Shown here: positions 1 through 64,000 of the stretch, in pieces
Numbering within the stretch: position 1 is the stretch's first letter
How the letters are laid out: every line of letters starts with the position of its first letter
Source of the DNA: Agrobacterium sp. RAC06
GTDB lineage: Bacteria; Pseudomonadota; Alphaproteobacteria; Rhizobiales; Rhizobiaceae
Direction of reading: 5' to 3'
Assembly: GCF_001713475.1 (NCBI RefSeq)
Contig: NZ_CP016499.1
Coordinates: 3,360,001 to 3,424,000, forward strand
Length of the DNA: 64,000 bases
Notes under the pieces: model-generated
The model's input: the letters and a program-made list of their open reading frames with translations, nothing else
Told to the model about the DNA's origin: nothing
Databases searched by the model: none
Program-made: the position numbers and the translations under genes

Positions 1-5
1 AATGA

Positions 6-2812
<2,807 letters not shown>

Positions 2813-2923
2813 ATTGACCATGCTCATCGGCCCGGACAAAACCGGGCGATGATGCCAAATACGTGTTCAAAAAGACAAACAGGTAATCCCTGTACCAGCT
2901 TCTCAACAACATTGCCCTTAGCC

Positions 2924-3042
2924 GACCTGGTGGTCATGGCGGGGTGGCTGCACCCGTTCCCATTCCGAACACGGCCGTGAAACGCCCCAGCGCCAATGGT
3001 ACTTCGTCTCAAGACGCGGGAGAGTAGGTCGCTGCCAGGTCT
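2924..3042 (+). rRNA. rrf: 5S ribosomal RNA
   Basis: This is a 5S rRNA with the conserved core CCCATTCCGAACACGG and the tail GAGAGTAGGTCGCTGCCAGG. Its ends, GACCTGG and CCAGGTC, pair to form helix I. It follows the 23S gene after a spacer of about 110 nt, as in a normal rRNA operon. Confidence 0.95.
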
Positions 3043-3146
3043 GCTAAAGGCAATGTTGTCAGGTTTTGTAAAAGCAAATACCTCAGGTTTTGCATCGCAA
3101 ATACACCAATCTTCTCAACACAAAATCGGCCCAAGCCGAAAACATC

Positions 3147-3170
3147 GGGCCGCATAAAGCGGCCCTTTTT
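3147..3170 (+). terminator. Intrinsic terminator or hairpin after 5S
   Basis: GGGCCGC (3147-3153) and GCGGCCC (3159-3165) form a perfect 7-bp stem with an ATAAA loop followed by five T residues. It lies between 5S and tRNA-fMet, so the tRNA may be partly read through or have its own promoter. Confidence 0.8.
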
Positions 3171-3216
3171 GCTTGGTAAGAACTCTCAAGCGCAACAATC
3201 ATAGTTGCGCTCTTGG

Positions 3217-3295
<79 letters not shown>

Positions 3296-3332
3296 CAGAA
3301 TTGCAAATTATCCCTCGGGGGATAACATCTTC

Positions 3333-3367
3333 AAAAGCTCCTCGGCATAAAACTCGAGGAGCTTTTT
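3333..3367 (+). terminator. Terminator after tRNA-fMet
   Basis: AAAGCTCCTCG and CGAGGAGCTTT form a long stem around a short A-rich loop, ending in a T run. It would end the rRNA-tRNA transcript. Confidence 0.85.
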
Positions 3368-3460
3368 GCGTTTGATCGAGAAGACGTCGAGCAAGTGACT
3401 TGTGACCTGAGATCCAATTTCCCTCCAGTTTCAGGAGAATCTTGGGCTTATAATCTGGCC

Positions 3461-3720
3461 TCATGCGGCGTGGTTTTCCATAGCCATTTTTATTGCGAAT
3501 TCACTGGGGGTGATATCGCCGAACGACGAGTGCGGTCTGTTTGTGTTGTAATCCTCCTTCCATGCGGTAAGGTCGGCGCTGGCTTGAGCAAGCTACGAGA
3601 ACAGGGTCTCGTTGAGGCACTCGTCGCGGAAACTGCCGTTGAAGCTTCGACGAAGCTGTCTGCATCGGCTTGGTACAGGTCACCTGCCGACTGCCTGAAG
3701 GGCCCGTCTTGTTGATCTCC
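3461..3720 (-). pseudogene. IS3-family transposase OrfB, C-terminal remnant
   Basis: Read on the minus strand, this encodes the end of an rve integrase core: FNGSFRDECLNETLFS, then a TAG stop, then LAQASADLTAWKEDYN and a tail TPSEFAIKMAMENHAA before the stop at 3461-3463. The NRPHSSFG segment is typical of IS407/IS511-like OrfB. Only about 85 codons remain, with an in-frame stop and frame disruption upstream of FNG, so it is dead. It marks an old insertion next to the rRNA operon. The stretch 3720-3963 holds nothing else recognisable. Confidence 0.8.
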
Positions 3721-3963
3721 TGACATCCTACTCTTGCGCCCTTTAATCTCCCGGCGGACATGCTGACTAGCCGGCGACGATCAGGCGTTTTGCGGCGCTT
3801 GAAAATCAGCAAAGGTCGTTGCAAACAAGAGTTGCGGTTTCGTCGGGTCGTTGTTCGCTTTTGGAAGACCGGCAATTACTTCGCGGGCTTTCGTGAGAAG
3901 CGCGCCTAAAACGGGGCTTGGCGGTATACTGCGCATACTGCAGCCTTAAGCGATGGGGATACT

Positions 3964-5001
3964 GTGACGGGCACTGGTACTTCGGTGATGCCGGGCCGTT
4001 CCGGCCTGCAAGCCTCCAAGCGTGTCTGCCTGCTGGGCGCCACCGGTACGATCGGTCGGGCGACATCTGCGGCACTTGTGCGGCGGGGATATGAGGTGGT
4101 CTGTTTGGTCCGGCCGCCCGCTGGTTCCAGTGGAGCGAGGGTGCCAACGACACTCTCTCGAGTAATGGAGGGTGTCTCTGTCCGGTTCGTGGATGTTTCC
4201 GATCCCGTATCACTGGATCGCGACGGGTTTTCCGGCTCCAGATTCGATGCTGTGATCTCGTGCATGGCCTCGCGCACCGGCGCGCCGAAAGATGCCTGGG
4301 CCATCGACCACCGCGCGCAGCTGAACGTTCTGGAAGCGGCACAGCGTGCAGGCGTTGATCACTTCGTCCTTTTGTCTGCAATCTGCGTGCAAAAGCCGCT
4401 CCTCGCCTTTCAACGCGCCAAGCTGGCGTTTGAGGCAGCCCTGCTGGCATCCGGTCTTCGCTATTCCATCGTGCGCCCGACCGCTTTCTTTAAATCCTTG
4501 TCCGGCCAGATCGAACGCGTCCGCAATGGTCGCCCCTTTCTGATCTTCGGAGACGGCACACTGACCTCCTGCAAGCCCATCAGCGATGGCGATCTGGGCA
4601 GCTATCTTGTCGACTGCCTGGAAGATGCACGCCTCTGGAACTGCATCTCGCCGATCGGTGGGCCGGGTGAGGCGATCACACCACGCCAGCAGGGCGAAAA
4701 TCTCTTTGAACTCCTCGGGCGCCAGCCGAGGTTCCAATCGGTTCCAATCGCCTTGCTCGACGGCATTATCGGTGGCCTCGCAACCCTTGGCCTGATCGCA
4801 CCGTCCCTGCGCGAGAAGGCGGAACTGGCACGGATCGGCCGCTACTACGCAACCGAATCCATGCTTGTGCTCGATCCGCAGACAGGGCGGTACGATGCGG
4901 ATGCCACGCCCTCGACGGGGACCGAGACTTTAATCGACTTCTACCGCTCTGTCGTGGCCGGCGGTGTCTTGCCTGAGAGGGGAGACCACGCCGTCTTTTA
5001 G
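3964..5001 (+). CDS. BciA-like NAD(P)H-dependent 8-vinyl reductase
   Basis: This is a 345-residue atypical short-chain dehydrogenase with the Rossmann motif GATGTIG at residues 25-31. The central stretches AWAIDHRAQLNVLEAAQRAG, FVLLSAICVQKPLLAFQRAK and YSIVRPTAFFKSLSGQ are characteristic of BciA, the divinyl (proto)chlorophyllide a 8-vinyl reductase, which reduces the C8 vinyl group with NADPH during (bacterio)chlorophyll synthesis. No other bch, puf or crt gene is in the window, so it may act on another tetrapyrrole or be a displaced relic. I chose the GTG at 3964; an ATG at 3988 also keeps the whole Rossmann fold. It is followed by an alpha/beta hydrolase in the same direction. The family is well supported; the physiological substrate is not. 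Confidence 0.75.
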   Translation: MTGTGTSVMPGRSGLQASKRVCLLGATGTIGRATSAALVRRGYEVVCLVRPPAGSSGARVPTTLSRVMEGVSVRFVDVSDPVSLDRDGFSGSRFDAVISCMASRTGAPKDAWAIDHRAQLNVLEAAQRAGVDHFVLLSAICVQKPLLAFQRAKLAFEAALLASGLRYSIVRPTAFFKSLSGQIERVRNGRPFLIFGDGTLTSCKPISDGDLGSYLVDCLEDARLWNCISPIGGPGEAITPRQQGENLFELLGRQPRFQSVPIALLDGIIGGLATLGLIAPSLREKAELARIGRYYATESMLVLDPQTGRYDADATPSTGTETLIDFYRSVVAGGVLPERGDHAVF

Positions 5002-5131
5002 GTTTCTGTGAGGCCTGAAGGATTAGCGGTCTGAGAACGCAGGGTTCCATTGCCACTTAGTGCCTGGCCGGCGGTGGGTTGAGGCGATCTTAAGGCATGA
5101 TGGGGTGCAGGACATGGCCAGAAGAGGGAAG

Positions 5132-6061
5132 ATGATGATGACGATATTTGCCTGGGTGGCCGGGTTCACTGTCCTTGGGATCATCGCCATCGCTGTCTGG
5201 CTTTATGAGCCCGACAAACAGCGTGCTGCATTGGAGGAAATCTATGCAGGGGAATATCGCATTGTCGACGGGGTTCGTCTGCGACTGCGCGACACCGGCC
5301 CTACGGCCGCCCAGGCCATTGTCATGCTCCACGGTTTTGGCGCCAGCCTGGATACCTGGGAGGATTGGGCACAGGCCTTGTCGACACGGTACCGGGTTAT
5401 TCGCTTCGACTTGCCGGGATTTGGGCTGACCGGGCCAGATCCGACGGGCGACTACACCGACGCTCGCAGCATGAAGATCCTGGGCGACCTGATGGACCAG
5501 CTGGATGTGGCCCGCGCCAGCCTGATCGGCAATTCCCTGGGCGGACGCATTGCCTGGAACTTTGCCGCCATGCATCCGGATCGGGTGATCAATCTCATCC
5601 TGATCTCTCCCGATGGTTTCGCCAGTCCGGGCTTTGACTATGACAAGCAATCAGAGACGTCGCTGATCATGCGCGCTCTGCCCTACACGGCACCGCGCAG
5701 CATGTTGAAGGCTAATCTGGCTGCGGCATACGGAAACCCGGACGTCCTGAGCGAGGCAAGCGTCACCCGCTACCACGACATGATGCTGGCACCTGGTGTG
5801 CGTCCAGCAATCCTCGCACGCATGAGCCAGGTGATCCTGCGCGAACCCGGTCCAACGCTCGCCCGCATACAGGCCCCAACGCTGCTTCTCTGGGGTGAGA
5901 AAGACGGCATGATCCCGATCAGCAATGCGGATGATTATCTGCAAGACCTGCCAAATGCCACGCTGGTGCGCCTACCGGGACTCGGTCATTTGCCCTTTGC
6001 GGAAGATCCGGTTCAGTCGCTTCTCCCGTTGGAGCGTTTCCTGTCAGGCAAGGCGCCATAG
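5132..6061 (+). CDS. Membrane-anchored alpha/beta hydrolase
   Basis: This protein of about 309 residues has one N-terminal hydrophobic helix (IFAWVAGFTVLGIIAIAVWL) and then a complete alpha/beta-hydrolase fold. The oxyanion region is HGFGASLDTW, the nucleophile elbow GNSLGG carries the catalytic serine, the acid lies in WGEKDGMIP, and the histidine in GLGHLPFAEDP. It resembles MhpC/DhmA-type hydrolases. BchO, a hydrolase of bacteriochlorophyll clusters, is a related fold, but similarity is too general to assign it. The start is uncertain: in-frame ATGs at 5060, 5114 and 5132-5138 are possible, and a purine-rich GAAGAGGGA precedes the last group. Its position 130 nt after the BciA-like gene suggests a two-gene unit. 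Substrate unknown. Confidence 0.8.
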   Translation: MMMTIFAWVAGFTVLGIIAIAVWLYEPDKQRAALEEIYAGEYRIVDGVRLRLRDTGPTAAQAIVMLHGFGASLDTWEDWAQALSTRYRVIRFDLPGFGLTGPDPTGDYTDARSMKILGDLMDQLDVARASLIGNSLGGRIAWNFAAMHPDRVINLILISPDGFASPGFDYDKQSETSLIMRALPYTAPRSMLKANLAAAYGNPDVLSEASVTRYHDMMLAPGVRPAILARMSQVILREPGPTLARIQAPTLLLWGEKDGMIPISNADDYLQDLPNATLVRLPGLGHLPFAEDPVQSLLPLERFLSGKAP

Positions 6062-6231
6062 GGCCTCCATTAAGGCAGGGGTACAAACTCTGGATGACGT
6101 AGGGACACAACCCCACAATTTGGCCGTTTCAAGGACGCTTCACATCTGTGGTCGGCGGGTGGTTTCAGTGATCGAGCAGAGAAGCTGGGGTATTTGAACC
6201 GTTTGCAGGCCGCCGAGCTGGTGTCGATCGG

Positions 6232-6513
6232 CTATTCCGTCGCCTTCAGCGTTACCCCTTTTTGCTTGAGCAGCCGTACGATTTCCTGCAGATCCCCAAC
6301 TGACCGCGCAAGCCGATCGACCCGCGTCACGACCAGGTTGTCGCCGTCGCGCATGAATTCCAGAAGCGTGTTAAGCTCTTTCCTATCCTGCTTGGTCGAT
6401 CCGGATTTCTTTTCCTCCTGGATGACCGTGCACCCCGCCGCTTTCAGAGCCGCCTCTTGAATCGCCAGATACTGATCGATGGTGCTGACCCGCGCATACC
6501 CGTAAATCGCCAT
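6232..6513 (-). pseudogene. Serine resolvase/invertase, stop-interrupted
   Basis: The N-terminal catalytic domain of a Tn3-type serine recombinase is intact. YGYARVST carries the nucleophilic serine and VTRVDRLARSVGDLQ carries the conserved arginines. The frame stops at a TAG directly after LKATE. In the family a glutamine (CAG) followed by PIDT normally stands here, and PIDTSSAA is indeed readable past the stop. Homology then ends, so the DNA-binding helix-turn-helix is lost. It is about 93 residues against a usual 180-200. It is a transposon remnant. Confidence 0.8.
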
Positions 6514-6825
6514 GAAGCGTCTCATTAGCTTCTAGACCTTCTTTGGGTAGCGTCTCATAACTGCAGAATCAAACCAAATGATACACTGATTTACGTCTCA
6601 CGGAGATTGTCTCAGCAGGTATACCCAAACGAAGCTGTGGCTTCATTTTGCGGAGGGTTCGGTCGTTGACCACCGATGCGCGTAGAATAGAGGGGACAGA
6701 GACGTGCCCAATCGAAAAGCTGCGTGATACGTGCACGGTGCGAGAGAGAATGTGTTGCGAAGCTTATAAACTTAGTGTCATCTCTTCATGAGATGAAGCC
6801 CGTTAATTGGTGGGGGGATTACCAC

Positions 6826-7530
6826 CTGACCTATGTCGCGATGACGCGCCAAAGGGAGGATCTGTATCTCTATTTCGGGTGCCGCTCCTTCGAGATGAGT
6901 GGTGGGCTGACGAAGATCCTGTCGCGGCAAAACGCGAAGGAGACAACCCTCGACTACGAGCGCGGCACGCTCTACCGCGACGCGCTTCACTTTGCCGAAA
7001 ACCGAGGCCTACACATCGTTCACGTGGAGCGAACGCTGCTGCGAGACCGCCTCGACTGGACGCTGCGCCAGAAGAAAAAGCTCACGTATCTCGCCAACCG
7101 CCTTCGCGCGCTCGGCGAATGGCTCGGCTTGCGGCAATCCCCGCTAGCCCAATCAGCCAAGGAGTCGGAACCCATGGTCGCCGGCGTAACCCGGTTCGAG
7201 AATTCCGTCGCAGATACGGTCAGCGAGAGGCTCGACGCTGATCCGGCCTTGAAGAAGCAATGGGAGGAGGTTTCGATCCGGTTCCGCTATGTGTTCGCCG
7301 ATCCCGAAACCGCCTTCCGGGCGATGAACTTTGATGCCGTGCTGGCGGATAAGGACATGGCGCGGCAGTTACTTCAGAAGCCTAAGACCGAACCGGCATC
7401 GATCGGGCCGCTGAAGGATAAGACCGGCATTCTTGCCAGCGAAACGGAGCGCGACGCGCGACGCGTCGCCGAGGTCAATGTGCCCGCCCTGAAGCGTGAC
7501 CTCGAACGCTATCTGCAGATGCGAGAGAGC
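6826..7530 (+). pseudogene. traA: Ti-type conjugative relaxase TraA, internal/C-terminal fragment
   Basis: About 235 codons match the part of rhizobial TraA that follows the helicase domain: YVAMTRQREDLYLYFG, then GGLTKILSRQNAKETTLDYE and a charged C-terminal region with DLERYLQMRES. The relaxase (three-His) and helicase motifs are missing upstream, and the usual last several hundred residues are missing downstream. At about 7530 the reading frame runs directly into peptide-ABC ATPase sequence in another frame, which marks a recombination joint. This indicates that a conjugative plasmid or integrative element once recombined here. Confidence 0.75.
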
Positions 7531-7532
7531 GT

Positions 7533-8262
7533 TACCTGCGCATCGGCTTTGCCGGCGAGGGCGGCCGCGTGCTGGAGGCGGTCAAGGGCGTCGCCTTCCG
7601 CGTCGGCCGGGAAAAACTCGGCATCGTCGGGGAGAGCTGTTCGGGCAAGAGCCTGTCCAGCCGGGCGCTGATGGGCGTTCTGCCCCCTCACGCGCGGGTT
7701 TCGGCCGATGCCATGTCCTTTGCCGGCATCGATCTTCTCTGGGCTTCGCCGGCAATTGCGCGGCGGCCGCATGGGCATGATCCTACAGGACCCGAAATTC
7801 TCGCTGAACCCGGCCTTGCGTGTCTGCCAGCAGATCGCAGAGGCAATCCGGCTCGGCGACTGCACGATGCCCCGCGTCGCCGTGCGTCGGAATGTTCTGG
7901 AGGTGCTGGAGGCGGTGCATATCCGTTCTCCCGAGCGCGTCTTCGATCTCTATCCGCAAGAACTTTCCGGCGACATGGACCAGCGCGTGTTGATCGCCAT
8001 GATGGTGGTGCGCGAGCCGGAGCTGCTGATCGCCGACGAGCCGACCTCCGCCCTCGACGTCGCCCTGCAGGCGCAGGTTCTGGAGATCATGGACGAACTG
8101 GTGCGCAGGCTTGGCATGGGGCTCATCCTCATTAGCCACTATCTCAACCTCGCCTCGCGCTTACGCGCGGGTTGCTGGCCTGCCTTCCCGCCATTGACGG
8201 GCCGCTGACGCCGCAGCCGACCTTTGTGCGCGAAGCGAGCTGGAGCGAGGCCGGCATATGAT
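7533..8262 (+). pseudogene. Decayed DppD/OppD-type ABC ATPase
   Basis: Sequence LRIGFAGEGGRVLEAVKG followed by the Walker A GESCSGKS shows a peptide/nickel ABC ATPase without its start codon; it begins at the TraA joint. A frameshift near 7740 moves the coding frame to GRMGMILQDPKFSLNP. The signature motif is altered to LSGDMDQR, with Walker B LLIADEP retained. After LILISHYLNLASRL about 35 codons are missing, and the tail TRGLLACLPAIDGP resumes in another frame to a stop at 8262. Several independent lesions make it non-functional. The stop overlaps the start of the next ATPase remnant, preserving the old operon layout. Confidence 0.8.
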
Positions 8263-9017
8263 CCGCATCGAAAACCTCACCGTGTGCTTCGGCAGCGCCA
8301 TCGCCGTCCGCTACCTTAGTCTCTCGGTGGCGCCGGGCGAGAGTTTTGGCCTCGTCGGCGAAAGCGGCTCGGGACAATCCACCGTGCTGCGCACCCTCAT
8401 GGGCCTTAACCGCGACTGGACGGGCACAGTCAGCCTCGGCGGCATCGGCCTGCGCAAGGGGCCGCGAGCGGAGCTGATCCGCCTTGCGCAGATGGTGTTC
8501 CAAAACCCTTATGCCTCGCTCCACCCGCGCTATACGATCGGCTAGGCTCATCGCTGAGCCGATGCGCATCAACCGCCTGCCGGATCCCGACGGCCGCACG
8601 GTCGAACTGCTAGAGATGATCGGTCTGACGGCGGCGCACCGCTTCCGCTTGACGCACGAGCTTTCCGGCGGCCAGAGCCAGCGTGTGGCGATTGCCCGCG
8701 CGCCTTCGCTGTCGCCGCGCCTTCTCCTGCTCGATGAGACGACTTCGGCGCTCAATGTTTCCGTACAGGCGAAAATCCTCAACCTGCTCAATCGGTTGCG
8801 ACGGGAACTAGACCTTACCTTCGTTATCGTCAGCCACGATCTCGCGGTAATTTCCTATATGTGCGACCGGCTGATGGTGATGCAGAACGCCTCGTCCGTG
8901 GAAACACTGACCGGCGAACAGTTGCGCGCCGGGGACATGCAAGCCGACTATACCCGTACGCTCTTCCTGGCGAGCCATCGTCGATTGAAGGTCGCTCAAC
9001 TGGGCGATGAGTTCTGA
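8258..9017 (+). pseudogene. Decayed DppF/OppF-type ABC ATPase
   Basis: This is the partner ATPase of the preceding remnant. Its Walker A reads GESGSGQST, with glutamine in place of the essential lysine. The frame ends with a TAG after LHPRYTIG near 8545. Removing one base there restores RLIAEPMRI and the rest: signature LSGGQSQR, a weakened Walker B LLLLDETTSALN and the switch histidine IVSHDLAV. The Walker lysine change and frameshift together indicate loss of function. The 125 bases after it (9018-9142) contain a short frame (LKRRTLEFLSRDHDDLLVPR) that I do not recognise. Confidence 0.8.
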
Positions 9018-9142
9018 ACCCCAAGCTCAAGCGCCGGACGCTGGAGTTTCTGAGCCGTGATCACGATGACTTGCTGGTTCCGCGCCTCGATCGTCTGACG
9101 GCCATCAGCACTAGCGGATGGCACTCAAACGTATAGCCTATT

Positions 9143-9577
9143 TTAGCTCCGTTCTATCTCTCGCCGTAGTACAATCAAGCTCGTCAAGTCATCTACACTA
9201 TCCATCGCTGAGACTTCGTTCCGCAGTTCGTTCAGTGCGTTGATGGATCCGACCTCAACCTCCACGACGAGGTCGAGCTGGCCGCTGACCGAAGACACCT
9301 TGCGCACGGCCGCGTAGCCGGCTAGCCGGTCAAGCACGCCGAGCGAGGGCGTGCGCTTCAGCGTCACCAGCAGGAAGGCCTGGATCTGGCCGTCGTCGAG
9401 CTGGCCGATATCGGCGCGGTAGCCCCGAATTATACCCGCCTTTTCCAGTCGCGTGACGCGCTCCGTCGTCGCACTGCGGGACAGCCCTATGCGACCGGCA
9501 AGCGACTTCATGGGGATGCGCGCTTCCTTGGTGAGGATGCTGAGGATCATCCGGTCGATGCTGTCCGTGCCCTGCAT
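9143..9577 (-). CDS. Lrp/AsnC-family transcriptional regulator
   Basis: This is a 144-residue regulator. The N-terminal winged helix-turn-helix (DRMILSILTKEARIPMKSLA, then GLSRSATTERVTRLEKAGII) is followed by a RAM/ASNC ligand-binding domain. The start is ATG at 9577; a longer frame upstream would only add non-family residues. It is transcribed divergently from the kinase/aminotransferase gene. Family members respond to amino acids and usually control adjacent genes of amino-acid transport or breakdown, which fits the aminotransferase and AapJ neighbours. A strong palindrome in the intergenic region is a likely binding site. Confidence 0.9.
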   Translation of the reverse strand: MQGTDSIDRMILSILTKEARIPMKSLAGRIGLSRSATTERVTRLEKAGIIRGYRADIGQLDDGQIQAFLLVTLKRTPSLGVLDRLAGYAAVRKVSSVSGQLDLVVEVEVGSINALNELRNEVSAMDSVDDLTSLIVLRREIERS

Positions 9578-9630
9578 AATGCTACTCTCCGCCACGCCGA
9601 CAAGATGACGGTTATTGCATACACAGTGCT

Positions 9631-9659
9631 GGCGCAACCGGCATAATGCCGGGTGCGCC
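9631..9659. promoter_or_regulatory. Palindrome between divergent lrp-like and aminotransferase genes
   Basis: GGCGCA (9631-9636) and CCGGCAT (9638-9644) are mirrored by ATGCCGG (9646-9652) and TGCGCC (9654-9659) around a central A, with one unpaired position on each arm. Its position in the divergent intergenic region makes it a plausible operator for the Lrp-type regulator. It could also form an RNA hairpin in the leader of the rightward gene. Confidence 0.55.
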
Positions 9660-9703
9660 AAAGGGCCGTCCATGCAAATCTTCGTATCGAGAAGAGGATT
9701 GCC

Positions 9704-12700
9704 ATGAACGACATACTGAAGACGACCCCGGATTTTTCCCTCGACGCCGCAGCCGGCCTGCTCAAGGAGCATTATGGTCTTGCCGGCAAGCTCTCGCCGC
9801 TCGCCAGCGAGCGCGACCAGAATTTCAAGGTGGAATCGGCCGAGGGGACCTTCATCCTGAAGATCGTCAATGCCGCCGAGCCGGCGGTGGAGAGCGATTT
9901 CCAGACAGCACTCCTCGCCCATATCGGCACCCACGCCGGCGATCTGCCGGTGCCGCATATCCGCCCGACGCTGTCAGGCGAAAGCTTGGCCTTCATCACC
10001 AGCACTCACGGCGCCGCGCACCGCCTCCGCCTCGTCAGCTGGGTCGAGGGCGTGCCGCTCGCCGAGACGGGCCGCAGCGAAGCCGCACTCGAATCCCTCG
10101 GCCGCATGCTCGGTCGCTTAGACGCCGCCCTGAAGGGCTTCATGCATCCCGGCGCGTTGCGCGATCTCGACTGGGACATCCGCACTGCCGCCCGCTCGGC
10201 GGGCCGCCTTTCGCATGTAGCAAATGCCGAAGACCGCGCCCTTGTCGAACGCTTCCTCAAGCGCTTCGCCACCGTCGCGCCGCGCCTTTCGACGTTGCGG
10301 GCCGCCGTCATCCACAATGACGCCAACGATTGGAACGTGCTGGTCGATGCCGCCAACCACGACCGCATCTCCGGCCTGATCGATTTCGGCGATGCGCTGC
10401 ATACGCCCGTTATCGCGGAAATGGCGATCGCCGCCGCCTATGCCGGTCTCGATCATGCCGACCCGATCGGCGCCACCGCCGCCATCATCAGGGGCTTCCA
10501 CGCCGAGTATCCGCTGCTTGAAGAGGAAGTCGATCTCCTCTTCGACCTCATCTCGATGCGCCTCGTCACATCGGTGGCCATCTCCGCCTCGCGCCGTGTC
10601 CACGCCGAGGACAATCCGTATCTCACGATCAGCGAGCGCCCGGCGTGGACGCTGCTGCGCAAGCTCGACCGCATGAACCCGCGCTTCGCCACCGCCATCC
10701 TGCGCAAGGCCTGCGGCTTCGAGGCCGTGCCCGGCGCCCGCGCGGTCATCGACTGGATCGAGACGAACCGCAAGTCGCTCGCGCCCCTCCTCGAAAAGCC
10801 CGCGGCGACCTATCCCGCCGCGCTCGTGCCCTATGCGGACCCCGCCCATCCGATGACGATCGCCTCCGCCGCCGAGCGGCCGGACGAGGCGCAAGCGATC
10901 TGGGAAGCCTATTGCCGCGAGACCGGAGTCGAGCTCGGCATTGGCCCCTTCGCCGAGGAACGTACCGTCTATGCCGGCGAGATGTTCGTCTCCCGCTTCA
11001 TCGAAGGCGCGCGCCGCACGCACCATCTCGGTTTCGATCTCTTCCAGGCCGCCGGCACTAGGGTCTTCACGCCGCTTGCCGCGACCGTCGTCAGCGTCGA
11101 GGTCGAGAGGGATCCACTCGGTTATGGCTGCCTGATCGCACTGCGCCACGAGCCCGAGGGCTGCCCGCCCTTCCTCTCGCTGTGGGGCCATCTCGCCCAT
11201 GAAGCCGTCAACCGCCTGAAGGCCGGCGACCGGTTGGAAGCTGGCGCGCTGGTCGGCGAAATGGGCGCGCCGAAGGAAAACGGCGGTTGGGCGCCTCATC
11301 TCCACCTGCAGATCTCCACCGACACTACGCTCTCGGCCACCGAAATCCTTGGCGTCGGCGAGCCGCGCTATCTCGACGTCTGGACGGAACTCTTCCCCGA
11401 TGCCCGCACCTTCGCCGGCATCGCGAAGGAATTGTTCAAACGCCAGGGCCGCTCGCATGAGGAGATCGTCAAGATGCGGCGCGATCTGCTCCTGCCGAAC
11501 CTCTCGATCTCCTACGACAAGCCAATCAAGTTCGTGCGCGGCGAAGGCGTCTGGCTGATCGATGACAGCGGCCGGGCCTATCTCGACTGCTTCAACAATG
11601 TCTGCCACATCGGCCATGCCCATCCGGCCGTAGTGGAGGCGATGGCCAGGCAGGCGGCGACGCTCAACACCAACACGCGCTACCTGCACGATAACATTGT
11701 CGCCTATGCCGAGCGACTCACGGCGACGCTGCCAAAGGAGCTGACGGTCGCCGGCTTCGTCAACAGCGGCTCGGAAGCCAACAGCCTGGCGTTGCGCATG
11801 ATGCGCGCCCATACCGGCCGCGAAAACGCCATCACGCTCGACTGGTCCTATCACGGCACGACGCAGGAGCTGATCGACATCAGCCCCTACAAGTTCCGCC
11901 GCAAGGGCGGCAAGGGCCCCAAGCCGCATGTCCATATCGCTGCCGTGCCGGACAGTTATCGTGCTCCGTCGGACTGGCCGATCGAGGAGCACGGCAAGCG
12001 CTTTGCCGAAAGCGTCGCCGAACAAATCGCCGTCATGAAGGCCAAGGGCGAGGGGCCGGGCTTCTTTCTCGCCGAATCCATCCCGAGCGTCGCGGGCCAG
12101 GTCTTCCTGCCGGAGGGTTATCTCAAAGAGGTTTACCGGCTGGTGCGCGAGGCGGGCGGCGTCTGCATCGCCGATGAGGTTCAGGTCGGCTTCGGCCGCG
12201 TCGGGAGCCATTGGTGGGCTTTCGAAACGCAGGGCGTCGTGCCCGACATCGTCACCATGGGCAAGCCGATCGGCGACGGCCATCCGCTCGCCGCCGTCGT
12301 CACGACCCGCGAAGTCACCGACAGCTTCAACAACGGCATGGAATATTTCAATACCTTCGGCGGCAACCCGGTCTCCTGCGCCGTCGGCCTTGCCGTGCTC
12401 GATGTCATCGAGGGCCAGGACCTGCGCGGCAATGCGCTTGCCGTCGGCAATTACCTGATGGACGCCTTCCGCGACATGCAGAAGCGCTACCAGGCAATCG
12501 GTGACGTGCGCGGCCTCGGCCTCTTCATCGGCATCGAGCTTGTCACGGACCGCAAGACTAAGGCGCCCGCCACCGAATTCGCCCGCGCCGTATCCAACGG
12601 TGCGCGCTGCCGCGGCGTCTTGATGGGCACCGAAGGGCCGCATGACAACGTGCTGAAGATGCGCCCGCCGATGATCTTCTCCAGGCGCGACGCCGATCAT

Positions 12701-12754
12701 CTGATAGCCGTGCTTGAGGAAACCTTCGCCGGCGTAGAGAAGACGTTCGGCTAA
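9704..12754 (+). CDS. Trifunctional protein: APH-type kinase, M23 domain, class-III aminotransferase/phospholyase
   Basis: This is a 1016-residue fusion. Residues about 1-330 form an aminoglycoside-phosphotransferase/choline-kinase fold with the catalytic loop HNDANDWN (204-211) and IDFGD (226-230). Residues about 430-560 form an M23/LytM domain with HHLGFD (440-445) and HLHL (532-535). Residues about 585-1010 form a class-III PLP aminotransferase with [10 protein letters not shown] and the PLP lysine in GKPIGDGHP (K854). The relevant families include hydroxylysine kinase with 5-phosphohydroxylysine phospholyase, and ethanolamine-phosphate phospholyase. A kinase followed by a phospholyase is therefore a reasonable model: phosphorylate an amino alcohol, then eliminate phosphate and ammonia. 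Plain transamination is the alternative. The ATG at 9704 has GAAGAGGA upstream. No signal peptide is seen, so the M23 domain is probably not acting on murein. Confidence 0.85.
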
Positions 12755-12850
12755 CGCCCAGACATCATTTTTTCAAAACCTGTCAGCTGGGGCGCTTTCC
12801 CCCGGCCGGGAAGACGCATGCCAAAAGGATCAATCAAGGAGGAGAACACC

Positions 12851-13858
12851 ATGAAGACTACAATACTGGCCCTCGCGGCCGCAGCCTTTGCCGCCGGCAA
12901 GGCCTATGCCGGCACGGTCGATGTCATCAAGGAGCGCGGCGAGGTGCGCTGCGGCGTCAGCCAGGGCGTGCTCGGCTTTTCCGGGCCGGACAAGAAGGGC
13001 GTCTGGGGCGGTTTCGACGTCGATTTCTGCCGGGCGGTCGCTGCGGTCACACTCGGTAACCCGGACAAGGTGGCCTATGTGCCGCTTTCCACAAAGGACC
13101 GCTTCACGGCGCTGCAATCGGGCGAAGTTGACCTTCTCTCGCGCCAGACGACCTGGACGCTCTCGCGCGACACCGATCTCGGCATGAGCTTCGTCGGCGT
13201 CAACTACTATGACGGCCAGGCCTTCATGGTGAACAAGGAGGTCGGCGTGAAGAGCGTCAAGGAGCTCTCCGGCGCCTCCGTCTGCACGGAAACCGGCACG
13301 ACGACCGAGCAGAACATGGCCGACTATTTCAGCGCCAACAAGATGGAGTACGAGGTCATCGCCTTCGAAAAGCCGGACCAGACGATCCAGGCCTTCAACA
13401 CCGGCCGATGCGACGTCTATTCGACGGATGCTTCCGCGCTCTACGCCCAGCGCCTGACGCTCAACGATCCCGACCGTTTCGTGGTGCTGCCCGAGGTCAT
13501 CTCCAAGGAGCCGCTCGGCCTGGCCGTGCGCCAGGGCGACGACCAGTGGTTCAAGATCGTACGCTGGACGCTGTTTGCGCTGATCGAAGCCGAGGAAATG
13601 GGCATCACCAAGGAGAATGCGGCTTCCCTCGCCGAGAGCGGCACCGTCGCGCAGAAGCGTTTCCTCGGCATCGAGAGCGAGGCCGGCAAGACGTTGGGGC
13701 TTGATTCGAAATGGGCCTATCAGGCGATTTCTGCCGTCGGCAATTACGGCGAAATCTTCGAACGCCACCTCGGCAAGGACAGCCTGCTCAAGATTGATCG
13801 CGGCCTCAATCGCCTGTGGAATGACGGCGGCCTGATGTACGCCCCGCCCGCTCGCTGA
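12851..13858 (+). CDS. aapJ: General L-amino-acid ABC transporter binding protein, AapJ-like
   Basis: This is a 335-residue periplasmic binding protein with signal peptide MKTTILALAAAAFAAGKAYA. The mature start (VDVIKERGEVRCGVSQGVLGFS) and GFDVDFCRAVAAVTLGNPDKV, DLLSRQTTWTLSRDT and CTETGTTTEQNMADYF are typical of AapJ, the receptor of the rhizobial broad L-amino-acid importer. The start is fixed by AAGGAGGAG at 12837-12845. The partner genes aapQ, aapM and aapP do not follow; a hairpin and then IS debris come next. The protein must borrow a permease encoded elsewhere or be stranded. It follows the fusion aminotransferase by about 100 nt, suggesting that uptake feeds that enzyme. Confidence 0.9.
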   Translation: MKTTILALAAAAFAAGKAYAGTVDVIKERGEVRCGVSQGVLGFSGPDKKGVWGGFDVDFCRAVAAVTLGNPDKVAYVPLSTKDRFTALQSGEVDLLSRQTTWTLSRDTDLGMSFVGVNYYDGQAFMVNKEVGVKSVKELSGASVCTETGTTTEQNMADYFSANKMEYEVIAFEKPDQTIQAFNTGRCDVYSTDASALYAQRLTLNDPDRFVVLPEVISKEPLGLAVRQGDDQWFKIVRWTLFALIEAEEMGITKENAASLAESGTVAQKRFLGIESEAGKTLGLDSKWAYQAISAVGNYGEIFERHLGKDSLLKIDRGLNRLWNDGGLMYAPPAR

Positions 13859-13869
13859 CGTAGACTGGG

Positions 13870-13901
13870 CAGCTACCGCGGGATGTTTACCGCGGTAGCT
13901 G
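13870..13901 (+). terminator. Strong hairpin after aapJ
   Basis: CAGCTACCGCGG (13870-13881) and CCGCGGTAGCTG (13890-13901) form a perfect 12-bp stem with an 8-nt loop. No T run follows, so it may be a weak terminator or an RNA-stabilising 3' end. The stretch from here to about 14140 holds only short unassignable frames. Confidence 0.6.
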
Positions 13902-14257
13902 GCTATGTCTCGCAGGCAACCTTGCAGGTTCAAAATTACCTTTTGGATATTCCGACCCGACACCCGTCGAAGACACGAGTGGGCTAGGGAATGATTGTGA
14001 GGGAGTGGCCCCGCTGAGGCAGCGCATCGACTACGCCATGCGCGCCACCGGTCTGAGTCATCGCAATGAGCCTTGTCTCCTCCGCGGAAGGCGATCCAGC
14101 TCGCCTCACGAGCAGATTCGAAATAATTTAGGCCTATCGAGAACTTAGCTCAATTTAGAAAGTTGAACCGATTCGTTAGCTGGTTTGTTTTCGGTGTTAA
14201 TGGTGACGTTAAGTTTCACCGAGCCGTCTCGCGACGTCTTTCCTGGTTTCCTCTCCT

Positions 14258-14704
14258 GAATAGCCCCGAGTTTCGTAGACACCCTCGGGTTAGATTTTCT
14301 GTTGCTTCTCGAATTCGACGGGCGACAGCATTCCGTTTCTGACGTGCTTGCGTTTGGGATTGTAGAACATTTCGATGTAGTCGAACGCGTCCTGGTGAAC
14401 TTCATCGCGTGAACGGTAGACCTTGGCGTATCCGCTCCCGCTTCAGAAGATTGAAGAAGCTTTCAGCCACCGCATTGTCATGGCAGTTGCCGCGTCGGCT
14501 CATCGAGTGAACCAGATTGTGGTGCTTGAGGAACGATGCCCAGCCCATGCTGGTGAACTGCGAGCCTTTATCCGAGTGGACCAACACCTCATCCTTCGGC
14601 TTGCGTCGCCACACCGCCATGAGCAGCGCCTGCAGCACGACGTCGGTGGTTTGACAGCCGGAAAACTCTAGTTCCCGGCGGTCCAAGGTTTGGTCCCAGA
14701 GCAA
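14258..14704 (-). pseudogene. IS3-family transposase OrfB, C-terminal fragment, with element end
   Basis: The minus strand encodes the catalytic end of an IS3-type integrase: LQALLMAVWRRKPKDEVLVH, SDKGSQFTSMGWASFLKHHN and GNCHDNAVAESFFNLLKRER, followed by a frameshift near 14405. The last part reads RDEVHQDAFDYIEMFYNPKR and MLSPVEFEKQQKI. The final acidic residue (AESFF) is present, but the N-terminal half and OrfA are absent. The element end (GGTGTCTACGAAACTCGGGG on the minus strand, near 14266-14285) lies beyond the stop. The fragment abuts a truncated sugar-acid kinase on its other side. Confidence 0.8.
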
Positions 14705-15028
14705 GCCGCTTGGCAGCAGAGGTCTCGCGCCAGTTGGTAAACGAGCGTTCGCCTTCTTCGGTCAAAGAGATAGCATAGATGCCTAGGCGGAAGGGTAGAT
14801 CGGTTCGGCTTTGTGCGATCCCAATGCCGTTGCTAGCCATAAACTCAATCTGCCGCTGGGAAAAAGCGTCTGCGCCGAAGGCCGAATGAAAGTCGGCGTG
14901 GAGCGTGTCGCCAAGGCATCCTTTCATCATCCACACGTGTTGAACGTGTCTCCGGCATAGGAAAGGCGCCACAGTTCCTGCGCGCCTGACAACTCCATCA
15001 TGCACTCGCCACCTGCCGTAACTTCCAT
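14705..15028 (-). pseudogene. 2-dehydro-3-deoxygluconokinase (PfkB family), N-terminal fragment
   Basis: Starting at ATG 15028, the minus strand reads a KDG-kinase N-terminus, GGECMMELSGAQELWRLSYA then GDTFNT. The frame then breaks, and the homology resumes after a gap as DAFSQRQIEFMASNGIGIAQ and YAISLTEEGERSFTNWRETS. Homology ends where IS3 sequence begins near 14704, after about a third of the normal 300 residues. The ATP site and catalytic Asp are lost. The gene was inactivated by insertion and deletion. It indicates a former pectin or hexuronate catabolic gene at this site. Confidence 0.75.
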
Positions 15029-15205
15029 GAAACTTCCTTATAAGGGAATTTGGATTGCTATTATGGCATCTTATGGCGCCACTCTTTGAGTTTCAAGACG
15101 TGAAATTTTTCAGAAGTTCATCGAGAACGCTGGAAATACGTTATTGACTGCTATGTAAAATAATGCCGAAATAAGGCGGTATGTTCCACTATTAGGGAGG
15201 CTCTC

Positions 15206-16723
15206 GTGCGAACACTCAAGTTTATCGCGGCTACTACGCTGTTGGTGGGGACAGCCATATCAAGTCCAGCCGTTTCTCAAACCAAGCTCGACATTGCCAT
15301 CATTGGTGAACCGCAGTCACTCGATCCGATGATGTCCACCCAAGACGTGGTCAGCATTGTTACGCAGCACTTTATCGAGACGCTTTACACATTCGACAGC
15401 AACTGGAACATCGCTCCACTCCTCGCTGAAGCACTGCCGGAAATCTCGAACGAGGGAAAAACCTATCGGATCAAGCTTCGCGATGGCATCATCTTCCATG
15501 ACGCATCTGGGATGGATAGCGCCGATGTGGTTGCCTCTTTGGAGCGTTGGAAGGCCCAATCGACCCGAGGCAAGGGGGTGGCAGAACGTATCGCGGCGAT
15601 CACGGCTATCGACCCATTGACCGTTGAGATTTCGCTAACGGAACCTTATGCGCCTCTTCTGTCGTTGTTGGCATTTTCGAATTCTGCTGCCGCCGTCTAC
15701 CCCCAGGAAGTTCTTGGCGAGACACTGAGTGCCATCGTCGGGACAGGGCCCTACCGCGTTGTCGAGCATAAGCCTGATCAATACATCCAACTGGCTCGGT
15801 TTGATGGCTACAAGCCACGCAGCGAGCCTGCCGACGGTACGGCGGGTGCCAGAGCCGCTTTGGCCGATGAACTCCGCTTCGTACCTGTTCCTGATGCCAA
15901 CACCCGTGTCGAGGGGTTGTTGTCGGGTCAATTCGACTATGCCGACGGACTTCCCGTCGAAGCCTACGACCGAATTGCCACGAGTAACGCGGCGGAGCCT
16001 GTTTTGCTTGATGGCTTCGGCTGGCCTGTCTGGGCAGTCAATCACAAGGCGGGCTTGCTGACTGACCGCGACATCCGGAAGGCTTTGCAAGCGGCTTTGC
16101 CTTTCGAAGACATGATGTTTGCGGCTTTCGGTGACGACAAGTTCTTTGCCACCGAGGCGTCCATGTATCCTGAAGGTTGGCCTTGGTCAGTTTCGAACGG
16201 TACGGAGCTCTACAATGTCAATGATCCAGCGAAAGCCGGCGAATTTCTGAAGGCTGCTGGCTATGACGGAACCCCTCTGCGCATCCTGACTTCACGCCAA
16301 TACGAGTTCCATTTTAAAATGGCGGAAGTTGCCAAGGTCGCACTGGAGGCAGCCGGTTTTACCGTGCAGATGGATGTGGTTGACTGGGCCACTCTCGGGC
16401 AGCAGCGTAATGACCCGACAGCGTGGGACATCTACATCACGCATTCGCCGTTTCTCCCCGAACCAGCGCTGACCGATCTTTACTTCGCTACGTCCCGGCT
16501 CGGCTGGGCGAATGCGGAGAAAGATGCCGTCCTTGCCGCCTTTACTGCGGAAACCGATCCGACCAAGAGGTTGGAGCTTTTCGGAAAGCTGCAAGGGCAT
16601 CTGATGGAGGATGTCGGTTTCATCAAGACTGGCAGCTTCGCCGCCCTGCAAGGTCAACGGAAGGGTCTCACGGGCGTCAATCTCTCGCCTTGGCCCTCCT
16701 TCTGGAATGCCGCCAAACCCTAA
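15206..16723 (+). CDS. Peptide/opine-type ABC transporter substrate-binding protein (SBP_bac_5)
   Basis: This 505-residue periplasmic receptor has an N-terminal signal peptide ending near SSPAVSQT. Family features are IGEPQSLDPMMSTQD at the start of the mature protein, YRIKLRDGIIFHDASGMDSA and a repeated two-lobe layout. The start is GTG at 15206, with TAGGGAGG at 15193-15200. It is the first gene of a long rightward operon with two permeases and two ATPases, interleaved with a deacetylase, a RidA protein and a PLP enzyme. The family carries di/oligopeptides, nickel, opines or glutathione. The interleaved enzymes suggest that the ligand is a modified amino compound, but this is inference. Confidence 0.9.
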   Translation: MRTLKFIAATTLLVGTAISSPAVSQTKLDIAIIGEPQSLDPMMSTQDVVSIVTQHFIETLYTFDSNWNIAPLLAEALPEISNEGKTYRIKLRDGIIFHDASGMDSADVVASLERWKAQSTRGKGVAERIAAITAIDPLTVEISLTEPYAPLLSLLAFSNSAAAVYPQEVLGETLSAIVGTGPYRVVEHKPDQYIQLARFDGYKPRSEPADGTAGARAALADELRFVPVPDANTRVEGLLSGQFDYADGLPVEAYDRIATSNAAEPVLLDGFGWPVWAVNHKAGLLTDRDIRKALQAALPFEDMMFAAFGDDKFFATEASMYPEGWPWSVSNGTELYNVNDPAKAGEFLKAAGYDGTPLRILTSRQYEFHFKMAEVAKVALEAAGFTVQMDVVDWATLGQQRNDPTAWDIYITHSPFLPEPALTDLYFATSRLGWANAEKDAVLAAFTAETDPTKRLELFGKLQGHLMEDVGFIKTGSFAALQGQRKGLTGVNLSPWPSFWNAAKP

Positions 16724-16785
16724 GGGTTGTGAACTATCGCGGGTCAGTTTTCTGGCCCGCTCCTCCCTCTTGAAAGGTCCCTATA

Positions 16786-17727
16786 ATGTGGCGGTATGTC
16801 CTCGAACGGCTAGCCGGTCTGGTCGTTGTCGTCTTCTTTGTTCTGACGATCGCTTTCGTGATTGTCAGGCTCGCACCCGGTGATCCAGCAGCGCTTCTGC
16901 TTGGGCCTGATGCGACAGCCGCTGATGCCGCATCATTGCGAGAACGTCTGGGATTGGACCGCCCGATCTTCATCCAGTATCTGTCCTTTCTCGCAGGTGT
17001 TGTGACGGGCGATCTTGGACAATCGATCTTTTTCAACCAGCCGGTTACCCAAGTTCTGGCCGAACGGGCGGAGCCGACTGTGTTCCTTGCACTCTTTTCG
17101 CTCCTCTTTGCAGTCATGATTGCCGCACCGATTGGGATCTATGCCGCCTACCGGCGCGGATCACTACTGGATCAGGGCGCTGTTTCACTGGCGATGCTTG
17201 CGGCCTCCATTCCCTCCTTTTGGACTGGCCTCTTGTTCCAGCGCTATCTCGCCACGGATTTGGGATGGTTTCCATCGTCCGGCTACGGTGGTCCGGATGC
17301 TGTTTTTCTGGAGCGGATGCAGCATCTCCTTTTGCCCTCCTTGGTCCTCGGAATTGTGAATTCTGCGCTGATCCTCCGTTTCACACGCGCCTCCATGCTG
17401 GATGTGCTGGGCGAGGACTACATCCGGACTGCGCGGTCCAAGGGTATGGGGGAGCGCCGCGTCATCCTGCGCCACGCGCTGAAGAACGCGGCTATTCCCA
17501 TCGTCACTGTCGTTGGTCTTACCTTCGCCTTGCTGGTGTCGGGTGCAGTGGTAACCGAGCGAGTATTCAACTTACCCGGTATGGGAAATCTTGTCGTGAA
17601 CTCAGTGCTGAGGCGCGATTATCCTGTCATCCAAGGCACGCTGATTGTGGTTGCTACACTTTATGTCGTCATCAACCTTGTCGTCGATCTGCTCTACGCC
17701 GTTATCGACCGGCGTGTGAAATATTGA
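16786..17727 (+). CDS. ABC transporter permease, DppB type
   Basis: This 313-residue inner-membrane permease begins WRYVLERLAGLVVVVFFVLT, the typical DppB first helix followed by LAPGDPA. It has about six membrane segments and the cytoplasmic EAA loop EDYIRTARSKGMGERRVILR, which contacts the ATPase. It pairs with the DppC-type permease 13 nt downstream. Length and topology are normal for the family, and nothing is missing. Confidence 0.93.
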   Translation: MWRYVLERLAGLVVVVFFVLTIAFVIVRLAPGDPAALLLGPDATAADAASLRERLGLDRPIFIQYLSFLAGVVTGDLGQSIFFNQPVTQVLAERAEPTVFLALFSLLFAVMIAAPIGIYAAYRRGSLLDQGAVSLAMLAASIPSFWTGLLFQRYLATDLGWFPSSGYGGPDAVFLERMQHLLLPSLVLGIVNSALILRFTRASMLDVLGEDYIRTARSKGMGERRVILRHALKNAAIPIVTVVGLTFALLVSGAVVTERVFNLPGMGNLVVNSVLRRDYPVIQGTLIVVATLYVVINLVVDLLYAVIDRRVKY

Positions 17728-17740
17728 AAGGTCTCGAGAG

Positions 17741-18598
17741 ATGGCAGGCAGCAGTATCGCCACCACACCCGGCTTCACTCGGCTTCTATTCGCGCGACGC
17801 AGCGTTCTTGTCGCATTCCTTTTGTTCCTGACAGTCGTCGCCTTGTGTCTCTTGGCGCCAATGATTTCCCCTGCAGATCCAATGAAGATGTCAGTCCGGG
17901 CGCGATTGACCCCGCCATCAGAAGTCTTTCTTCTGGGCGCTGATGCCTACGGTCGCGATGTGTTGTCACGCTTGTTGCATGCGGGGCAGACCTCACTTCT
18001 GATCGGACTCGGGGTGGCAATCCTGTCAACTTTGATCGGCGTTACGCTGGGGCTGTTGGCCGGCTTTGTGAGGCCACTGGATACCGCGCTGTCCAGGCTC
18101 GTCGATGCCATGATGGCCTTCCCGGACATCCTGCTTGCAATCGCGCTCGTGTCTATCTTCGGCGGGTCAGTCTTCAATGTGATGCTTGCGCTGTCCATCG
18201 TCTATGCGCCGCGGTTCGCACGCATCAGCCGCGCATCGACCTTGGTTATCCGTGAACTGCCGTTTGTGGAGGCAGCACGGTCGCTTGGTTCAAGCTCCGG
18301 CTACATCATCCGCAATCATGTACTGCGCAATATCGTCTCACCGGTCATTGTACAGGCTACCTTCATATTCGCGTACGCGATGCTGGCAGAAGCGGGATTG
18401 TCGTTCCTTGGTGTCGGGGTTGACCCGTCGATTCCGACCTGGGGCACGATGATCAATGAGGGACGGCAATACATCGATGCGGCTGCCTTCCTGATCCTGT
18501 TCCCCGGCCTCGCCATTTCGATCTCTGTCTTGTCACTTCAGATCACCGGCGACGGGTTGCGTGACGCGCTTGACCCCAAAATTTCCAAGGAGCTTTAA
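17741..18598 (+). CDS. ABC transporter permease, DppC type
   Basis: This 285-residue permease has an N-terminal helix (LVAFLLFLTVVALCLLAPMI), the DppC signature LGADAYGRDVLSRLLHAGQT, and the motif AEAGLSFLGVGVDPSIPTWG near the C-terminus. The EAA loop lies around FVEAARSLGSSSGYIIRNHV. It forms the heterodimeric channel with the preceding DppB-type protein. The next gene begins two bases after its stop. Confidence 0.93.
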   Translation: MAGSSIATTPGFTRLLFARRSVLVAFLLFLTVVALCLLAPMISPADPMKMSVRARLTPPSEVFLLGADAYGRDVLSRLLHAGQTSLLIGLGVAILSTLIGVTLGLLAGFVRPLDTALSRLVDAMMAFPDILLAIALVSIFGGSVFNVMLALSIVYAPRFARISRASTLVIRELPFVEAARSLGSSSGYIIRNHVLRNIVSPVIVQATFIFAYAMLAEAGLSFLGVGVDPSIPTWGTMINEGRQYIDAAAFLILFPGLAISISVLSLQITGDGLRDALDPKISKEL

Positions 18599-18600
18599 CG

Positions 18601-19707
18601 ATGGCACTGACATTGACCAACTTTTGTTCCGTTGCGATGCCTCAAGCGCAGGCAATCTATGTCGGTGACGATGGGCGGTTGTTGGACGGACCCGCACATG
18701 GTGCGCAGGCAATCGATTGTGGCGGACAGTTCCTGTCTCCGGGTTGGTGCGATCTACATGTGCATGTCTGGCATGGCGGCACCGACATCTCGGTCCGCGC
18801 CGAACAGGCCGGTCGCGCCTACGGCGTAACAGCGATGGCGGATGCCGGATCGGCTGGCGAGGCTAATTTCCTCGGTTTGCGCGAGTACATTATCGACCCG
18901 GCCGCTGAAACCATTCGGGCTTTCCTCAATATCGGGTCTATCGGGCTTGTTGCCTGCAACCGTGTGTCAGAGTTGATCGATATGCGCTCAATCGATGTGG
19001 ATCGGACCCTTGCAGTGATCGAAGCCAATCGAGACGTGATCTGCGGTGTGAAGGTACGCGCATCTGGTGTCATCGTAGGGGCTTGGGGTATCACGCCTGC
19101 CAAGATTGCCAAGCGCATCGCCGAAATGAGCAATCTGCCGCTGATGGTCCATGTGGGCGAGCCACCGCCCCTCATTGATGAGATCTTCGATATCCTGACC
19201 CCGGGTGACATCGTCACCCATTGCTTCAACGGCAAGAAGGCGGGGTCAATTCGCGATACGGCCGCCATTTTCCAGCAGGCTCTTCGCCTGTCGGACCAGG
19301 GCGTACGGATGGATATCGGCCATGGGCAAGCGTCGTTTTGCTTCGCGACCGCCCGTTCGGCGATTGGCGATGGGTTGAAGCCGTGGTCGATTTCGACCGA
19401 CCTGCATCTACGAAATATTGATGACGCGGTTAAAGACCTGGCCACCACTGCCTCGAAGCTGATGGCCGTTGGCCTATCGTTCGAGGATACCATCACCGCC
19501 ATCACCAGCCATCCCCGCGAGACAATGGGCCTTAAACCGGTGCCTGAGGTTGGGCATCGGGCTGATTTCACACTCTTCCGAGTGAACGAAACGGCTCATG
19601 ATGTGGTCGATAGTCTGGGAAATCACGCCATATTGAACAGGATGCTGGAACCCGTTGCTACCTTGATCGGGAAAGACTGGCAACCCGCCGGCCGGAGGGG
19701 GGTATGA
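18601..19707 (+). CDS. Amidohydrolase/deacetylase-family metallohydrolase
   Basis: This 368-residue protein belongs to the amidohydrolase superfamily. The metal motif is DLHVHVW (HxH) in GWCDLHVHVWHGG, a probable bridging lysine is in GVKVRASG, histidines are in MVHVGEPPP and VTHCFNG, and the catalytic aspartate is in SISTDLH. It resembles the subgroup containing Agrobacterium Atu3266 and Enterococcus EF0837, which act on N-acyl or O-acetyl substrates. Members of this group often neighbour a SelA-like PLP protein, and one lies four genes downstream here. The start at 18601 is preceded by AAGGAG. It sits inside the transporter operon between permeases and ATPases, so it very likely cleaves the imported compound in the cytoplasm. 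Confidence 0.85.
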   Translation: MALTLTNFCSVAMPQAQAIYVGDDGRLLDGPAHGAQAIDCGGQFLSPGWCDLHVHVWHGGTDISVRAEQAGRAYGVTAMADAGSAGEANFLGLREYIIDPAAETIRAFLNIGSIGLVACNRVSELIDMRSIDVDRTLAVIEANRDVICGVKVRASGVIVGAWGITPAKIAKRIAEMSNLPLMVHVGEPPPLIDEIFDILTPGDIVTHCFNGKKAGSIRDTAAIFQQALRLSDQGVRMDIGHGQASFCFATARSAIGDGLKPWSISTDLHLRNIDDAVKDLATTASKLMAVGLSFEDTITAITSHPRETMGLKPVPEVGHRADFTLFRVNETAHDVVDSLGNHAILNRMLEPVATLIGKDWQPAGRRGV

Positions 19708-20702
19708 CTACCCTGCTGTCTGTGGAAAACCTCAGTGTTGGCTTCAAAGGACATGGCGGGACAGTCACCGCCTTACGGAATGTGTCGTTCAAGGTGGCTA
19801 CCGGCAAAACTCTTGCTCTTGTTGGCGAAAGCGGATCGGGCAAGTCGGTATCATCGCTCGCCATCATGGGGCTTCTCGCATCGAACGCTCGGATCCTTGG
19901 TGGCAATATTCGTTTTTCGGCGCGAGACGGTCACGACATCGACTTGCTGAATGCAAAGCCGGGGCTGCGCCGTAGCCTTCGCGGCGCGGATATGGCGATG
20001 ATCTTCCAAGAGCCCATGTCCTCGCTCAATCCGCTTTTCACAGTGGGTGACCAAATCGGTGAAATGGTGCTTGTCCACGAAGGGCTCGATCTCCCCGCTC
20101 GTCGTCGTCGCGTAATCGAGATGCTGGAGCTGGTGGAAATTCCGGCAGCCTCCACTCGGCTGGACCAGTATCCTCACGAGATGTCCGGGGGAATGCGCCA
20201 GCGCGTGATGATTGCGCTGGCGCTGATCTGTCGTCCACGTCTGCTAATCGCTGACGAACCGACCACCGCCTTAGACGTAACCGTGCAGGCGCAGATCCTG
20301 GATCTGATGCGGCGTTTGCAAACGGAAATGGGCATGTCGATCCTGTTTATAACCCACGATCTGGGCGTTGTAGCGGAAATCGCCGACAATGTGGCCGTGA
20401 TGTATGCCGGCTCGATTGTAGAGGCAGGTGATGTCGGACCGTTATTCGATATGCCAGCTCACCCATATACGCGTGGTCTGATGGCCTCGATTCCTCGCCC
20501 AGGTCGAAAACCGGGTACGAAGCTAGTCCCAATTCCTGGTGTCGTCCCAGCGTTGTCCGCTCTTCCATCGGGCTGTGCCTTCGCACCGCGATGCGGCCTT
20601 GCAGATGCTGATTGTTCTGCGCCTGTCAGTCTGCGTAACCTCGACTTGGGTACTCAGGTCGCCTGCCATCATCCACAACTGAGGGAGCAGGCTCATGTCT
20701 GA
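19704..20702 (+). CDS. Peptide ABC transporter ATPase, DppD type
   Basis: This 332-residue ATPase has Walker A GESGSGKS, the Q-loop [12 protein letters not shown], signature MSGGMRQRV, Walker [13 protein letters not shown] and switch [10 protein letters not shown]-terminal oligopeptide domain carries [11 protein letters not shown], the cysteine cluster typical of DppD/DppF. Its start overlaps the deacetylase stop by 4 nt, and its end overlaps the next ATPase by 8 nt, indicating translational coupling. Confidence 0.93.
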
Positions 20703-21651
20703 TGCCTTTCTCCGTCTGCGCGGTCTGAGCAAGAGCTTTCCGACAGTCCGGGGCCAAGTTCATGCGGTCACGGATGTCAATCTGGATATTCCACGCGGCT
20801 CTATCACCGGATTGGTTGGGGAGAGCGGCTCAGGCAAGACCACACTTGGTCGAGCTCTTTTGCGCCTCACCGAGCCCACCGCCGGACAGACCTTCTTGGA
20901 AGGCACAGACATCAACACGCTTGATGCAAGGGCCATGCGCGGACTTCGCAAGCGAATGCAACTTATCTTCCAGGATCCTGTTTCCTCGCTCAATCCCCGG
21001 CTCAAGGTAGGACAAATTGTAGCTGAAGGACTGATCGCCCATCGATTGGGCACAGCTTCCGAACGGCGCGCCAAGGTGGCTGATCTTCTCTGCGAAGTTG
21101 GACTTTCACCCGAAGCCGCCGATCGCTATCCTCATGAGTTTTCAGGAGGTCAGCGTCAGCGTATCGGCATCGCTCGTGCACTCGCTTTGGACCCTGAGTT
21201 CATTGTGGCGGACGAGTGCGTATCGGCACTTGATGTGTCTATCCAGGCGCAGGTGCTGAACCTGCTGATGGAGCTACGTGAACGGCGCGGCCTCACTATG
21301 TTGTTCATCGCCCATGACCTGTCTGTAGTGGAATACCTTTGTGACCAGATCGCGGTGATGTATCTCGGGCGGGTCGTTGAGGTGGGGCCGGCAGCGCAGG
21401 TTTATCACGAACCTCGACATCCCTATACCCGCGCCTTGATTTCGGCCATCCCAAGCCCTGATCCCGGCCACAGAAAAGCCCGCGAAATTCTGCCCGGTGA
21501 TATCCCCAGTCCGCTAGATCCACCGTCAGGCTGCGTGTTTCGCACACGGTGCAGACTTGCAGAACCCGACTGCGCCATTGCTTTCCCGGCCCCTGTTCTG
21601 GTCGGGAATAAGCACACCGCGCACTGCATCAAGACGAAGGACATTGCATGA
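20695..21651 (+). CDS. Peptide ABC transporter ATPase, DppF type
   Basis: This 318-residue ATPase is the partner of the DppD-type protein. It has Walker A GESGSGKTT, Q-loop LIFQDPVSSLNP, signature FSGGQRQRI and switch LFIAHDLSV, and a C-terminal domain with CVFRTRCRLAEPDC. Walker B reads FIVADECVSALD, so the catalytic glutamate (DE) is kept while the usual proline after it is replaced by cysteine. Similar DE(C/S)VSALD variants occur in functional DppF proteins. It completes a five-gene importer. Confidence 0.93.
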   Translation: MSDAFLRLRGLSKSFPTVRGQVHAVTDVNLDIPRGSITGLVGESGSGKTTLGRALLRLTEPTAGQTFLEGTDINTLDARAMRGLRKRMQLIFQDPVSSLNPRLKVGQIVAEGLIAHRLGTASERRAKVADLLCEVGLSPEAADRYPHEFSGGQRQRIGIARALALDPEFIVADECVSALDVSIQAQVLNLLMELRERRGLTMLFIAHDLSVVEYLCDQIAVMYLGRVVEVGPAAQVYHEPRHPYTRALISAIPSPDPGHRKAREILPGDIPSPLDPPSGCVFRTRCRLAEPDCAIAFPAPVLVGNKHTAHCIKTKDIA

Positions 21652-22133
21652 ACGTGGAACAGACCCAGCCAACCCCAGAGGCGCGACTGAAATCGCTGGG
21701 GCTGCTGCTGCCCCAGGCCGCTCCGGCACCAATTGGTGCTTTTCGCAATCTGCGTATCGACCGTGGGACAGTTTACGTGTCGGGCCAAGGCCCGGTGCGA
21801 CCAGACGGTACTTTGATAAGAGGGCGAGTTGGTGACGAGATCACAGCACAAGACGCAACTGACCATGCCCGTCTCATCGGACTAAATATGCTCGCTGTGC
21901 TACGCGATGAATTCGGCACGCTCGACCGCATTGCCGGTGTGGTAAAGCTGGTCGGGTTCGTTAATGCCGTCCCCGGCTTCGAACGACATCCAGAAGTGAT
22001 CGATGGCGCATCTCGTCTGATGCATGATGTCTTTGGCGAAGGCGGTATCCATGCGCGGTCGTCGCTGGGCGTCGCATCGCTGCCGAACAATATTCCTGTC
22101 GAGATCGAAGGCATCTTCGAGCTTAAGCCCTGA
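21648..22133 (+). CDS. RidA/YjgF-family enamine-imine deaminase-like protein
   Basis: This 161-residue protein of the RidA family contains VYVSGQGPVRPDG, a central NMLAVLRDEFGTLDRI region and the C-terminal IHARSSLGVASLPNNIPVEI with the conserved arginine. Its length and form fit the longer RidA subgroup rather than the classic 128-residue RidA. RidA proteins hydrolyse reactive enamine/imine intermediates released by PLP enzymes. Its place directly before a PLP enzyme supports a role in clearing or finishing that enzyme's product. Start and DppF stop overlap (ATGA). Confidence 0.9.
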   Translation: MNVEQTQPTPEARLKSLGLLLPQAAPAPIGAFRNLRIDRGTVYVSGQGPVRPDGTLIRGRVGDEITAQDATDHARLIGLNMLAVLRDEFGTLDRIAGVVKLVGFVNAVPGFERHPEVIDGASRLMHDVFGEGGIHARSSLGVASLPNNIPVEIEGIFELKP

Positions 22134-22151
22134 CTGCGGAAGGACGAGATC

Positions 22152-23375
22152 ATGCCGCTTCAACATACAATTCAAGACAATTCCGACTGGGCGTGGCACG
22201 ACGCAAACAGATTGAGCCGCGTTATCAACGTGAACGGTACCATGACATCGCTTGGTGCCAGTCGCGCGCATCCCGAGGTTGCTCATGCGACGGCTCAAGC
22301 CATGGGTCACTTTCTGCGCATTCACGAGATGCAGGCAAGGGCCAGTGAAACCATTTCCGCTCTCACGGGGGCAGAAGCTGGCTGTCTAACCGCGTCAGCA
22401 AGTGCGGGCATCACGTTGGCAGTAGCAGGATGCATGACCGGACTTGACCCAGTTCGCGCAGAGGCCTTGCCCCGTAACCCTGGTCCCAGATCGGAAATCT
22501 TGGTTCAGGCCGGGCATCTCTGCGGCTATGGTGCCCCGGTGTCTACGGCCATTGAACTCGCCGGAGCAACAGTCAAAAGCATCGGGCAGTCAACCTTGGC
22601 CATGGACCATCAATTGCGTGGTGGCGTCAGCCCAATGACGGCTGCGGGACTTTATGTCGTATCCCACCATGTGGTTCACTATGGCCAGATCCCATTCGCC
22701 CGATTTGTTGAAATCTGTCATTCCGCAGGGATACCGGTGATTGTTGATGCGGCGTCCGAGTATGACCTGCAGGGTTTCATCGCTGCTGGGGCCGATCTTG
22801 CAGTCTATTCTGCTCACAAATTCATGGGCGGCCCGACCGCCGGCATCATTGCTGGCCGTCGCGATCTCGTGCGTGCAGCATACCTTCAAAACATCGGTAT
22901 TGGCCGCGGTATGAAGATTGGCAAGGAAAGCATGGCAGGTGCCATTTGCGCGATGGAGATGTGGATGGCTCGTGACCACGCCGCTGCTCGCTCCGCTGAA
23001 CGTTCTGCGCTGGAGATGTGGATGTCTCAGTTTGCCGGCATCCCCGGCATACTGCCTCGCATTGTGTCCGATCCAACCGGCAATCCGCTTGACCGGCTAC
23101 AGATCGACGTGGATGCGGAAGTCGCGGGCTCGACTGCAGCTGCGATCGCGCTCCATTTAGGCCGCCTGGATCCAGCGATTGTCGTACGCAATCATGAAGT
23201 GGAGTTGGGCTACTTCCAGCTTGATCCCTGCAATCTGGCCCCTGGTGAAGCGGAAATCGTGGGCCGAACTCTTCGTGAAGTTCTATTGTCTGCCTCTTCA
23301 ATTCCACACTCCGCCGATGATGCCGACGATGCACGCAACGGAGGGGTAGCTGCATACATGAGTTGGCTATCTTGA
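22152..23375 (+). CDS. SelA/DgaE-like PLP-dependent lyase or aminotransferase
   Basis: This 407-residue fold-type I PLP protein has the PLP lysine in YSAHKFMGGPTAG, the aspartate in IPVIVDAAS, and an early segment INVNGTMTSLGASRAHPEV that matches SelA-like proteins and D-glucosaminate-6-phosphate ammonia-lyase (DgaE). Such proteins catalyse eliminations on amino acids or amino-sugar acids, releasing ammonia and an enamine, the substrate class of the RidA protein encoded just upstream. An ammonia-lyase is therefore the best guess. Selenocysteine synthase is unlikely, given the catabolic operon and the absence of selB or tRNA-Sec. Confidence 0.8.
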   Translation: MPLQHTIQDNSDWAWHDANRLSRVINVNGTMTSLGASRAHPEVAHATAQAMGHFLRIHEMQARASETISALTGAEAGCLTASASAGITLAVAGCMTGLDPVRAEALPRNPGPRSEILVQAGHLCGYGAPVSTAIELAGATVKSIGQSTLAMDHQLRGGVSPMTAAGLYVVSHHVVHYGQIPFARFVEICHSAGIPVIVDAASEYDLQGFIAAGADLAVYSAHKFMGGPTAGIIAGRRDLVRAAYLQNIGIGRGMKIGKESMAGAICAMEMWMARDHAAARSAERSALEMWMSQFAGIPGILPRIVSDPTGNPLDRLQIDVDAEVAGSTAAAIALHLGRLDPAIVVRNHEVELGYFQLDPCNLAPGEAEIVGRTLREVLLSASSIPHSADDADDARNGGVAAYMSWLS

Positions 23376-23437
23376 CGCCAGGGGTTGCAATCGCGCCTAG
23401 CTCCCATAATAAGGGAGTAAAAGTTCAGGAGTGGAGC

Positions 23438-24211
23438 ATGGAAGACACACCGCGTTCCCGCACAAGCGGAATCGATCGCAGCCTGCAAATTCTTGATTCA
23501 CTCACGGAAACAAATCGTGAGATGAACGCCTACGAGCTTTGCAAGGCAATTGGTGCGCCGCAATCGACTGTGTACCGTCTGGTCGATGAACTTGTGGAAC
23601 GAGGAATGTTGACCCGTAGAAGCGACGGCCAGATCTGGCTCGGGCCTCGGCTTATGCGCTATGGTCTTTGCTACCGTGCCTCGATGGATCTGTTTGCGGA
23701 AGCCCGTCGTGAGATGCGCCGGCTTTGTGAGGAAACGGGCGAAACGGTGCAACTGTGTTCGCGCGACGAAGGTATGATGACTGTGATTGCAATGGTGGAA
23801 GGCGAAGGGCACTTCCGCGTGACGTCGGACGTGGGGACTCGGGTCCCGCTGAACTGGACAGCATCGGGCCGCCTTCTGCTTGGGCATCTCGAAGAAGGCG
23901 AGCGTATCGCAGCTTTTGCAAGGTCGGCGCGGTCATCACCAACGGGTAGAGCTGAAACCGATCCGCTGGTTCTTGCCCGGCAGTCGTCAGAGGACTTTCA
24001 GCGCAGACTTGCCATCCAGATGGGGCAATCCGAATATGCGGTTGCTTGCATAGCCGCTCCTATCCGCGATGAGCAAGGAGCTTGCGCCGCTACCATCTCG
24101 ATTGTCTTGGCGGATAGTCAAGCTGATGCTCGTGCGGATGAACTCGCGACAGCGGTCAAGAATGCTGCGCGTCGCATTGAACTTTCGATTGGCTTTGACC
24201 AACCGTCTTGA
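23438..24211 (+). CDS. IclR-family transcriptional regulator
   Basis: This 257-residue IclR protein has a winged helix-turn-helix (SGIDRSLQILDSLTETNREM, then GAPQSTVYRLVDELVERGML) and a C-terminal GAF-like effector domain (ETVQLCSRDEGMMTVIAMVE, RVPLNWTASGRLLLG). I chose ATG 23438 because it follows TTCAGGAG; earlier in-frame starts add non-family residues. It lies about 60 nt after the PLP enzyme and in the same direction, as the last gene of the operon, and probably represses or activates the operon in response to its substrate. Confidence 0.9.
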   Translation: MEDTPRSRTSGIDRSLQILDSLTETNREMNAYELCKAIGAPQSTVYRLVDELVERGMLTRRSDGQIWLGPRLMRYGLCYRASMDLFAEARREMRRLCEETGETVQLCSRDEGMMTVIAMVEGEGHFRVTSDVGTRVPLNWTASGRLLLGHLEEGERIAAFARSARSSPTGRAETDPLVLARQSSEDFQRRLAIQMGQSEYAVACIAAPIRDEQGACAATISIVLADSQADARADELATAVKNAARRIELSIGFDQPS

Positions 24212-24255
24212 GCCTGCCGCCAATGATGTGACATCGCCCCCACAGTCTTTAAGAA

Positions 24256-24287
24256 GGCCGTGGTCACGGCCCGGATGTGACTCCGGG
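24256..24287 (+). terminator. Possible terminator hairpins after the IclR gene
   Basis: Two adjacent inverted repeats occur: GGCCGTG-GT-CACGGCC (24256-24271) and CCCGGA-TGTGAC-TCCGGG (24270-24287), the latter followed by CATTTAG. Neither has a strong T tract. They could end the upstream operon transcript. Confidence 0.4.
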
Positions 24288-24409
24288 CATTTAGCCTGTC
24301 TGACGCCGAGCGGCTGACAGATGCCGTGCCACGAATTCTCGCCGGATTCTCACCCAATCTTCAGATTGAGTGACGCCTTACGGGCCGTCCGAGAGGTCCA
24401 GAAAGAGCT

Positions 24410-24601
24410 TCACCAACGCCGCATTGATGAAGTAGTCACTCTCGCCCGAGCAACGGTCGTGGCGGAAGTCTCAGCCACGGCTTCGAGCATATAGATGACC
24501 GAAGCCGCCCAGTCCCCTGTGTCCCGAACGGCCTGAAGGTGCCGATAATAGTCGGCCTTGTCGCGGGTGATGAAGCGCGGCAAGTACAGCACTTGGAAAG
24601 C
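24410..24601 (-). pseudogene. Fic-family protein, C-terminal fragment
   Basis: About 60 codons on the minus strand read VLYLPRFITRDKADYYRHLQ and AVRDTGDWAASVIYMLEAVA, the helical region that follows the catalytic HPFxxGN loop in Fic proteins. The Fic motif and the upstream domain are absent, so this is a leftover of a larger AMPylase-type gene. It shows that other material was once between the two transport operons. Confidence 0.65.
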
Positions 24602-25143
24602 CGTCCAGACGGTATTTCTTAACTCTCATCAGGTGTGGGCAGATATTGCGGGAAGGGGTTCTGTGGTGACCAGCAGCATGGGGGGGCTTTGAGCAAACCA
24701 TCTTAGCAGGGCGAGGGAAGACATGTTTTGCAACGGCCCCCGATCATTCCGGTCGCCAGTGCCATCCCTTCGACCAACAATCACCTAAGCCTGTTCGGTT
24801 TCAATCGTGCAACCCGCGTCAGTCCGGGCCGTGTTGGCTGCCTTCAGCGTCCTGAAGTCCAAATCACCCAAGGCGGCCTTAAGATCACCACCTCACCCTT
24901 GCTATCTCGCGTCCCGGACTCTCGGACGGTCGCGTGATGCGCGACGAAAACGACTATCCAGGCATGGACGCCGAAAGGTACCGCATCACCTGCTTTAGAG
25001 GTGTCGGCAAGGCAACAGCAGAGTACTGCGAAAAGGGAATGTCCTCGGTCATCGTCGCATCCACTATATTAAGTGGACCGACGCAACCGTACCGACCGCT
25101 GTGACGAATTCCCGTTTTGAAAGGAAGGGATTCCCCTAAAGGC
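24602..25143. other. Intergenic region without recognisable gene
   Basis: Only short frames are present. One on the plus strand from about 24937 (MRDENDYPGMDAERYRITCF onward, 55 codons) has no family I recognise. The region looks like further gene debris between the IclR-ended operon and the ROK-headed operon. Confidence 0.5.
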
Positions 25144-25163
25144 CCGGCGGAGACGCCCGCCGG
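25144..25163 (+). terminator. GC-rich hairpin upstream of ROK operon
   Basis: CCGGCGG (25144-25150) and CCGCCGG (25157-25163) enclose AGACGC. There is no T tract. It may isolate the ROK operon from upstream transcription. Confidence 0.35.
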
Positions 25164-25215
25164 TGCATTGGTGCCTTCGGATCAGATTCTGCTTGACTAA
25201 ATCACAGCGCCATAG

Positions 25216-25240
25216 TTAGTTCGTCAACAGAACGAATTAA
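25216..25240. promoter_or_regulatory. Probable ROK-family operator
   Basis: TTAGTTCGT (25216-25224) and ACGAATTAA (25232-25240) form an inverted repeat with one mismatch around a 7-base spacer, ending 11 bases before the ROK start codon. NagC/Mlc-type operators are AT-rich palindromes with TTCG/CGAA arms, which this resembles. It is probably the autoregulatory site of the ROK repressor. Confidence 0.65.
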
Positions 25241-25251
25241 TAAGGTGCTAA

Positions 25252-26472
25252 ATGGAACCCGCCCAGTCCCACTCGTTTTCCCGGCAGGTTTCGCTTTGCA
25301 TGACGATGCAGTCGATCATCCATTGCGGACCAATCTCGCGCGCTTCGATCTCGAAACAGACCGGGCTTTCAAAGCAAACGGTCTCGGAACTCGTGCGCAT
25401 CCTCGAAGAGGAAGGCTGGGTCAGCGAAACGGGCCGGACTTCTGGCCACGTCGGTCGTACGGCCACGACCTATGAACTGATCCCAGACAGTGCTTTCATG
25501 GCTGCCGTCGATCTGGGTGGCACAAAACTTCGTGTGGCCATCGTTGATCTGGCCGGTTCTATCGTCGCAGAAGTTGTCGCTCCGACCCATCCCGATGGTG
25601 GCCGGGCCGTTGCGGTCCAAATAGGTGAGCTGGTCGAGGCCGCGGTCATGCAAGGCAATGTCGACCGGACGCGGGTTCGGCAGACGGTTGTCGGTTGTCC
25701 GGGTGTCCCGGATCAGGCCACTGGATATGTGCGCTTCGCGCCAAACATTGCAGGAATCGATAGTTTTGATTTCCGGGGTGCCGTGTCTAAGGAAACCGGC
25801 ACGCAAGTCATGCTGGAGAATGACGTCAACCTTGCCGTTCTGGGCGAGCAATGGCTTGGGGCAGGGCGCGGGATCGACCATCTCGCTTTCATTGCCCTGG
25901 GAACCGGCATTGGTGCAGGCCTGATCGTGAATGGTAACTTGTTGCGTGGGGCGTCCGGCGCAGCAGGGGAACTTGGCTATTTGCCCTTTGGCGCCGATCC
26001 GTTCGAGGCCGAGTCACTGCGGGTTGGTGCTTTTGAACGAGTGACAGCCACTCAGAGTATCCGTTCGGCTTATCAGTCGGCGACTGGGCGCGCCATCGAA
26101 GTGCCAGCGATATTCTCAGCTGCCGCAGAAGGCGATGCAGCAGCACAGGTTGTCCTTGACGGCGTAGCCCGGCAGCTTGCCCGCGCGGTGGCCACACTAG
26201 GCGCTGTGATCGCGCCCGAGGTCGTTATCCTTGGTGGCTCGATTGGCGCGCGCCCGGAGATCATCGCGGCGACCGAAGCCGAGCTGGCGCGATGTTTTCC
26301 CTTCCCAATCCGTGTCGTTCCAAGCCTGCTTGGAAACCACGCTGCTCTCAGCGGTGCCGTGGCGATCGGCCTTACCGAACTGCATACGGCGCTCTTTGCT
26401 CAGTCCGCCCCGGGTGCAGTCGTAACGCTCCCGGCGCCTAAGCCTGGCTTGATCCCGAGGGCAGCAGAATGA
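25252..26472 (+). CDS. ROK-family transcriptional regulator
   Basis: This 406-residue protein has an N-terminal winged helix-turn-helix (GPISRASISKQTGLSKQTVS, ILEEEGWVSE) and a C-terminal ROK sugar-kinase-like domain with VDLGGTKLRVAIVD, ENDVNLAVLGE, GTGIGAGLIVNG and GELGYLPFG. The zinc-binding CGCGxxGCxE motif of sugar kinases is absent, as in some regulators. Ligands in the family are usually sugars or amino sugars. It begins the operon, and its stop overlaps the start of the M20 gene (ATGA), so regulator and enzymes are co-expressed. Confidence 0.9.
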   Translation: MEPAQSHSFSRQVSLCMTMQSIIHCGPISRASISKQTGLSKQTVSELVRILEEEGWVSETGRTSGHVGRTATTYELIPDSAFMAAVDLGGTKLRVAIVDLAGSIVAEVVAPTHPDGGRAVAVQIGELVEAAVMQGNVDRTRVRQTVVGCPGVPDQATGYVRFAPNIAGIDSFDFRGAVSKETGTQVMLENDVNLAVLGEQWLGAGRGIDHLAFIALGTGIGAGLIVNGNLLRGASGAAGELGYLPFGADPFEAESLRVGAFERVTATQSIRSAYQSATGRAIEVPAIFSAAAEGDAAAQVVLDGVARQLARAVATLGAVIAPEVVILGGSIGARPEIIAATEAELARCFPFPIRVVPSLLGNHAALSGAVAIGLTELHTALFAQSAPGAVVTLPAPKPGLIPRAAE

Positions 26473-27725
26473 CCGGCCGCGACACCTTGATCACCCGACT
26501 GCGCGCCCGTCTGGACACGGCCGCAGCGACCGATCTGCTGGCACGGGCAGTGCAAGCGGCCTCGGTCACCGGTGACGAGGCCAACATGGTTGCGATGCTG
26601 CGGCCCGAGATGGAGCGCCTTCGCCTTTCACCACGTGTCGAGGAATTCCTCGCGGGCCGCCCCAACATAAGCGGGCGACGACCCGGCGCAGGAACAGGTC
26701 CGGACCTGCTGTTCATTGGGCATACCGATGTGGTCCACCCTCGCGACTGGAGGGATTATTGGGCTGGTCACGCCCAGCAAGACCCGTTTGGTGCGGCAGT
26801 CGTCGATGGCGAACTTTGGGGGCGTGGTGCTGCCGATCTTAAAGCAGGCATATGCACTGCGCTGGCCGCGTTGGACTTGATTGACCGGTCGGGCATCCGT
26901 CTCGCAGGCAGCGTCTCATATGCTTTCGTCGGCGACGAAGAGAGCGGCGAGACTGGAACGGGCATCAGCGCGGGCATGCGGCAATGGGCCAATTCCGTCA
27001 CCTCTGGCAAACTTCCCCGCCCTGACCTTGCTGTCTATGTCGAGCCGACACGATTGCAGGTGCTGCCTACGCAGATAGGGTTTTACATCGCGGACGTGAA
27101 GCTAACCGGACAAGCGGCCTACTTTGGTCGCCCCGATCTTGGCCGGGACGCATTGCGGGCCGCGCACAGAGTTTTGCAGGCGATTTGGGATCATTCCGAC
27201 CAGCTTTCAACAGCCCGCGAGCATCCGCTACTGGGTCGGGCCTTCACATTGGTTACAGGGCTTGAGGCCGGCGGCCTGATCGCAGTACCTGGCGAATGCC
27301 GTTTCTCTATGATCGGCAAGCTGCTGCCGGGTGACAGCCTTGATCGCGCGACCGCCGAACTCGAAGCGGTGATCCGCGCAGCGACCCCGGCGGATATCGG
27401 CATCGAGATCGTCTTTCCAGCTGGGCGTGACCATCCACGCGGCGGATCGCCTGCCGGCATTGCGGTTGATCATGACTTGGTCAGGACCTTGTCCAACTGC
27501 ATTGCATCTGTCCGCCCGGATCGCGGCGGCATCGAAGGGGCACCGTTCTGGTCGGAAATGCCCTTCCTCACACAGACGATCGGCATCCCGGCTGTCTACT
27601 GCGCGCCCGGTGACATCTCGATCTGCCACACCAACTTCGAGCGGGTGCCGCTGAAGGACTACCACGACGGCATTCTGGCCTTCGCGGCTTTCATCGCCAC
27701 CACTTGCGGAATCCTGCCCGAGTGA
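26469..27725 (+). CDS. M20-family metallopeptidase/deacylase (ArgE/DapE type)
   Basis: This 418-residue M20 enzyme has metal motif IGHTDVVHP (His and catalytic Asp), WGRGAADLKAG (bridging Asp), GDEESGE (catalytic and metal Glu), and a C-terminal histidine in ISICHTNFERVPL. It contains the inserted dimerisation domain near the middle. M20 enzymes remove N-acyl groups or cleave small peptides (ArgE, DapE, CPG2). No signal peptide is seen, so it acts in the cytoplasm, probably on the compound brought in by the neighbouring importer. An N-acyl or peptide-linked amino compound is inferred. Confidence 0.88.
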   Translation: MTGRDTLITRLRARLDTAAATDLLARAVQAASVTGDEANMVAMLRPEMERLRLSPRVEEFLAGRPNISGRRPGAGTGPDLLFIGHTDVVHPRDWRDYWAGHAQQDPFGAAVVDGELWGRGAADLKAGICTALAALDLIDRSGIRLAGSVSYAFVGDEESGETGTGISAGMRQWANSVTSGKLPRPDLAVYVEPTRLQVLPTQIGFYIADVKLTGQAAYFGRPDLGRDALRAAHRVLQAIWDHSDQLSTAREHPLLGRAFTLVTGLEAGGLIAVPGECRFSMIGKLLPGDSLDRATAELEAVIRAATPADIGIEIVFPAGRDHPRGGSPAGIAVDHDLVRTLSNCIASVRPDRGGIEGAPFWSEMPFLTQTIGIPAVYCAPGDISICHTNFERVPLKDYHDGILAFAAFIATTCGILPE

Positions 27726-27751
27726 TCGGGCCAACATCAGGGAGAACGACC

Positions 27752-28813
27752 GTGAAAATTGCGACGAGGAAACTTCTGGCATCGCTTTCGGTGCTCACGC
27801 TGCTGGCACTTCCCGCCAGCGCGCAGACCGTTGGGCCATCGGGCGAGGCAGCTACGCCCGCGTCCGAAATCACCTTGGACGAAGCGCAGGCGGCTGAACT
27901 TAAAGTCAAGGGTCTGAAGGCGGCCCTGCTCTGGCACGACCAGGCCGACTTCGTGAACGCGGTAACGGCAGGTGCGACTGATGAGTTCACCCGCCTGGGG
28001 ATCGAAGTTGTCGCTACCACCTCGGCTGGGTTTGATAGCGCCAAGCAGTTGGCCGATGTCGAAACCACGATGGCACTGAAACCCAATATCATTCTGTCGC
28101 TGCCTTTGGATCCGGTGGCTTCAGCTGCAGCGTTCAAGAAGGCCAGCGAAGCCGGCATAAAGCTGGTGTTCCTGTCGAACCTGCCTGCTAACTACAAACA
28201 CCCCACGGATTATGGCGCCATTGTAACAGATGATCTGTTCCAGATGGGCAAACAGGCGGCAGATGTTCTGGCGACTTCGATGGGTGGCAAGGGCAAGGTC
28301 GGTTGGATTTTCCATGATGCTGCCTATTACGTCACCAACCAACGCGACAACGCCTTCAAGACCACGATCCAGAATGACTACCCCGACATGCAGATTGTGG
28401 CCGAAGCCGGGATCAGCGACCCGGCACGCGCCGAAGAAATCGCCAATGCGATGCTGCTGCAAAACCCTGATCTTGGTGGCATCTACGTCACTTGGGCGGG
28501 CCCGGCCGAAGGTGTGCTGGCAGCTCTTCGCGCGACTAGCAACACCACAACCAAGATCGTGACGCTGGACCTGTCGGAACCCATCGCGCTTGACATGGTC
28601 AAAGGTGGCAACGTGGCCGGGATCGTCGCTGACGAGGCTTACGAGCTGGGTCGTGCCATGGCGGCCGTTGGTGCCCGCGCCGTCTTGGGGGTCGAAAACC
28701 CGCCCTTCATCGTCGCCCCCGCATTGACCGTCACCAAGGATAACGTCGTCGAGGGCTGGCGGAAGTCCCTGCACAAAGACGCGCCGCAGTCAGTGCTCGA
28801 CGCCTTGAAGTGA
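27752..28813 (+). CDS. Sugar-type (CUT2) ABC transporter substrate-binding protein
   Basis: This 353-residue periplasmic binding protein has signal peptide ALLVLTLLALPASAQ-like sequence at residues 9-25 (LASLSVLTLLALPASAQT). Family features are KAALLWHDQADFVNAVTAGA, IILSLPLDPVASAAAFKKAS and GAIVTDDLFQMGKQAADVL, matching RbsB/FrcB-type receptors. The start is GTG 27752, preceded by CAGGGAGA. It is followed by one permease, a PLP enzyme and a single-domain ATPase. The ligand is unknown; a sugar alone would not explain the M20 and PLP enzymes. Confidence 0.9.
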   Translation: MKIATRKLLASLSVLTLLALPASAQTVGPSGEAATPASEITLDEAQAAELKVKGLKAALLWHDQADFVNAVTAGATDEFTRLGIEVVATTSAGFDSAKQLADVETTMALKPNIILSLPLDPVASAAAFKKASEAGIKLVFLSNLPANYKHPTDYGAIVTDDLFQMGKQAADVLATSMGGKGKVGWIFHDAAYYVTNQRDNAFKTTIQNDYPDMQIVAEAGISDPARAEEIANAMLLQNPDLGGIYVTWAGPAEGVLAALRATSNTTTKIVTLDLSEPIALDMVKGGNVAGIVADEAYELGRAMAAVGARAVLGVENPPFIVAPALTVTKDNVVEGWRKSLHKDAPQSVLDALK

Positions 28814-28886
28814 TGCGACCTGCTGCGCCCGGTCGTCGCCTGGCGCAGCACCACTTCTCGCCCTTCTCTCTGTTTGGACGCATGTT

Positions 28887-29834
28887 ATGAACTTTACACT
28901 CCCCTCGCGCGCCGCCTTGCAGGGACTGATCGTCTATGCCGGCTTTGTTCTGATCTTCCTTTTCTTCTCGGTTATGCTTTGGGATCGCGGGTTTCTGTCG
29001 GCCCAGAACCTGACCAACATCGTCTTGCAGACGGCGCCCGCGACGGTGCTGGCCGTCGGGCTTGTTTTTGTGCTGGCAGCTGGGGAAATCGACCTGTCCT
29101 TTGGCGCTGCCGTTGCATTGGCCGCGATCGTCGCGGCCATGGTGATGCGGGTCTATCCTTGGCCTATTGGCGTGCTGGCTGGAATGGGAACCGGCATGGC
29201 CGTTGGGCTGGTGAACGGTGCTATTGTCGCCTATGCGCGGCTGCCCTCCTTTCTGGTCACACTGGCCACTATGGGCGTCGTCGCCGGACTGGCGCGTGAG
29301 TTGTCGAACCTGCAATCCATTCCTGTCACCGCAGAGCCATTCATCGCTGTCTTCGGCGGCGGCCGCGTTTTCGGCATCCCTTCGCTGGTTCTCTGGACCA
29401 TGGCAGCGCTGGTAATCGGCCATCTGATCTTTCGGGAAACCCGTTATGGCGCACATGTTCTGGCCACAGGCGACAACCCGAGGGCGGCCCTGGTATCTGG
29501 TATACGCGTCGTGCGCCTGCGGCTTTCGGTCATGGTGCTGTCTGGGGCCTGCGCGGGTCTGGCTGGGCTCCTCTATGCAGGCCGCCTACAGGCCGCCCGC
29601 TATACCTTGGGTGAGAGCGATCTGATGACGGTGATCGCAGCTGTCATCGTCGGTGGCACAGCTTTGAGCGGCGGTCGGGGGACTATTCCGGGCGCGCTGG
29701 TCGGCAGTCTGATGATGGGCATGTTGTCAAATGGGCTGATCCTGATGGGCCTGTCCGTCTCTTGGCAGATGATCATCAAGGGCCTGATCGTACTGGTTGC
29801 CGTTGCCGTTTCGTTGCGCGAACCCAACCGCTAA
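28887..29834 (+). CDS. Sugar-type (CUT2) ABC transporter permease, RbsC/FrcC-like
   Basis: This 315-residue permease has 8-10 membrane helices. Characteristic stretches are GEIDLSFGAAVALAA, LPSFLVTLATMG, GDNPRAALVSGI (family: GgN..AA..SGI) and VIVGGTALSGGRGTIPGALVG. It forms a homodimeric channel for the preceding binding protein. The initiation site is ATG 28887, about 70 nt after the receptor gene. Confidence 0.93.
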   Translation: MNFTLPSRAALQGLIVYAGFVLIFLFFSVMLWDRGFLSAQNLTNIVLQTAPATVLAVGLVFVLAAGEIDLSFGAAVALAAIVAAMVMRVYPWPIGVLAGMGTGMAVGLVNGAIVAYARLPSFLVTLATMGVVAGLARELSNLQSIPVTAEPFIAVFGGGRVFGIPSLVLWTMAALVIGHLIFRETRYGAHVLATGDNPRAALVSGIRVVRLRLSVMVLSGACAGLAGLLYAGRLQAARYTLGESDLMTVIAAVIVGGTALSGGRGTIPGALVGSLMMGMLSNGLILMGLSVSWQMIIKGLIVLVAVAVSLREPNR

Positions 29835-29847
29835 CAGGAGGCTCCTC

Positions 29848-31065
29848 ATGTTCCTTGACGTCCTGCGCCGCCGCAATCCTGATTTCATCCGGACCGCACA
29901 GTCCCTGCATCAGGCCGGAATGATCCCCGCGAATTCTTATGTTATCGATCTGGATGCTGTTACCGAAAACGCTCGCATTATGCGCGCTGAGGGCGACCGA
30001 CTGGGCCTGAAGGTCTATGCAATGACCAAGCAGGTCAGCCGTAATACTGGGTTTTCCCGCGCTGTGATGGCGGGTGGAATTGACCGGGCGGTGGCCGTAG
30101 ACATGGCCTGTGCCATCGCATGCCAAAACGCGGGCCTGCGGATCGGCCATCTTGGTCATCTGGTTCAAGTGCCCCGCGCCGAAGCCGCCATGGCCGCGCG
30201 TGACCTTGCACCCGACTATTGGACGGTGTTTTCAGACGATAAGGCCGCCGAGGCGGCCACTGCTGCAAAGGCGTCGGGCCGCGAACAAGCCCTTCTTGCC
30301 CGCGTCCAAACCCAAGGTGATACGTTTTACCGGGGTCACGAAGGCGGATTTGCAGCTGAAGCTGCGGTTGAGGCCGCGCGCCGGATCGACGCGCTGGATG
30401 GCGCGTGCTTCGCCGGGATTACCACCTTCCCAGCGCAGCTTTACGATCATGCCAGCCGTAGAGTGCGCCATACCCCGAACTTGGCCACCCTGCAGCGCAC
30501 CGCAGATGCGCTACGCCGGGCTGGCTTTTCAGACCTTGAAATCAACGCCCCCGGCACGACATCGCTGGTCACCTTGCAGGCACTGGCCGAAGCAGGCGCG
30601 ACGCAGGTGGAGCCGGGCAATGGTCTGCATGGCACGACGCCGCTGCATGCAGTGGATGACCTGCCAGAACGTCCCGCCGTTCTTTATCTGACCGAAGTCA
30701 GCCACCTGCACGCTGGTCGCGCCTATTGCTTTGGCGGCGGGCTCTACATTGACCCGGTGTTCCCGGAATATGATGTGCAGGCTTTGGTTGGCCCTGAACC
30801 GACCGTTGATGCCGCATCCTTGCGGTCGGTTGAAATCCCGCCCCCTGCTGCGATTGACTACTACGGCATGATCGACGCCACCGGGCCAACGCCACCGCGC
30901 ACCGGCGACACCGTTGTTTTCGGCTTCCGCGGCCAGGCCTTCGTCACTCGCGCCTATTCCGTGGGGATCGCCGGAATCTCGACTGGCAACCCGCAGGTCA
31001 TATCCATTGAGAATATTTTTGGTCAGCCAGAGCCCTGGCCCCGTTTGCGTAAGGCAATATCATGA
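29848..31065 (+). CDS. YhfX-like PLP-dependent enzyme (alanine-racemase fold)
   Basis: This 405-residue protein carries an alanine-racemase-type N-terminal barrel. It opens with SYVIDLDAVTENARIMR, and the PLP lysine is in KVYAMTKQVSRN. GHLVQVPRAEAAMA and APGTTSLVTLQALAEAGATQ match YhfX-type proteins, for which no substrate is firmly known. The start is ATG 29848 with AACAGGAGG upstream; the longer frame overlaps the permease. Placement between permease and ATPase of one transporter shows it belongs to the same catabolic function. Racemisation or elimination of an amino acid freed by the M20 enzyme is a plausible step. Confidence 0.8.
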   Translation: MFLDVLRRRNPDFIRTAQSLHQAGMIPANSYVIDLDAVTENARIMRAEGDRLGLKVYAMTKQVSRNTGFSRAVMAGGIDRAVAVDMACAIACQNAGLRIGHLGHLVQVPRAEAAMAARDLAPDYWTVFSDDKAAEAATAAKASGREQALLARVQTQGDTFYRGHEGGFAAEAAVEAARRIDALDGACFAGITTFPAQLYDHASRRVRHTPNLATLQRTADALRRAGFSDLEINAPGTTSLVTLQALAEAGATQVEPGNGLHGTTPLHAVDDLPERPAVLYLTEVSHLHAGRAYCFGGGLYIDPVFPEYDVQALVGPEPTVDAASLRSVEIPPPAAIDYYGMIDATGPTPPRTGDTVVFGFRGQAFVTRAYSVGIAGISTGNPQVISIENIFGQPEPWPRLRKAIS

Positions 31066-31796
31066 CCCCAGTTCTGCAACTCAAGAATATCCGCAAGTCA
31101 TTCGGTGGTGTCACCGCGATTCAGGACTTCTCGCTTGACCTTAATGCGGGGGAAGTGGTGGCTCTGGTAGGAGACAATGGCGCCGGCAAATCCACACTGA
31201 TCAAGATGATCTCGGGCGTTTACCCCCCATCCTCGGGCGAGATCCTGCTGGATGGTGAACCCGCCAGCTTTGCCGATGCCTCAGTTGCGCGCGAGCGTGG
31301 GATCGAAGTGGTCTATCAGGACCTTGCCCTTGCCGACCAACAGACGGTCTACATGAACCTCTTTCTGGGCCGCGAACCCGTGAAAGGCCCACTTCGCCTG
31401 CTGGATCGTAAACGGATGATCGCGGAAACCGAGGCTCTGGTGAAGGAACTTGATGTGCGCATCCCTTCGGCCTCCGCTACCATCCGCGACCTGTCGGGTG
31501 GTCAAAGGCAGGGTGTCGCCATTGCGCGCGCCACACATTGGGCCAAAAAGCTCGTCCTTCTCGATGAACCCACAGCAGCACTTGGGGTTGCCGAAACCGC
31601 ACGGGTTGAGGCGACAATTGAGGCGCTGAAGCTACGTAAACTTGCTATTTTCATCATCTCGCATAGCCTTGATCAGGTATTCCGCCTGTCTGATCGCATC
31701 TGTGTCCTGCGCCGGGGTCAGCAGATTGGCATCAGGGAAACGGCCAAGACCGACAAGAACGAAATCATCGCCATGATCACAGGGGTTGCGGCATGA
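31062..31796 (+). CDS. Single-domain CUT2 ABC ATPase, FrcA-like
   Basis: This 244-residue ATPase has Walker A GDNGAGKST, Q-loop VYQDLALAD, signature LSGGQRQGVAIARA, Walker B LVLLDEPTAALG and switch ISHSL. Most CUT2 ATPases (RbsA) carry two tandem domains of about 500 residues. The single-domain type is known from the rhizobial fructose importer FrcBCA, so the length is normal for that branch. Its start overlaps the YhfX-like stop (ATGA). It is the last gene of the operon. Confidence 0.92.
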   Translation: MTPVLQLKNIRKSFGGVTAIQDFSLDLNAGEVVALVGDNGAGKSTLIKMISGVYPPSSGEILLDGEPASFADASVARERGIEVVYQDLALADQQTVYMNLFLGREPVKGPLRLLDRKRMIAETEALVKELDVRIPSASATIRDLSGGQRQGVAIARATHWAKKLVLLDEPTAALGVAETARVEATIEALKLRKLAIFIISHSLDQVFRLSDRICVLRRGQQIGIRETAKTDKNEIIAMITGVAA

Positions 31797-31889
31797 ACGG
31801 CCCGGGACACCTGATGGTCGCTGAAGGTACAGAAATTCCTGCAGCGATCGAAGAGGGCTGATGGAGTGGATGCCCCCTCCCGACGGCAT

Positions 31890-32047
31890 CGCAATGTGCA
31901 CCTCAAGGCATCGCGGACCTAGCCCTGTTGGCGAAGACTATTGAAGATCACGAAGCCGGCCTCGAGCTTATCGTTGTAGAGACCGGCCGACTGTATCTGG
32001 ACCAAATCGAGGCGCTGTCCTCGCGCATCGCGTCGCTGGTGGCCTGA
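31890..32047 (+). pseudogene. IS110-family transposase fragment
   Basis: The plus strand reads GIADLALLAKTIEDHEAGLE and LIVVETGRLYLDQIEALSSR IASLVA before a stop at about 32045, resembling the central segment of IS110 transposases between the DEDD and C-terminal domains. About 50 codons remain. It lies in the debris between two transport operons. Confidence 0.5.
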
Positions 32048-32130
32048 ACCCTAATATCCCTCCAGTGTTAGGGAGCAGAGCAATCAGAGCAATCAGAGCA
32101 GTGATCTTCTTGCCTCAAAGCTAGGAAAGA

Positions 32131-32158
32131 AGGTGTCTAGAAATCTCGGGGCTATTCA
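32131..32158 (+). repeat. Solo IS3-type element end
   Basis: These 28 bases match 24 of 28 positions of the minus-strand terminus at 14258-14285 (shared core GTGTCTA and CTCGGGGCTATTCA). No transposase accompanies this copy. The remaining bases from 32159 to 32534 hold no recognisable gene. A short 9-base tandem repeat (AGAGCAATC) lies near 32077-32100. Confidence 0.55.
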
Positions 32159-32534
32159 AACGAACGTCCGACGAGCCAATATCCCGGACGATGCGTGATC
32201 CGTTTCCAGCGGGCGATGATCTCGCCGGCAACAAGCGAGACGGCTCAAGTTTGCCTGACGAGCTTTGCTTTCGATGATCCATCAGTTCATCGCTGGACGG
32301 ACGTGGAAAACGCGGGGATTTTCGGCAATTGCAGAGGCAAAAATCAGCAAGTGCACAAATGTTGCGCGCCGCAGCGTCTGCGCGATGGATTCATGCAGTT
32401 TCAGTGGCTGATTTTGAAATTATGCTTCCAATCTCAGGTCTGCGAGACTAAACTGAAAGAAATAGCGGCACCTGAGCCCCGTTTCGATCGCGTCCATGAC
32501 GCGCATCGGCGGGGCTTTTTGCATTGGGAATCGG

Positions 32535-33611
32535 ATGAAGCGAATCGTAGACATTGGTGTGCTTTTGTCACGCAGCGGCATGTATGCTGCCTTGTCGCGG
32601 GCTAGCCGCGACGGCGTGTTTCGTGGCGTCGAGGAGGTCAATGCCGATCCGGGGCTCGATGTATCCTTCCGCGTCACCGAACGCGACCCTGACGGACGGC
32701 TTGACCGTTATGCGCCTCTCTGCCGCGAAATCCTGCGTGGCTCCGGCGTGCGCCATATCTTCGGCTGCATCACATCCGCAAGTCGCAAGGAGGTCATTCC
32801 TGAACTCGAGCGCTTCGACGGAATCTTGTGGTACCCAGTGCCTTATGAGGGATTTGAGGCGTCCGAGCGGGTCGCCTACATGCATGCCTGCCCGAACCAG
32901 CATCTGCTGCCGCTTCTAGACTGGGCGCTGCCCACGCTGGGAAAGCGCGCCTATCTCGTCGGCTCCAATTATATCTGGGGCTGGGAGATGGCGCAGATCG
33001 CGCGCGAGAAGATCGCAGCTGCGGGTGGACAGGTCCTGGGCGATCGCTACCTTCCGATCGGTGACACCGAACTCGACCACATCATCAGTGATATAAGGGC
33101 ATTGAAGCCGAGCTTCATACTGAACTCGCTCGTCGGCGACAGCGCTTACGCCTTTCTGGCGCGGCTCGCCCAGTTAAAGCAAGAGGCCGAATTCGTCGAT
33201 GGCTTGACCGTGCTGTCGTGCAACTTCACCGAATGCGAGATCGAGGCGGCAGGCGAGGCGGCCGAAGGGCTGGTTTCGGCCGGTCCGTGGTTCGAGCCAG
33301 ACGGCGGGAGGGGCGGATCGTTTTACGAGATGGCGCGCCAGTCCGTGCATGAACTGGCCCTGCTTCTGCATGGTCGCGCCGAGGCAGAAGAGCTTCCCCT
33401 GGCGGAACTCCTGCACACGGCGCTCAAGGCGGGCCGCACGACGCGCCTTGATCCCGTGCACCTGCATGCGCGCCAGCCGGCGATCATCGCGCGTCTGGAA
33501 AATGGTCGGTTTCAGGAGATCAGGCGACTGCCTGTGATGCGTGCTGATCCATACCTCACGCAAAGGGCGCAGCCCGCCTATTCGGGCTCCCACTTGAAAG
33601 TGGTGTCATGA
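32535..33611 (+). CDS. AmiC-like amide-binding regulator/receptor
   Basis: This 358-residue periplasmic-binding-fold protein has no signal peptide. It begins VDIGVLLSRSGMYAALSRAS and contains GILWYPVPYEGFEASERVAY, FILNSLVGDSAYAFLARLAQ and LDPVHLHARQPAIIARLENG, closely resembling AmiC, the cytoplasmic amide sensor that holds AmiR inactive until an amide binds. Its stop overlaps the start of the AmiR-like gene (ATGA). ATG 32535 is chosen as the first codon of the family-like sequence. The pair heads an amidase/transport operon, which strongly supports an amide-sensing role. Confidence 0.88.
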   Translation: MKRIVDIGVLLSRSGMYAALSRASRDGVFRGVEEVNADPGLDVSFRVTERDPDGRLDRYAPLCREILRGSGVRHIFGCITSASRKEVIPELERFDGILWYPVPYEGFEASERVAYMHACPNQHLLPLLDWALPTLGKRAYLVGSNYIWGWEMAQIAREKIAAAGGQVLGDRYLPIGDTELDHIISDIRALKPSFILNSLVGDSAYAFLARLAQLKQEAEFVDGLTVLSCNFTECEIEAAGEAAEGLVSAGPWFEPDGGRGGSFYEMARQSVHELALLLHGRAEAEELPLAELLHTALKAGRTTRLDPVHLHARQPAIIARLENGRFQEIRRLPVMRADPYLTQRAQPAYSGSHLKVVS

Positions 33612-34219
33612 CCCGCATCAGGACAGAAAATCTGGGTGGAGCAACCGCGTGGATCCTGCACCGACCTCACCCTTCCGTAAATGGGCTTGTCCGCCAACTC
33701 GGGGTCATTGGCCTTGAGGTCCACGAGGTCTGGCCCGAGCTTCCGGTCGAGACGATCGAGGCAGACTTCATCTTCTACGATGCAGACATGGGCCACGACG
33801 AGCAGTTCCCCTGGACGCCCGGACAGTCACCCATGCCGATGATCGCGCTTATCGGATCGGAAGCGCCGGGCCGCTTGCGCTGGGCTATGGAAATGGGCGC
33901 GCACGCCCAGCTCCTGAAGCCGATGAGCGACAAGGGCGTCTATGCCGCTCTTCTCGTCGCGCGCAGCAATTTCGATCGGGCCAAGGCCTCCGAAGCCCTG
34001 ATCGCCGATCTGCAGAGCCGCCTTTCGGCACGTCAGACGATCGTGCGCGCCGTCATGCTCTTCGTGATGAAGGGCAAGACGGAAGCCGAGGCCTATGACC
34101 TTCTGCGTCAGACCGCGATGGCTTGGCGCGTGACGATCGAGATTGCCGCCGAGCGGCTGGTGGCTAATCACTCGCATGAAAGGGGTGCCGACGATGGCAG
34201 ACGCATCGATCCCGCCTGA
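33608..34219 (+). CDS. AmiR-like ANTAR-domain antiterminator
   Basis: This 203-residue protein has an N-terminal pseudo-receiver (residues about 10-125) without the normal phospho-acceptor context, a coiled-coil linker and a C-terminal ANTAR domain. The conserved ANTAR pattern is GKTEAEAYDLLRQTAMAWRV. ANTAR proteins bind paired RNA hairpins and prevent premature termination in leader RNAs. With the AmiC-like partner it should switch on the amidase/transport genes that follow. The coding end overlaps the start of the next permease gene by 26 nt. Confidence 0.88.
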   Translation: MTRIRTENLGGATAWILHRPHPSVNGLVRQLGVIGLEVHEVWPELPVETIEADFIFYDADMGHDEQFPWTPGQSPMPMIALIGSEAPGRLRWAMEMGAHAQLLKPMSDKGVYAALLVARSNFDRAKASEALIADLQSRLSARQTIVRAVMLFVMKGKTEAEAYDLLRQTAMAWRVTIEIAAERLVANHSHERGADDGRRIDPA

Positions 34220-35093
34220 ATCCTTGGCCGTACCGGAAAGCGGGCCATCCGTGTGGCGGCAACTGGCTGAACGCAAGCTGGCGCTATTGGGGCTCCTGAT
34301 CACCTTTGTCTGCGTCGGTGGCGCGATCTTCGCCCCGTGGCTTGCACCCTTCGATCCCTACGAGCAATTCTTTGACGGCCTCACCATCGAAGGCGCGCCC
34401 TTGCCGCCGAACACGATGTTCTGGTTCGGCACGGATCTTCTGGGCAGAGACCTGTTCTCGCGCATCCTGTATGGCGCGCAGACCTCGCTCGTGATCGGGC
34501 TGGTTGCCAACGGAACCGCCTTGCTGATCGGCACGCTGGTCGGCGTGACCGCGGGTTACTTCCGCGGCATCATCGGTGCGGTGCTGATGCGCTTCACCGA
34601 TCTGATGATGGCCTTTCCGGCACTGCTCCTGGCGATCTGTCTGGCTGCGATCTTTTCCCCGTCCCTCTGGATCGTTGCGATGGTGATTGCCTTTGTGAAC
34701 TGGGTCCAGACGGCACGCGTGATCTTCACGCAGACCTCCTCGCTCGCCGAACGCGACTATATCGCGGCGGAAAAGACGCTTGGCGCCAGCCATGGGCGCA
34801 TCCTGTTCAAGCACATACTGCCACATCTGATCCCGACTTTGATCGTCTGGGGGACGCTTGGAATCTCGACCACCGTCCTCTTGGAGGCGACTTTGTCGTT
34901 CCTCGGCATCGGTGTTCAACCGCCGATTCCGTCCTGGGGCAACATCATCTTCGAGAACCAGACCTACTTCCAGTCTGCACCTTGGCTGGTCTTCATTCCC
35001 GGGGCGGCGATCCTGTTGCTGGCGCTTGCCTTCAACCTCGTCGGCGACGCGCTACGCGACATTCTCGATCCGACACAACAGGGGCGTGACTGA
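34194..35093 (+). CDS. ABC transporter permease, DppC type (amide operon)
   Basis: This 299-residue permease carries the DppC hallmark FGTDLLGRDLFSRILYGAQT and, near the C-terminus, LEATLSFLGIGVQPPIPSWG. Six membrane helices are apparent. The EAA loop lies around DYIAAEKTLGASHGRILFKH. ATG 34194 is inside the end of the AmiR-like gene. In this operon dppC precedes dppB, the reverse of the 16-18 kb operon, so the two transporters are not recent duplicates of a block. Confidence 0.92.
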   Translation: MADASIPPESLAVPESGPSVWRQLAERKLALLGLLITFVCVGGAIFAPWLAPFDPYEQFFDGLTIEGAPLPPNTMFWFGTDLLGRDLFSRILYGAQTSLVIGLVANGTALLIGTLVGVTAGYFRGIIGAVLMRFTDLMMAFPALLLAICLAAIFSPSLWIVAMVIAFVNWVQTARVIFTQTSSLAERDYIAAEKTLGASHGRILFKHILPHLIPTLIVWGTLGISTTVLLEATLSFLGIGVQPPIPSWGNIIFENQTYFQSAPWLVFIPGAAILLLALAFNLVGDALRDILDPTQQGRD

Positions 35094-36013
35094 TGGCTGC
35101 CTATATCCTCAGACGCCTGGTTCAGTCGGCGCTTATCCTGCTCGGCGTGTCCTTCATCACCTTCGTCCTTCTTTACGTCCTGCCGGCAGACCCGGTCCGT
35201 CAGATCGCCGGTCGCTCCGCAACGGCTGCAACTGTCGAGAGCATTCGCCAGCAGCTCGGGCTGGATCAGCCGTTTCTCGTGCAGTACGGCAACTATCTCT
35301 TGAACCTCGTCCAGGGCGATTTCGGACGCTCCTATCTTCAGAAGACGGAAGTCGCCGAGCTCCTGTTCTCGCGCCTGCCGGCAACCTTGCTCCTGCTCGT
35401 TGCAGCGATCGGTTGCGAGCTCCTGATCGGCCTGCCGCTCGGCATCGTGGCTGCGCTCAATCGCGGCAAGGCGATCGACAACGGGCTGATGCTAACGAGC
35501 TTCCTGACGGTCTCTGCGCCGCAATTCGTCGTGGCGCTGTTGTTGCTGTTCGTCTTTGCGGTGAAGCTCGGCTGGTTCCCGATCGGCGGATACGGCACCT
35601 TCGCCCATCTCGTTTTGCCGGCCGTGACACTCGGTATTCTCGGCTCGGGCTGGTACTCGCGCATCATGCGATCCTCCATGGTCGACGTATTGCGGGCCGA
35701 CTTCATCCGTACCGCCCGCGCCAAGGGCCTCGGCCGCAGCAGGGTCATTCTTGGACATGCCCTGCCCAACGCCATCCTGCCGATCATCGCGATGATCGGT
35801 ATCGACATCGGCCTCTTCATGTCCGGCATTGTCGTTGTCGAAAGTGTCTTTGGCTGGCCCGGTATCGGTCAGCTGGCCTGGCAAGCGATCCAGCGCGTCG
35901 ACATCCCGATCATCATGGGCGTCACGCTCGTCTCTGCCTGCGGCATCGTCATCGGCAACCTGATCGCCGACCTGATTTCGCCGCTCATCGATCCGCGCAT
36001 CAAGCTGCGCTGA
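35093..36013 (+). CDS. ABC transporter permease, DppB type (amide operon)
   Basis: This 306-residue permease begins AAYILRRLVQSALILLGVSF with VLPADPVRQIAGR following. The EAA loop is DFIRTARAKGLGRSRVILGH, and the last helix contains ADLISPLIDPRIKLR. It overlaps the preceding permease by one base (TGATG), showing tight coupling. The receptor gene follows after 27 nt. Confidence 0.92.
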   Translation: MAAYILRRLVQSALILLGVSFITFVLLYVLPADPVRQIAGRSATAATVESIRQQLGLDQPFLVQYGNYLLNLVQGDFGRSYLQKTEVAELLFSRLPATLLLLVAAIGCELLIGLPLGIVAALNRGKAIDNGLMLTSFLTVSAPQFVVALLLLFVFAVKLGWFPIGGYGTFAHLVLPAVTLGILGSGWYSRIMRSSMVDVLRADFIRTARAKGLGRSRVILGHALPNAILPIIAMIGIDIGLFMSGIVVVESVFGWPGIGQLAWQAIQRVDIPIIMGVTLVSACGIVIGNLIADLISPLIDPRIKLR

Positions 36014-36040
36014 AACCGTCAACCCACAGGAGTAAGGCCT

Positions 36041-37657
36041 ATGAAGAAGCTTATCCTTTCAACTGCGCTCGCAACCCTCATGGCCCTGCCGGCCTTTGCG
36101 CCGGCCACGGCCCAGGAACCGAAGCATGGTGGCAATATGGTCGTTACGTATAAGGACGATGTCGCGACGCTCGATCCGGCGATCGGTTATGACTGGCAGA
36201 ACTGGTCGATGATCAAGTCGGTCTTCGACGGTCTCATGGACTACGAACCCGGCACCACCAACCTGCGTCCGGGTCTTGCCGAAAGCCATGAGATTTCCGA
36301 GGACGGCTTGACCTATACATTCAAGCTGCGCCCCGGCGTCAAGTTTCACAATGGCCGCGAACTCGTGGCTGACGACGTCGTCTACTCGATCAACCGCGTG
36401 ATCAACCCGGCCACGCAGTCACCCGGCCAGGGCTTCTTTGCGATGATCGACGGCTATGACGCCGCTGCTGAGGGCAAGGCCGAGACCGTCTCGGGCGTGT
36501 CTGCGCCCGATGCCAGCACTGTCGTCTTCAAGCTGTCGCGTCCGGACGCAACTTTCCTGCACGTCATGGCGCTCAACTTCTCGTTTGTCGTTCCGAAGGA
36601 AGCGGTCGAGGAAGCCGGAGCAGATTTCGGCAAGAAGCCGGTCGGCACAGGGGCATTCAAGTTGACCGAATGGACGCTCGGGCAGCGCCTCGTCTTCGAG
36701 AAGAACGCCGATTACTGGATCTCGGGCGTTCCCTATCTCGACAGCTTCACGGTTGAAGTCGGTCAGGAGCCGGTCGTCGCCTTGCTGCGGGCACAGAACG
36801 GTGAGGTCGATATCCCAGGTGACGGCATTCCGCCGGCCAAGTTCGTCGAAGTGATGCAGGATGAAGCGCAGAAAAGCCTCGTGGTCGAAGGCGGCCAGTT
36901 GCATACCGGCTACATCACCATGAATGTCACGAAGGCGCCGTTCGACAAGGTCGAGGTACGCCGTGCCGTGAACATGGCGATCAACAAGGATCGCATTGTT
37001 CAGGTTATCAATGGACGTGCCGTTCCGGCAACCCAGCCGCTTCCGCCATCCATGCCGGGCTACACTCAAGCTTACGAGGGCTACAAGTTCGACCAGGAAG
37101 GCGCAAAGAAGCTCCTGGCCGAGGCCGGTTACGCAGAGGGGTTTGAGACCGAACTCTTCGTCATGAACACCGATCCGAACCCGCGTATCGCCCAGGCGAT
37201 CCAGCAGGATCTGAAGGCAATCGGCATCAACGCCTCGATCAAGTCCCTGGCGCAAGCCAATGTGATCGAGGCAGGCGGTGCCGGCAATGCGCCGATGATC
37301 TGGTCCGGCGGTATGGCCTGGATCGCCGACTTCCCGGATCCGGCAAACTTCTACGGGCCGATCCTTGGATGCGGCGGTGCCGGCGAAGGTGGCTGGAACT
37401 GGTCGAAATACTGCAACGCGGACCTCGACAAGATGGCCGCAGACGCCGATTCCATCGTCGATCCTGCCAAGGTGGACGAACGCCTCGCCAAATGGTCCGA
37501 AATCTACATGAAGGTGATGGAAGACGCGCCCTGGGCGCCGGTGTTCAACGAGCAGCGCTATACGATGAAGTCTGCCCGCATGGGGGGGGATAACGCCCTG
37601 TATGTCGATCCGGTGTCCATCCCGGTCAACTACGACTACGTCTTCATCAAGGAGTGA
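36041..37657 (+). CDS. ABC transporter substrate-binding protein, DppA type (amide operon)
   Basis: This 538-residue receptor has a clear signal peptide (KLILSTALATLMALPAFAPA, then TAQE). SBP_bac_5 family sequence includes DDVATLDPAIGYDWQNWSMI, YTFKLRPGVKFHNGRELVAD and FKLTEWTLGQRLVFEKNADY. In an amidase operon with AmiC/AmiR the ligand is probably a small amide or amidated peptide. A good ribosome site (ACAGGAG) precedes ATG 36041. Confidence 0.9.
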   Translation: MKKLILSTALATLMALPAFAPATAQEPKHGGNMVVTYKDDVATLDPAIGYDWQNWSMIKSVFDGLMDYEPGTTNLRPGLAESHEISEDGLTYTFKLRPGVKFHNGRELVADDVVYSINRVINPATQSPGQGFFAMIDGYDAAAEGKAETVSGVSAPDASTVVFKLSRPDATFLHVMALNFSFVVPKEAVEEAGADFGKKPVGTGAFKLTEWTLGQRLVFEKNADYWISGVPYLDSFTVEVGQEPVVALLRAQNGEVDIPGDGIPPAKFVEVMQDEAQKSLVVEGGQLHTGYITMNVTKAPFDKVEVRRAVNMAINKDRIVQVINGRAVPATQPLPPSMPGYTQAYEGYKFDQEGAKKLLAEAGYAEGFETELFVMNTDPNPRIAQAIQQDLKAIGINASIKSLAQANVIEAGGAGNAPMIWSGGMAWIADFPDPANFYGPILGCGGAGEGGWNWSKYCNADLDKMAADADSIVDPAKVDERLAKWSEIYMKVMEDAPWAPVFNEQRYTMKSARMGGDNALYVDPVSIPVNYDYVFIKE

Positions 37658-37664
37658 TGTAGCC

Positions 37665-38620
37665 ATGTGCAAGCACTGCAATCACACGATCCACGCCCAT
37701 CAGCACCATTTCGGCTGGGACAATTCCTTTGCTCCGGCACTCAATGCTGCACCGGGCGAGACGATCCTGTTCCAGTGCCTTGACAGTTCTGGGGGCCAAC
37801 TTGGCCCCCAGTCCACCGTCGAGGATGTGCAGGCGCTCGATTTCGCCAAGATCAACCCGGTGTCGGGTCCGATCTATGTCGATGGTGCGAAGCCCGGTGA
37901 CGTGCTGAAGGTGACCATCGAGAGCTTCACGCCGCAGCTTCGTGACGGCGCCGGCTTCGGCTGGACAGCGAACATCCCGGGCTTCGGGCTGCTGGCCGAC
38001 CAGTTCACCGTGCCTGCGCTCAATGTCTGGAAGTTTGACGCGACGAGCATGGAGCCCGCGCTGTTTGGCAAGACCGCGCGCGTGCCTCTCAAGCCCTTTG
38101 CGGGAACGATCGGCAATGCGCTTGCCGAAAACGGTCATCATACGGTTGTGCCGCCGCGGCGTGTGGGCGGCAATCTTGATATCCGCGATCTTTCCGCTGG
38201 AACGACGCTTTATCTGCCGGTCGAGGTCGAGGGTGCACTGTTTTCCGTTGGCGATACCCACGCCGCTCAGGGCGATGGTGAGGTTTGCGGCACGGCCATC
38301 GAAAGTCCCTTCGATGTCGTTTTGACACTCGACCTGATCAAGGATCAGCCACTGAAGATGCCGCGTTTCACGACGCCAGGGCCGGTCACGCGTCATCTCG
38401 ATTCCAAGGGCTATGAGGTGACGACCGGCATCGGTCCGGACCTATGGGCTGCGGCGAGGGATGCCGTCTCCGGCATGGTCGATCTTCTCGCAACGACGCA
38501 GAAGATGGATCCTGTCGACGCCTATATGCTCGTCTCGACCTGCGGTGATCTTCGGATTTCCGAAATCGTCGACATTCCGAATGTCGTGGTGAGCTTCTAC
38601 TTCCCGAGGGCCGTCTTCGA

Positions 38621-38624
<4 letters not shown>
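37665..38624 (+). CDS. Acetamidase/formamidase family amidase
   Basis: This 319-residue enzyme of the FmdA/AmdA family hydrolyses short aliphatic amides to acid plus ammonia. Typical stretches are NPVSGPIYVDGAKPGDVLKV, GTIGNALAENGHHTVVPPRR, VGGNLDIRDLSAGTTLYLPV and FSVGDTHAAQGDGEVCGTAI. The N-terminus has an unusual CKHCNHTIHAHQHH stretch, with two cysteines and five histidines in 14 residues, which may bind metal. The start is ATG 37665, seven bases after the receptor stop. The stop overlaps the ATPase start (ATGA). It gives the operon its catabolic output. Confidence 0.9.
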
Positions 38625-40396
<1,772 letters not shown>

Positions 40397-40436
40397 ATCA
40401 CGGGCGCCCGCACCGCGGATTTCGATCACTCTGCTT

Positions 40437-40835
40437 GTGTGACCAAAACTGGCTTGTCGTCAGAGCAGGACTTTGACCGAACTTCGTTCTTTACCCTCAA
40501 TGGTGGCGACTTACCTGCCTTGTCCTCGCGCTTGTACAGCATGATGTGCGGGAACGGGATTTCTACGCCTCGGCGGTCGAAGACCTGCTTGATCAGCTCG
40601 TTGTAAGCGCGGCCGGTTGCCCAGTGGCCGCCGGGAACGGTCTTGATGCGCGCGCACCTTGACGGGGCTGTCGCCGAAAGCGGTTACGCCATGCATCTCG
40701 AGCCGGTCGATGATCATCTCCCGCCATTCGGTCTGCATCAAAAGGTCGAACGCCTCGTGTATCGCCTCCTTCACCTCGGCGATGTCCTCTCGCCAGGCGA
40801 CGCCGATCTCGGCGCAGAACAGCCCGCCGCGCTAC
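40437..40835 (-). pseudogene. MscS-family mechanosensitive channel, C-terminal remnant
   Basis: The minus strand reads GVAWREDIAEVKEAIHEAFD, LEMHGVTAFGDSPVKVRA and, after a two-base loss near 40655, IKTVPGGHWATGRAYNELIK and RRGVEIPFPHIMLYKREDKA. These are the cytoplasmic beta and alpha/beta domains of MscS, with the IPFPH end motif. The pore helices are missing because the fragment stops at the end of the neighbouring kinase gene. Confidence 0.8.
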
Positions 40836-40837
40836 CC

Positions 40838-43800
40838 TCAATCCAAGACCTGCCTGAGATCCTCGACGTCATAGGGCTTAGCAAGCCACTTCACCTGCGT
40901 ACCAAGTTGCGCACCATCTTTCAGATCAGAGGCGGACAGGCCCGACGCGATGATGATGCGAATGGCCGGCCATCGCGTCTGTACCTCTTGAGCCAAAGAT
41001 GTTCCTGACACATCCGGCAGCCCGATGTCCGTTATCATCACGTCAATCGCATTATCCTGCAGAATTGCCATGGCTTTGGCTGCCGTTCCCGCCTCGAAGA
41101 CGGTATGACCAAAGTCCGAAACCATATCACTCGCGGCCATAAGGATGAGTGGTTCGTCTTCAACCAGAAGAACACTGAGCGTGCGCGCTTCATCTTGTTT
41201 TTGGGCTGAGCCTATATCCAGCTTTGGCGCGCGCCTGCTGTCACGATCCAGGCAGGCTCTTACACGATGGGCCAATTCGTCTCGGGTATAGGGTTTGCTT
41301 AAGAGCTCGACGCTTTCGTCCAGACGGCCGCCGTGGACGATCGAGTTTTCGGTGTATCCGGATGTGAACAGAACCGCCAATCCGGGAATGAGCTCTTGAG
41401 CGCGTTTGGCCATTTCGTGGCTCTTCAACGGACCCGGCATAACGACATCTGTAAACAAGAGATCGATTGGCATCCCGCTCTCGACGATTGCCAGGCCGCT
41501 TGTCGCGTCTCTTGCGCGCAACACTTTGTATTCGAGATCGACCAGCAGTTCGACGACAGTCGCACGCACATCGTCGTCATCCTCGACCACGAGGATGGTT
41601 TCGCTGCCACCGCGAGCCGGACCTGTCCAGGTAACCGAGGCGATGGCCTCCTGTTGCCGTATCCGCGGCAGATAAATGCGGAATGTCGTGCCTTCCCCCA
41701 ATTCACTATAGACTTTGATGTGTCCGTTGGACTGCTTCACCAGACCGTAGACCATGCTCAGTCCAAGACCGGTTCCCTGTCCTGGCGGCTTGGTGGTGAA
41801 GAAAGGTTCGAAGACCTGGTCAATGATGTCTTGCGACATGCCGGATCCCGTGTCGGTGACAGCTATAAGGACATACTGTCCGGGCTCGATGTCTGGGTGT
41901 TGGCGCGCATACCGGTCATCCAAATAGGCGTTGCCCGCTTCAATTGTGAGCTTGCCGTGTCCGTTCATGGCGTCACGGGCGTTTATTGCCAGGTTGAGAA
42001 TCGCATTTTCGACCTGTGTTTCATCGACCAGTGCATTCCACAGACCACCCGCAATGATTGTCTCAACTTCGACCCCCTCGCCGAGGGCTCGTCGAAGAAG
42101 ATCATCCATGCCTCGCACCAGCCTGCCCAGGTTGATGACTTTTGGTGCCAGCGGCTGCCTGCGCCCGAACGCAAGCAACTGTGCTGCTAGCTTTGCACCA
42201 CGAGACACCCCGGCGATTGCGTTCTGCACCCGCTGCTCGGCGCGGATATTTCCGGCGACATCCTGGGTCAGAAGTTGCAGATTGCCGCCGATGACCTGGA
42301 GCAGGTTGTTGAAGTCGTGCGCAATTCCACCCGTGAGTTTACCGACGGCTTCCATCTTCTGGGCTTGCCGTAGCTGACCCTCAATGGCCTCTCTTTCAGC
42401 GACCGTTTCATCGACCCGTTTCTGAAGGGCTGCATTGAAATTCTCAAGTGCGGCGCGCGCTTCGATCTCGGCGGTGATGTTACGGGCTTCAATGACCGTC
42501 CCGATCGCGACTCCATTGGCGTCGAGGATCGGGCTTGCAGTGAAGCCCACGGGATAGAAGCTGCCATCCTTATGGATAAACGTCTCCTCACCCTGCACCC
42601 GATGCTCTTCCGGGAACGCCCGGTCGATTGCACACTCATGCAGCGGGAACGGCCGTCCGTCCGGATAGGTGTGATGAATGACGTCATGAAGCGGACGTCC
42701 CTTTGTCTCTTCGAACGTGTATCCCGTCAGTCGTTCCGCTGCCGGGTTCATGTAGACGCATTCCTGGCGATGATCCATCAGGAACACCGCCATGGTGGTG
42801 TTATCGAGGACAGTATCCAGACGCTGCGAGACTTGTTCCAGTGCGCGAAGTGCTGCGTCACGCTCCGTCGTATCCTCAATCGCCGCAAAGAAAACGGGGC
42901 GATTCTCGTCCTGCAGTAGCTGTAGCGATACCGAGACGTTGTAATCGCTACCATTCTTGCGCCGGTGCACAGTGTTAAACTGTTGGATCAGCTTTTCACC
43001 TGAGCGAAGCGGGGCAAGCAACGCGTCGAATTGTTCCGGCGACACCTCCGGCTTGATGTCGATTGGGGTGATCTCTCGCAACTCGTCCATGGTGTAGCCG
43101 AGATTTTTTCGGGCCCCCCGATTAACCAGGACGAAGTTGAGAGAATGCGCGTCAAAGACAAAGATTTCGCTGGCAGCATCCTCGACGATCCGCCCGAGCC
43201 GCTCGCTGGCCGAAGATGACGTCAAGCGGTGCAATTCGGCAGAGGCGCGTCCTGCATAGAATAACAGCGTCTCCTGCGGCTGCCGCGTAGGATCAAGTGG
43301 TTCGTCGTTGACAAGTGCGAGCAGTCCGATGCTGCGCCCGTCCGTCCCTTTCAGTGGTACCCCGAGATAGCTCTCAGCGCCGATCTCTGCCAGAAGCGGA
43401 TCTTCGGGGAACAGCCTGGATACATCGGCAGGGTAGTGGCACATTTCATCGCCAAGTACCTTTGCGCAGGGTGTGCCATCCAAATCGTACTCAAAGTAGT
43501 TCTGTCGACGGCCATCACCCCAGGCAGACAGAACCCTTGCCCGTAAAGGATTGTTCGGGTGAAGGTCGCATAGCAGAACCCACCGTGCGCCCAGCGCCTC
43601 AGCCAACCCCTCGACAAGCCCATCCAGGAACGGCCTCCCGATCAACTGCGAGCATTCAATCAGTCTCTGTCTGGCAGCATCGGCGCGTTTGCGAGCAGTC
43701 ATGTCACGCGCAATCTGCGAAGCGCCTAGCACCTTGCCGTCCTGATCTTTGATCGGCGAGACGGTGAGCGAGATGTCCAGCAACTCGCCATCCTTGCGCA

Positions 43801-44068
43801 GCCGTTGTGTTTCTAGATGATTCACGCTCCCAGAACGGCCAACCCGAGCAAGGATCTCATCTTCCTCTGCATGGCGCTCGGCAGGGATGACCTGGCTGAC
43901 GTGGTGCCCGATCATTTCGTCGGAGCAATAGCCGAACAATTTGGTGGCGCCCAAATTCCAACTTGTGACGATGCCGTTGAGCGAAATGCTGATAATCGCA
44001 TCATCGCAATGCGCCACGATCGCCTCGAAGCTAGTTTCGTCGGATGCGTTCTCAAAGGTCTCAGTCAA
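40838..44068 (-). CDS. Hybrid sensor histidine kinase with multiple PAS, a GAF-like and two receiver domains
   Basis: This 1076-residue cytoplasmic protein has a first PAS domain at residues about 10-130, a GAF-like domain at about 145-295, and PAS domains at about 300-415 and 420-545. The dimerisation helix has phospho-acceptor H584 in GGIAHDFNNLLQ. The ATPase domain includes NLAINARDAMNGHGKLTIEA and GTGLGLSMVYGL. Two receivers follow, with phospho-aspartates D874 (FTDVVMP) and D1014 (ITDIGLP). No membrane segment is visible, so it senses an internal signal, possibly redox, light or a ligand of the PAS domains. Output is through phosphorelay, since there is no DNA-binding domain. The adjacent genes do not identify its partner. 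Confidence 0.88.
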   Translation of the reverse strand: MTETFENASDETSFEAIVAHCDDAIISISLNGIVTSWNLGATKLFGYCSDEMIGHHVSQVIPAERHAEEDEILARVGRSGSVNHLETQRLRKDGELLDISLTVSPIKDQDGKVLGASQIARDMTARKRADAARQRLIECSQLIGRPFLDGLVEGLAEALGARWVLLCDLHPNNPLRARVLSAWGDGRRQNYFEYDLDGTPCAKVLGDEMCHYPADVSRLFPEDPLLAEIGAESYLGVPLKGTDGRSIGLLALVNDEPLDPTRQPQETLLFYAGRASAELHRLTSSSASERLGRIVEDAASEIFVFDAHSLNFVLVNRGARKNLGYTMDELREITPIDIKPEVSPEQFDALLAPLRSGEKLIQQFNTVHRRKNGSDYNVSVSLQLLQDENRPVFFAAIEDTTERDAALRALEQVSQRLDTVLDNTTMAVFLMDHRQECVYMNPAAERLTGYTFEETKGRPLHDVIHHTYPDGRPFPLHECAIDRAFPEEHRVQGEETFIHKDGSFYPVGFTASPILDANGVAIGTVIEARNITAEIEARAALENFNAALQKRVDETVAEREAIEGQLRQAQKMEAVGKLTGGIAHDFNNLLQVIGGNLQLLTQDVAGNIRAEQRVQNAIAGVSRGAKLAAQLLAFGRRQPLAPKVINLGRLVRGMDDLLRRALGEGVEVETIIAGGLWNALVDETQVENAILNLAINARDAMNGHGKLTIEAGNAYLDDRYARQHPDIEPGQYVLIAVTDTGSGMSQDIIDQVFEPFFTTKPPGQGTGLGLSMVYGLVKQSNGHIKVYSELGEGTTFRIYLPRIRQQEAIASVTWTGPARGGSETILVVEDDDDVRATVVELLVDLEYKVLRARDATSGLAIVESGMPIDLLFTDVVMPGPLKSHEMAKRAQELIPGLAVLFTSGYTENSIVHGGRLDESVELLSKPYTRDELAHRVRACLDRDSRRAPKLDIGSAQKQDEARTLSVLLVEDEPLILMAASDMVSDFGHTVFEAGTAAKAMAILQDNAIDVMITDIGLPDVSGTSLAQEVQTRWPAIRIIIASGLSASDLKDGAQLGTQVKWLAKPYDVEDLRQVLD

Positions 44069-44610
44069 TGGTCTGTCTCATTGTAAGGCCCAGAGGCTTC
44101 AGCATCTGAGGAAATTTGGCGGCACTTAAGGAGAGTAATGCTCCGATACTGACAACCTAGTTATGACAGAAAGAGCAGATGGTACAACGATTTGTCGGAC
44201 CTACCTCGGTCGGACCAGCGCCGAGCTTGCCGCACCGCAGAGCCCCTGGCTGCGGAGGCGGGAGCAATGGCAGCGTGGCTAGGCTGGGCATGACGCAGCA
44301 CGAGCCCCTCCTTCGCTGCAAATGACATGAATGTGGTTGGGACCGAGTGCCCGAACGATGTCTGCCTGGGTTCTCGGGCGTGTTTAACGCTAACGGCCGC
44401 TTTCGGAAATGATTTCCGCCTAGCGCCTTTATGTAAGTCGTGCAGCTTGTCGTCACACGCAACTAGAAGCGGACATTCGTCCGAGCAAGCCGATCGCCTC
44501 CGGAAGGCTGGCGGAGGGTGAATTCCTAGCAGTCATCTCGTTCTGCTCTAGAGATCGAATGCTGACTCGCCATCGATCGCGAACAAGCATCCGTCGGCTG
44601 TCGCAACTTG
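44069..44610. other. Intergenic region without recognisable gene
   Basis: About 540 bases separate the hybrid kinase from the ferritin-like gene. Frames on both strands are short, rich in Arg, Pro and Cys, and match no family I know. The left part must hold the promoter of the kinase. Confidence 0.5.
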
Positions 44611-44635
44611 GGAACCATTGAGACATTGAAAGGTT
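44611..44635 (+). promoter_or_regulatory. Possible EcfG (general stress) sigma-factor promoter
   Basis: GGAAC (44611-44615), 16 bases and GGTT (44632-44635) approximate the alphaproteobacterial EcfG consensus GGAAC-N16/17-CGTT. It lies 37 bases before the ferritin-like start codon. The downstream gene type supports stress control. Confidence 0.45.
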
Positions 44636-44672
44636 GGGCACCCGATACTTCACAGATTTGGATGGTTCCCCA

Positions 44673-45176
44673 ATGACCAGCGAAAAGACGTTGTCCGACC
44701 TGTTCCTTGATACGCTCAAGGACATCTATTTTGCCGAAAAACAGATCCTGAAGGCGTTGCCGAAGATGGCGCGGGCAGCCCAGTCCGAAGAGGGCAAGGC
44801 TGGCTTCCTGCAGCACCGCGACGAAACCCAGGGCCAGATCGAGCGCCTGGAACAGGTGTTCGAATTGCTCGGCAAGTCGCCGCGCGGCAAGACCTGCGAA
44901 GCCATACAGGGCATCCTCGCCGAGGGCGAAGAGATCATGGAAGACTACAAGGGCACGGCTGCCCTTGATGCGGGTCTCATCTCATCGGCACAGGCTGTCG
45001 AGCATTATGAGATCGCCCGCTACGGCATGCTCAAGTCCTGGGCGAAGCAGCTCGGCCTGAAGGAAGCGATCCCGTTGCTGGATGCCAATCTCCAGGAAGA
45101 GATTGCGACCGATCAGAAACTGACGGCACTCGGCGAGGCGTCGGCAAACGTCAAGAGCATGAAGAAGGCCAGCTAA
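44673..45176 (+). CDS. Ferritin-like DUF892 protein (YciE/YciF family)
   Basis: This 167-residue four-helix protein has family patterns LFLDTLKDIYFAEKQILKAL, HRDETQGQIERLEQVFELLG, DAGLISSAQAVEHYEIARYG and LLDANLQEEIATDQKLTALG. The carboxylates and His of the last three helices fit the di-metal site of the YciF-type ferritin-like fold. These proteins accumulate under osmotic, oxidative or stationary-phase stress. ATG 44673 is used; a TTG at 44634 would add 13 residues that do not look family-like. It precedes the catalase gene and is separated from it by a terminator. Confidence 0.9.
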   Translation: MTSEKTLSDLFLDTLKDIYFAEKQILKALPKMARAAQSEEGKAGFLQHRDETQGQIERLEQVFELLGKSPRGKTCEAIQGILAEGEEIMEDYKGTAALDAGLISSAQAVEHYEIARYGMLKSWAKQLGLKEAIPLLDANLQEEIATDQKLTALGEASANVKSMKKAS

Positions 45177-45193
45177 GCTGCCTCCAATGACTG

Positions 45194-45222
45194 AAAGACC
45201 GCCCGTTTGAGGCGGTCTTTTG
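45194..45222 (+). terminator. Intrinsic terminator after ferritin-like gene
   Basis: AAAGACCGCC (45194-45203) pairs perfectly with GGCGGTCTTT (45211-45220), followed by T residues. It separates the ferritin-like gene from katE. Confidence 0.85.
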
Positions 45223-45276
45223 CTTTCCAAGCGGCTTTCCTCACCACCATCAGAGCGCGTGCTCCAGGAGTTCTCC

Positions 45277-47421
45277 ATGGCCAAGACATCAACCCGTGGG
45301 TCCGTTGGGTCCAAAACTGCGACTGCCAAGATCCACGACCAGACGATGCAGCGCGGCGAAGGCGGCGAACTGCATCAGATCGCCGAGGATGACGCGCCCC
45401 TGCTGACGACAGCTCAGGGCGGCCCGGTTTCCGACGACCAGAATTCTCTGCGCGTTGGGCCACGTGGTCCTCTGGTGATGGATGATTTCCATTTCCGCGA
45501 GAAGATCTTCCACTTCGACCACGAGCACATTCCCGAGCGGGTGGTGCATGCCCGTGGCTATGGCGCGCACGGCTATTTCGAAACCTACGAGTCTCTTGCG
45601 GACTATACAAAGGCCGATCTCTTTCAGCGTCCCGGAGAGAAGACCGAAGCCTTCGTTCGTTTCTCGACCGTTGCCGGCAACAAGGGCTCCGCCGACCTTG
45701 CCCGCGATGTCCGCGGCTTCGCGGTCAAGCTCTATACCCAGGAGGGCAACTGGGATCTGGTCGGCAACAACATCCCGGTCTTCTTCATTCAGGATGCCAT
45801 CAAGTTCCCGGATCTGATCCATGCCGCCAAGCAGGAGCCGGACCGGGCCTTCCCGCAGGCGCAGACCGCCCATGACACCTTCTGGGATTTCATCAGCCTG
45901 ACGCCTGAAAGCATGAACATGGTCATGTGGATCATGTCGGACCGGACGATCCCGCGCTCCTTCCGCTTCATGGAAGGTTTCGGCGTTCACACCTTCCGCT
46001 TCGTCAATGCGAAGGACGAATCTACCTTCGTCAAGTTCCACTGGAAGCCGAAGCTGGGTCTCCAGTCAGTGGCCTGGAACGAGGCCGTGAAGATCAACGG
46101 CGCAGATCCGGATTTCCATCGCCGCGATCTCTGGCAATCCATTCAGTCCGGCAATTTCCCGGAATGGGAATTGCAGGTTCAGCTCTTCGATCAGGAGTTT
46201 GCCGACAGCTTCGACTTCGACGTGCTCGACCCGACCAAGATCATTCCCGAAGAAATCCTCCCGCCTGTGGCCATTGGCCGGCTAGTGCTCGATCGCATGC
46301 CCGACAACTTCTTTGCGGAGACCGAACAGGTTGCCTTCATGACGCAGAACGTTCCGCCGGGCATTGATTTCAGCAATGATCCACTGCTGCAGGGCCGAAA
46401 CTTCTCCTATCTCGACACGCAGCTCAAGCGCTTGGGTGGGCCGAATTTCACCCATTTGCCGATCAATGCGCCCAAGTGTCCGTTTGCCACCTTCCAGCAG
46501 GACGGCCACATGGCGATGCGAAATCCCGTAGGCAGAGCGAATTACCAGCCGAACTCTTTTGGCGAAGGGCCTAGGGAATCGCCGACGCGTGGCTATCGCC
46601 ATTTCTCGGCTGAAGAGCAGGGCACCAAGGCACGTCTGCGCCCCGAAAGCTTTGCCGACCACTATAGCCAGGCGCGGCAGTTCTACATCAGCCAGACGCC
46701 CTCGGAGCAGCGCCATATCGCGGCGGCCCTGACCTTCGAACTGAGCAAGGTGGAAACCGCCGTAATCCGTGAGCGCATGGTCTCCCATCTTCTCAACATC
46801 GATGAGACGCTGGCCAATACCGTGGCCCAGAAGCTCGGGTTCAAGTCGATGCCGAAAGCGGCGGATGCAGCGATACCCACGCGTCAGGATCTGGAGCCGG
46901 CACCATCGCTCAGCATCGTGGAACGCGGCCCGAAACGTTTCGAAGGCCGCAAGCTCGGCATCCTGATCACCGATGGCGTCGATGCAAAGCTGCTCAAAGG
47001 TCTGACCACGGCGATCACCAAGGAAAAGGCCGTCTTCGAGCTGATTGCGCCGAAGGTCGGCGGCGTCAAGGCGTCGGATGGGACCTGGATCGAGGTCCAC
47101 CACATGATCGATGGCGGGCCATCGGTCCTCTTCGATGCTGTCGCGCTGCTGACATCGTCAGAGGCGATGGATGACCTCGTCAAGGAGGCAACCGCACGGG
47201 ATTTCGTCGCGGATGCCTTCCAGCATTGCAAGTTCATCGGCTACGACCCATCGGCCATGCCGCTTCTCGAAAAGGCAGGCATTGCGGATGCTCTCGATGA
47301 AGGCATCCTCGTCTTGCCCGGCGAGGAAGGTCTTGAAGGCTTCGTGTCCTCCCTTGGCAAACTCAGGGTCTGGGGACGAGAGCCGTCCGTGAAGCTGGGC
47401 AAGGCTTCCGTACCGAAGTAA
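45277..47421 (+). CDS. katE: Large-subunit catalase HPII with DJ-1/PfpI-like C-terminal domain
   Basis: This is a 714-residue monofunctional heme catalase of clade 2. The distal histidine H91 is in [15 protein letters not shown], an asparagine is in [10 protein letters not shown], and the proximal heme tyrosine Y378 is in [18 protein letters not shown]. Residues from about 570 form the glutamine-amidotransferase-like domain ([20 protein letters not shown]) that distinguishes HPII from small catalases. It breaks down hydrogen peroxide, typically in stationary phase or general stress. ATG 45277 follows CCAGGAG. It is convergent with the downstream response regulator. Confidence 0.96.
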
Positions 47422-47428
47422 CCGGTTC

Positions 47429-47449
47429 GGCCCCCAGTTGATGGGGGCC
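47429..47449. terminator. Hairpin between convergent katE and response regulator
   Basis: GGCCCCC (47429-47435) and GGGGGCC (47443-47449) form a perfect 7-bp stem with a 7-nt loop. It lies between two converging stop codons and can serve as a terminator in both directions, although no T run is present. Confidence 0.6.
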
Positions 47450-47465
47450 AGCCATCGTCTCTGCT

Positions 47466-47858
47466 TCAGAGCGACCGGGCCTTCGGGTCGTCGCTTGCAA
47501 GCAGGCGTGTCATCGCCTCGGTGATGGTGAGGTCGTCGTAAGGCTTGGAGAAGAAGCGGCTTCCGACCGGCAGCATGCTCTCTTCGACGATGGCTGCACC
47601 GGAAGCGACAATCAGTTTCAAGGGTGGCCACCGATCGCGGATGTAGTGGGACAGTTTGATACCGTCCATCGTCCCTGGCATCTGGACATCGGTGAATACG
47701 AGATCGATGTCTTCCCGTCCTTCGAGAATGCGGATCGCCTCGTCGGCGTCGCCAGCCTCCAGCGCTTCATAGCCCGCCGACAGGACCAGATCGACTGCGC
47801 TCATGCGGATTATCGTATTGTCTTCCACGATCAGGACGACGGGTCTGCCGTTCTTCAT
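47466..47858 (-). CDS. Single-domain response regulator
   Basis: This 130-residue protein consists of one receiver domain: acidic pocket VEDN, phospho-acceptor D57 in FTDVQMPG, the conserved Ser/Ala in IVASGA and the lysine in FSKPYDD. There is no output domain. Such proteins act as phosphate shuttles or sinks, or in the general stress response as modulators of PhyR. It lies just downstream, on the same strand, of a HisKA_2 kinase gene (67 nt between them), and is likely its partner. Confidence 0.92.
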   Translation of the reverse strand: MKNGRPVVLIVEDNTIIRMSAVDLVLSAGYEALEAGDADEAIRILEGREDIDLVFTDVQMPGTMDGIKLSHYIRDRWPPLKLIVASGAAIVEESMLPVGSRFFSKPYDDLTITEAMTRLLASDDPKARSL

Positions 47859-47925
47859 TGTTCACTCGCTGTATGAGAATGGCTGCAGTTTTGCAGCCTT
47901 GGGCGGCTCAGGAACCGATCTGTCC

Positions 47926-48978
47926 CTATGCCGCCGGCGAAAAGTCGGTCTGAAGTCCTGACCTTTCCGTATGCCTGATCGTCACAACTGTGCCTGGGGA
48001 AGCGTCGCTTACCGTCAATTCGCCTTCGAGATTCTTGACGAGCGCCTCGACGATACCGGTGCCTAACCCGGCCTTGGGCGCGTCGTTCCCGATAGGCATT
48101 CCAGTTCCGTCGTCGGATATGGAAAGGGTCCAGTCTTTGCCCGAAGACAGATAGTTGATCTCGATCGTTCCGTTCCGATCGTCGCTGAAGGCATGCTTCA
48201 GAGCGTTGATCACGAGTTCGGTAACGATCAGACCCAGACTGATAGAGATATCCGCCGGGACGGTGCTGTCATCGACCGTCACCTGGATCGACAGCCGCTC
48301 GGGCTCCGCGATCATCGATGCGCCGAGACTTTGGCAAAGCTGCGTGAAATAGGCACGTAGCTCAACGCTGCCGCCGGCAGAGGTGGAGAGCTGACGCTGC
48401 AGGGCCGCAATCGACATGATGCGGTGACGGGCGTCATGGAGATGCCCGCGGACCTCCTCCGACTGAACGCGGCGCGCACTCTGCATGAGGACGCTGGCAA
48501 TGATCTGCAGGCTGTTGGCGACCCTGTGCTGAACTTCCTGCAGAAGGATGGCCTTGTCGCGAACCAGATCGTCTTTCAGGCGAGCCTCAGCGCGCATGTC
48601 GGTCACGTCGGTGATGGCGACAAGCAGGCGGATATGCTCGAGGTCGCCGTCGTCGAGCTTTCGCGCATTGATGATCAACTGTCGCGTTTTCTGGTCCGGA
48701 CGCTTCAGGTCGATCTCGTAGGCATCGATGCTCACACTGCCGGTGACGGTCGCCGTCAACAAGGAGTCGAGCCTCGGCATTGCCCATTCCCCGTGCCCGA
48801 GTTCGCCGAGGCGCTTGCCTGTGACGGAGGCCGTGGCAATCTCGAATGCTCGGCAGAAGGATGCGCTCGCTGCGATGATCCTCAGATCATCGGACAGAAA
48901 AAGCAGCGGTTCGTTGGACGATGTCACCACGGCAAGTGTGCTTGCCGCTTCAAAATGCACTGTTGGTGTCTGTGGCAT
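47926..48978 (-). CDS. HisKA_2-type sensor histidine kinase with PAS domain
   Basis: This 350-residue cytoplasmic kinase has a PAS domain at about residues 10-140. The HisKA_2 segment contains the phospho-acceptor in LLQEVQHRVANSLQIIASVL. The ATPase core has LGLIVTELVINALKHAFSDD, ISDDGTGMP and GLGTGIVEALVKNLEGEL. I chose ATG 48978; longer frames add 61 residues without family features. This kinase class in alphaproteobacteria commonly feeds the PhyR general stress pathway. The single-domain regulator follows it. Signal unknown. Confidence 0.87.
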   Translation of the reverse strand: MPQTPTVHFEAASTLAVVTSSNEPLLFLSDDLRIIAASASFCRAFEIATASVTGKRLGELGHGEWAMPRLDSLLTATVTGSVSIDAYEIDLKRPDQKTRQLIINARKLDDGDLEHIRLLVAITDVTDMRAEARLKDDLVRDKAILLQEVQHRVANSLQIIASVLMQSARRVQSEEVRGHLHDARHRIMSIAALQRQLSTSAGGSVELRAYFTQLCQSLGASMIAEPERLSIQVTVDDSTVPADISISLGLIVTELVINALKHAFSDDRNGTIEINYLSSGKDWTLSISDDGTGMPIGNDAPKAGLGTGIVEALVKNLEGELTVSDASPGTVVTIRHTERSGLQTDFSPAA

Positions 48979-49313
48979 ATAGGGGCCCTCAAGGGCCGAA
49001 GACTCACGGCGCAAGTCATCACTCGGCAGGAGTGTCGACAGAAACGATGAGGTCAATTCCGACTGGAGGAGGATAACACACCGGATGTGCCTGCCATGCA
49101 TAATTTGTTTGATTGATTGGTGAAAACGAAGCTGGAGCGTCTGAAGCTTGCTGATTATCAAGCGAATGCGGCGTTCTGCCTCCGGGAGCGACTGAGGGCC
49201 TTGGAGTGTCTGTTGAAGGCCGCCTTAGGTCGAGGTGCAATCCGGTTTGTCATGCTCGATGATAACGCATCTAGCCTGAAGACCTTTCCCATCTGCAGTC
49301 GGCACAGGTCCGA

Positions 49314-50315
49314 TCAATGTGTCAGATCACTCACCCGCATCCTCAAGGTTACAACGACCCCTCCGGCGGTCCATTCGTGCGCAATAGAGCCCCCGAGGTG
49401 ACCACTGACGGTGCGGTGGAGAAGCTTGCTTCCATATCCTTCAGGTGAGCGGCTCGGTATGTCTGGCCCGCCCTGCTCGCTCCAGAGGATCTCGACATCC
49501 TCTTCGACGGTAGAGCCGGAGATATCGAGCAAACCTTGCTCGGACGACAGAGCGCCGTATTTCAAAGAATTGGTCGCCAACTCGTGGATCACGAGGGCAA
49601 GGCTTGTCGCTGCCTTTTCGCCGATCCCCATGCGAGGAACGGCGACACGGATCCGACCTGCGAAGGCGCCGATGTCATCATAAGGCGCCAGCAGAACCGA
49701 GAACAGGTCGCCAAGCAGGGCGGCACTTCCCTGACCATTGGGTAGAGGCCGTACCAGGTCATGGGCACGACCCAGCGCGGTCAGTCGCTGGGTCAACTGC
49801 TTCGCCATCTCCTCTTTCGTCTCGGTCGTCCGTGACGTGATTGTCGTCAGGCCAGACGCTAGAGCGAGAAGGTTCTTCACCCGATGGCTCATTTCACCGG
49901 CCAGCAACTCGTGGCCTTCCTCCGCCTGCTTGCGCCCCGTAACATCGAGAAAAATGCCCGACATCTTTCCAGCGGCGGCATCTCCGTTGCTTCCTTGACC
50001 CCGTGCCGAAATCCATCGCACATCCGATGCGCTCGTCAGAATTCTAAAGTCGATCTCGAACTGGCCTTCGATGACGCGGGTCGCCATGAAGGCCGTCCTC
50101 ACGCGGTCGCGATCCGCAGGATGAACCTGCGCGGACAAGTGTTCAAAAGTCAGTACGGTGTCCGGAGAGATGTCCCAGAGTTCGAAGCCTCTGGCATCCA
50201 TGACGAATTCGTCGTTTTGAACAATCCACGTCCAAAGAGCGACCCCGGCGGAGTCAATCGCGCTTCGCAGTGCTTGCACGTCCCAGTCTGTATGCGTTGG
50301 ACCGTCGTCGTTCAT
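49314..50315 (-). CDS. HWE-family sensor histidine kinase with PAS domain
   Basis: This 333-residue cytoplasmic kinase carries a PAS/PAC domain (VHPADRDRVRTAFMA, FRILTSASDVRWISARGQ) and an HWE kinase core. The phospho-acceptor is in LAGEMSHRVKNLLALASGL. The family-defining histidine is in ALVIHELATNSLKYGAL and the W-x-E in ILWSEQGGP. ATG 50315 is preceded by GGGAGAGC. HWE kinases often act in light, redox or general-stress signalling in rhizobia. The bases between it and the previous kinase (48979-49313) hold no gene. Confidence 0.88.
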   Translation of the reverse strand: MNDDGPTHTDWDVQALRSAIDSAGVALWTWIVQNDEFVMDARGFELWDISPDTVLTFEHLSAQVHPADRDRVRTAFMATRVIEGQFEIDFRILTSASDVRWISARGQGSNGDAAAGKMSGIFLDVTGRKQAEEGHELLAGEMSHRVKNLLALASGLTTITSRTTETKEEMAKQLTQRLTALGRAHDLVRPLPNGQGSAALLGDLFSVLLAPYDDIGAFAGRIRVAVPRMGIGEKAATSLALVIHELATNSLKYGALSSEQGLLDISGSTVEEDVEILWSEQGGPDIPSRSPEGYGSKLLHRTVSGHLGGSIAHEWTAGGVVVTLRMRVSDLTH

Positions 50316-50495
50316 GCAGGCTCTCCCGTTCGACGGTGCAGTGCATCGATCCACAATCCGTGGACGACCTTACAGGCAAAAGACTGCCAGTGACCAGTCT
50401 GTTCAGTTTCCGACGCAATTCCCTGATGCGCATCCGGAATGCGGAGACGAAAACTCGTCGCTGCAAGCGAAGAAGATGCAAAGCGAGCCAACGTC

Positions 50496-50520
50496 GGAAC
50501 ATTAATCACGCCGTCGTGTT
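50496..50520 (+). promoter_or_regulatory. Possible EcfG sigma-factor promoter
   Basis: GGAAC (50496-50500), 16 bases and TGTT (50517-50520) approximate the EcfG consensus. It lies 44 bases upstream of the small secreted protein gene, which is followed by a YflT-like stress gene. Confidence 0.45.
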
Positions 50521-50564
50521 CTTGCTACGAGACCTAGCAACCAGGTCTGCAAAGAGGAAAACTC

Positions 50565-50882
50565 ATGAAAAAGATGATTTTCGCGGCGGCGCTCGTGTGC
50601 GCCTCGGCAGTGTCTGCCTATGCCCAGACCACGACGGTTCCGGCCATGGATGGCGACACGCCTGCCGTAGCGACACCGGATACGCCGAATGCTACTGCCC
50701 CTGTGGAGGGCGCAAATTCCTTCACCGAGGAACAGGCACGGCAGCGCATTGAAGAGGCAGGCTACACCGGCATTGCCGACCTCATGCTCGACGATCAGGG
50801 CGTCTGGCAGGCCACGGCGATGAAGGACGGCAAGTCCATGCCGGTCGCCATGGATTACCAGGGCAACGTCGTCTCGAAATAA
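50565..50882 (+). CDS. Small secreted PepSY-like protein
   Basis: This 105-residue protein has a signal peptide (KKMIFAAALVCASAVSAYAQ). The mature part is a Pro/Thr/Ala-rich linker followed by FTEEQARQRIEEAGYTGIAD LMLDDQGVWQATA, a short PepSY-like alpha/beta unit often seen in rhizobial periplasmic proteins of unknown function. ATG 50565 has AGAGGAAAA upstream. It is likely co-transcribed with the next stress gene, 31 nt away. Function unknown. Confidence 0.8.
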   Translation: MKKMIFAAALVCASAVSAYAQTTTVPAMDGDTPAVATPDTPNATAPVEGANSFTEEQARQRIEEAGYTGIADLMLDDQGVWQATAMKDGKSMPVAMDYQGNVVSK

Positions 50883-50913
50883 TTTTGCGGAAACGCAGAG
50901 AAAGGTCATTCCC

Positions 50914-51525
50914 ATGAAAACCGTTACCGGACTTTTTGACAACTACAATGAGGCATCCGCCGCAGTCAGCGCACTGGAAGCGCGTGGCATCCCGTCCGAA
51001 GACATCAGCATTGTTTCGAACAATGCCGACAACCGCCACAGGCATGAAGGCAACGACAACGGTGCCGCAGAAGGTGCGGGTGCCGGTGCCGGTATCGGCG
51101 CTGTCGTTGGTGGTGCCGGTGGTCTTCTGACCGGTCTCGGCATCATGGCCATTCCAGGCGTTGGCCCTGTCGTCGCCGCCGGTTGGCTTGCGGCCACTGC
51201 TGCAGGCGCCATTGCCGGTGCAGTTGCCGGTGGTGCAGCAGGCGGATTGATCGGTGCACTCACCGATTCCGGTGTCTCCGAAGATGAGGCCCATGTCTAC
51301 GCGGAAGGTGTTCGCCGTGGCGGCACACTTGTCACAGCTCGCGTGGATGACGGTATGGAAGCCGAGGCGGAAGCGATCCTCAAGCAGTCCAATCGCGTCG
51401 ATGCAATGGCGCGCCGCCAGGCCTATTCGGAACAGGGTTGGACGAAGTTCGATCATTCCGCTGATCCCTACGGCCCAGCCGAAATCGAAAAGGAGCGGGA
51501 CCGCTATCGCGTTCGCACTCTCTAA
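50914..51525 (+). CDS. General stress protein with YflT-like domain and Gly/Ala-rich membrane segment
   Basis: This 203-residue protein starts with the YflT/GSP17M-like fold (KTVTGLFDNYNEASAAVSAL EARGIPSEDISIVSNN). A long glycine-zipper-like hydrophobic segment (AGAGAGIGAVVGGAGGLLTG and AGAIAGAVAGGAAGGLIGAL) follows, then EDEAHVYAEGVRRGGTLVTA RVD and a charged tail. Such proteins are strongly induced by heat, salt or starvation. The Gly/Ala segment can insert in a membrane. Exact function is unknown. Confidence 0.85.
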   Translation: MKTVTGLFDNYNEASAAVSALEARGIPSEDISIVSNNADNRHRHEGNDNGAAEGAGAGAGIGAVVGGAGGLLTGLGIMAIPGVGPVVAAGWLAATAAGAIAGAVAGGAAGGLIGALTDSGVSEDEAHVYAEGVRRGGTLVTARVDDGMEAEAEAILKQSNRVDAMARRQAYSEQGWTKFDHSADPYGPAEIEKERDRYRVRTL

Positions 51526-51536
51526 CCAATAACAAT

Positions 51537-51562
51537 CGAGGATCGGCTCACGCCGGTCCTCG
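51537..51562 (+). terminator. Terminator after YflT-like stress gene
   Basis: CGAGGATCGGC (51537-51547) pairs with GCCGGTCCTCG (51552-51562), with one T-G pair and a 4-nt loop. There is no long T tract. It lies between the stress gene and the esterase. Confidence 0.65.
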
Positions 51563-51631
51563 AACTCGTTCTGAAACATCATCTATCAACAGGGATGTCG
51601 GTTGGCTTTCCGGAACCCCAGAAGGTCACCC

Positions 51632-52717
51632 ATGCGAAGCATTTCCGATACCATCGAGCGGCTCGCTCGTGCCCGAGCGAATGCGCAAGGCGGCACTTAC
51701 CGGCCGAGCACGTTGACCAGACTGGACGGCCCGGTGCAAAACCCCGGCCAGCTAACGGGCTGGTATCAGTGCCCGGACAACCCGGCTTCGCCACCTGCTC
51801 TTGTGGTGATCCTGCATGGTTGTACGCAGTCGGCGGCCGCTTACGATCATGGGTCCGGCTGGTCGCGGCTCGCCGAAGACTATGGTTTCGCGGTCCTCTT
51901 TCCGGAACAATCCCGCCAGAACAATGCCAATCTCTGCTTCAACTGGTTCCAGTGCAATGACGTCACGCGCGACAAGGGAGAGATCCTGTCGATCCGCGAG
52001 ATGATCGCGAGCATGGTCGACCTTCACGGTATCGATCCGCGTCGTGTGTTCGTCACCGGCCTCTCGGCGGGTGGCGCCATGGCCAATGCGCTTCTCGCCT
52101 CTTATCCCGAGGTCTTTACCGGTGGTGCGATCATCGCAGGCCTTCCTTTCGGGGTCGCCTCGACGGTGCCGGAAGCATTTGATCGGATGCGGGGGTATGG
52201 CCTTCCATCCTCAACGATGCTCGATGCCAAGCTGAGGAACGCCTCAGCCCATGAAGGACCTTGGCCGACGGTATCCGTATGGCACGGAACGACCGACAAC
52301 ACCGTTTCAGACGCAAACTCCCGTGCGATCATCGATCAGTGGCTCGGTGTCCACGGGGCGGACGTGGGATCGAGCGAGGCTCAGCTTCTCGATGGCGGCC
52401 ACGCGCTGGAAACCTGGAAAGACGCATCCGGCCGCGATGCCATCGAGCATTACCGGATTGTTGGAATGGGTCACGGAACGCCCGTCGATGCGGCTTCCGG
52501 ATACGGTCGACCAGCTGCTCACATGCTCGATGTCGGGATATCCTCCACCGTGCACATTGCGCGCGCCTGGGGATTGACCCCGTCCTTTGAGCGGAGAGAA
52601 AAACCCGCAGCGTCAGATGCGCCAGGCGCTAAGTCGCAGCCTGGTCAACCACAGATGCCTGAGGGAGTTCAGCAGGTCATCGAAGACGCGTTTCGGGCCG
52701 CAGGACTGATAAAGTGA
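51632..52717 (+). CDS. PHB-depolymerase-like esterase (LpqC/Esterase_PHB family)
   Basis: This 361-residue alpha/beta hydrolase has the oxyanion motif LVVILHGCTQSAAAYDHGSG, a nucleophile serine in FVTGLSAGGAMANALLASYP, a probable acid in WHGTTDNTVS and a histidine in IVGMGHGTPVD. These match intracellular or secreted poly-3-hydroxyalkanoate depolymerase-like and feruloyl-esterase-like enzymes. It has no classical signal peptide. ATG 51632 follows AGAAGGT. Substrate could be PHB oligomers, but other esters are equally possible. Confidence 0.88.
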   Translation: MRSISDTIERLARARANAQGGTYRPSTLTRLDGPVQNPGQLTGWYQCPDNPASPPALVVILHGCTQSAAAYDHGSGWSRLAEDYGFAVLFPEQSRQNNANLCFNWFQCNDVTRDKGEILSIREMIASMVDLHGIDPRRVFVTGLSAGGAMANALLASYPEVFTGGAIIAGLPFGVASTVPEAFDRMRGYGLPSSTMLDAKLRNASAHEGPWPTVSVWHGTTDNTVSDANSRAIIDQWLGVHGADVGSSEAQLLDGGHALETWKDASGRDAIEHYRIVGMGHGTPVDAASGYGRPAAHMLDVGISSTVHIARAWGLTPSFERREKPAASDAPGAKSQPGQPQMPEGVQQVIEDAFRAAGLIK

Positions 52718-53818
52718 AGTCTCACGGACATCAGGCTTTGCTGCCGAGGCTGCCTGGCGATGTCTGCTTCGCATCGAAGCCGCGTGACCACTGTTGCGAG
52801 GCTCATGCCCAAGATCGTTAATCCCGGATTTCCGGAACTTCCTGGCTCCCCAGATGTTGCCAATCATAACCTGCTACGAAATCTGCCGCTGCCAAAGTGC
52901 GGATAGTCCGCGAATGAAGGACAAGTCCATGATTAGATTTTTTGCTTGGTCCATGTTCACCACGATGGCGCTAGTCTTAGCTTACTGAAGTATTGCCCGT
53001 GCCAAGCGGTGGGCCCGCTTCGAGCGGCGACTAGGTTACTTGCCACCTCTTTATGATGTGGACGGTGTCCAGACTCTCCTGAACAGCCTCGATTGCACTG
53101 CGATTGCCAAGATTGTTGACCCGTCTGCATAAATCAACGAAGGCGGCTACGACATCGAGCATGAGCACACCGGCACCAGCCTTCACGTGGCCGATCAGAT
53201 TATCACCACTGTGGTGCGGAAAGCGGGCGCCCTCGCCACCACGGAGGGACCGGCCGATGCAGAATGAACCGATGATCGCGATTCACTCACTTGTTCGCTT
53301 CTCTAGACTGGCAGTCCTGGTCCGGGTCCTTCCAAATGTAAAACGCGTTCCAGACGCCCGGCCACGCGTCGAGCACGTAAACGCTCGACCGGTCCCCCCC
53401 GGGGTGGGACCAAATTCTTCGCTACAAGACCGACCGAGGCAACTACCCCCAAGGTGATGATGATCAGCGGGACGACGGGCCAATGAAAAAGACGATCGCC
53501 AGACATATGAGCAGGCAAGGGCGGTAGATGGTCAGTTTTGTCATGTGTTGCTTCTGATATTCTGCAGGCGGACGATATTGGGGAGCCAAGTTCAGCGCAA
53601 GAGTTCATACACCCCGTCGCGCCGACCGAGGGTGGCAGCCCATATCGGCTGCTTAGTGCCCCAATTCGGCCATTCGCGATGCTGGACCTAAATCCCGTAA
53701 CCGGTCGCTCGCTGCGCCGCCGACGACAAGCCAGTGTCTTTGTACAACCCTTGTCGTCCAAGTCTGACGCGAACAAACTTCGCTGCTGAATCCAGTGAAG
53801 ATTTCAAATCGTGATCGT
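52718..53818. other. 1.1-kb region with no confident gene
   Basis: Three weak candidates are present: a 19-codon hydrophobic peptide at 52929-52988 (MIRFFAWSMFTTMALVLAY); a plus-strand frame ending 53268 with GGYDIEHEHTGTSLHVADQI; and a minus-strand frame 53303-53506 with one membrane helix (WPVVPLIIITLGVVASVGLV). None belongs to a family I know. The region looks degenerate. Confidence 0.5.
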
Positions 53819-55735
53819 TCAACCTGACTGGATATACAATGCTGTCTGATTTGTATTTGACTGCTGCTGACTTGCGATGAGTTGGGTGGCATCCGCTCCG
53901 CTCATGGGCCGTCCGAACAGGTATCCCTGGATGAGATCCGGCTTGAGGGCCGCAAGCACAGCCATCTCCTCACGGATTTCGACGCCCTCGAGCACGCAGC
54001 GCAAGTTGAGCTTGGAGCACAGGGCAATGATCGCGGCGACGATTTCGCGCGATGTGAGGCTGTGGGCAACCTTGCGGATGAAGCTCCTGTCGATCTTGAC
54101 CTTGTCGAGCGGAAGCTGATCGAGATACTGGAAGCTCGAATAGCCAGATCCGAAATCATCGAGTGCGACCCTGCAGCCGCTGCTTCTCAACCTGTCGAGA
54201 ACAGCGCTCGATGTTGTGAGATCGGACATCACCGCTGTTTCGGTGATCTCGAATTCCAGACGACCCGGCGAAATCTCCTCCTTCATGATCTGACCTAGAA
54301 GCGAGAGGACAAAGGTCTGATCCGAAATGTCCCGTGCTGACAGGTTGAAGGACAGACTGATGTCGTCAGGCCATTTCTTCAGCTCCGCCAGGCCCTTGCG
54401 GAACAGGATGGCGGTGACCTTCTGAATGAAGCCGGAGCGTTCGGCGACACGGATGAAATCGTCAGGACGGACAAGCCCGAGCCTGGGATTTTGCCAGCGG
54501 GCCAGTGCTTCGAAACTGACGATACGCTGCCTGCTTGGAGAGTATTGCGGCTGAAACAGCAGGAACAGCTCCTGCTCGAGGTTGCCTTCGCGCAATTCCC
54601 GTTCGATGGCGATGGCGTTCTCCATCTCCTTGCTGTCAGTGGTGTCGAAAACGATGCACTGTCCGCGGAACCGGGCCTTGGCTTTGTAGAGAGCAAAGTC
54701 GGCCTGCTCGTAGAGCTGTGTGCTCGCCATTCCCATGTCCGGATAGTGCGAGAAACCCGCGGAAGCGCCGACCGAGAGCTCCTGGTTGTCAATGATATAG
54801 GGCGCAGTGATCGCCTTTAGCCAACTGCCGGCAAGCGCTCTGACCTGCGATTCTGTGACGTTGCCGGTCAGAACGACGGCAAACTCGTCACCACCGATCC
54901 GGCCAATCATGGCCCCCTCGAAATGCAGCTCCGTGGCCCGCGCGACGGAGGCGCGCAACAGGCGGTCGCCCATCGAGTGACCGTACACATCGTTGATGCC
55001 CTTGAAGCCGTCGAGATCGAATATGCCCAGCCAGAATGGCGTACGCTGCTCGATCAGCCGGTCGATCTTTTCGAAGATGGCGCGCCTGTTCGGGATCCCG
55101 GTCAGCATATCGGCATCCGCAATGGCCCGCGCCTTCACCGTCAGCTCATCGGCCAGCAATCGTGCGTCGATCTGGCGAATGATCGCATGCCTGAGCAGTC
55201 CCGTCATGCTCACTGAAGCGAAGGCAGTCGCAACGACAATGGAAACATACTCTGCGTAGAGGTCCTCAGGGAGAGACGTGGAGAACCAGTAAAGGGTGGC
55301 CAATGTCAGTGGAACGCTGATCATGACCGTGCGCGTCGTGGCGCCGGTGATTGCAAAAATGAAGGCGAGCAACACGAAGTATATGTAACGCGTTTCCACA
55401 TTGTAGACGAGCAGGTAGCTCAAGAGGTTGAGGTACATGAACAGATGCATGGCCAGATTATGCAATTCGAGCTTGGCCAGAGACATTGTCCGGTTGTTCG
55501 CTAGAAACTTGTGAAACAGATAGAAGCCGAAAGCCGTCGTCATACTGATGAGGGAGAACGCGACCAGCATAAGGCCGGTCTGCGTCTGCCAGTGCTCCCA
55601 GGTGACGAAGAGATAGTAGCCGCAGGCGGGGATCAGGATCGGTCGCAGGATCGGGATATAGGCATCCACCATTGCCTGCTGTCGTGCCGGGTCGGTCGAT
55701 ATCCTGAGCTGATTGAGCAGATTGGCAATTTTCAT
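53819..55735 (-). CDS. Membrane GGDEF-EAL cyclic-di-GMP protein
   Basis: This 638-residue protein has five or six N-terminal membrane helices (residues about 28-190) acting as sensor. The GGDEF domain begins DADMLTGIPNRRAIFEKIDR with an intact GRIGGDEFAVV active site. The EAL domain has FEALARWQNP, the metal-binding ETAVMSD and DDFGSGYSSFQYLDQLPLDK, and VKIDRSFI. Both catalytic sites look complete, so it may make and degrade c-di-GMP depending on the signal. The ATG at 55735 begins directly before the conserved amphipathic start. It is encoded alone. Confidence 0.93.
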   Translation of the reverse strand: MKIANLLNQLRISTDPARQQAMVDAYIPILRPILIPACGYYLFVTWEHWQTQTGLMLVAFSLISMTTAFGFYLFHKFLANNRTMSLAKLELHNLAMHLFMYLNLLSYLLVYNVETRYIYFVLLAFIFAITGATTRTVMISVPLTLATLYWFSTSLPEDLYAEYVSIVVATAFASVSMTGLLRHAIIRQIDARLLADELTVKARAIADADMLTGIPNRRAIFEKIDRLIEQRTPFWLGIFDLDGFKGINDVYGHSMGDRLLRASVARATELHFEGAMIGRIGGDEFAVVLTGNVTESQVRALAGSWLKAITAPYIIDNQELSVGASAGFSHYPDMGMASTQLYEQADFALYKAKARFRGQCIVFDTTDSKEMENAIAIERELREGNLEQELFLLFQPQYSPSRQRIVSFEALARWQNPRLGLVRPDDFIRVAERSGFIQKVTAILFRKGLAELKKWPDDISLSFNLSARDISDQTFVLSLLGQIMKEEISPGRLEFEITETAVMSDLTTSSAVLDRLRSSGCRVALDDFGSGYSSFQYLDQLPLDKVKIDRSFIRKVAHSLTSREIVAAIIALCSKLNLRCVLEGVEIREEMAVLAALKPDLIQGYLFGRPMSGADATQLIASQQQSNTNQTALYIQSG

Positions 55736-55954
55736 GGAGAGAGTTTTTTGTTTTCGCCTGATCCGGAAGTTTGGCGCTCTGATGGAGATAAACGCATAGA
55801 TTTTCCCCGTTTATTGTCTGCCGTCAAAGCGTGTAGTCGCGGTCCAGCCCGACTTCGTGTGATTGTCGGGATATATATCAGTGAGATTTAAAACAGGTTT
55901 ACGGCATGCCCATTTTGGAGCAGCGCGAAATTTTCCCAAGCCAATGCGTGCGCG

Positions 55955-56451
55955 ATGATCGATATCGTCAGTCTCAGCAAGGCCTATGGCGCCAGCACGG
56001 TTCTGGACGATTTCAGTCTGACGTTTCTTGCCAAAGGCGGGTTGACGGCGATCATCGGACCGAACGGCGCGGGCAAGTCCACCCTCCTGTCGATCATCGC
56101 GCGCCTGATGCTGCCTGACGCTGGCACGGTTCATCTCGAAGGGCTCGATGTCTTCCAGGCCAAGGGCGAACTGCTCGCCCAGCGCCTTTCGATCCTCAGG
56201 CAGGATAACCACATGGCCGCGCGGTTCACCGTCAGCGATCTCGTCGCCTTTTCCTATTCGAATGGACGGCTGACGGTTGCCGACAAGGCAAAGATCGACG
56301 AGGCGCTGGCTCATCTGAAGCTGCGACCGCTTGCCGATCGATATCTCGATGAACTCTCGGGCGGCCAGCGGCAGCGCGCCTTCTTCGCGATGATCCTGTG
56401 TCAGGACAGCGATTACACGCTGTTCGATGAGCCGCTCAACAATCTCGATAT
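55955..56451 (+). pseudogene. Iron-siderophore ABC ATPase (FecE/FepC type), 3'-truncated
   Basis: The first about 165 residues are a normal Fe-siderophore ATPase: Walker A GPNGAGKST, LSILRQDNHMAARFTVSDLV, signature LSGGQRQRAFFAM and Walker B YTLFDEPLNNLD. Family similarity stops just after LNNLD, so the switch histidine and the last 80 residues are lost. The open frame runs on for 43 unrelated codons to 56581. The chimera keeps the nucleotide site but lacks the H-loop, so transport is unlikely. No binding protein or permease gene remains upstream. Confidence 0.8.
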
Positions 56452-56834
56452 CCCGCATGGCGTCGCCATGATGGCGCCCTCAAGCAGCCGAGCCGGGATC
56501 TCAGCAAAACCCGCAAACGTTGGTGCGCACAAGCTCTTCCCGTTGATCCTCGAGCCTGTCGAGCTCCTCGTCAAACCCTGAAATCCGACAGCGGCCTTCC
56601 GCCACCCTCTGTCATATCCGGGCGATGATGCTCCCTTGCAATCTCGCCGGTTCTGCTCAGGCTTTGTGATCGAGGAGACCTTGAGCGAGACGAACTGATC
56701 CACCGAGCCCAACAGCCATACATACTGAGCCAGACAGAAGATGGGGTCAGGCAGAAGCATCTCGACACGGCTGCGAATGGTGTGGAGCATGGCTTCATGC
56801 CGATACCGATGAGCAGTGACCTCATACAAGTCGA
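56452..56834. other. Unassigned debris between truncated ATPase and IS3 remnant
   Basis: A minus-strand frame of 142 codons (56413-56841) contains MLLPDPIFCLAQYVWLLGSV, but I know no matching family, and it overlaps the ATPase. It is probably insertion-derived sequence. Confidence 0.4.
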
Positions 56835-57532
56835 GATCCAAATACGGGGTCCTCGATGCGTCGATGATCAGCCAGATGAAGGCTCTGGAGGATGAGAGCC
56901 ATCGGATGAGGAAGATGTATGCCGAGATGAGCGTGCAGGCCGAGCTTCTGAAGGAGGCTCTTGGGAAATAACGCGGCTATCTCGACGACGGGATATGGCT
57001 GGGCAAGCAGTGGTGGGGGTGCACGGGGTGATCATTGCGGTTGCCTGCCGTTGCTTCCATGTCAGTAAGACCTGCTCTCTTTATAGCGCCAAGTTGAACG
57101 ACGATAACGAGGAGGTCGCCGATCTCCCCGTCGGGCTGACGCGGGCGAAGAAGACCTGGGGCTTCGGCCTGTGCTTCCTTTACCTGCGCAATATGTCCGG
57201 GGACATCGCTGGAACCACAGGCGTGTGTGCGGCATCTGTCGCAAGTCTTAGGATCAAGCCACGCTGGCGTTTGAAGCAGGACAAGCCCGATGCGTTGACT
57301 GTGCCGGAAGCAACGAGCCTGGTCTGGTCCAGGGGTTTCATGGCGGATCGTTTGGAGGATGGTCGGCAATTCCGACTGCTGAAAGTCTTGGATAACATCA
57401 ACCGCTGGGGCCTGGCATCCAAGTGAACTTTTCGACGCCTGCAGAACGCGTCATCCGCACACTGAGCCAGATCGTCGAATGGCGCGGTAAACCGACGATG
57501 ATCCTCCGTGACAATGGCTTCGCGCGCCGTCG
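56835..57532 (+). pseudogene. IS3-family element remnant (OrfA end and broken OrfB)
   Basis: KYGVLDASMISQMKALEDES and MRKMYAEMSVQAELLKEALG, ending at about 56970, is the C-terminus of an IS3 OrfA, with its leucine-zipper spacing. OrfB follows in changing frames: SKTCSLYSAKLNDDNEEVAD, KTWGFGLCFLYLRN, LRIKPRWRLKQDKPDALTVP, FMADRLEDGRQFRLLKVLDN and ERVIRTLSQIVEWRGKPTMI. Several DDE-domain residues are replaced or lost; for example W-S-x-D-F appears as LVWSRGF. It ends near 57532, before the DNG motif. The element probably cut the siderophore ATPase upstream. Confidence 0.75.
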
Positions 57533-57698
57533 GCAATGTTAGAGCAAGATTGCCGATAACGAACGGCCGAATATGGGCATTGGCAGTTCGGAAAAAGTCG
57601 GCAATGAACTTGATGTCGGCGAATGCTGCGATCGCTAAGGGTAGCCAAGCTTATTCAGGTCAAAGACAGCCTAGCTCGTCATGGAATTTCATCGGCAA

Positions 57699-57723
57699 AA
57701 ACATGATAATTGAACTCATGTTT
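57699..57723. promoter_or_regulatory. Iron-responsive operator (IRO/RirA-type palindrome)
   Basis: AAACATGA (57699-57706) and TCATGTTT (57716-57723) are a perfect inverted repeat with a 9-base spacer, containing exactly TGA-N9-TCA, the IRO core recognised by RirA in rhizobia. It lies 66 bases before the TonB receptor start and just upstream of a TTGACT -35-like box. Confidence 0.75.
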
Positions 57724-57727
57724 AAAC

Positions 57728-57756
57728 TTGACTCCTTTGGTATCCTTTAATACGAC
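57728..57756 (+). promoter_or_regulatory. Probable sigma-70 promoter of the TonB operon
   Basis: TTGACT (57728-57733), 17 bases and TACGAC (57751-57756) form a reasonable sigma-70 pair. It directly follows the iron palindrome and precedes the ATG by 33 bases. Confidence 0.45.
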
Positions 57757-57789
57757 CCGCTCTGTCCACTAGTTCTGAGGGGTTGAACC

Positions 57790-60078
57790 ATGAAATTCCA
57801 GGCCATAGCGACGCCTTGCGCGTCCACGCGTCACCGTGTCCAATTTCTTGCTGCAAGTGTTGCAGTGATAGGCATTTGCTTGCCGAGTGCCGGTCAGGCC
57901 GACGATACGATCCTTGATCAGATCGTGGTTTCGTCGCGATCGGACAAGAAGCTCCACGATGTGCCGCAAAACATCACGGTCGTGACCCAGGAGCAGTTGG
58001 ACGATTACAACATCCGAGACATTCAGGATCTCGTGCGGCGGGAGCCCGGCGTGTCGGTCTCAAGACAGACTTCAAGCGTCAATCCCTGGGGGCAGCTGAC
58101 TGGCTTTACGATCCGCGGCATGGGCGGTAACCGCGTGCTGACCATGGTCGACGGTTCGCGCGTTCAGGAACTCATCACCGACGGCAGCCGCGACTTCTTC
58201 GACATGAGCAATTTCAAGGCGGTCGAGATCGTCCGTGGGCCCAATTCGGTCCTGTGGGGTGCCGACGCACTCGGTGGGTCCGTCATGTTCCGCACGCTCG
58301 ATCCCTCGGATCTCCTTGCAGATAGCGACAAGCCCTGGGCGTTGGAGATGAAGACCAGCTATGACAGCTTCGACGATAGCTGGAACAAGCAGGTGACCGG
58401 CGCCTATGATTTCGGAGACCTGCATATCCTCGGCAGCTACGGCCAGACATCTTCGCATGAGGCCGAGTTCAGCAATGCGCGTGCCGACGGCGGGATCTGG
58501 GGCTGCAGCCGGCTCTATCTGGGATGCAACGAGCTCTTCCCCGCGGACACAGATGTCGAAAACGCACTTCTCAAGATGGTCTGGACGCCGGATGCCCAGA
58601 ACACGGTGAAGCTGACGGGAGAGCTCTTCGGTCGCGCGACGGAAGTTCTCCAGCTCTACGACATGAGCGCATCGGGCACGGGTATCCCGTCCACCAGCGC
58701 CTATAACAACGACCCCTATGTCCGCGATCTCGACATGAGCCGCAAGCGGTTCGCGCTTGAACACGAGTGGCTGGCGGATCTGCCCTGGCTCGACAGCCTG
58801 AATTGGCGTCTGTCTTATTCGCCCCAGGAGCGCGTAACCGACAGCGATCAGCGCCGCGTCTATTCGAACCGCGTCGAACTGCGCAATCAGTATCGTGACT
58901 ACAGCGAAACTTTCCTGGAAGGCGACATTCAGCTGAAGTCGAGCTTTGATCTCGGGCCAACCCGTCACAGCCTTACCTACGGCTTCGATGGCGATCATAC
59001 CAAGGGTGATTACGCGGGTATCAACACCACCTACAACTCCCTGACCGGGACGACGACGGTGGCCACCAACCAGGGTTTCAGCTTCCCCCGCGTCGAGACA
59101 CAGCGCGCCGACTTCTACATCCAGGACGAAATCGCGCTTCTTGATGATCGCCTGACCCTGACGCCGGGCCTCAGGCTCGCCACCTATTCGATCGACCCGA
59201 CAGGGGATGCGACATATCCCGGGCTGCCCGGCTATGCGCCCGCGAAAAAGGAAAGCACCGAGCTGTTGAAGGCCTTCAGCGCAACCTACAAGCTCGACGA
59301 GACCTACTCTGTCTATGCGTCCTACGGAGAGGGCTTCAAGATGCCGACCTCGGCGCAGCTCTTCCAGTCGAGCACGGACATCTTCAGCGGCTCCTCCATC
59401 ATCCCCAATCCCGACCTGCGACCAGAATCGGTTCAAAGCTACGAGATTGGACTTCGTGGTGAGTATGAGCGTGGCTTCTTCAGCGTGAACGGCTTCTATG
59501 CCGACTACAAGGACTTCATCCGCAGCCTCCAGGCAACAACGATCCTCAATGGCAGCGGCACGCCCGTCACGGCCTATACCTCGAACAATGTCGAGGATGT
59601 CAGGCTCTGGGGCATCGAGTTCGGTGGCGAATACGAAGTTCTGGATTACACCACGCTCTCGGCCAATCTGAGCTGGAGCAAGGGGCGCCAGAAAGTCAGC
59701 GCATCCTCTGCCGAAACGGCCTTCGATGGTGCGGCACCGTTTACCGCGGTTCTCGGGGTGAAGCACGAACTGCCGGATTACCACCTGCAATTCGAGCTGT
59801 TCGGCACCTTCGCCGCCGGCCGAACCGAGGCAAGCAACACTGCCTATTACCTGCCCTCCGGCTACGCGGTCTTCGATGCCTATGCCAAGTGGACCCCGCG
59901 AGAAAACCTGGAAGTGACCTTCGGGATCGAGAACATCTTCGACCGCCGATACTTCCCGAACACGCTGACCGGCTACAACACCGTCGCCGGTTCGGCGGCG
60001 GTTGCCAATGTCAATCCGCTGGAACTGCAAACGGGGGCCGGTCGCACATTCAAGGTCGGCGCGACGGTCAAATTTTGA
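57790..60078 (+). CDS. TonB-dependent outer-membrane receptor, heme-receptor type
   Basis: This 762-residue receptor has a signal sequence ending near SAGQADD, the TonB-box region DQIVVSSRSDKK, a plug domain (VPQNITVVTQEQLDDYNIRD, TGFTIRGMGGNRVLTMVDGS, VEIVRGPNSVLWGADALGGS) and a 22-strand barrel ending in FKVGATVKF with terminal phenylalanine. The plug and length fit the heme/hemoglobin receptor class; there is an internal DLRPESVQSYEIGLRGEY box. Heme as ligand is supported by the ChuX/HutX-like and ChaN-like genes downstream. A TGA-N9-TCA operator points to iron repression. It is the first gene of a four-gene operon. Confidence 0.92.
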   Translation: MKFQAIATPCASTRHRVQFLAASVAVIGICLPSAGQADDTILDQIVVSSRSDKKLHDVPQNITVVTQEQLDDYNIRDIQDLVRREPGVSVSRQTSSVNPWGQLTGFTIRGMGGNRVLTMVDGSRVQELITDGSRDFFDMSNFKAVEIVRGPNSVLWGADALGGSVMFRTLDPSDLLADSDKPWALEMKTSYDSFDDSWNKQVTGAYDFGDLHILGSYGQTSSHEAEFSNARADGGIWGCSRLYLGCNELFPADTDVENALLKMVWTPDAQNTVKLTGELFGRATEVLQLYDMSASGTGIPSTSAYNNDPYVRDLDMSRKRFALEHEWLADLPWLDSLNWRLSYSPQERVTDSDQRRVYSNRVELRNQYRDYSETFLEGDIQLKSSFDLGPTRHSLTYGFDGDHTKGDYAGINTTYNSLTGTTTVATNQGFSFPRVETQRADFYIQDEIALLDDRLTLTPGLRLATYSIDPTGDATYPGLPGYAPAKKESTELLKAFSATYKLDETYSVYASYGEGFKMPTSAQLFQSSTDIFSGSSIIPNPDLRPESVQSYEIGLRGEYERGFFSVNGFYADYKDFIRSLQATTILNGSGTPVTAYTSNNVEDVRLWGIEFGGEYEVLDYTTLSANLSWSKGRQKVSASSAETAFDGAAPFTAVLGVKHELPDYHLQFELFGTFAAGRTEASNTAYYLPSGYAVFDAYAKWTPRENLEVTFGIENIFDRRYFPNTLTGYNTVAGSAAVANVNPLELQTGAGRTFKVGATVKF

Positions 60079-60131
60079 GCCATACCGGTGCCGGGCAAGC
60101 AACCGGCACCACCCTTTTCAGAGGGAGCATC

Positions 60132-61838
60132 ATGTCGACCCTGTTTCAACAGTTCAAACGTCTGATCGTCATTTGCATCTCGGCTCCGGGAGGCAAGTTC
60201 AGCGTTGCGCTTTATGCCCTGGCCATCGCTCTCAACCTCGGCAGCGTCTACGCTGCAGTTCGTCTGGTCGAGTGGACGGGTCAATTCTATTCTGCCATCG
60301 AAAAGGTTGACGGACCCGAAGTGCTCCGGCAGATCGGTATCTTTGCCCTGATCATCGCTTTGAATTCCGTGCGCGGCTTGTCTTACGAATACCTGCGCAA
60401 GGTGCTGGAGATCCGCTGGCGGAAGGCACTGACAGACCATGCGATCGCATTGTGGACCCGCAACAAGGCCTTCTGGCACATGGCGGCTGACCCGGTCGAT
60501 CGCATCGACAATCCGGACCAGCGAATTGCGGAAGACTGCCGGCTGTTTGCGCGCGGCCTGCTCGGCGAGACACTGGATTTGATCGGCGAGATCGTCGGCC
60601 TGTTTTCCTATCTGACAGTGCTCTGGGGACTGTCCAACTTTGCCCTGTCGCTGGCTCCCCTCGGGCTGGACCTCGAGATCCCGCGCTACATGGTCTGGGC
60701 GGCCTTCCTCTATGTGGCGATCAGCAGCCTGATTACCCATCAGCTGGGTAAGCCGCTTAAAGGTCTGCTTGCCGAGCAACAGCACAAGGAGGCGAGCTTT
60801 CGGTTCGGCCTCGCTCGCTGGCGGACGGCTTTCGACGAGGTCGCACTTTCAAATGGCGAGGCGGCCGAACGGCGAAGCTTTTCTGCCCGCTTCGACGCGC
60901 TGGCTGCCAACTGGCGGCGACTGATCCGCGCCGAGCTCGTTCTGGGCAGCTTTACCTTCCCGTTTCGGCATTCCGTGCTGCGGATCCCGCTCTTCGTGGC
61001 GCTGCCGGGCTATCTGGCCGGTCATGTTGCCTTCGGTGGTTTGATGCAGCTCAGCATGGCCTTCTCCCAGGTAGTCACCACACTGTCCTGGTTCATCTTC
61101 TCCTATCGGGATCTCGCCGAACTTGTGGCCACGGCATCGCGCCTCGACGGCTTCCTTCAAGCCGCCGAGCGCCACGGATCGCATCCTTCGCCACTATCCA
61201 GGATAAGCCAATCACAGTCTCTCACGCTGCAGGACATTAGGGTTTGCTCGGCCCAAGGTGAGCTTCTCCTGAAACTGCCTGATATCTCGCTTGATCCCGG
61301 CTCTACCTTGCTTCTTCGTGGGCGATCTGGAATCGGCAAGACGACGATGGTCAAGCTTCTCGCCGGTTTCTGGCAGCATGGCTCCGGTTCAATCACGCTT
61401 CCTTCGGACAAGGTGCTTTTCCTGCCGCAGAAGGCCTATATGCCGCTCGGCTCACTGGCCGATGCCGCCGCCTATCCCCGCGCAATCGGTGATTTTGGAC
61501 AGGAGACTGTGGCATCGGCCCTGCACGCCGTTGGTCTCGAACGAATGCCGGAACGTGCCGCGATCGAAGCCGAACGCGACCTTGCCTCACTGTCGGGCGG
61601 TGAAATGCAGAGGCTCGCACTGGCCCGTATTCTGTTGCAACGACCGGATATTGCAATCCTCGACGAGGCAACCAGCGCGCTCGACCAGGCGGCCGAAACC
61701 GAGCTTCTGGCACGGATCCGCGAGCATTTGCCCGACATGATCCTGATCCTGATCTCGCATCGCGTCCCCCAGACGCCATCAGACATGCAGATCCACGATA
61801 TCGACAACCATCCGAAAGTGCTGGCTGTCGCCAGCTGA
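60132..61838 (+). CDS. YddA/Rv1819c-type ABC transporter (ABC_membrane_2 permease fused to ATPase)
   Basis: This is a 568-residue half-transporter. Residues about 15-340 form the SbmA/BacA-related membrane domain, recognised by WTGQFYSAIEKVD, LRKVLEIRWRKALTDHAIAL and NPDQRIAEDCRLFARGLL. Residues about 370-560 form an ATPase with Walker A GRSGIGKTT, signature LSGGEMQRLALARILLQRPD, Walker B IAILDEATSALD and switch ISHRV. The relatives YddA and Rv1819c act without a binding protein, and Rv1819c imports cobalamin. In this iron operon it may be the inner-membrane importer of heme or a metal chelate; export is the alternative. ATG 60132 follows AGAGGGAGC. Confidence 0.88.
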   Translation: MSTLFQQFKRLIVICISAPGGKFSVALYALAIALNLGSVYAAVRLVEWTGQFYSAIEKVDGPEVLRQIGIFALIIALNSVRGLSYEYLRKVLEIRWRKALTDHAIALWTRNKAFWHMAADPVDRIDNPDQRIAEDCRLFARGLLGETLDLIGEIVGLFSYLTVLWGLSNFALSLAPLGLDLEIPRYMVWAAFLYVAISSLITHQLGKPLKGLLAEQQHKEASFRFGLARWRTAFDEVALSNGEAAERRSFSARFDALAANWRRLIRAELVLGSFTFPFRHSVLRIPLFVALPGYLAGHVAFGGLMQLSMAFSQVVTTLSWFIFSYRDLAELVATASRLDGFLQAAERHGSHPSPLSRISQSQSLTLQDIRVCSAQGELLLKLPDISLDPGSTLLLRGRSGIGKTTMVKLLAGFWQHGSGSITLPSDKVLFLPQKAYMPLGSLADAAAYPRAIGDFGQETVASALHAVGLERMPERAAIEAERDLASLSGGEMQRLALARILLQRPDIAILDEATSALDQAAETELLARIREHLPDMILILISHRVPQTPSDMQIHDIDNHPKVLAVAS

Positions 61839-61858
61839 CGCCATCCTCCATCGAACCC

Positions 61859-62596
61859 ATGACGGAAACAGACATGACCATCAACGAACCCGTAACCCGG
61901 CACCACCTGCAGGCAAAGGCAGAAGATATCATCCGGCGGCTCCCCGAAATGGGCAAGTTGATGATTATCGGAAAGGGCAAGGGCGCCACCCACGAACGCA
62001 TCGGCAAGGTCGAGATGGTAGGGGAAGTCTCTGGCCGCTTCGTCTGCGGTGGCGCCCATCACAAGTCCCGTATCGATCCGACCCTGGTCTGCGAGATCGT
62101 CTTCGATATCTCCAGCATCATGCAGAACCAGGTTTATCCGCGTCTGGAATTCAACAAGGCTGACGGCGGCACGCTTTTCGCAGTGGTCGGCTTCGAAGGG
62201 CTCGAACCTTTCGCAAATGTCTTGTCGGATCTGCAGAGGACTGTCGATCCGAAGAAGCGGGACCTCACCCGGCCTGACAGACCGGATCTGGACCCTGCCG
62301 ATCCGGGACGTCTGCCACTGGATCTAGCCTTGGCCGAGGGCTCTGCGATCACCATTCGTTATGACGAGCCCGGCTTCAGCCAGAGCTGGACGGGACCGGT
62401 TACCAAAGTCAGCCCCGGCATGGGCTTCATCAACATCATGACCGAGGATTTTCATCTGCATCTGCTCGGCGGCACTGTCGCACGCTGGGAAGAGACAGAG
62501 GTGGCCGAGGGACGGATGCAGCTTGCCGCCATAAACCACGAAGGGCAGCTGGTCGGCTTGACCCTACTGGTTCCAGCATTTGAAGATGCAGTTTGA
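61859..62596 (+). CDS. ChuX/HutX-like heme-utilisation protein
   Basis: This 245-residue cytoplasmic protein resembles the ChuX/HutX fold. LRxLPEMGK-like LPEMGKLMIIGKGKGATHER, VEMVGEVSGRFVCGGAHHKS and LVCEIVFDISSIMQNQVYPR are followed by NKADGGTLFAVVGFEGLEPF, the region that shapes the heme pocket in the family. The C-terminal half adds a second domain (ITIRYDEPGFSQSWTGPVTK, FHLHLLGG) that is less familiar. HutX-type proteins store heme or pass it to degrading enzymes. The next gene starts within 15 nt of its stop. The ATG could also be at 61874. Confidence 0.65.
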   Translation: MTETDMTINEPVTRHHLQAKAEDIIRRLPEMGKLMIIGKGKGATHERIGKVEMVGEVSGRFVCGGAHHKSRIDPTLVCEIVFDISSIMQNQVYPRLEFNKADGGTLFAVVGFEGLEPFANVLSDLQRTVDPKKRDLTRPDRPDLDPADPGRLPLDLALAEGSAITIRYDEPGFSQSWTGPVTKVSPGMGFINIMTEDFHLHLLGGTVARWEETEVAEGRMQLAAINHEGQLVGLTLLVPAFEDAV

Positions 62597-62610
62597 CGGT
62601 GGAGAAGGGC

Positions 62611-63438
62611 ATGGTGGAACATCAGCCGGGCAGTTGGCGGGACGGTCATACGTGCGAGATCCTGCAGCATCAGGCGCTAATGCAGACGCTTGCTGAAAAG
62701 CAGGCGGTCTTGCTGGGCGAGACCCATGACCGATATGATATACATCGTTGGCAGTTGCATGTCCTTGCCGCGCTGCATGCTTACAAGGCTGATATCGTCG
62801 TCGGTTTCGAGATGTTTCCGAGACGCGTTCAGCCGGCGCTGGACCGCTGGGTTGCTGGTGCGCTCACCGTTGAGCAGTTTCTCGAGGAAGCGGAATGGGC
62901 AACGGTCTGGGGCTTCCAGGCCGAACTTTACCTGCCGATCTTCCACTATTGCCGGCAGTTCCGTCTGCCGATGAAAGCGCTCAATTGCCACCGACAACTG
63001 GTGACGGAGGTTGGCAAGCTCGGGTGGGAGGCGATCCCGGAGGCGGAGCGGGACGGGTTGACGCCGGCACGGCCGGCGACGGCAGCCTATCGTCGCTTTC
63101 TCTTCGAGTATACGGGAGGTTCAAGGCCGGAACGTGCGGCTCAACATGCGGACGATCCTCAGTTCGATCGATTTGTTCGGGCCCAGCAGACCTGGGACCG
63201 TGCGTTTGCCTGCAATATCGCAACTGCGCTTGAGGCAGACCCGTCGGCTCTGGTCGTCGGCATCATCGGACGTGGGCATCTGGAATATGGTCACGGCACT
63301 CCAGCGCAGCTTGCCGATCTGGGGATTGAGCACGTTGCGGTTCTGTTGCCCGAGGACAGCTTGGAATTCGAGATTGAAAGAAAGCCCGGCATGGCCGATG
63401 CCCTCTTCATGCTTGCTCGACTCGACGCACCTGAATGA
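62611..63438 (+). CDS. ChaN-family heme-binding-like protein
   Basis: This 275-residue protein has the ChaN (DUF399) pattern VLLGETHDRYDIHRWQLHVL, VVGFEMFPRRVQPALDRWVA, EEAEWATVWGFQAELYLPIF and VVGIIGRGHLEYGHGTPAQL. Campylobacter ChaN is a lipoprotein that dimerises around two hemes. Here no signal peptide or lipobox is visible, so it would be cytoplasmic, which is unusual. ATG 62611 is preceded by GGAGAAGG; a TTG at 62593 overlapping the previous stop is also possible. It is the last gene of the operon and may cooperate with the ChuX/HutX-like protein. Confidence 0.85.
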   Translation: MVEHQPGSWRDGHTCEILQHQALMQTLAEKQAVLLGETHDRYDIHRWQLHVLAALHAYKADIVVGFEMFPRRVQPALDRWVAGALTVEQFLEEAEWATVWGFQAELYLPIFHYCRQFRLPMKALNCHRQLVTEVGKLGWEAIPEAERDGLTPARPATAAYRRFLFEYTGGSRPERAAQHADDPQFDRFVRAQQTWDRAFACNIATALEADPSALVVGIIGRGHLEYGHGTPAQLADLGIEHVAVLLPEDSLEFEIERKPGMADALFMLARLDAPE

Positions 63439-63899
63439 ATCGCCAGATTCCACGGTGCTTCTTTGCGCAGCACTCGTCTCTTGGCGATGCTCATCTCAAC
63501 TGGCGCTCATCCTTTGGCTCTCTAGACAGAGATGGTCCGTAGAGGCGAGAGGTCGTTGTGGGGCCGAGCCGGCGACGTCTTATGTTGCTCAATCCTCAGT
63601 TGGACGACATGTCCCTGGGAACTGTCGATGGTGTCGACATGTTTCCGTCGGTGCCACTTGGCACTCCCACCCAAGCGAGGGGACGGCCCCAATTTTCCAA
63701 GCGCATCCTGCCCTTCGATCTAGCTACTTCTCAATTCCAATCCGAACTGATGGTTTGCTCGGGTATTTTGGAATGCTATTGGCACTGCTTGTGGCGATAC
63801 TGCAGGCACCGCGACGGCAAACAGCCTCACAATCGCAAACCGCAACATAAGCCCTTTCGAGGCTGTTGCGCTGAAGGTGATCAATTCCTTGTCCGCATG
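63439..63899. other. Intergenic region without recognisable gene
   Basis: These 460 bases lie between two convergent genes. Short frames on both strands lack family features. One plus-strand frame near 63745-63849 has a hydrophobic stretch (GLLGYFGMLLALLVAILQAP), but no start or ribosome site of note. Confidence 0.5.
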
Positions 63900-64000
63900 T
63901 TACTCTTCTCTAAACGCCCTGGTGATCTGGTCGGTAAAGGGCTTCGCGAGGAACGAGATGACAGTCCTTTCCTCGGTCTCGATATAAACCTCGACGGGCA
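63900..64000 (-). CDS. Type I secretion HlyD-family adaptor, C-terminal end (partial)
   Basis: The minus strand enters from the right edge and reads PVEVYIETEERTVISFLAKP FTDQITRAFREE before a stop at 63900-63902. This is the characteristic end of HlyD/PrtE-family periplasmic adaptors of type I secretion (G-M-P-V-E-x-x-I-x-T-x-x-R-T-x-x-x-Y-L-x-K-P). It implies an ABC exporter gene beyond the window. Confidence 0.75.
   Translation of the reverse strand, partial: PVEVYIETEERTVISFLAKPFTDQITRAFREE

Follow-up and report, generated by a model that had tools for sequence, protein, structure and literature searches.

Heme uptake in Gram-negative bacteria is usually pictured as involving a receptor, a binding protein, a permease and an ATPase. 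An operon in Agrobacterium sp. RAC06 (genome of 4.96 Mb in two contigs) raises the question of what would be imported, and by which route, where a heme-type receptor is encoded beside a one-chain ABC transporter and two heme-family proteins. We analysed a 64,000-nucleotide stretch of this genome (the window), in which operator and genes together span 57700-63438. It is likely that this module imports an iron chelate, and on balance probable that it is an iron-repressed system for heme-type or other iron-chelate import, operating without a binding protein and in parallel to HmuTUV, with unpacking of the ligand in the cytoplasm. An earlier note on this DNA had described an operator followed by four tightly spaced genes on one strand; this layout is present, and all four genes are intact.

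57700..57722, no strand assigned: iron-type operator AACATGA-N9-TCATGTT, a 23-base palindrome of the rhizobial TGA-N9-TCA type
57725..57747, no strand assigned: second, degenerate operator 25 bases downstream of the first, with TAT where the second TCA is expected
57790..60078, + strand: TonB-dependent outer-membrane receptor of the heme/hemoglobin family, with a signal-peptide-like start
60132..61838, + strand: one-chain ABC transporter of the Rv1819c/YddA/SbmA type, membrane and ATPase domains
61859..62596, + strand: compact two-repeat HemS/ChuS/PhuS-fold protein (gene 3), 240-245 aa, likelier start 61874
62593..63438, + strand: ChaN-family (TIKI/Ere fold) protein (gene 4), 275-281 aa, likelier start 62611, without export signal

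The receptor and ABC genes are separated by 53 bases, and the ABC gene and gene 3 by 20-35 bases depending on the start chosen; likewise, the ChaN-like gene either overlaps gene 3 or begins 14 bases past its end. The starts at 61874 and 62611 are favoured because relatives begin there. The upstream flank holds a truncated iron-type ABC ATPase (window 55955-56581), its FecE match extending only to position 179 of 255, followed at about 57300-57540 by what appears by eye to be a transposase remnant. Directly 3' of the module, on the opposite strand, lies a type I secretion pair (HlyD and ABC; L007:5901-13979 on G000:C1, from about window 63900) accompanied by two RTX proteins. One of these is an animal-type heme peroxidase (PF03098), a heme enzyme that is probably secreted and is encoded next to the heme-type uptake operon.

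The receptor scores above the curated cut-offs of two heme-receptor families (TIGR01786, 358.5 bits against 323.75; TIGR01785, 336.6 against 316.85), and its closest solved structure is PhuR (8the, E 2e-72). HemR is described as ligating heme through H128 in the plug and H461 in the FRAP-NPNL loop (PMC6449446). Across 77 module receptors, histidine was found in none of the plug stretches and in a single FRAP-NPNL loop stretch; the loop tyrosine position carries Phe in 48, the window included, and Tyr in 29, and C239, C246 and H393 are invariant. Of the control receptors, the second heme-type receptor of RAC06 and the loops of the top-scoring L139 and L140 also lack the histidine and keep the tyrosine; the plug histidine is present in the control heme receptor L141. 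The missing histidines were considered as an argument against heme, which was dropped given that other heme-type receptors are also without them. Because of this, our estimate for a siderophore ligand fell slightly and that for heme or a heme derivative rose slightly.

The ABC protein combines, in one chain, a membrane domain of the ABC_membrane_2/SbmA_BacA type with an ATPase (PF06472, PF05992 and PF00005 at 147.9, 85.5 and 68.3 bits, all above cut-off), and its Walker A/B motifs and LSGGE signature read as intact. It shares this single-chain arrangement of membrane and ATPase domains, from the same three families, with Rv1819c and the YddA/SbmA/BacA group. It differs from them in its setting, where an iron operator heads an operon that also encodes a TonB receptor and proteins of heme families, and in forming a subfamily of its own at at least 43% identity within the order sample described below. 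YbtPQ and IrtAB have two chains with a membrane domain of a different family and, to our knowledge, no HemS or ChaN partner. Their likeness to the module protein would lie in exporter-fold import of iron chelates, a mode of import described as established for iron chelates and siderophores (PMC10967856, PMC10246721). The closest solved structure is Rv1819c (6tqe, E 9.6e-77, residues 66-545 aligned), which PMC3603451 describes as implicated in taking up both cobalamin and antimicrobial peptides, no binding protein being known for it. Import by the module transporter appears likelier than export.

Gene 3, previously called ChuX/HutX-like, was found to encode a protein of two repeats and not a single-repeat protein, and the ChuX/HutX identity was rejected. 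Profile comparison places it in the tandem-repeat HemS/ChuS fold, nearest to HemS. The axial heme ligand of HemS is given as H196 (PMC11773379); the profile alignments of gene 3 span HemS 42-177 and 210-296, and the segment containing H196 (178-209) is absent. Six genomes of a single genus have a relative of gene 3 (33-37% identity) and lack the operon ABC. For two of these six, no module genes were found within 8 kb of the relative (L057:7971-8714 and L058:7965-8705); both proteins have lost the HER histidine and kept HLHL, and may reflect another role for this compact HemS fold.

The fourth protein has the family score and fold of ChaN (PF04187, TIKI superfamily), the nearest relative being heme-binding ChaN. 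Active members of the superfamily are described as having a 2His/2Glu site (PMC6254334). Four residues that would correspond to it on motif and spacing (E43, H45, E73 and H229) are invariant in 42 of 42 sequences. A lipobox-like cysteine is absent in all 65 relatives inspected, and a hydrophobic 12-mer above 1.8 in the first 40 residues was seen in only two of the 65; N-terminal hydrophobicity is 0.58 for the window protein compared to 2.64 for the receptor, the signal control. By this hydrophobicity measure, the lack of a signal peptide suggested previously is borne out. The protein thereby differs from C. jejuni ChaN (2g5g), deposited as a putative lipoprotein, and differs further in being linked to genes for an ABC and a HemS-like protein.

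The P. aeruginosa heme operon has the order phuR-phuSTUVW, PhuW being a ChaN-type family member. The module resembles it in a receptor nearest to PhuR, in a cytoplasmic protein of the HemS/PhuS fold and in having a ChaN-type partner. It differs in having one Rv1819c-type ABC protein in place of PhuT-PhuU-PhuV, a gene 3 product that is shorter by about 100 residues and lacks the axial-His segment, and a ChaN without lipoprotein signal. PhuW is described as important for heme uptake, with CjrA as a PhuW homologue (PMC7412671). For Stenotrophomonas hemP-hemA-smlt0796-smlt0797, deletion of the two unknown genes is reported to have had no significant effect.

To establish how far the four genes travel together, named genomes were surveyed by gene-3 alignment and the best 80 of 121 confirmed loci were compared. 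The association noted previously proved to be conserved: all four genes occur in 63 of the 80 loci, and a further 12 have receptor, ABC and gene 3 with ChaN missing. The other five hold fewer genes, without receptor or ABC (L077, L126, L132, L135 and L136; some stop at a contig edge). Several gene orders are found, mainly receptor-ABC-3-ChaN (44), receptor-3-ChaN-ABC (12) and receptor-3-ABC (8), with 3-ChaN-receptor-ABC (5), receptor-ABC-3 (4) and divergent arrangements (2) in the minority and five incomplete. Carriers among these best 80 loci belong to Rhizobium, Ensifer, Shinella, Devosia, Bosea, Aminobacter and Brucella-group genera, and further to Labrys, Paracoccus, Sulfitobacter, Neoroseomonas and others. 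In the Sulfitobacter loci L128 and L133, gene 3 is divergent from receptor-ABC-ChaN, and the module is therefore split into two transcription units. The module in L090, whose record bears the title Bacillus subtilis SK6B4, has an identity profile equal to that of Pseudochrobactrum L095 and L096; this record is probably a contamination or mislabelling.

Single-linkage clustering of all reading frames in the same 80 of 121 loci, leaving out those that overlap module genes, gave no fifth family comparable to the four. The largest extra cluster, likely a mixed set, covers 30 of the 80 loci, and its longest member looks like a general ABC ATPase; the second largest covers 12. Genes for a binding protein are not among the families that recur beside the module in these clustered loci, in keeping with the earlier proposal of a transporter working without one. 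A search of open-access literature, which leaves subscription papers outside its scope, found no description of the four-gene module.

Of 297 genomes sampled from the same order, 29 contain a match to gene 3, which is strong in 25. Twenty gene-3 loci from this sample comprise 18 with receptor, ABC and gene 3 and two with gene 3 alone; ChaN is present in 5 of the 18. ABC matches number 20 at 43% identity or more (at least 483 bits), after which the next match falls to 39% and 357 bits, and the neighbours of these 20 include a receptor in every case and gene 3 in 19. In the exception, G149, receptor and ABC are accompanied by a ChaN of 30% identity, and the 10.8 kb examined contain no gene 3. 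The ABC is hence a module-specific subfamily within this order sample. A phylum-wide sample of 398 genomes gave an ABC match at E<=1e-110 only in RAC06 itself, and is hardly a test of spread beyond the alphaproteobacteria.

The bare TGA-N9-TCA motif was rejected as evidence when taken alone, since it is too common (27 observed in the 64-kb window, 16.5 expected). The 23-base palindrome, with W permitted as the fourth letter of both arms, has one exact copy in the genome and seven further places with one mismatch; a reversed control pattern gave none in the genome scan. Within the window, three places lie at two or fewer mismatches, compared to 0.10 expected. One of the seven near-copies (G000:C1:314451-314473) falls in the hmuT-hutX interval and precedes the likely hmuT start by 104-126 bases. 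As named by eye, a second lies next to a FecCD-type permease frame and a third beside a gene for a solute-binding protein, and the remaining four have no obvious iron gene beside them.

Upstream of the receptor, TGA-N9-TCA was found for 50 of 77 genes (the window and 76 loci, kinship between loci ignored); the corresponding rates were 15.5% for random pieces of 510 bases and 8.8% for shuffles. The majority of these sites (58 of 70) are positioned 41-162 bases before the receptor start, which in relatives is an estimate from alignment; the window site is at 86 bases. A number of Rhizobiaceae have two intact sites 25 bases apart, the second of which is degenerate in the window. Most Bosea and Bradyrhizobium copies of the module are without the site upstream of the receptor, which would fit another regulator there. 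The iron operator that the earlier note placed at the head of the operon is thus supported by the single exact palindrome and by recurrence of the same site type. Iron-type regulation appears likely from these sites, with RirA presumably the regulator. An Irr-type box (TTAGAA-N3-TTCTAA) was matched with up to three mismatches in 24 of 77 upstream regions and in 6 of 77 single shuffles; its places are scattered and no claim is made for it.

A replacement of HmuTUV by the module, as suggested previously, was rejected. In RAC06 itself, hmuTUV and a HutX gene lie apart from the module, at about 311-315 kb. A search of 49 carrier genomes (RAC06 included; picked for spread from a possible 81) found an HmuV above the curated cut-off in 42. 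As HmuTUV is usually present alongside, the module is therefore a second system. Of the alternative uptake route envisaged in the earlier note, the conserved module, the iron-type operator and the absence of a recurring binding-protein gene stand; HmuTUV replacement and ChuX/HutX do not. The alphaproteobacterial hmuTUV/hmuS systems likewise feature an iron-type operator, a TonB receptor (which may be unlinked) and a HemS-fold protein, but the module is located at a separate locus of the same genomes. A Roseobacter heme paper describes hmuTUV clusters (PMC5225302). In Paracoccus onchidii, the module adjoins hmuTUV, and a heme link is therefore supported. HmuU-/HmuV-like genes occur in the flanks of 8 of the best 80 of 121 loci (L063, L068, L070, L072, L073, L080, L091 and L105), with HmuT too only in L080.

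Searches with TIGR01786, PF01126 and PF05171 covered 30 carriers picked for spread. Full-length two-repeat HmuS (two strong PF05171 matches in one frame) was found in 14, weaker tandem matches in three more, and a classical heme oxygenase (PF01126) in seven; in RAC06, these searches found neither a full-length HmuS nor a heme oxygenase. RAC06 does have its second heme-type receptor at 4460 kb (L143:8117-10354, 413 bits), standalone and unlinked to hmuTUV.

We propose that a bulky ligand, either heme-type or another iron chelate, would pass the outer membrane through the TonB receptor, and that the one-chain ABC, as an exporter-fold importer of the Rv1819c kind, would carry it whole across the inner membrane with no periplasmic binding protein. 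The compact HemS-fold protein would receive the ligand in the cytoplasm, and the ChaN-like protein, where present, may bind or process it via the 2His/2Glu site, leading to iron release. Heme is a plausible substrate, and we lean somewhat towards heme or a heme derivative as the ligand. The module would run parallel to HmuTUV, probably for a different form of ligand; the usual presence of HmuTUV argues against plain redundancy. Counting against this explanation are the missing H196 segment, the change of loop Tyr to Phe in 48 of 77 receptors, and the absence of ChaN from 12 otherwise complete loci among the best 80 of 121 and its presence in only 5 of 18 in the order sample.

An unlikely alternative is that the ligand is a ferric siderophore or other metal chelate, with receptor and ABC acting like FyuA and YbtPQ for yersiniabactin and the ChaN-like hydrolase cleaving the chelator at an ester or amide bond. 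The lost loop tyrosine, the existence of exporter-fold siderophore importers (PMC10967856, PMC10246721), the retained 2His/2Glu site and the fact that most of the searched carriers already have HmuTUV for heme would fit this, whereas the receptor passes two heme-receptor cut-offs and is nearest PhuR, and genes 3 and 4 encode a HemS fold and a ChaN. Furthermore, with no additional recurring family in the best 80 of 121 loci, there is none for chelator synthesis.

More speculatively, and rather improbably, the module could import conjugated heme (heme c peptide fragments, or an esterified or amidated metalloporphyrin) that is barred to HmuTUV. A peptide-tolerant SbmA/Rv1819c-type pump would bring the conjugate in whole, the cytoplasmic ChaN-like enzyme would use its 2His/2Glu site to cut it, and the freed heme would pass to the trimmed HemS-fold protein. 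If true, this would account for the coexistence with HmuTUV/HmuS, the trimmed HemS and a cytoplasmic TIKI-type hydrolase.

Similarly improbable is that the ABC exports excess heme or a heme breakdown product and that HmuTUV imports for the module receptor. The fold is indeed that of exporters, hmuTUV of RAC06 is unlinked to the other heme-type receptor, and HmuV passes in 42 of 49 carriers. Among the other seven, at least two (Labrys genomes) have HmuV just below cut-off beside a heme receptor, because of which our estimate for export rose slightly. Against this, the nearest characterised relative, Rv1819c, is described as importing cobalamin (PMC3603451), and a low-iron operator would fit import better than heme detoxification. 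Chance proximity of four unrelated genes, for which the rearranged upstream flank could be cited, has negligible probability and was rejected by the neighbourhood survey, with linkage surviving several gene orders and many genera in the best 80 of 121 loci and the ABC subfamily found only in the module setting in the 297-genome sample.

If the proposed import of a heme-type or other iron chelate in parallel to HmuTUV is correct, a heme-type receptor and a one-chain exporter-fold pump would provide a second inner-membrane route that needs no binding protein, and would suggest a class of compounds that YddA/Rv1819c-group pumps carry in nature. The occurrence of a ChaN-family protein with intact hydrolase site beside a trimmed HemS in the cytoplasm would furthermore make the role of ChaN/PhuW directly testable.
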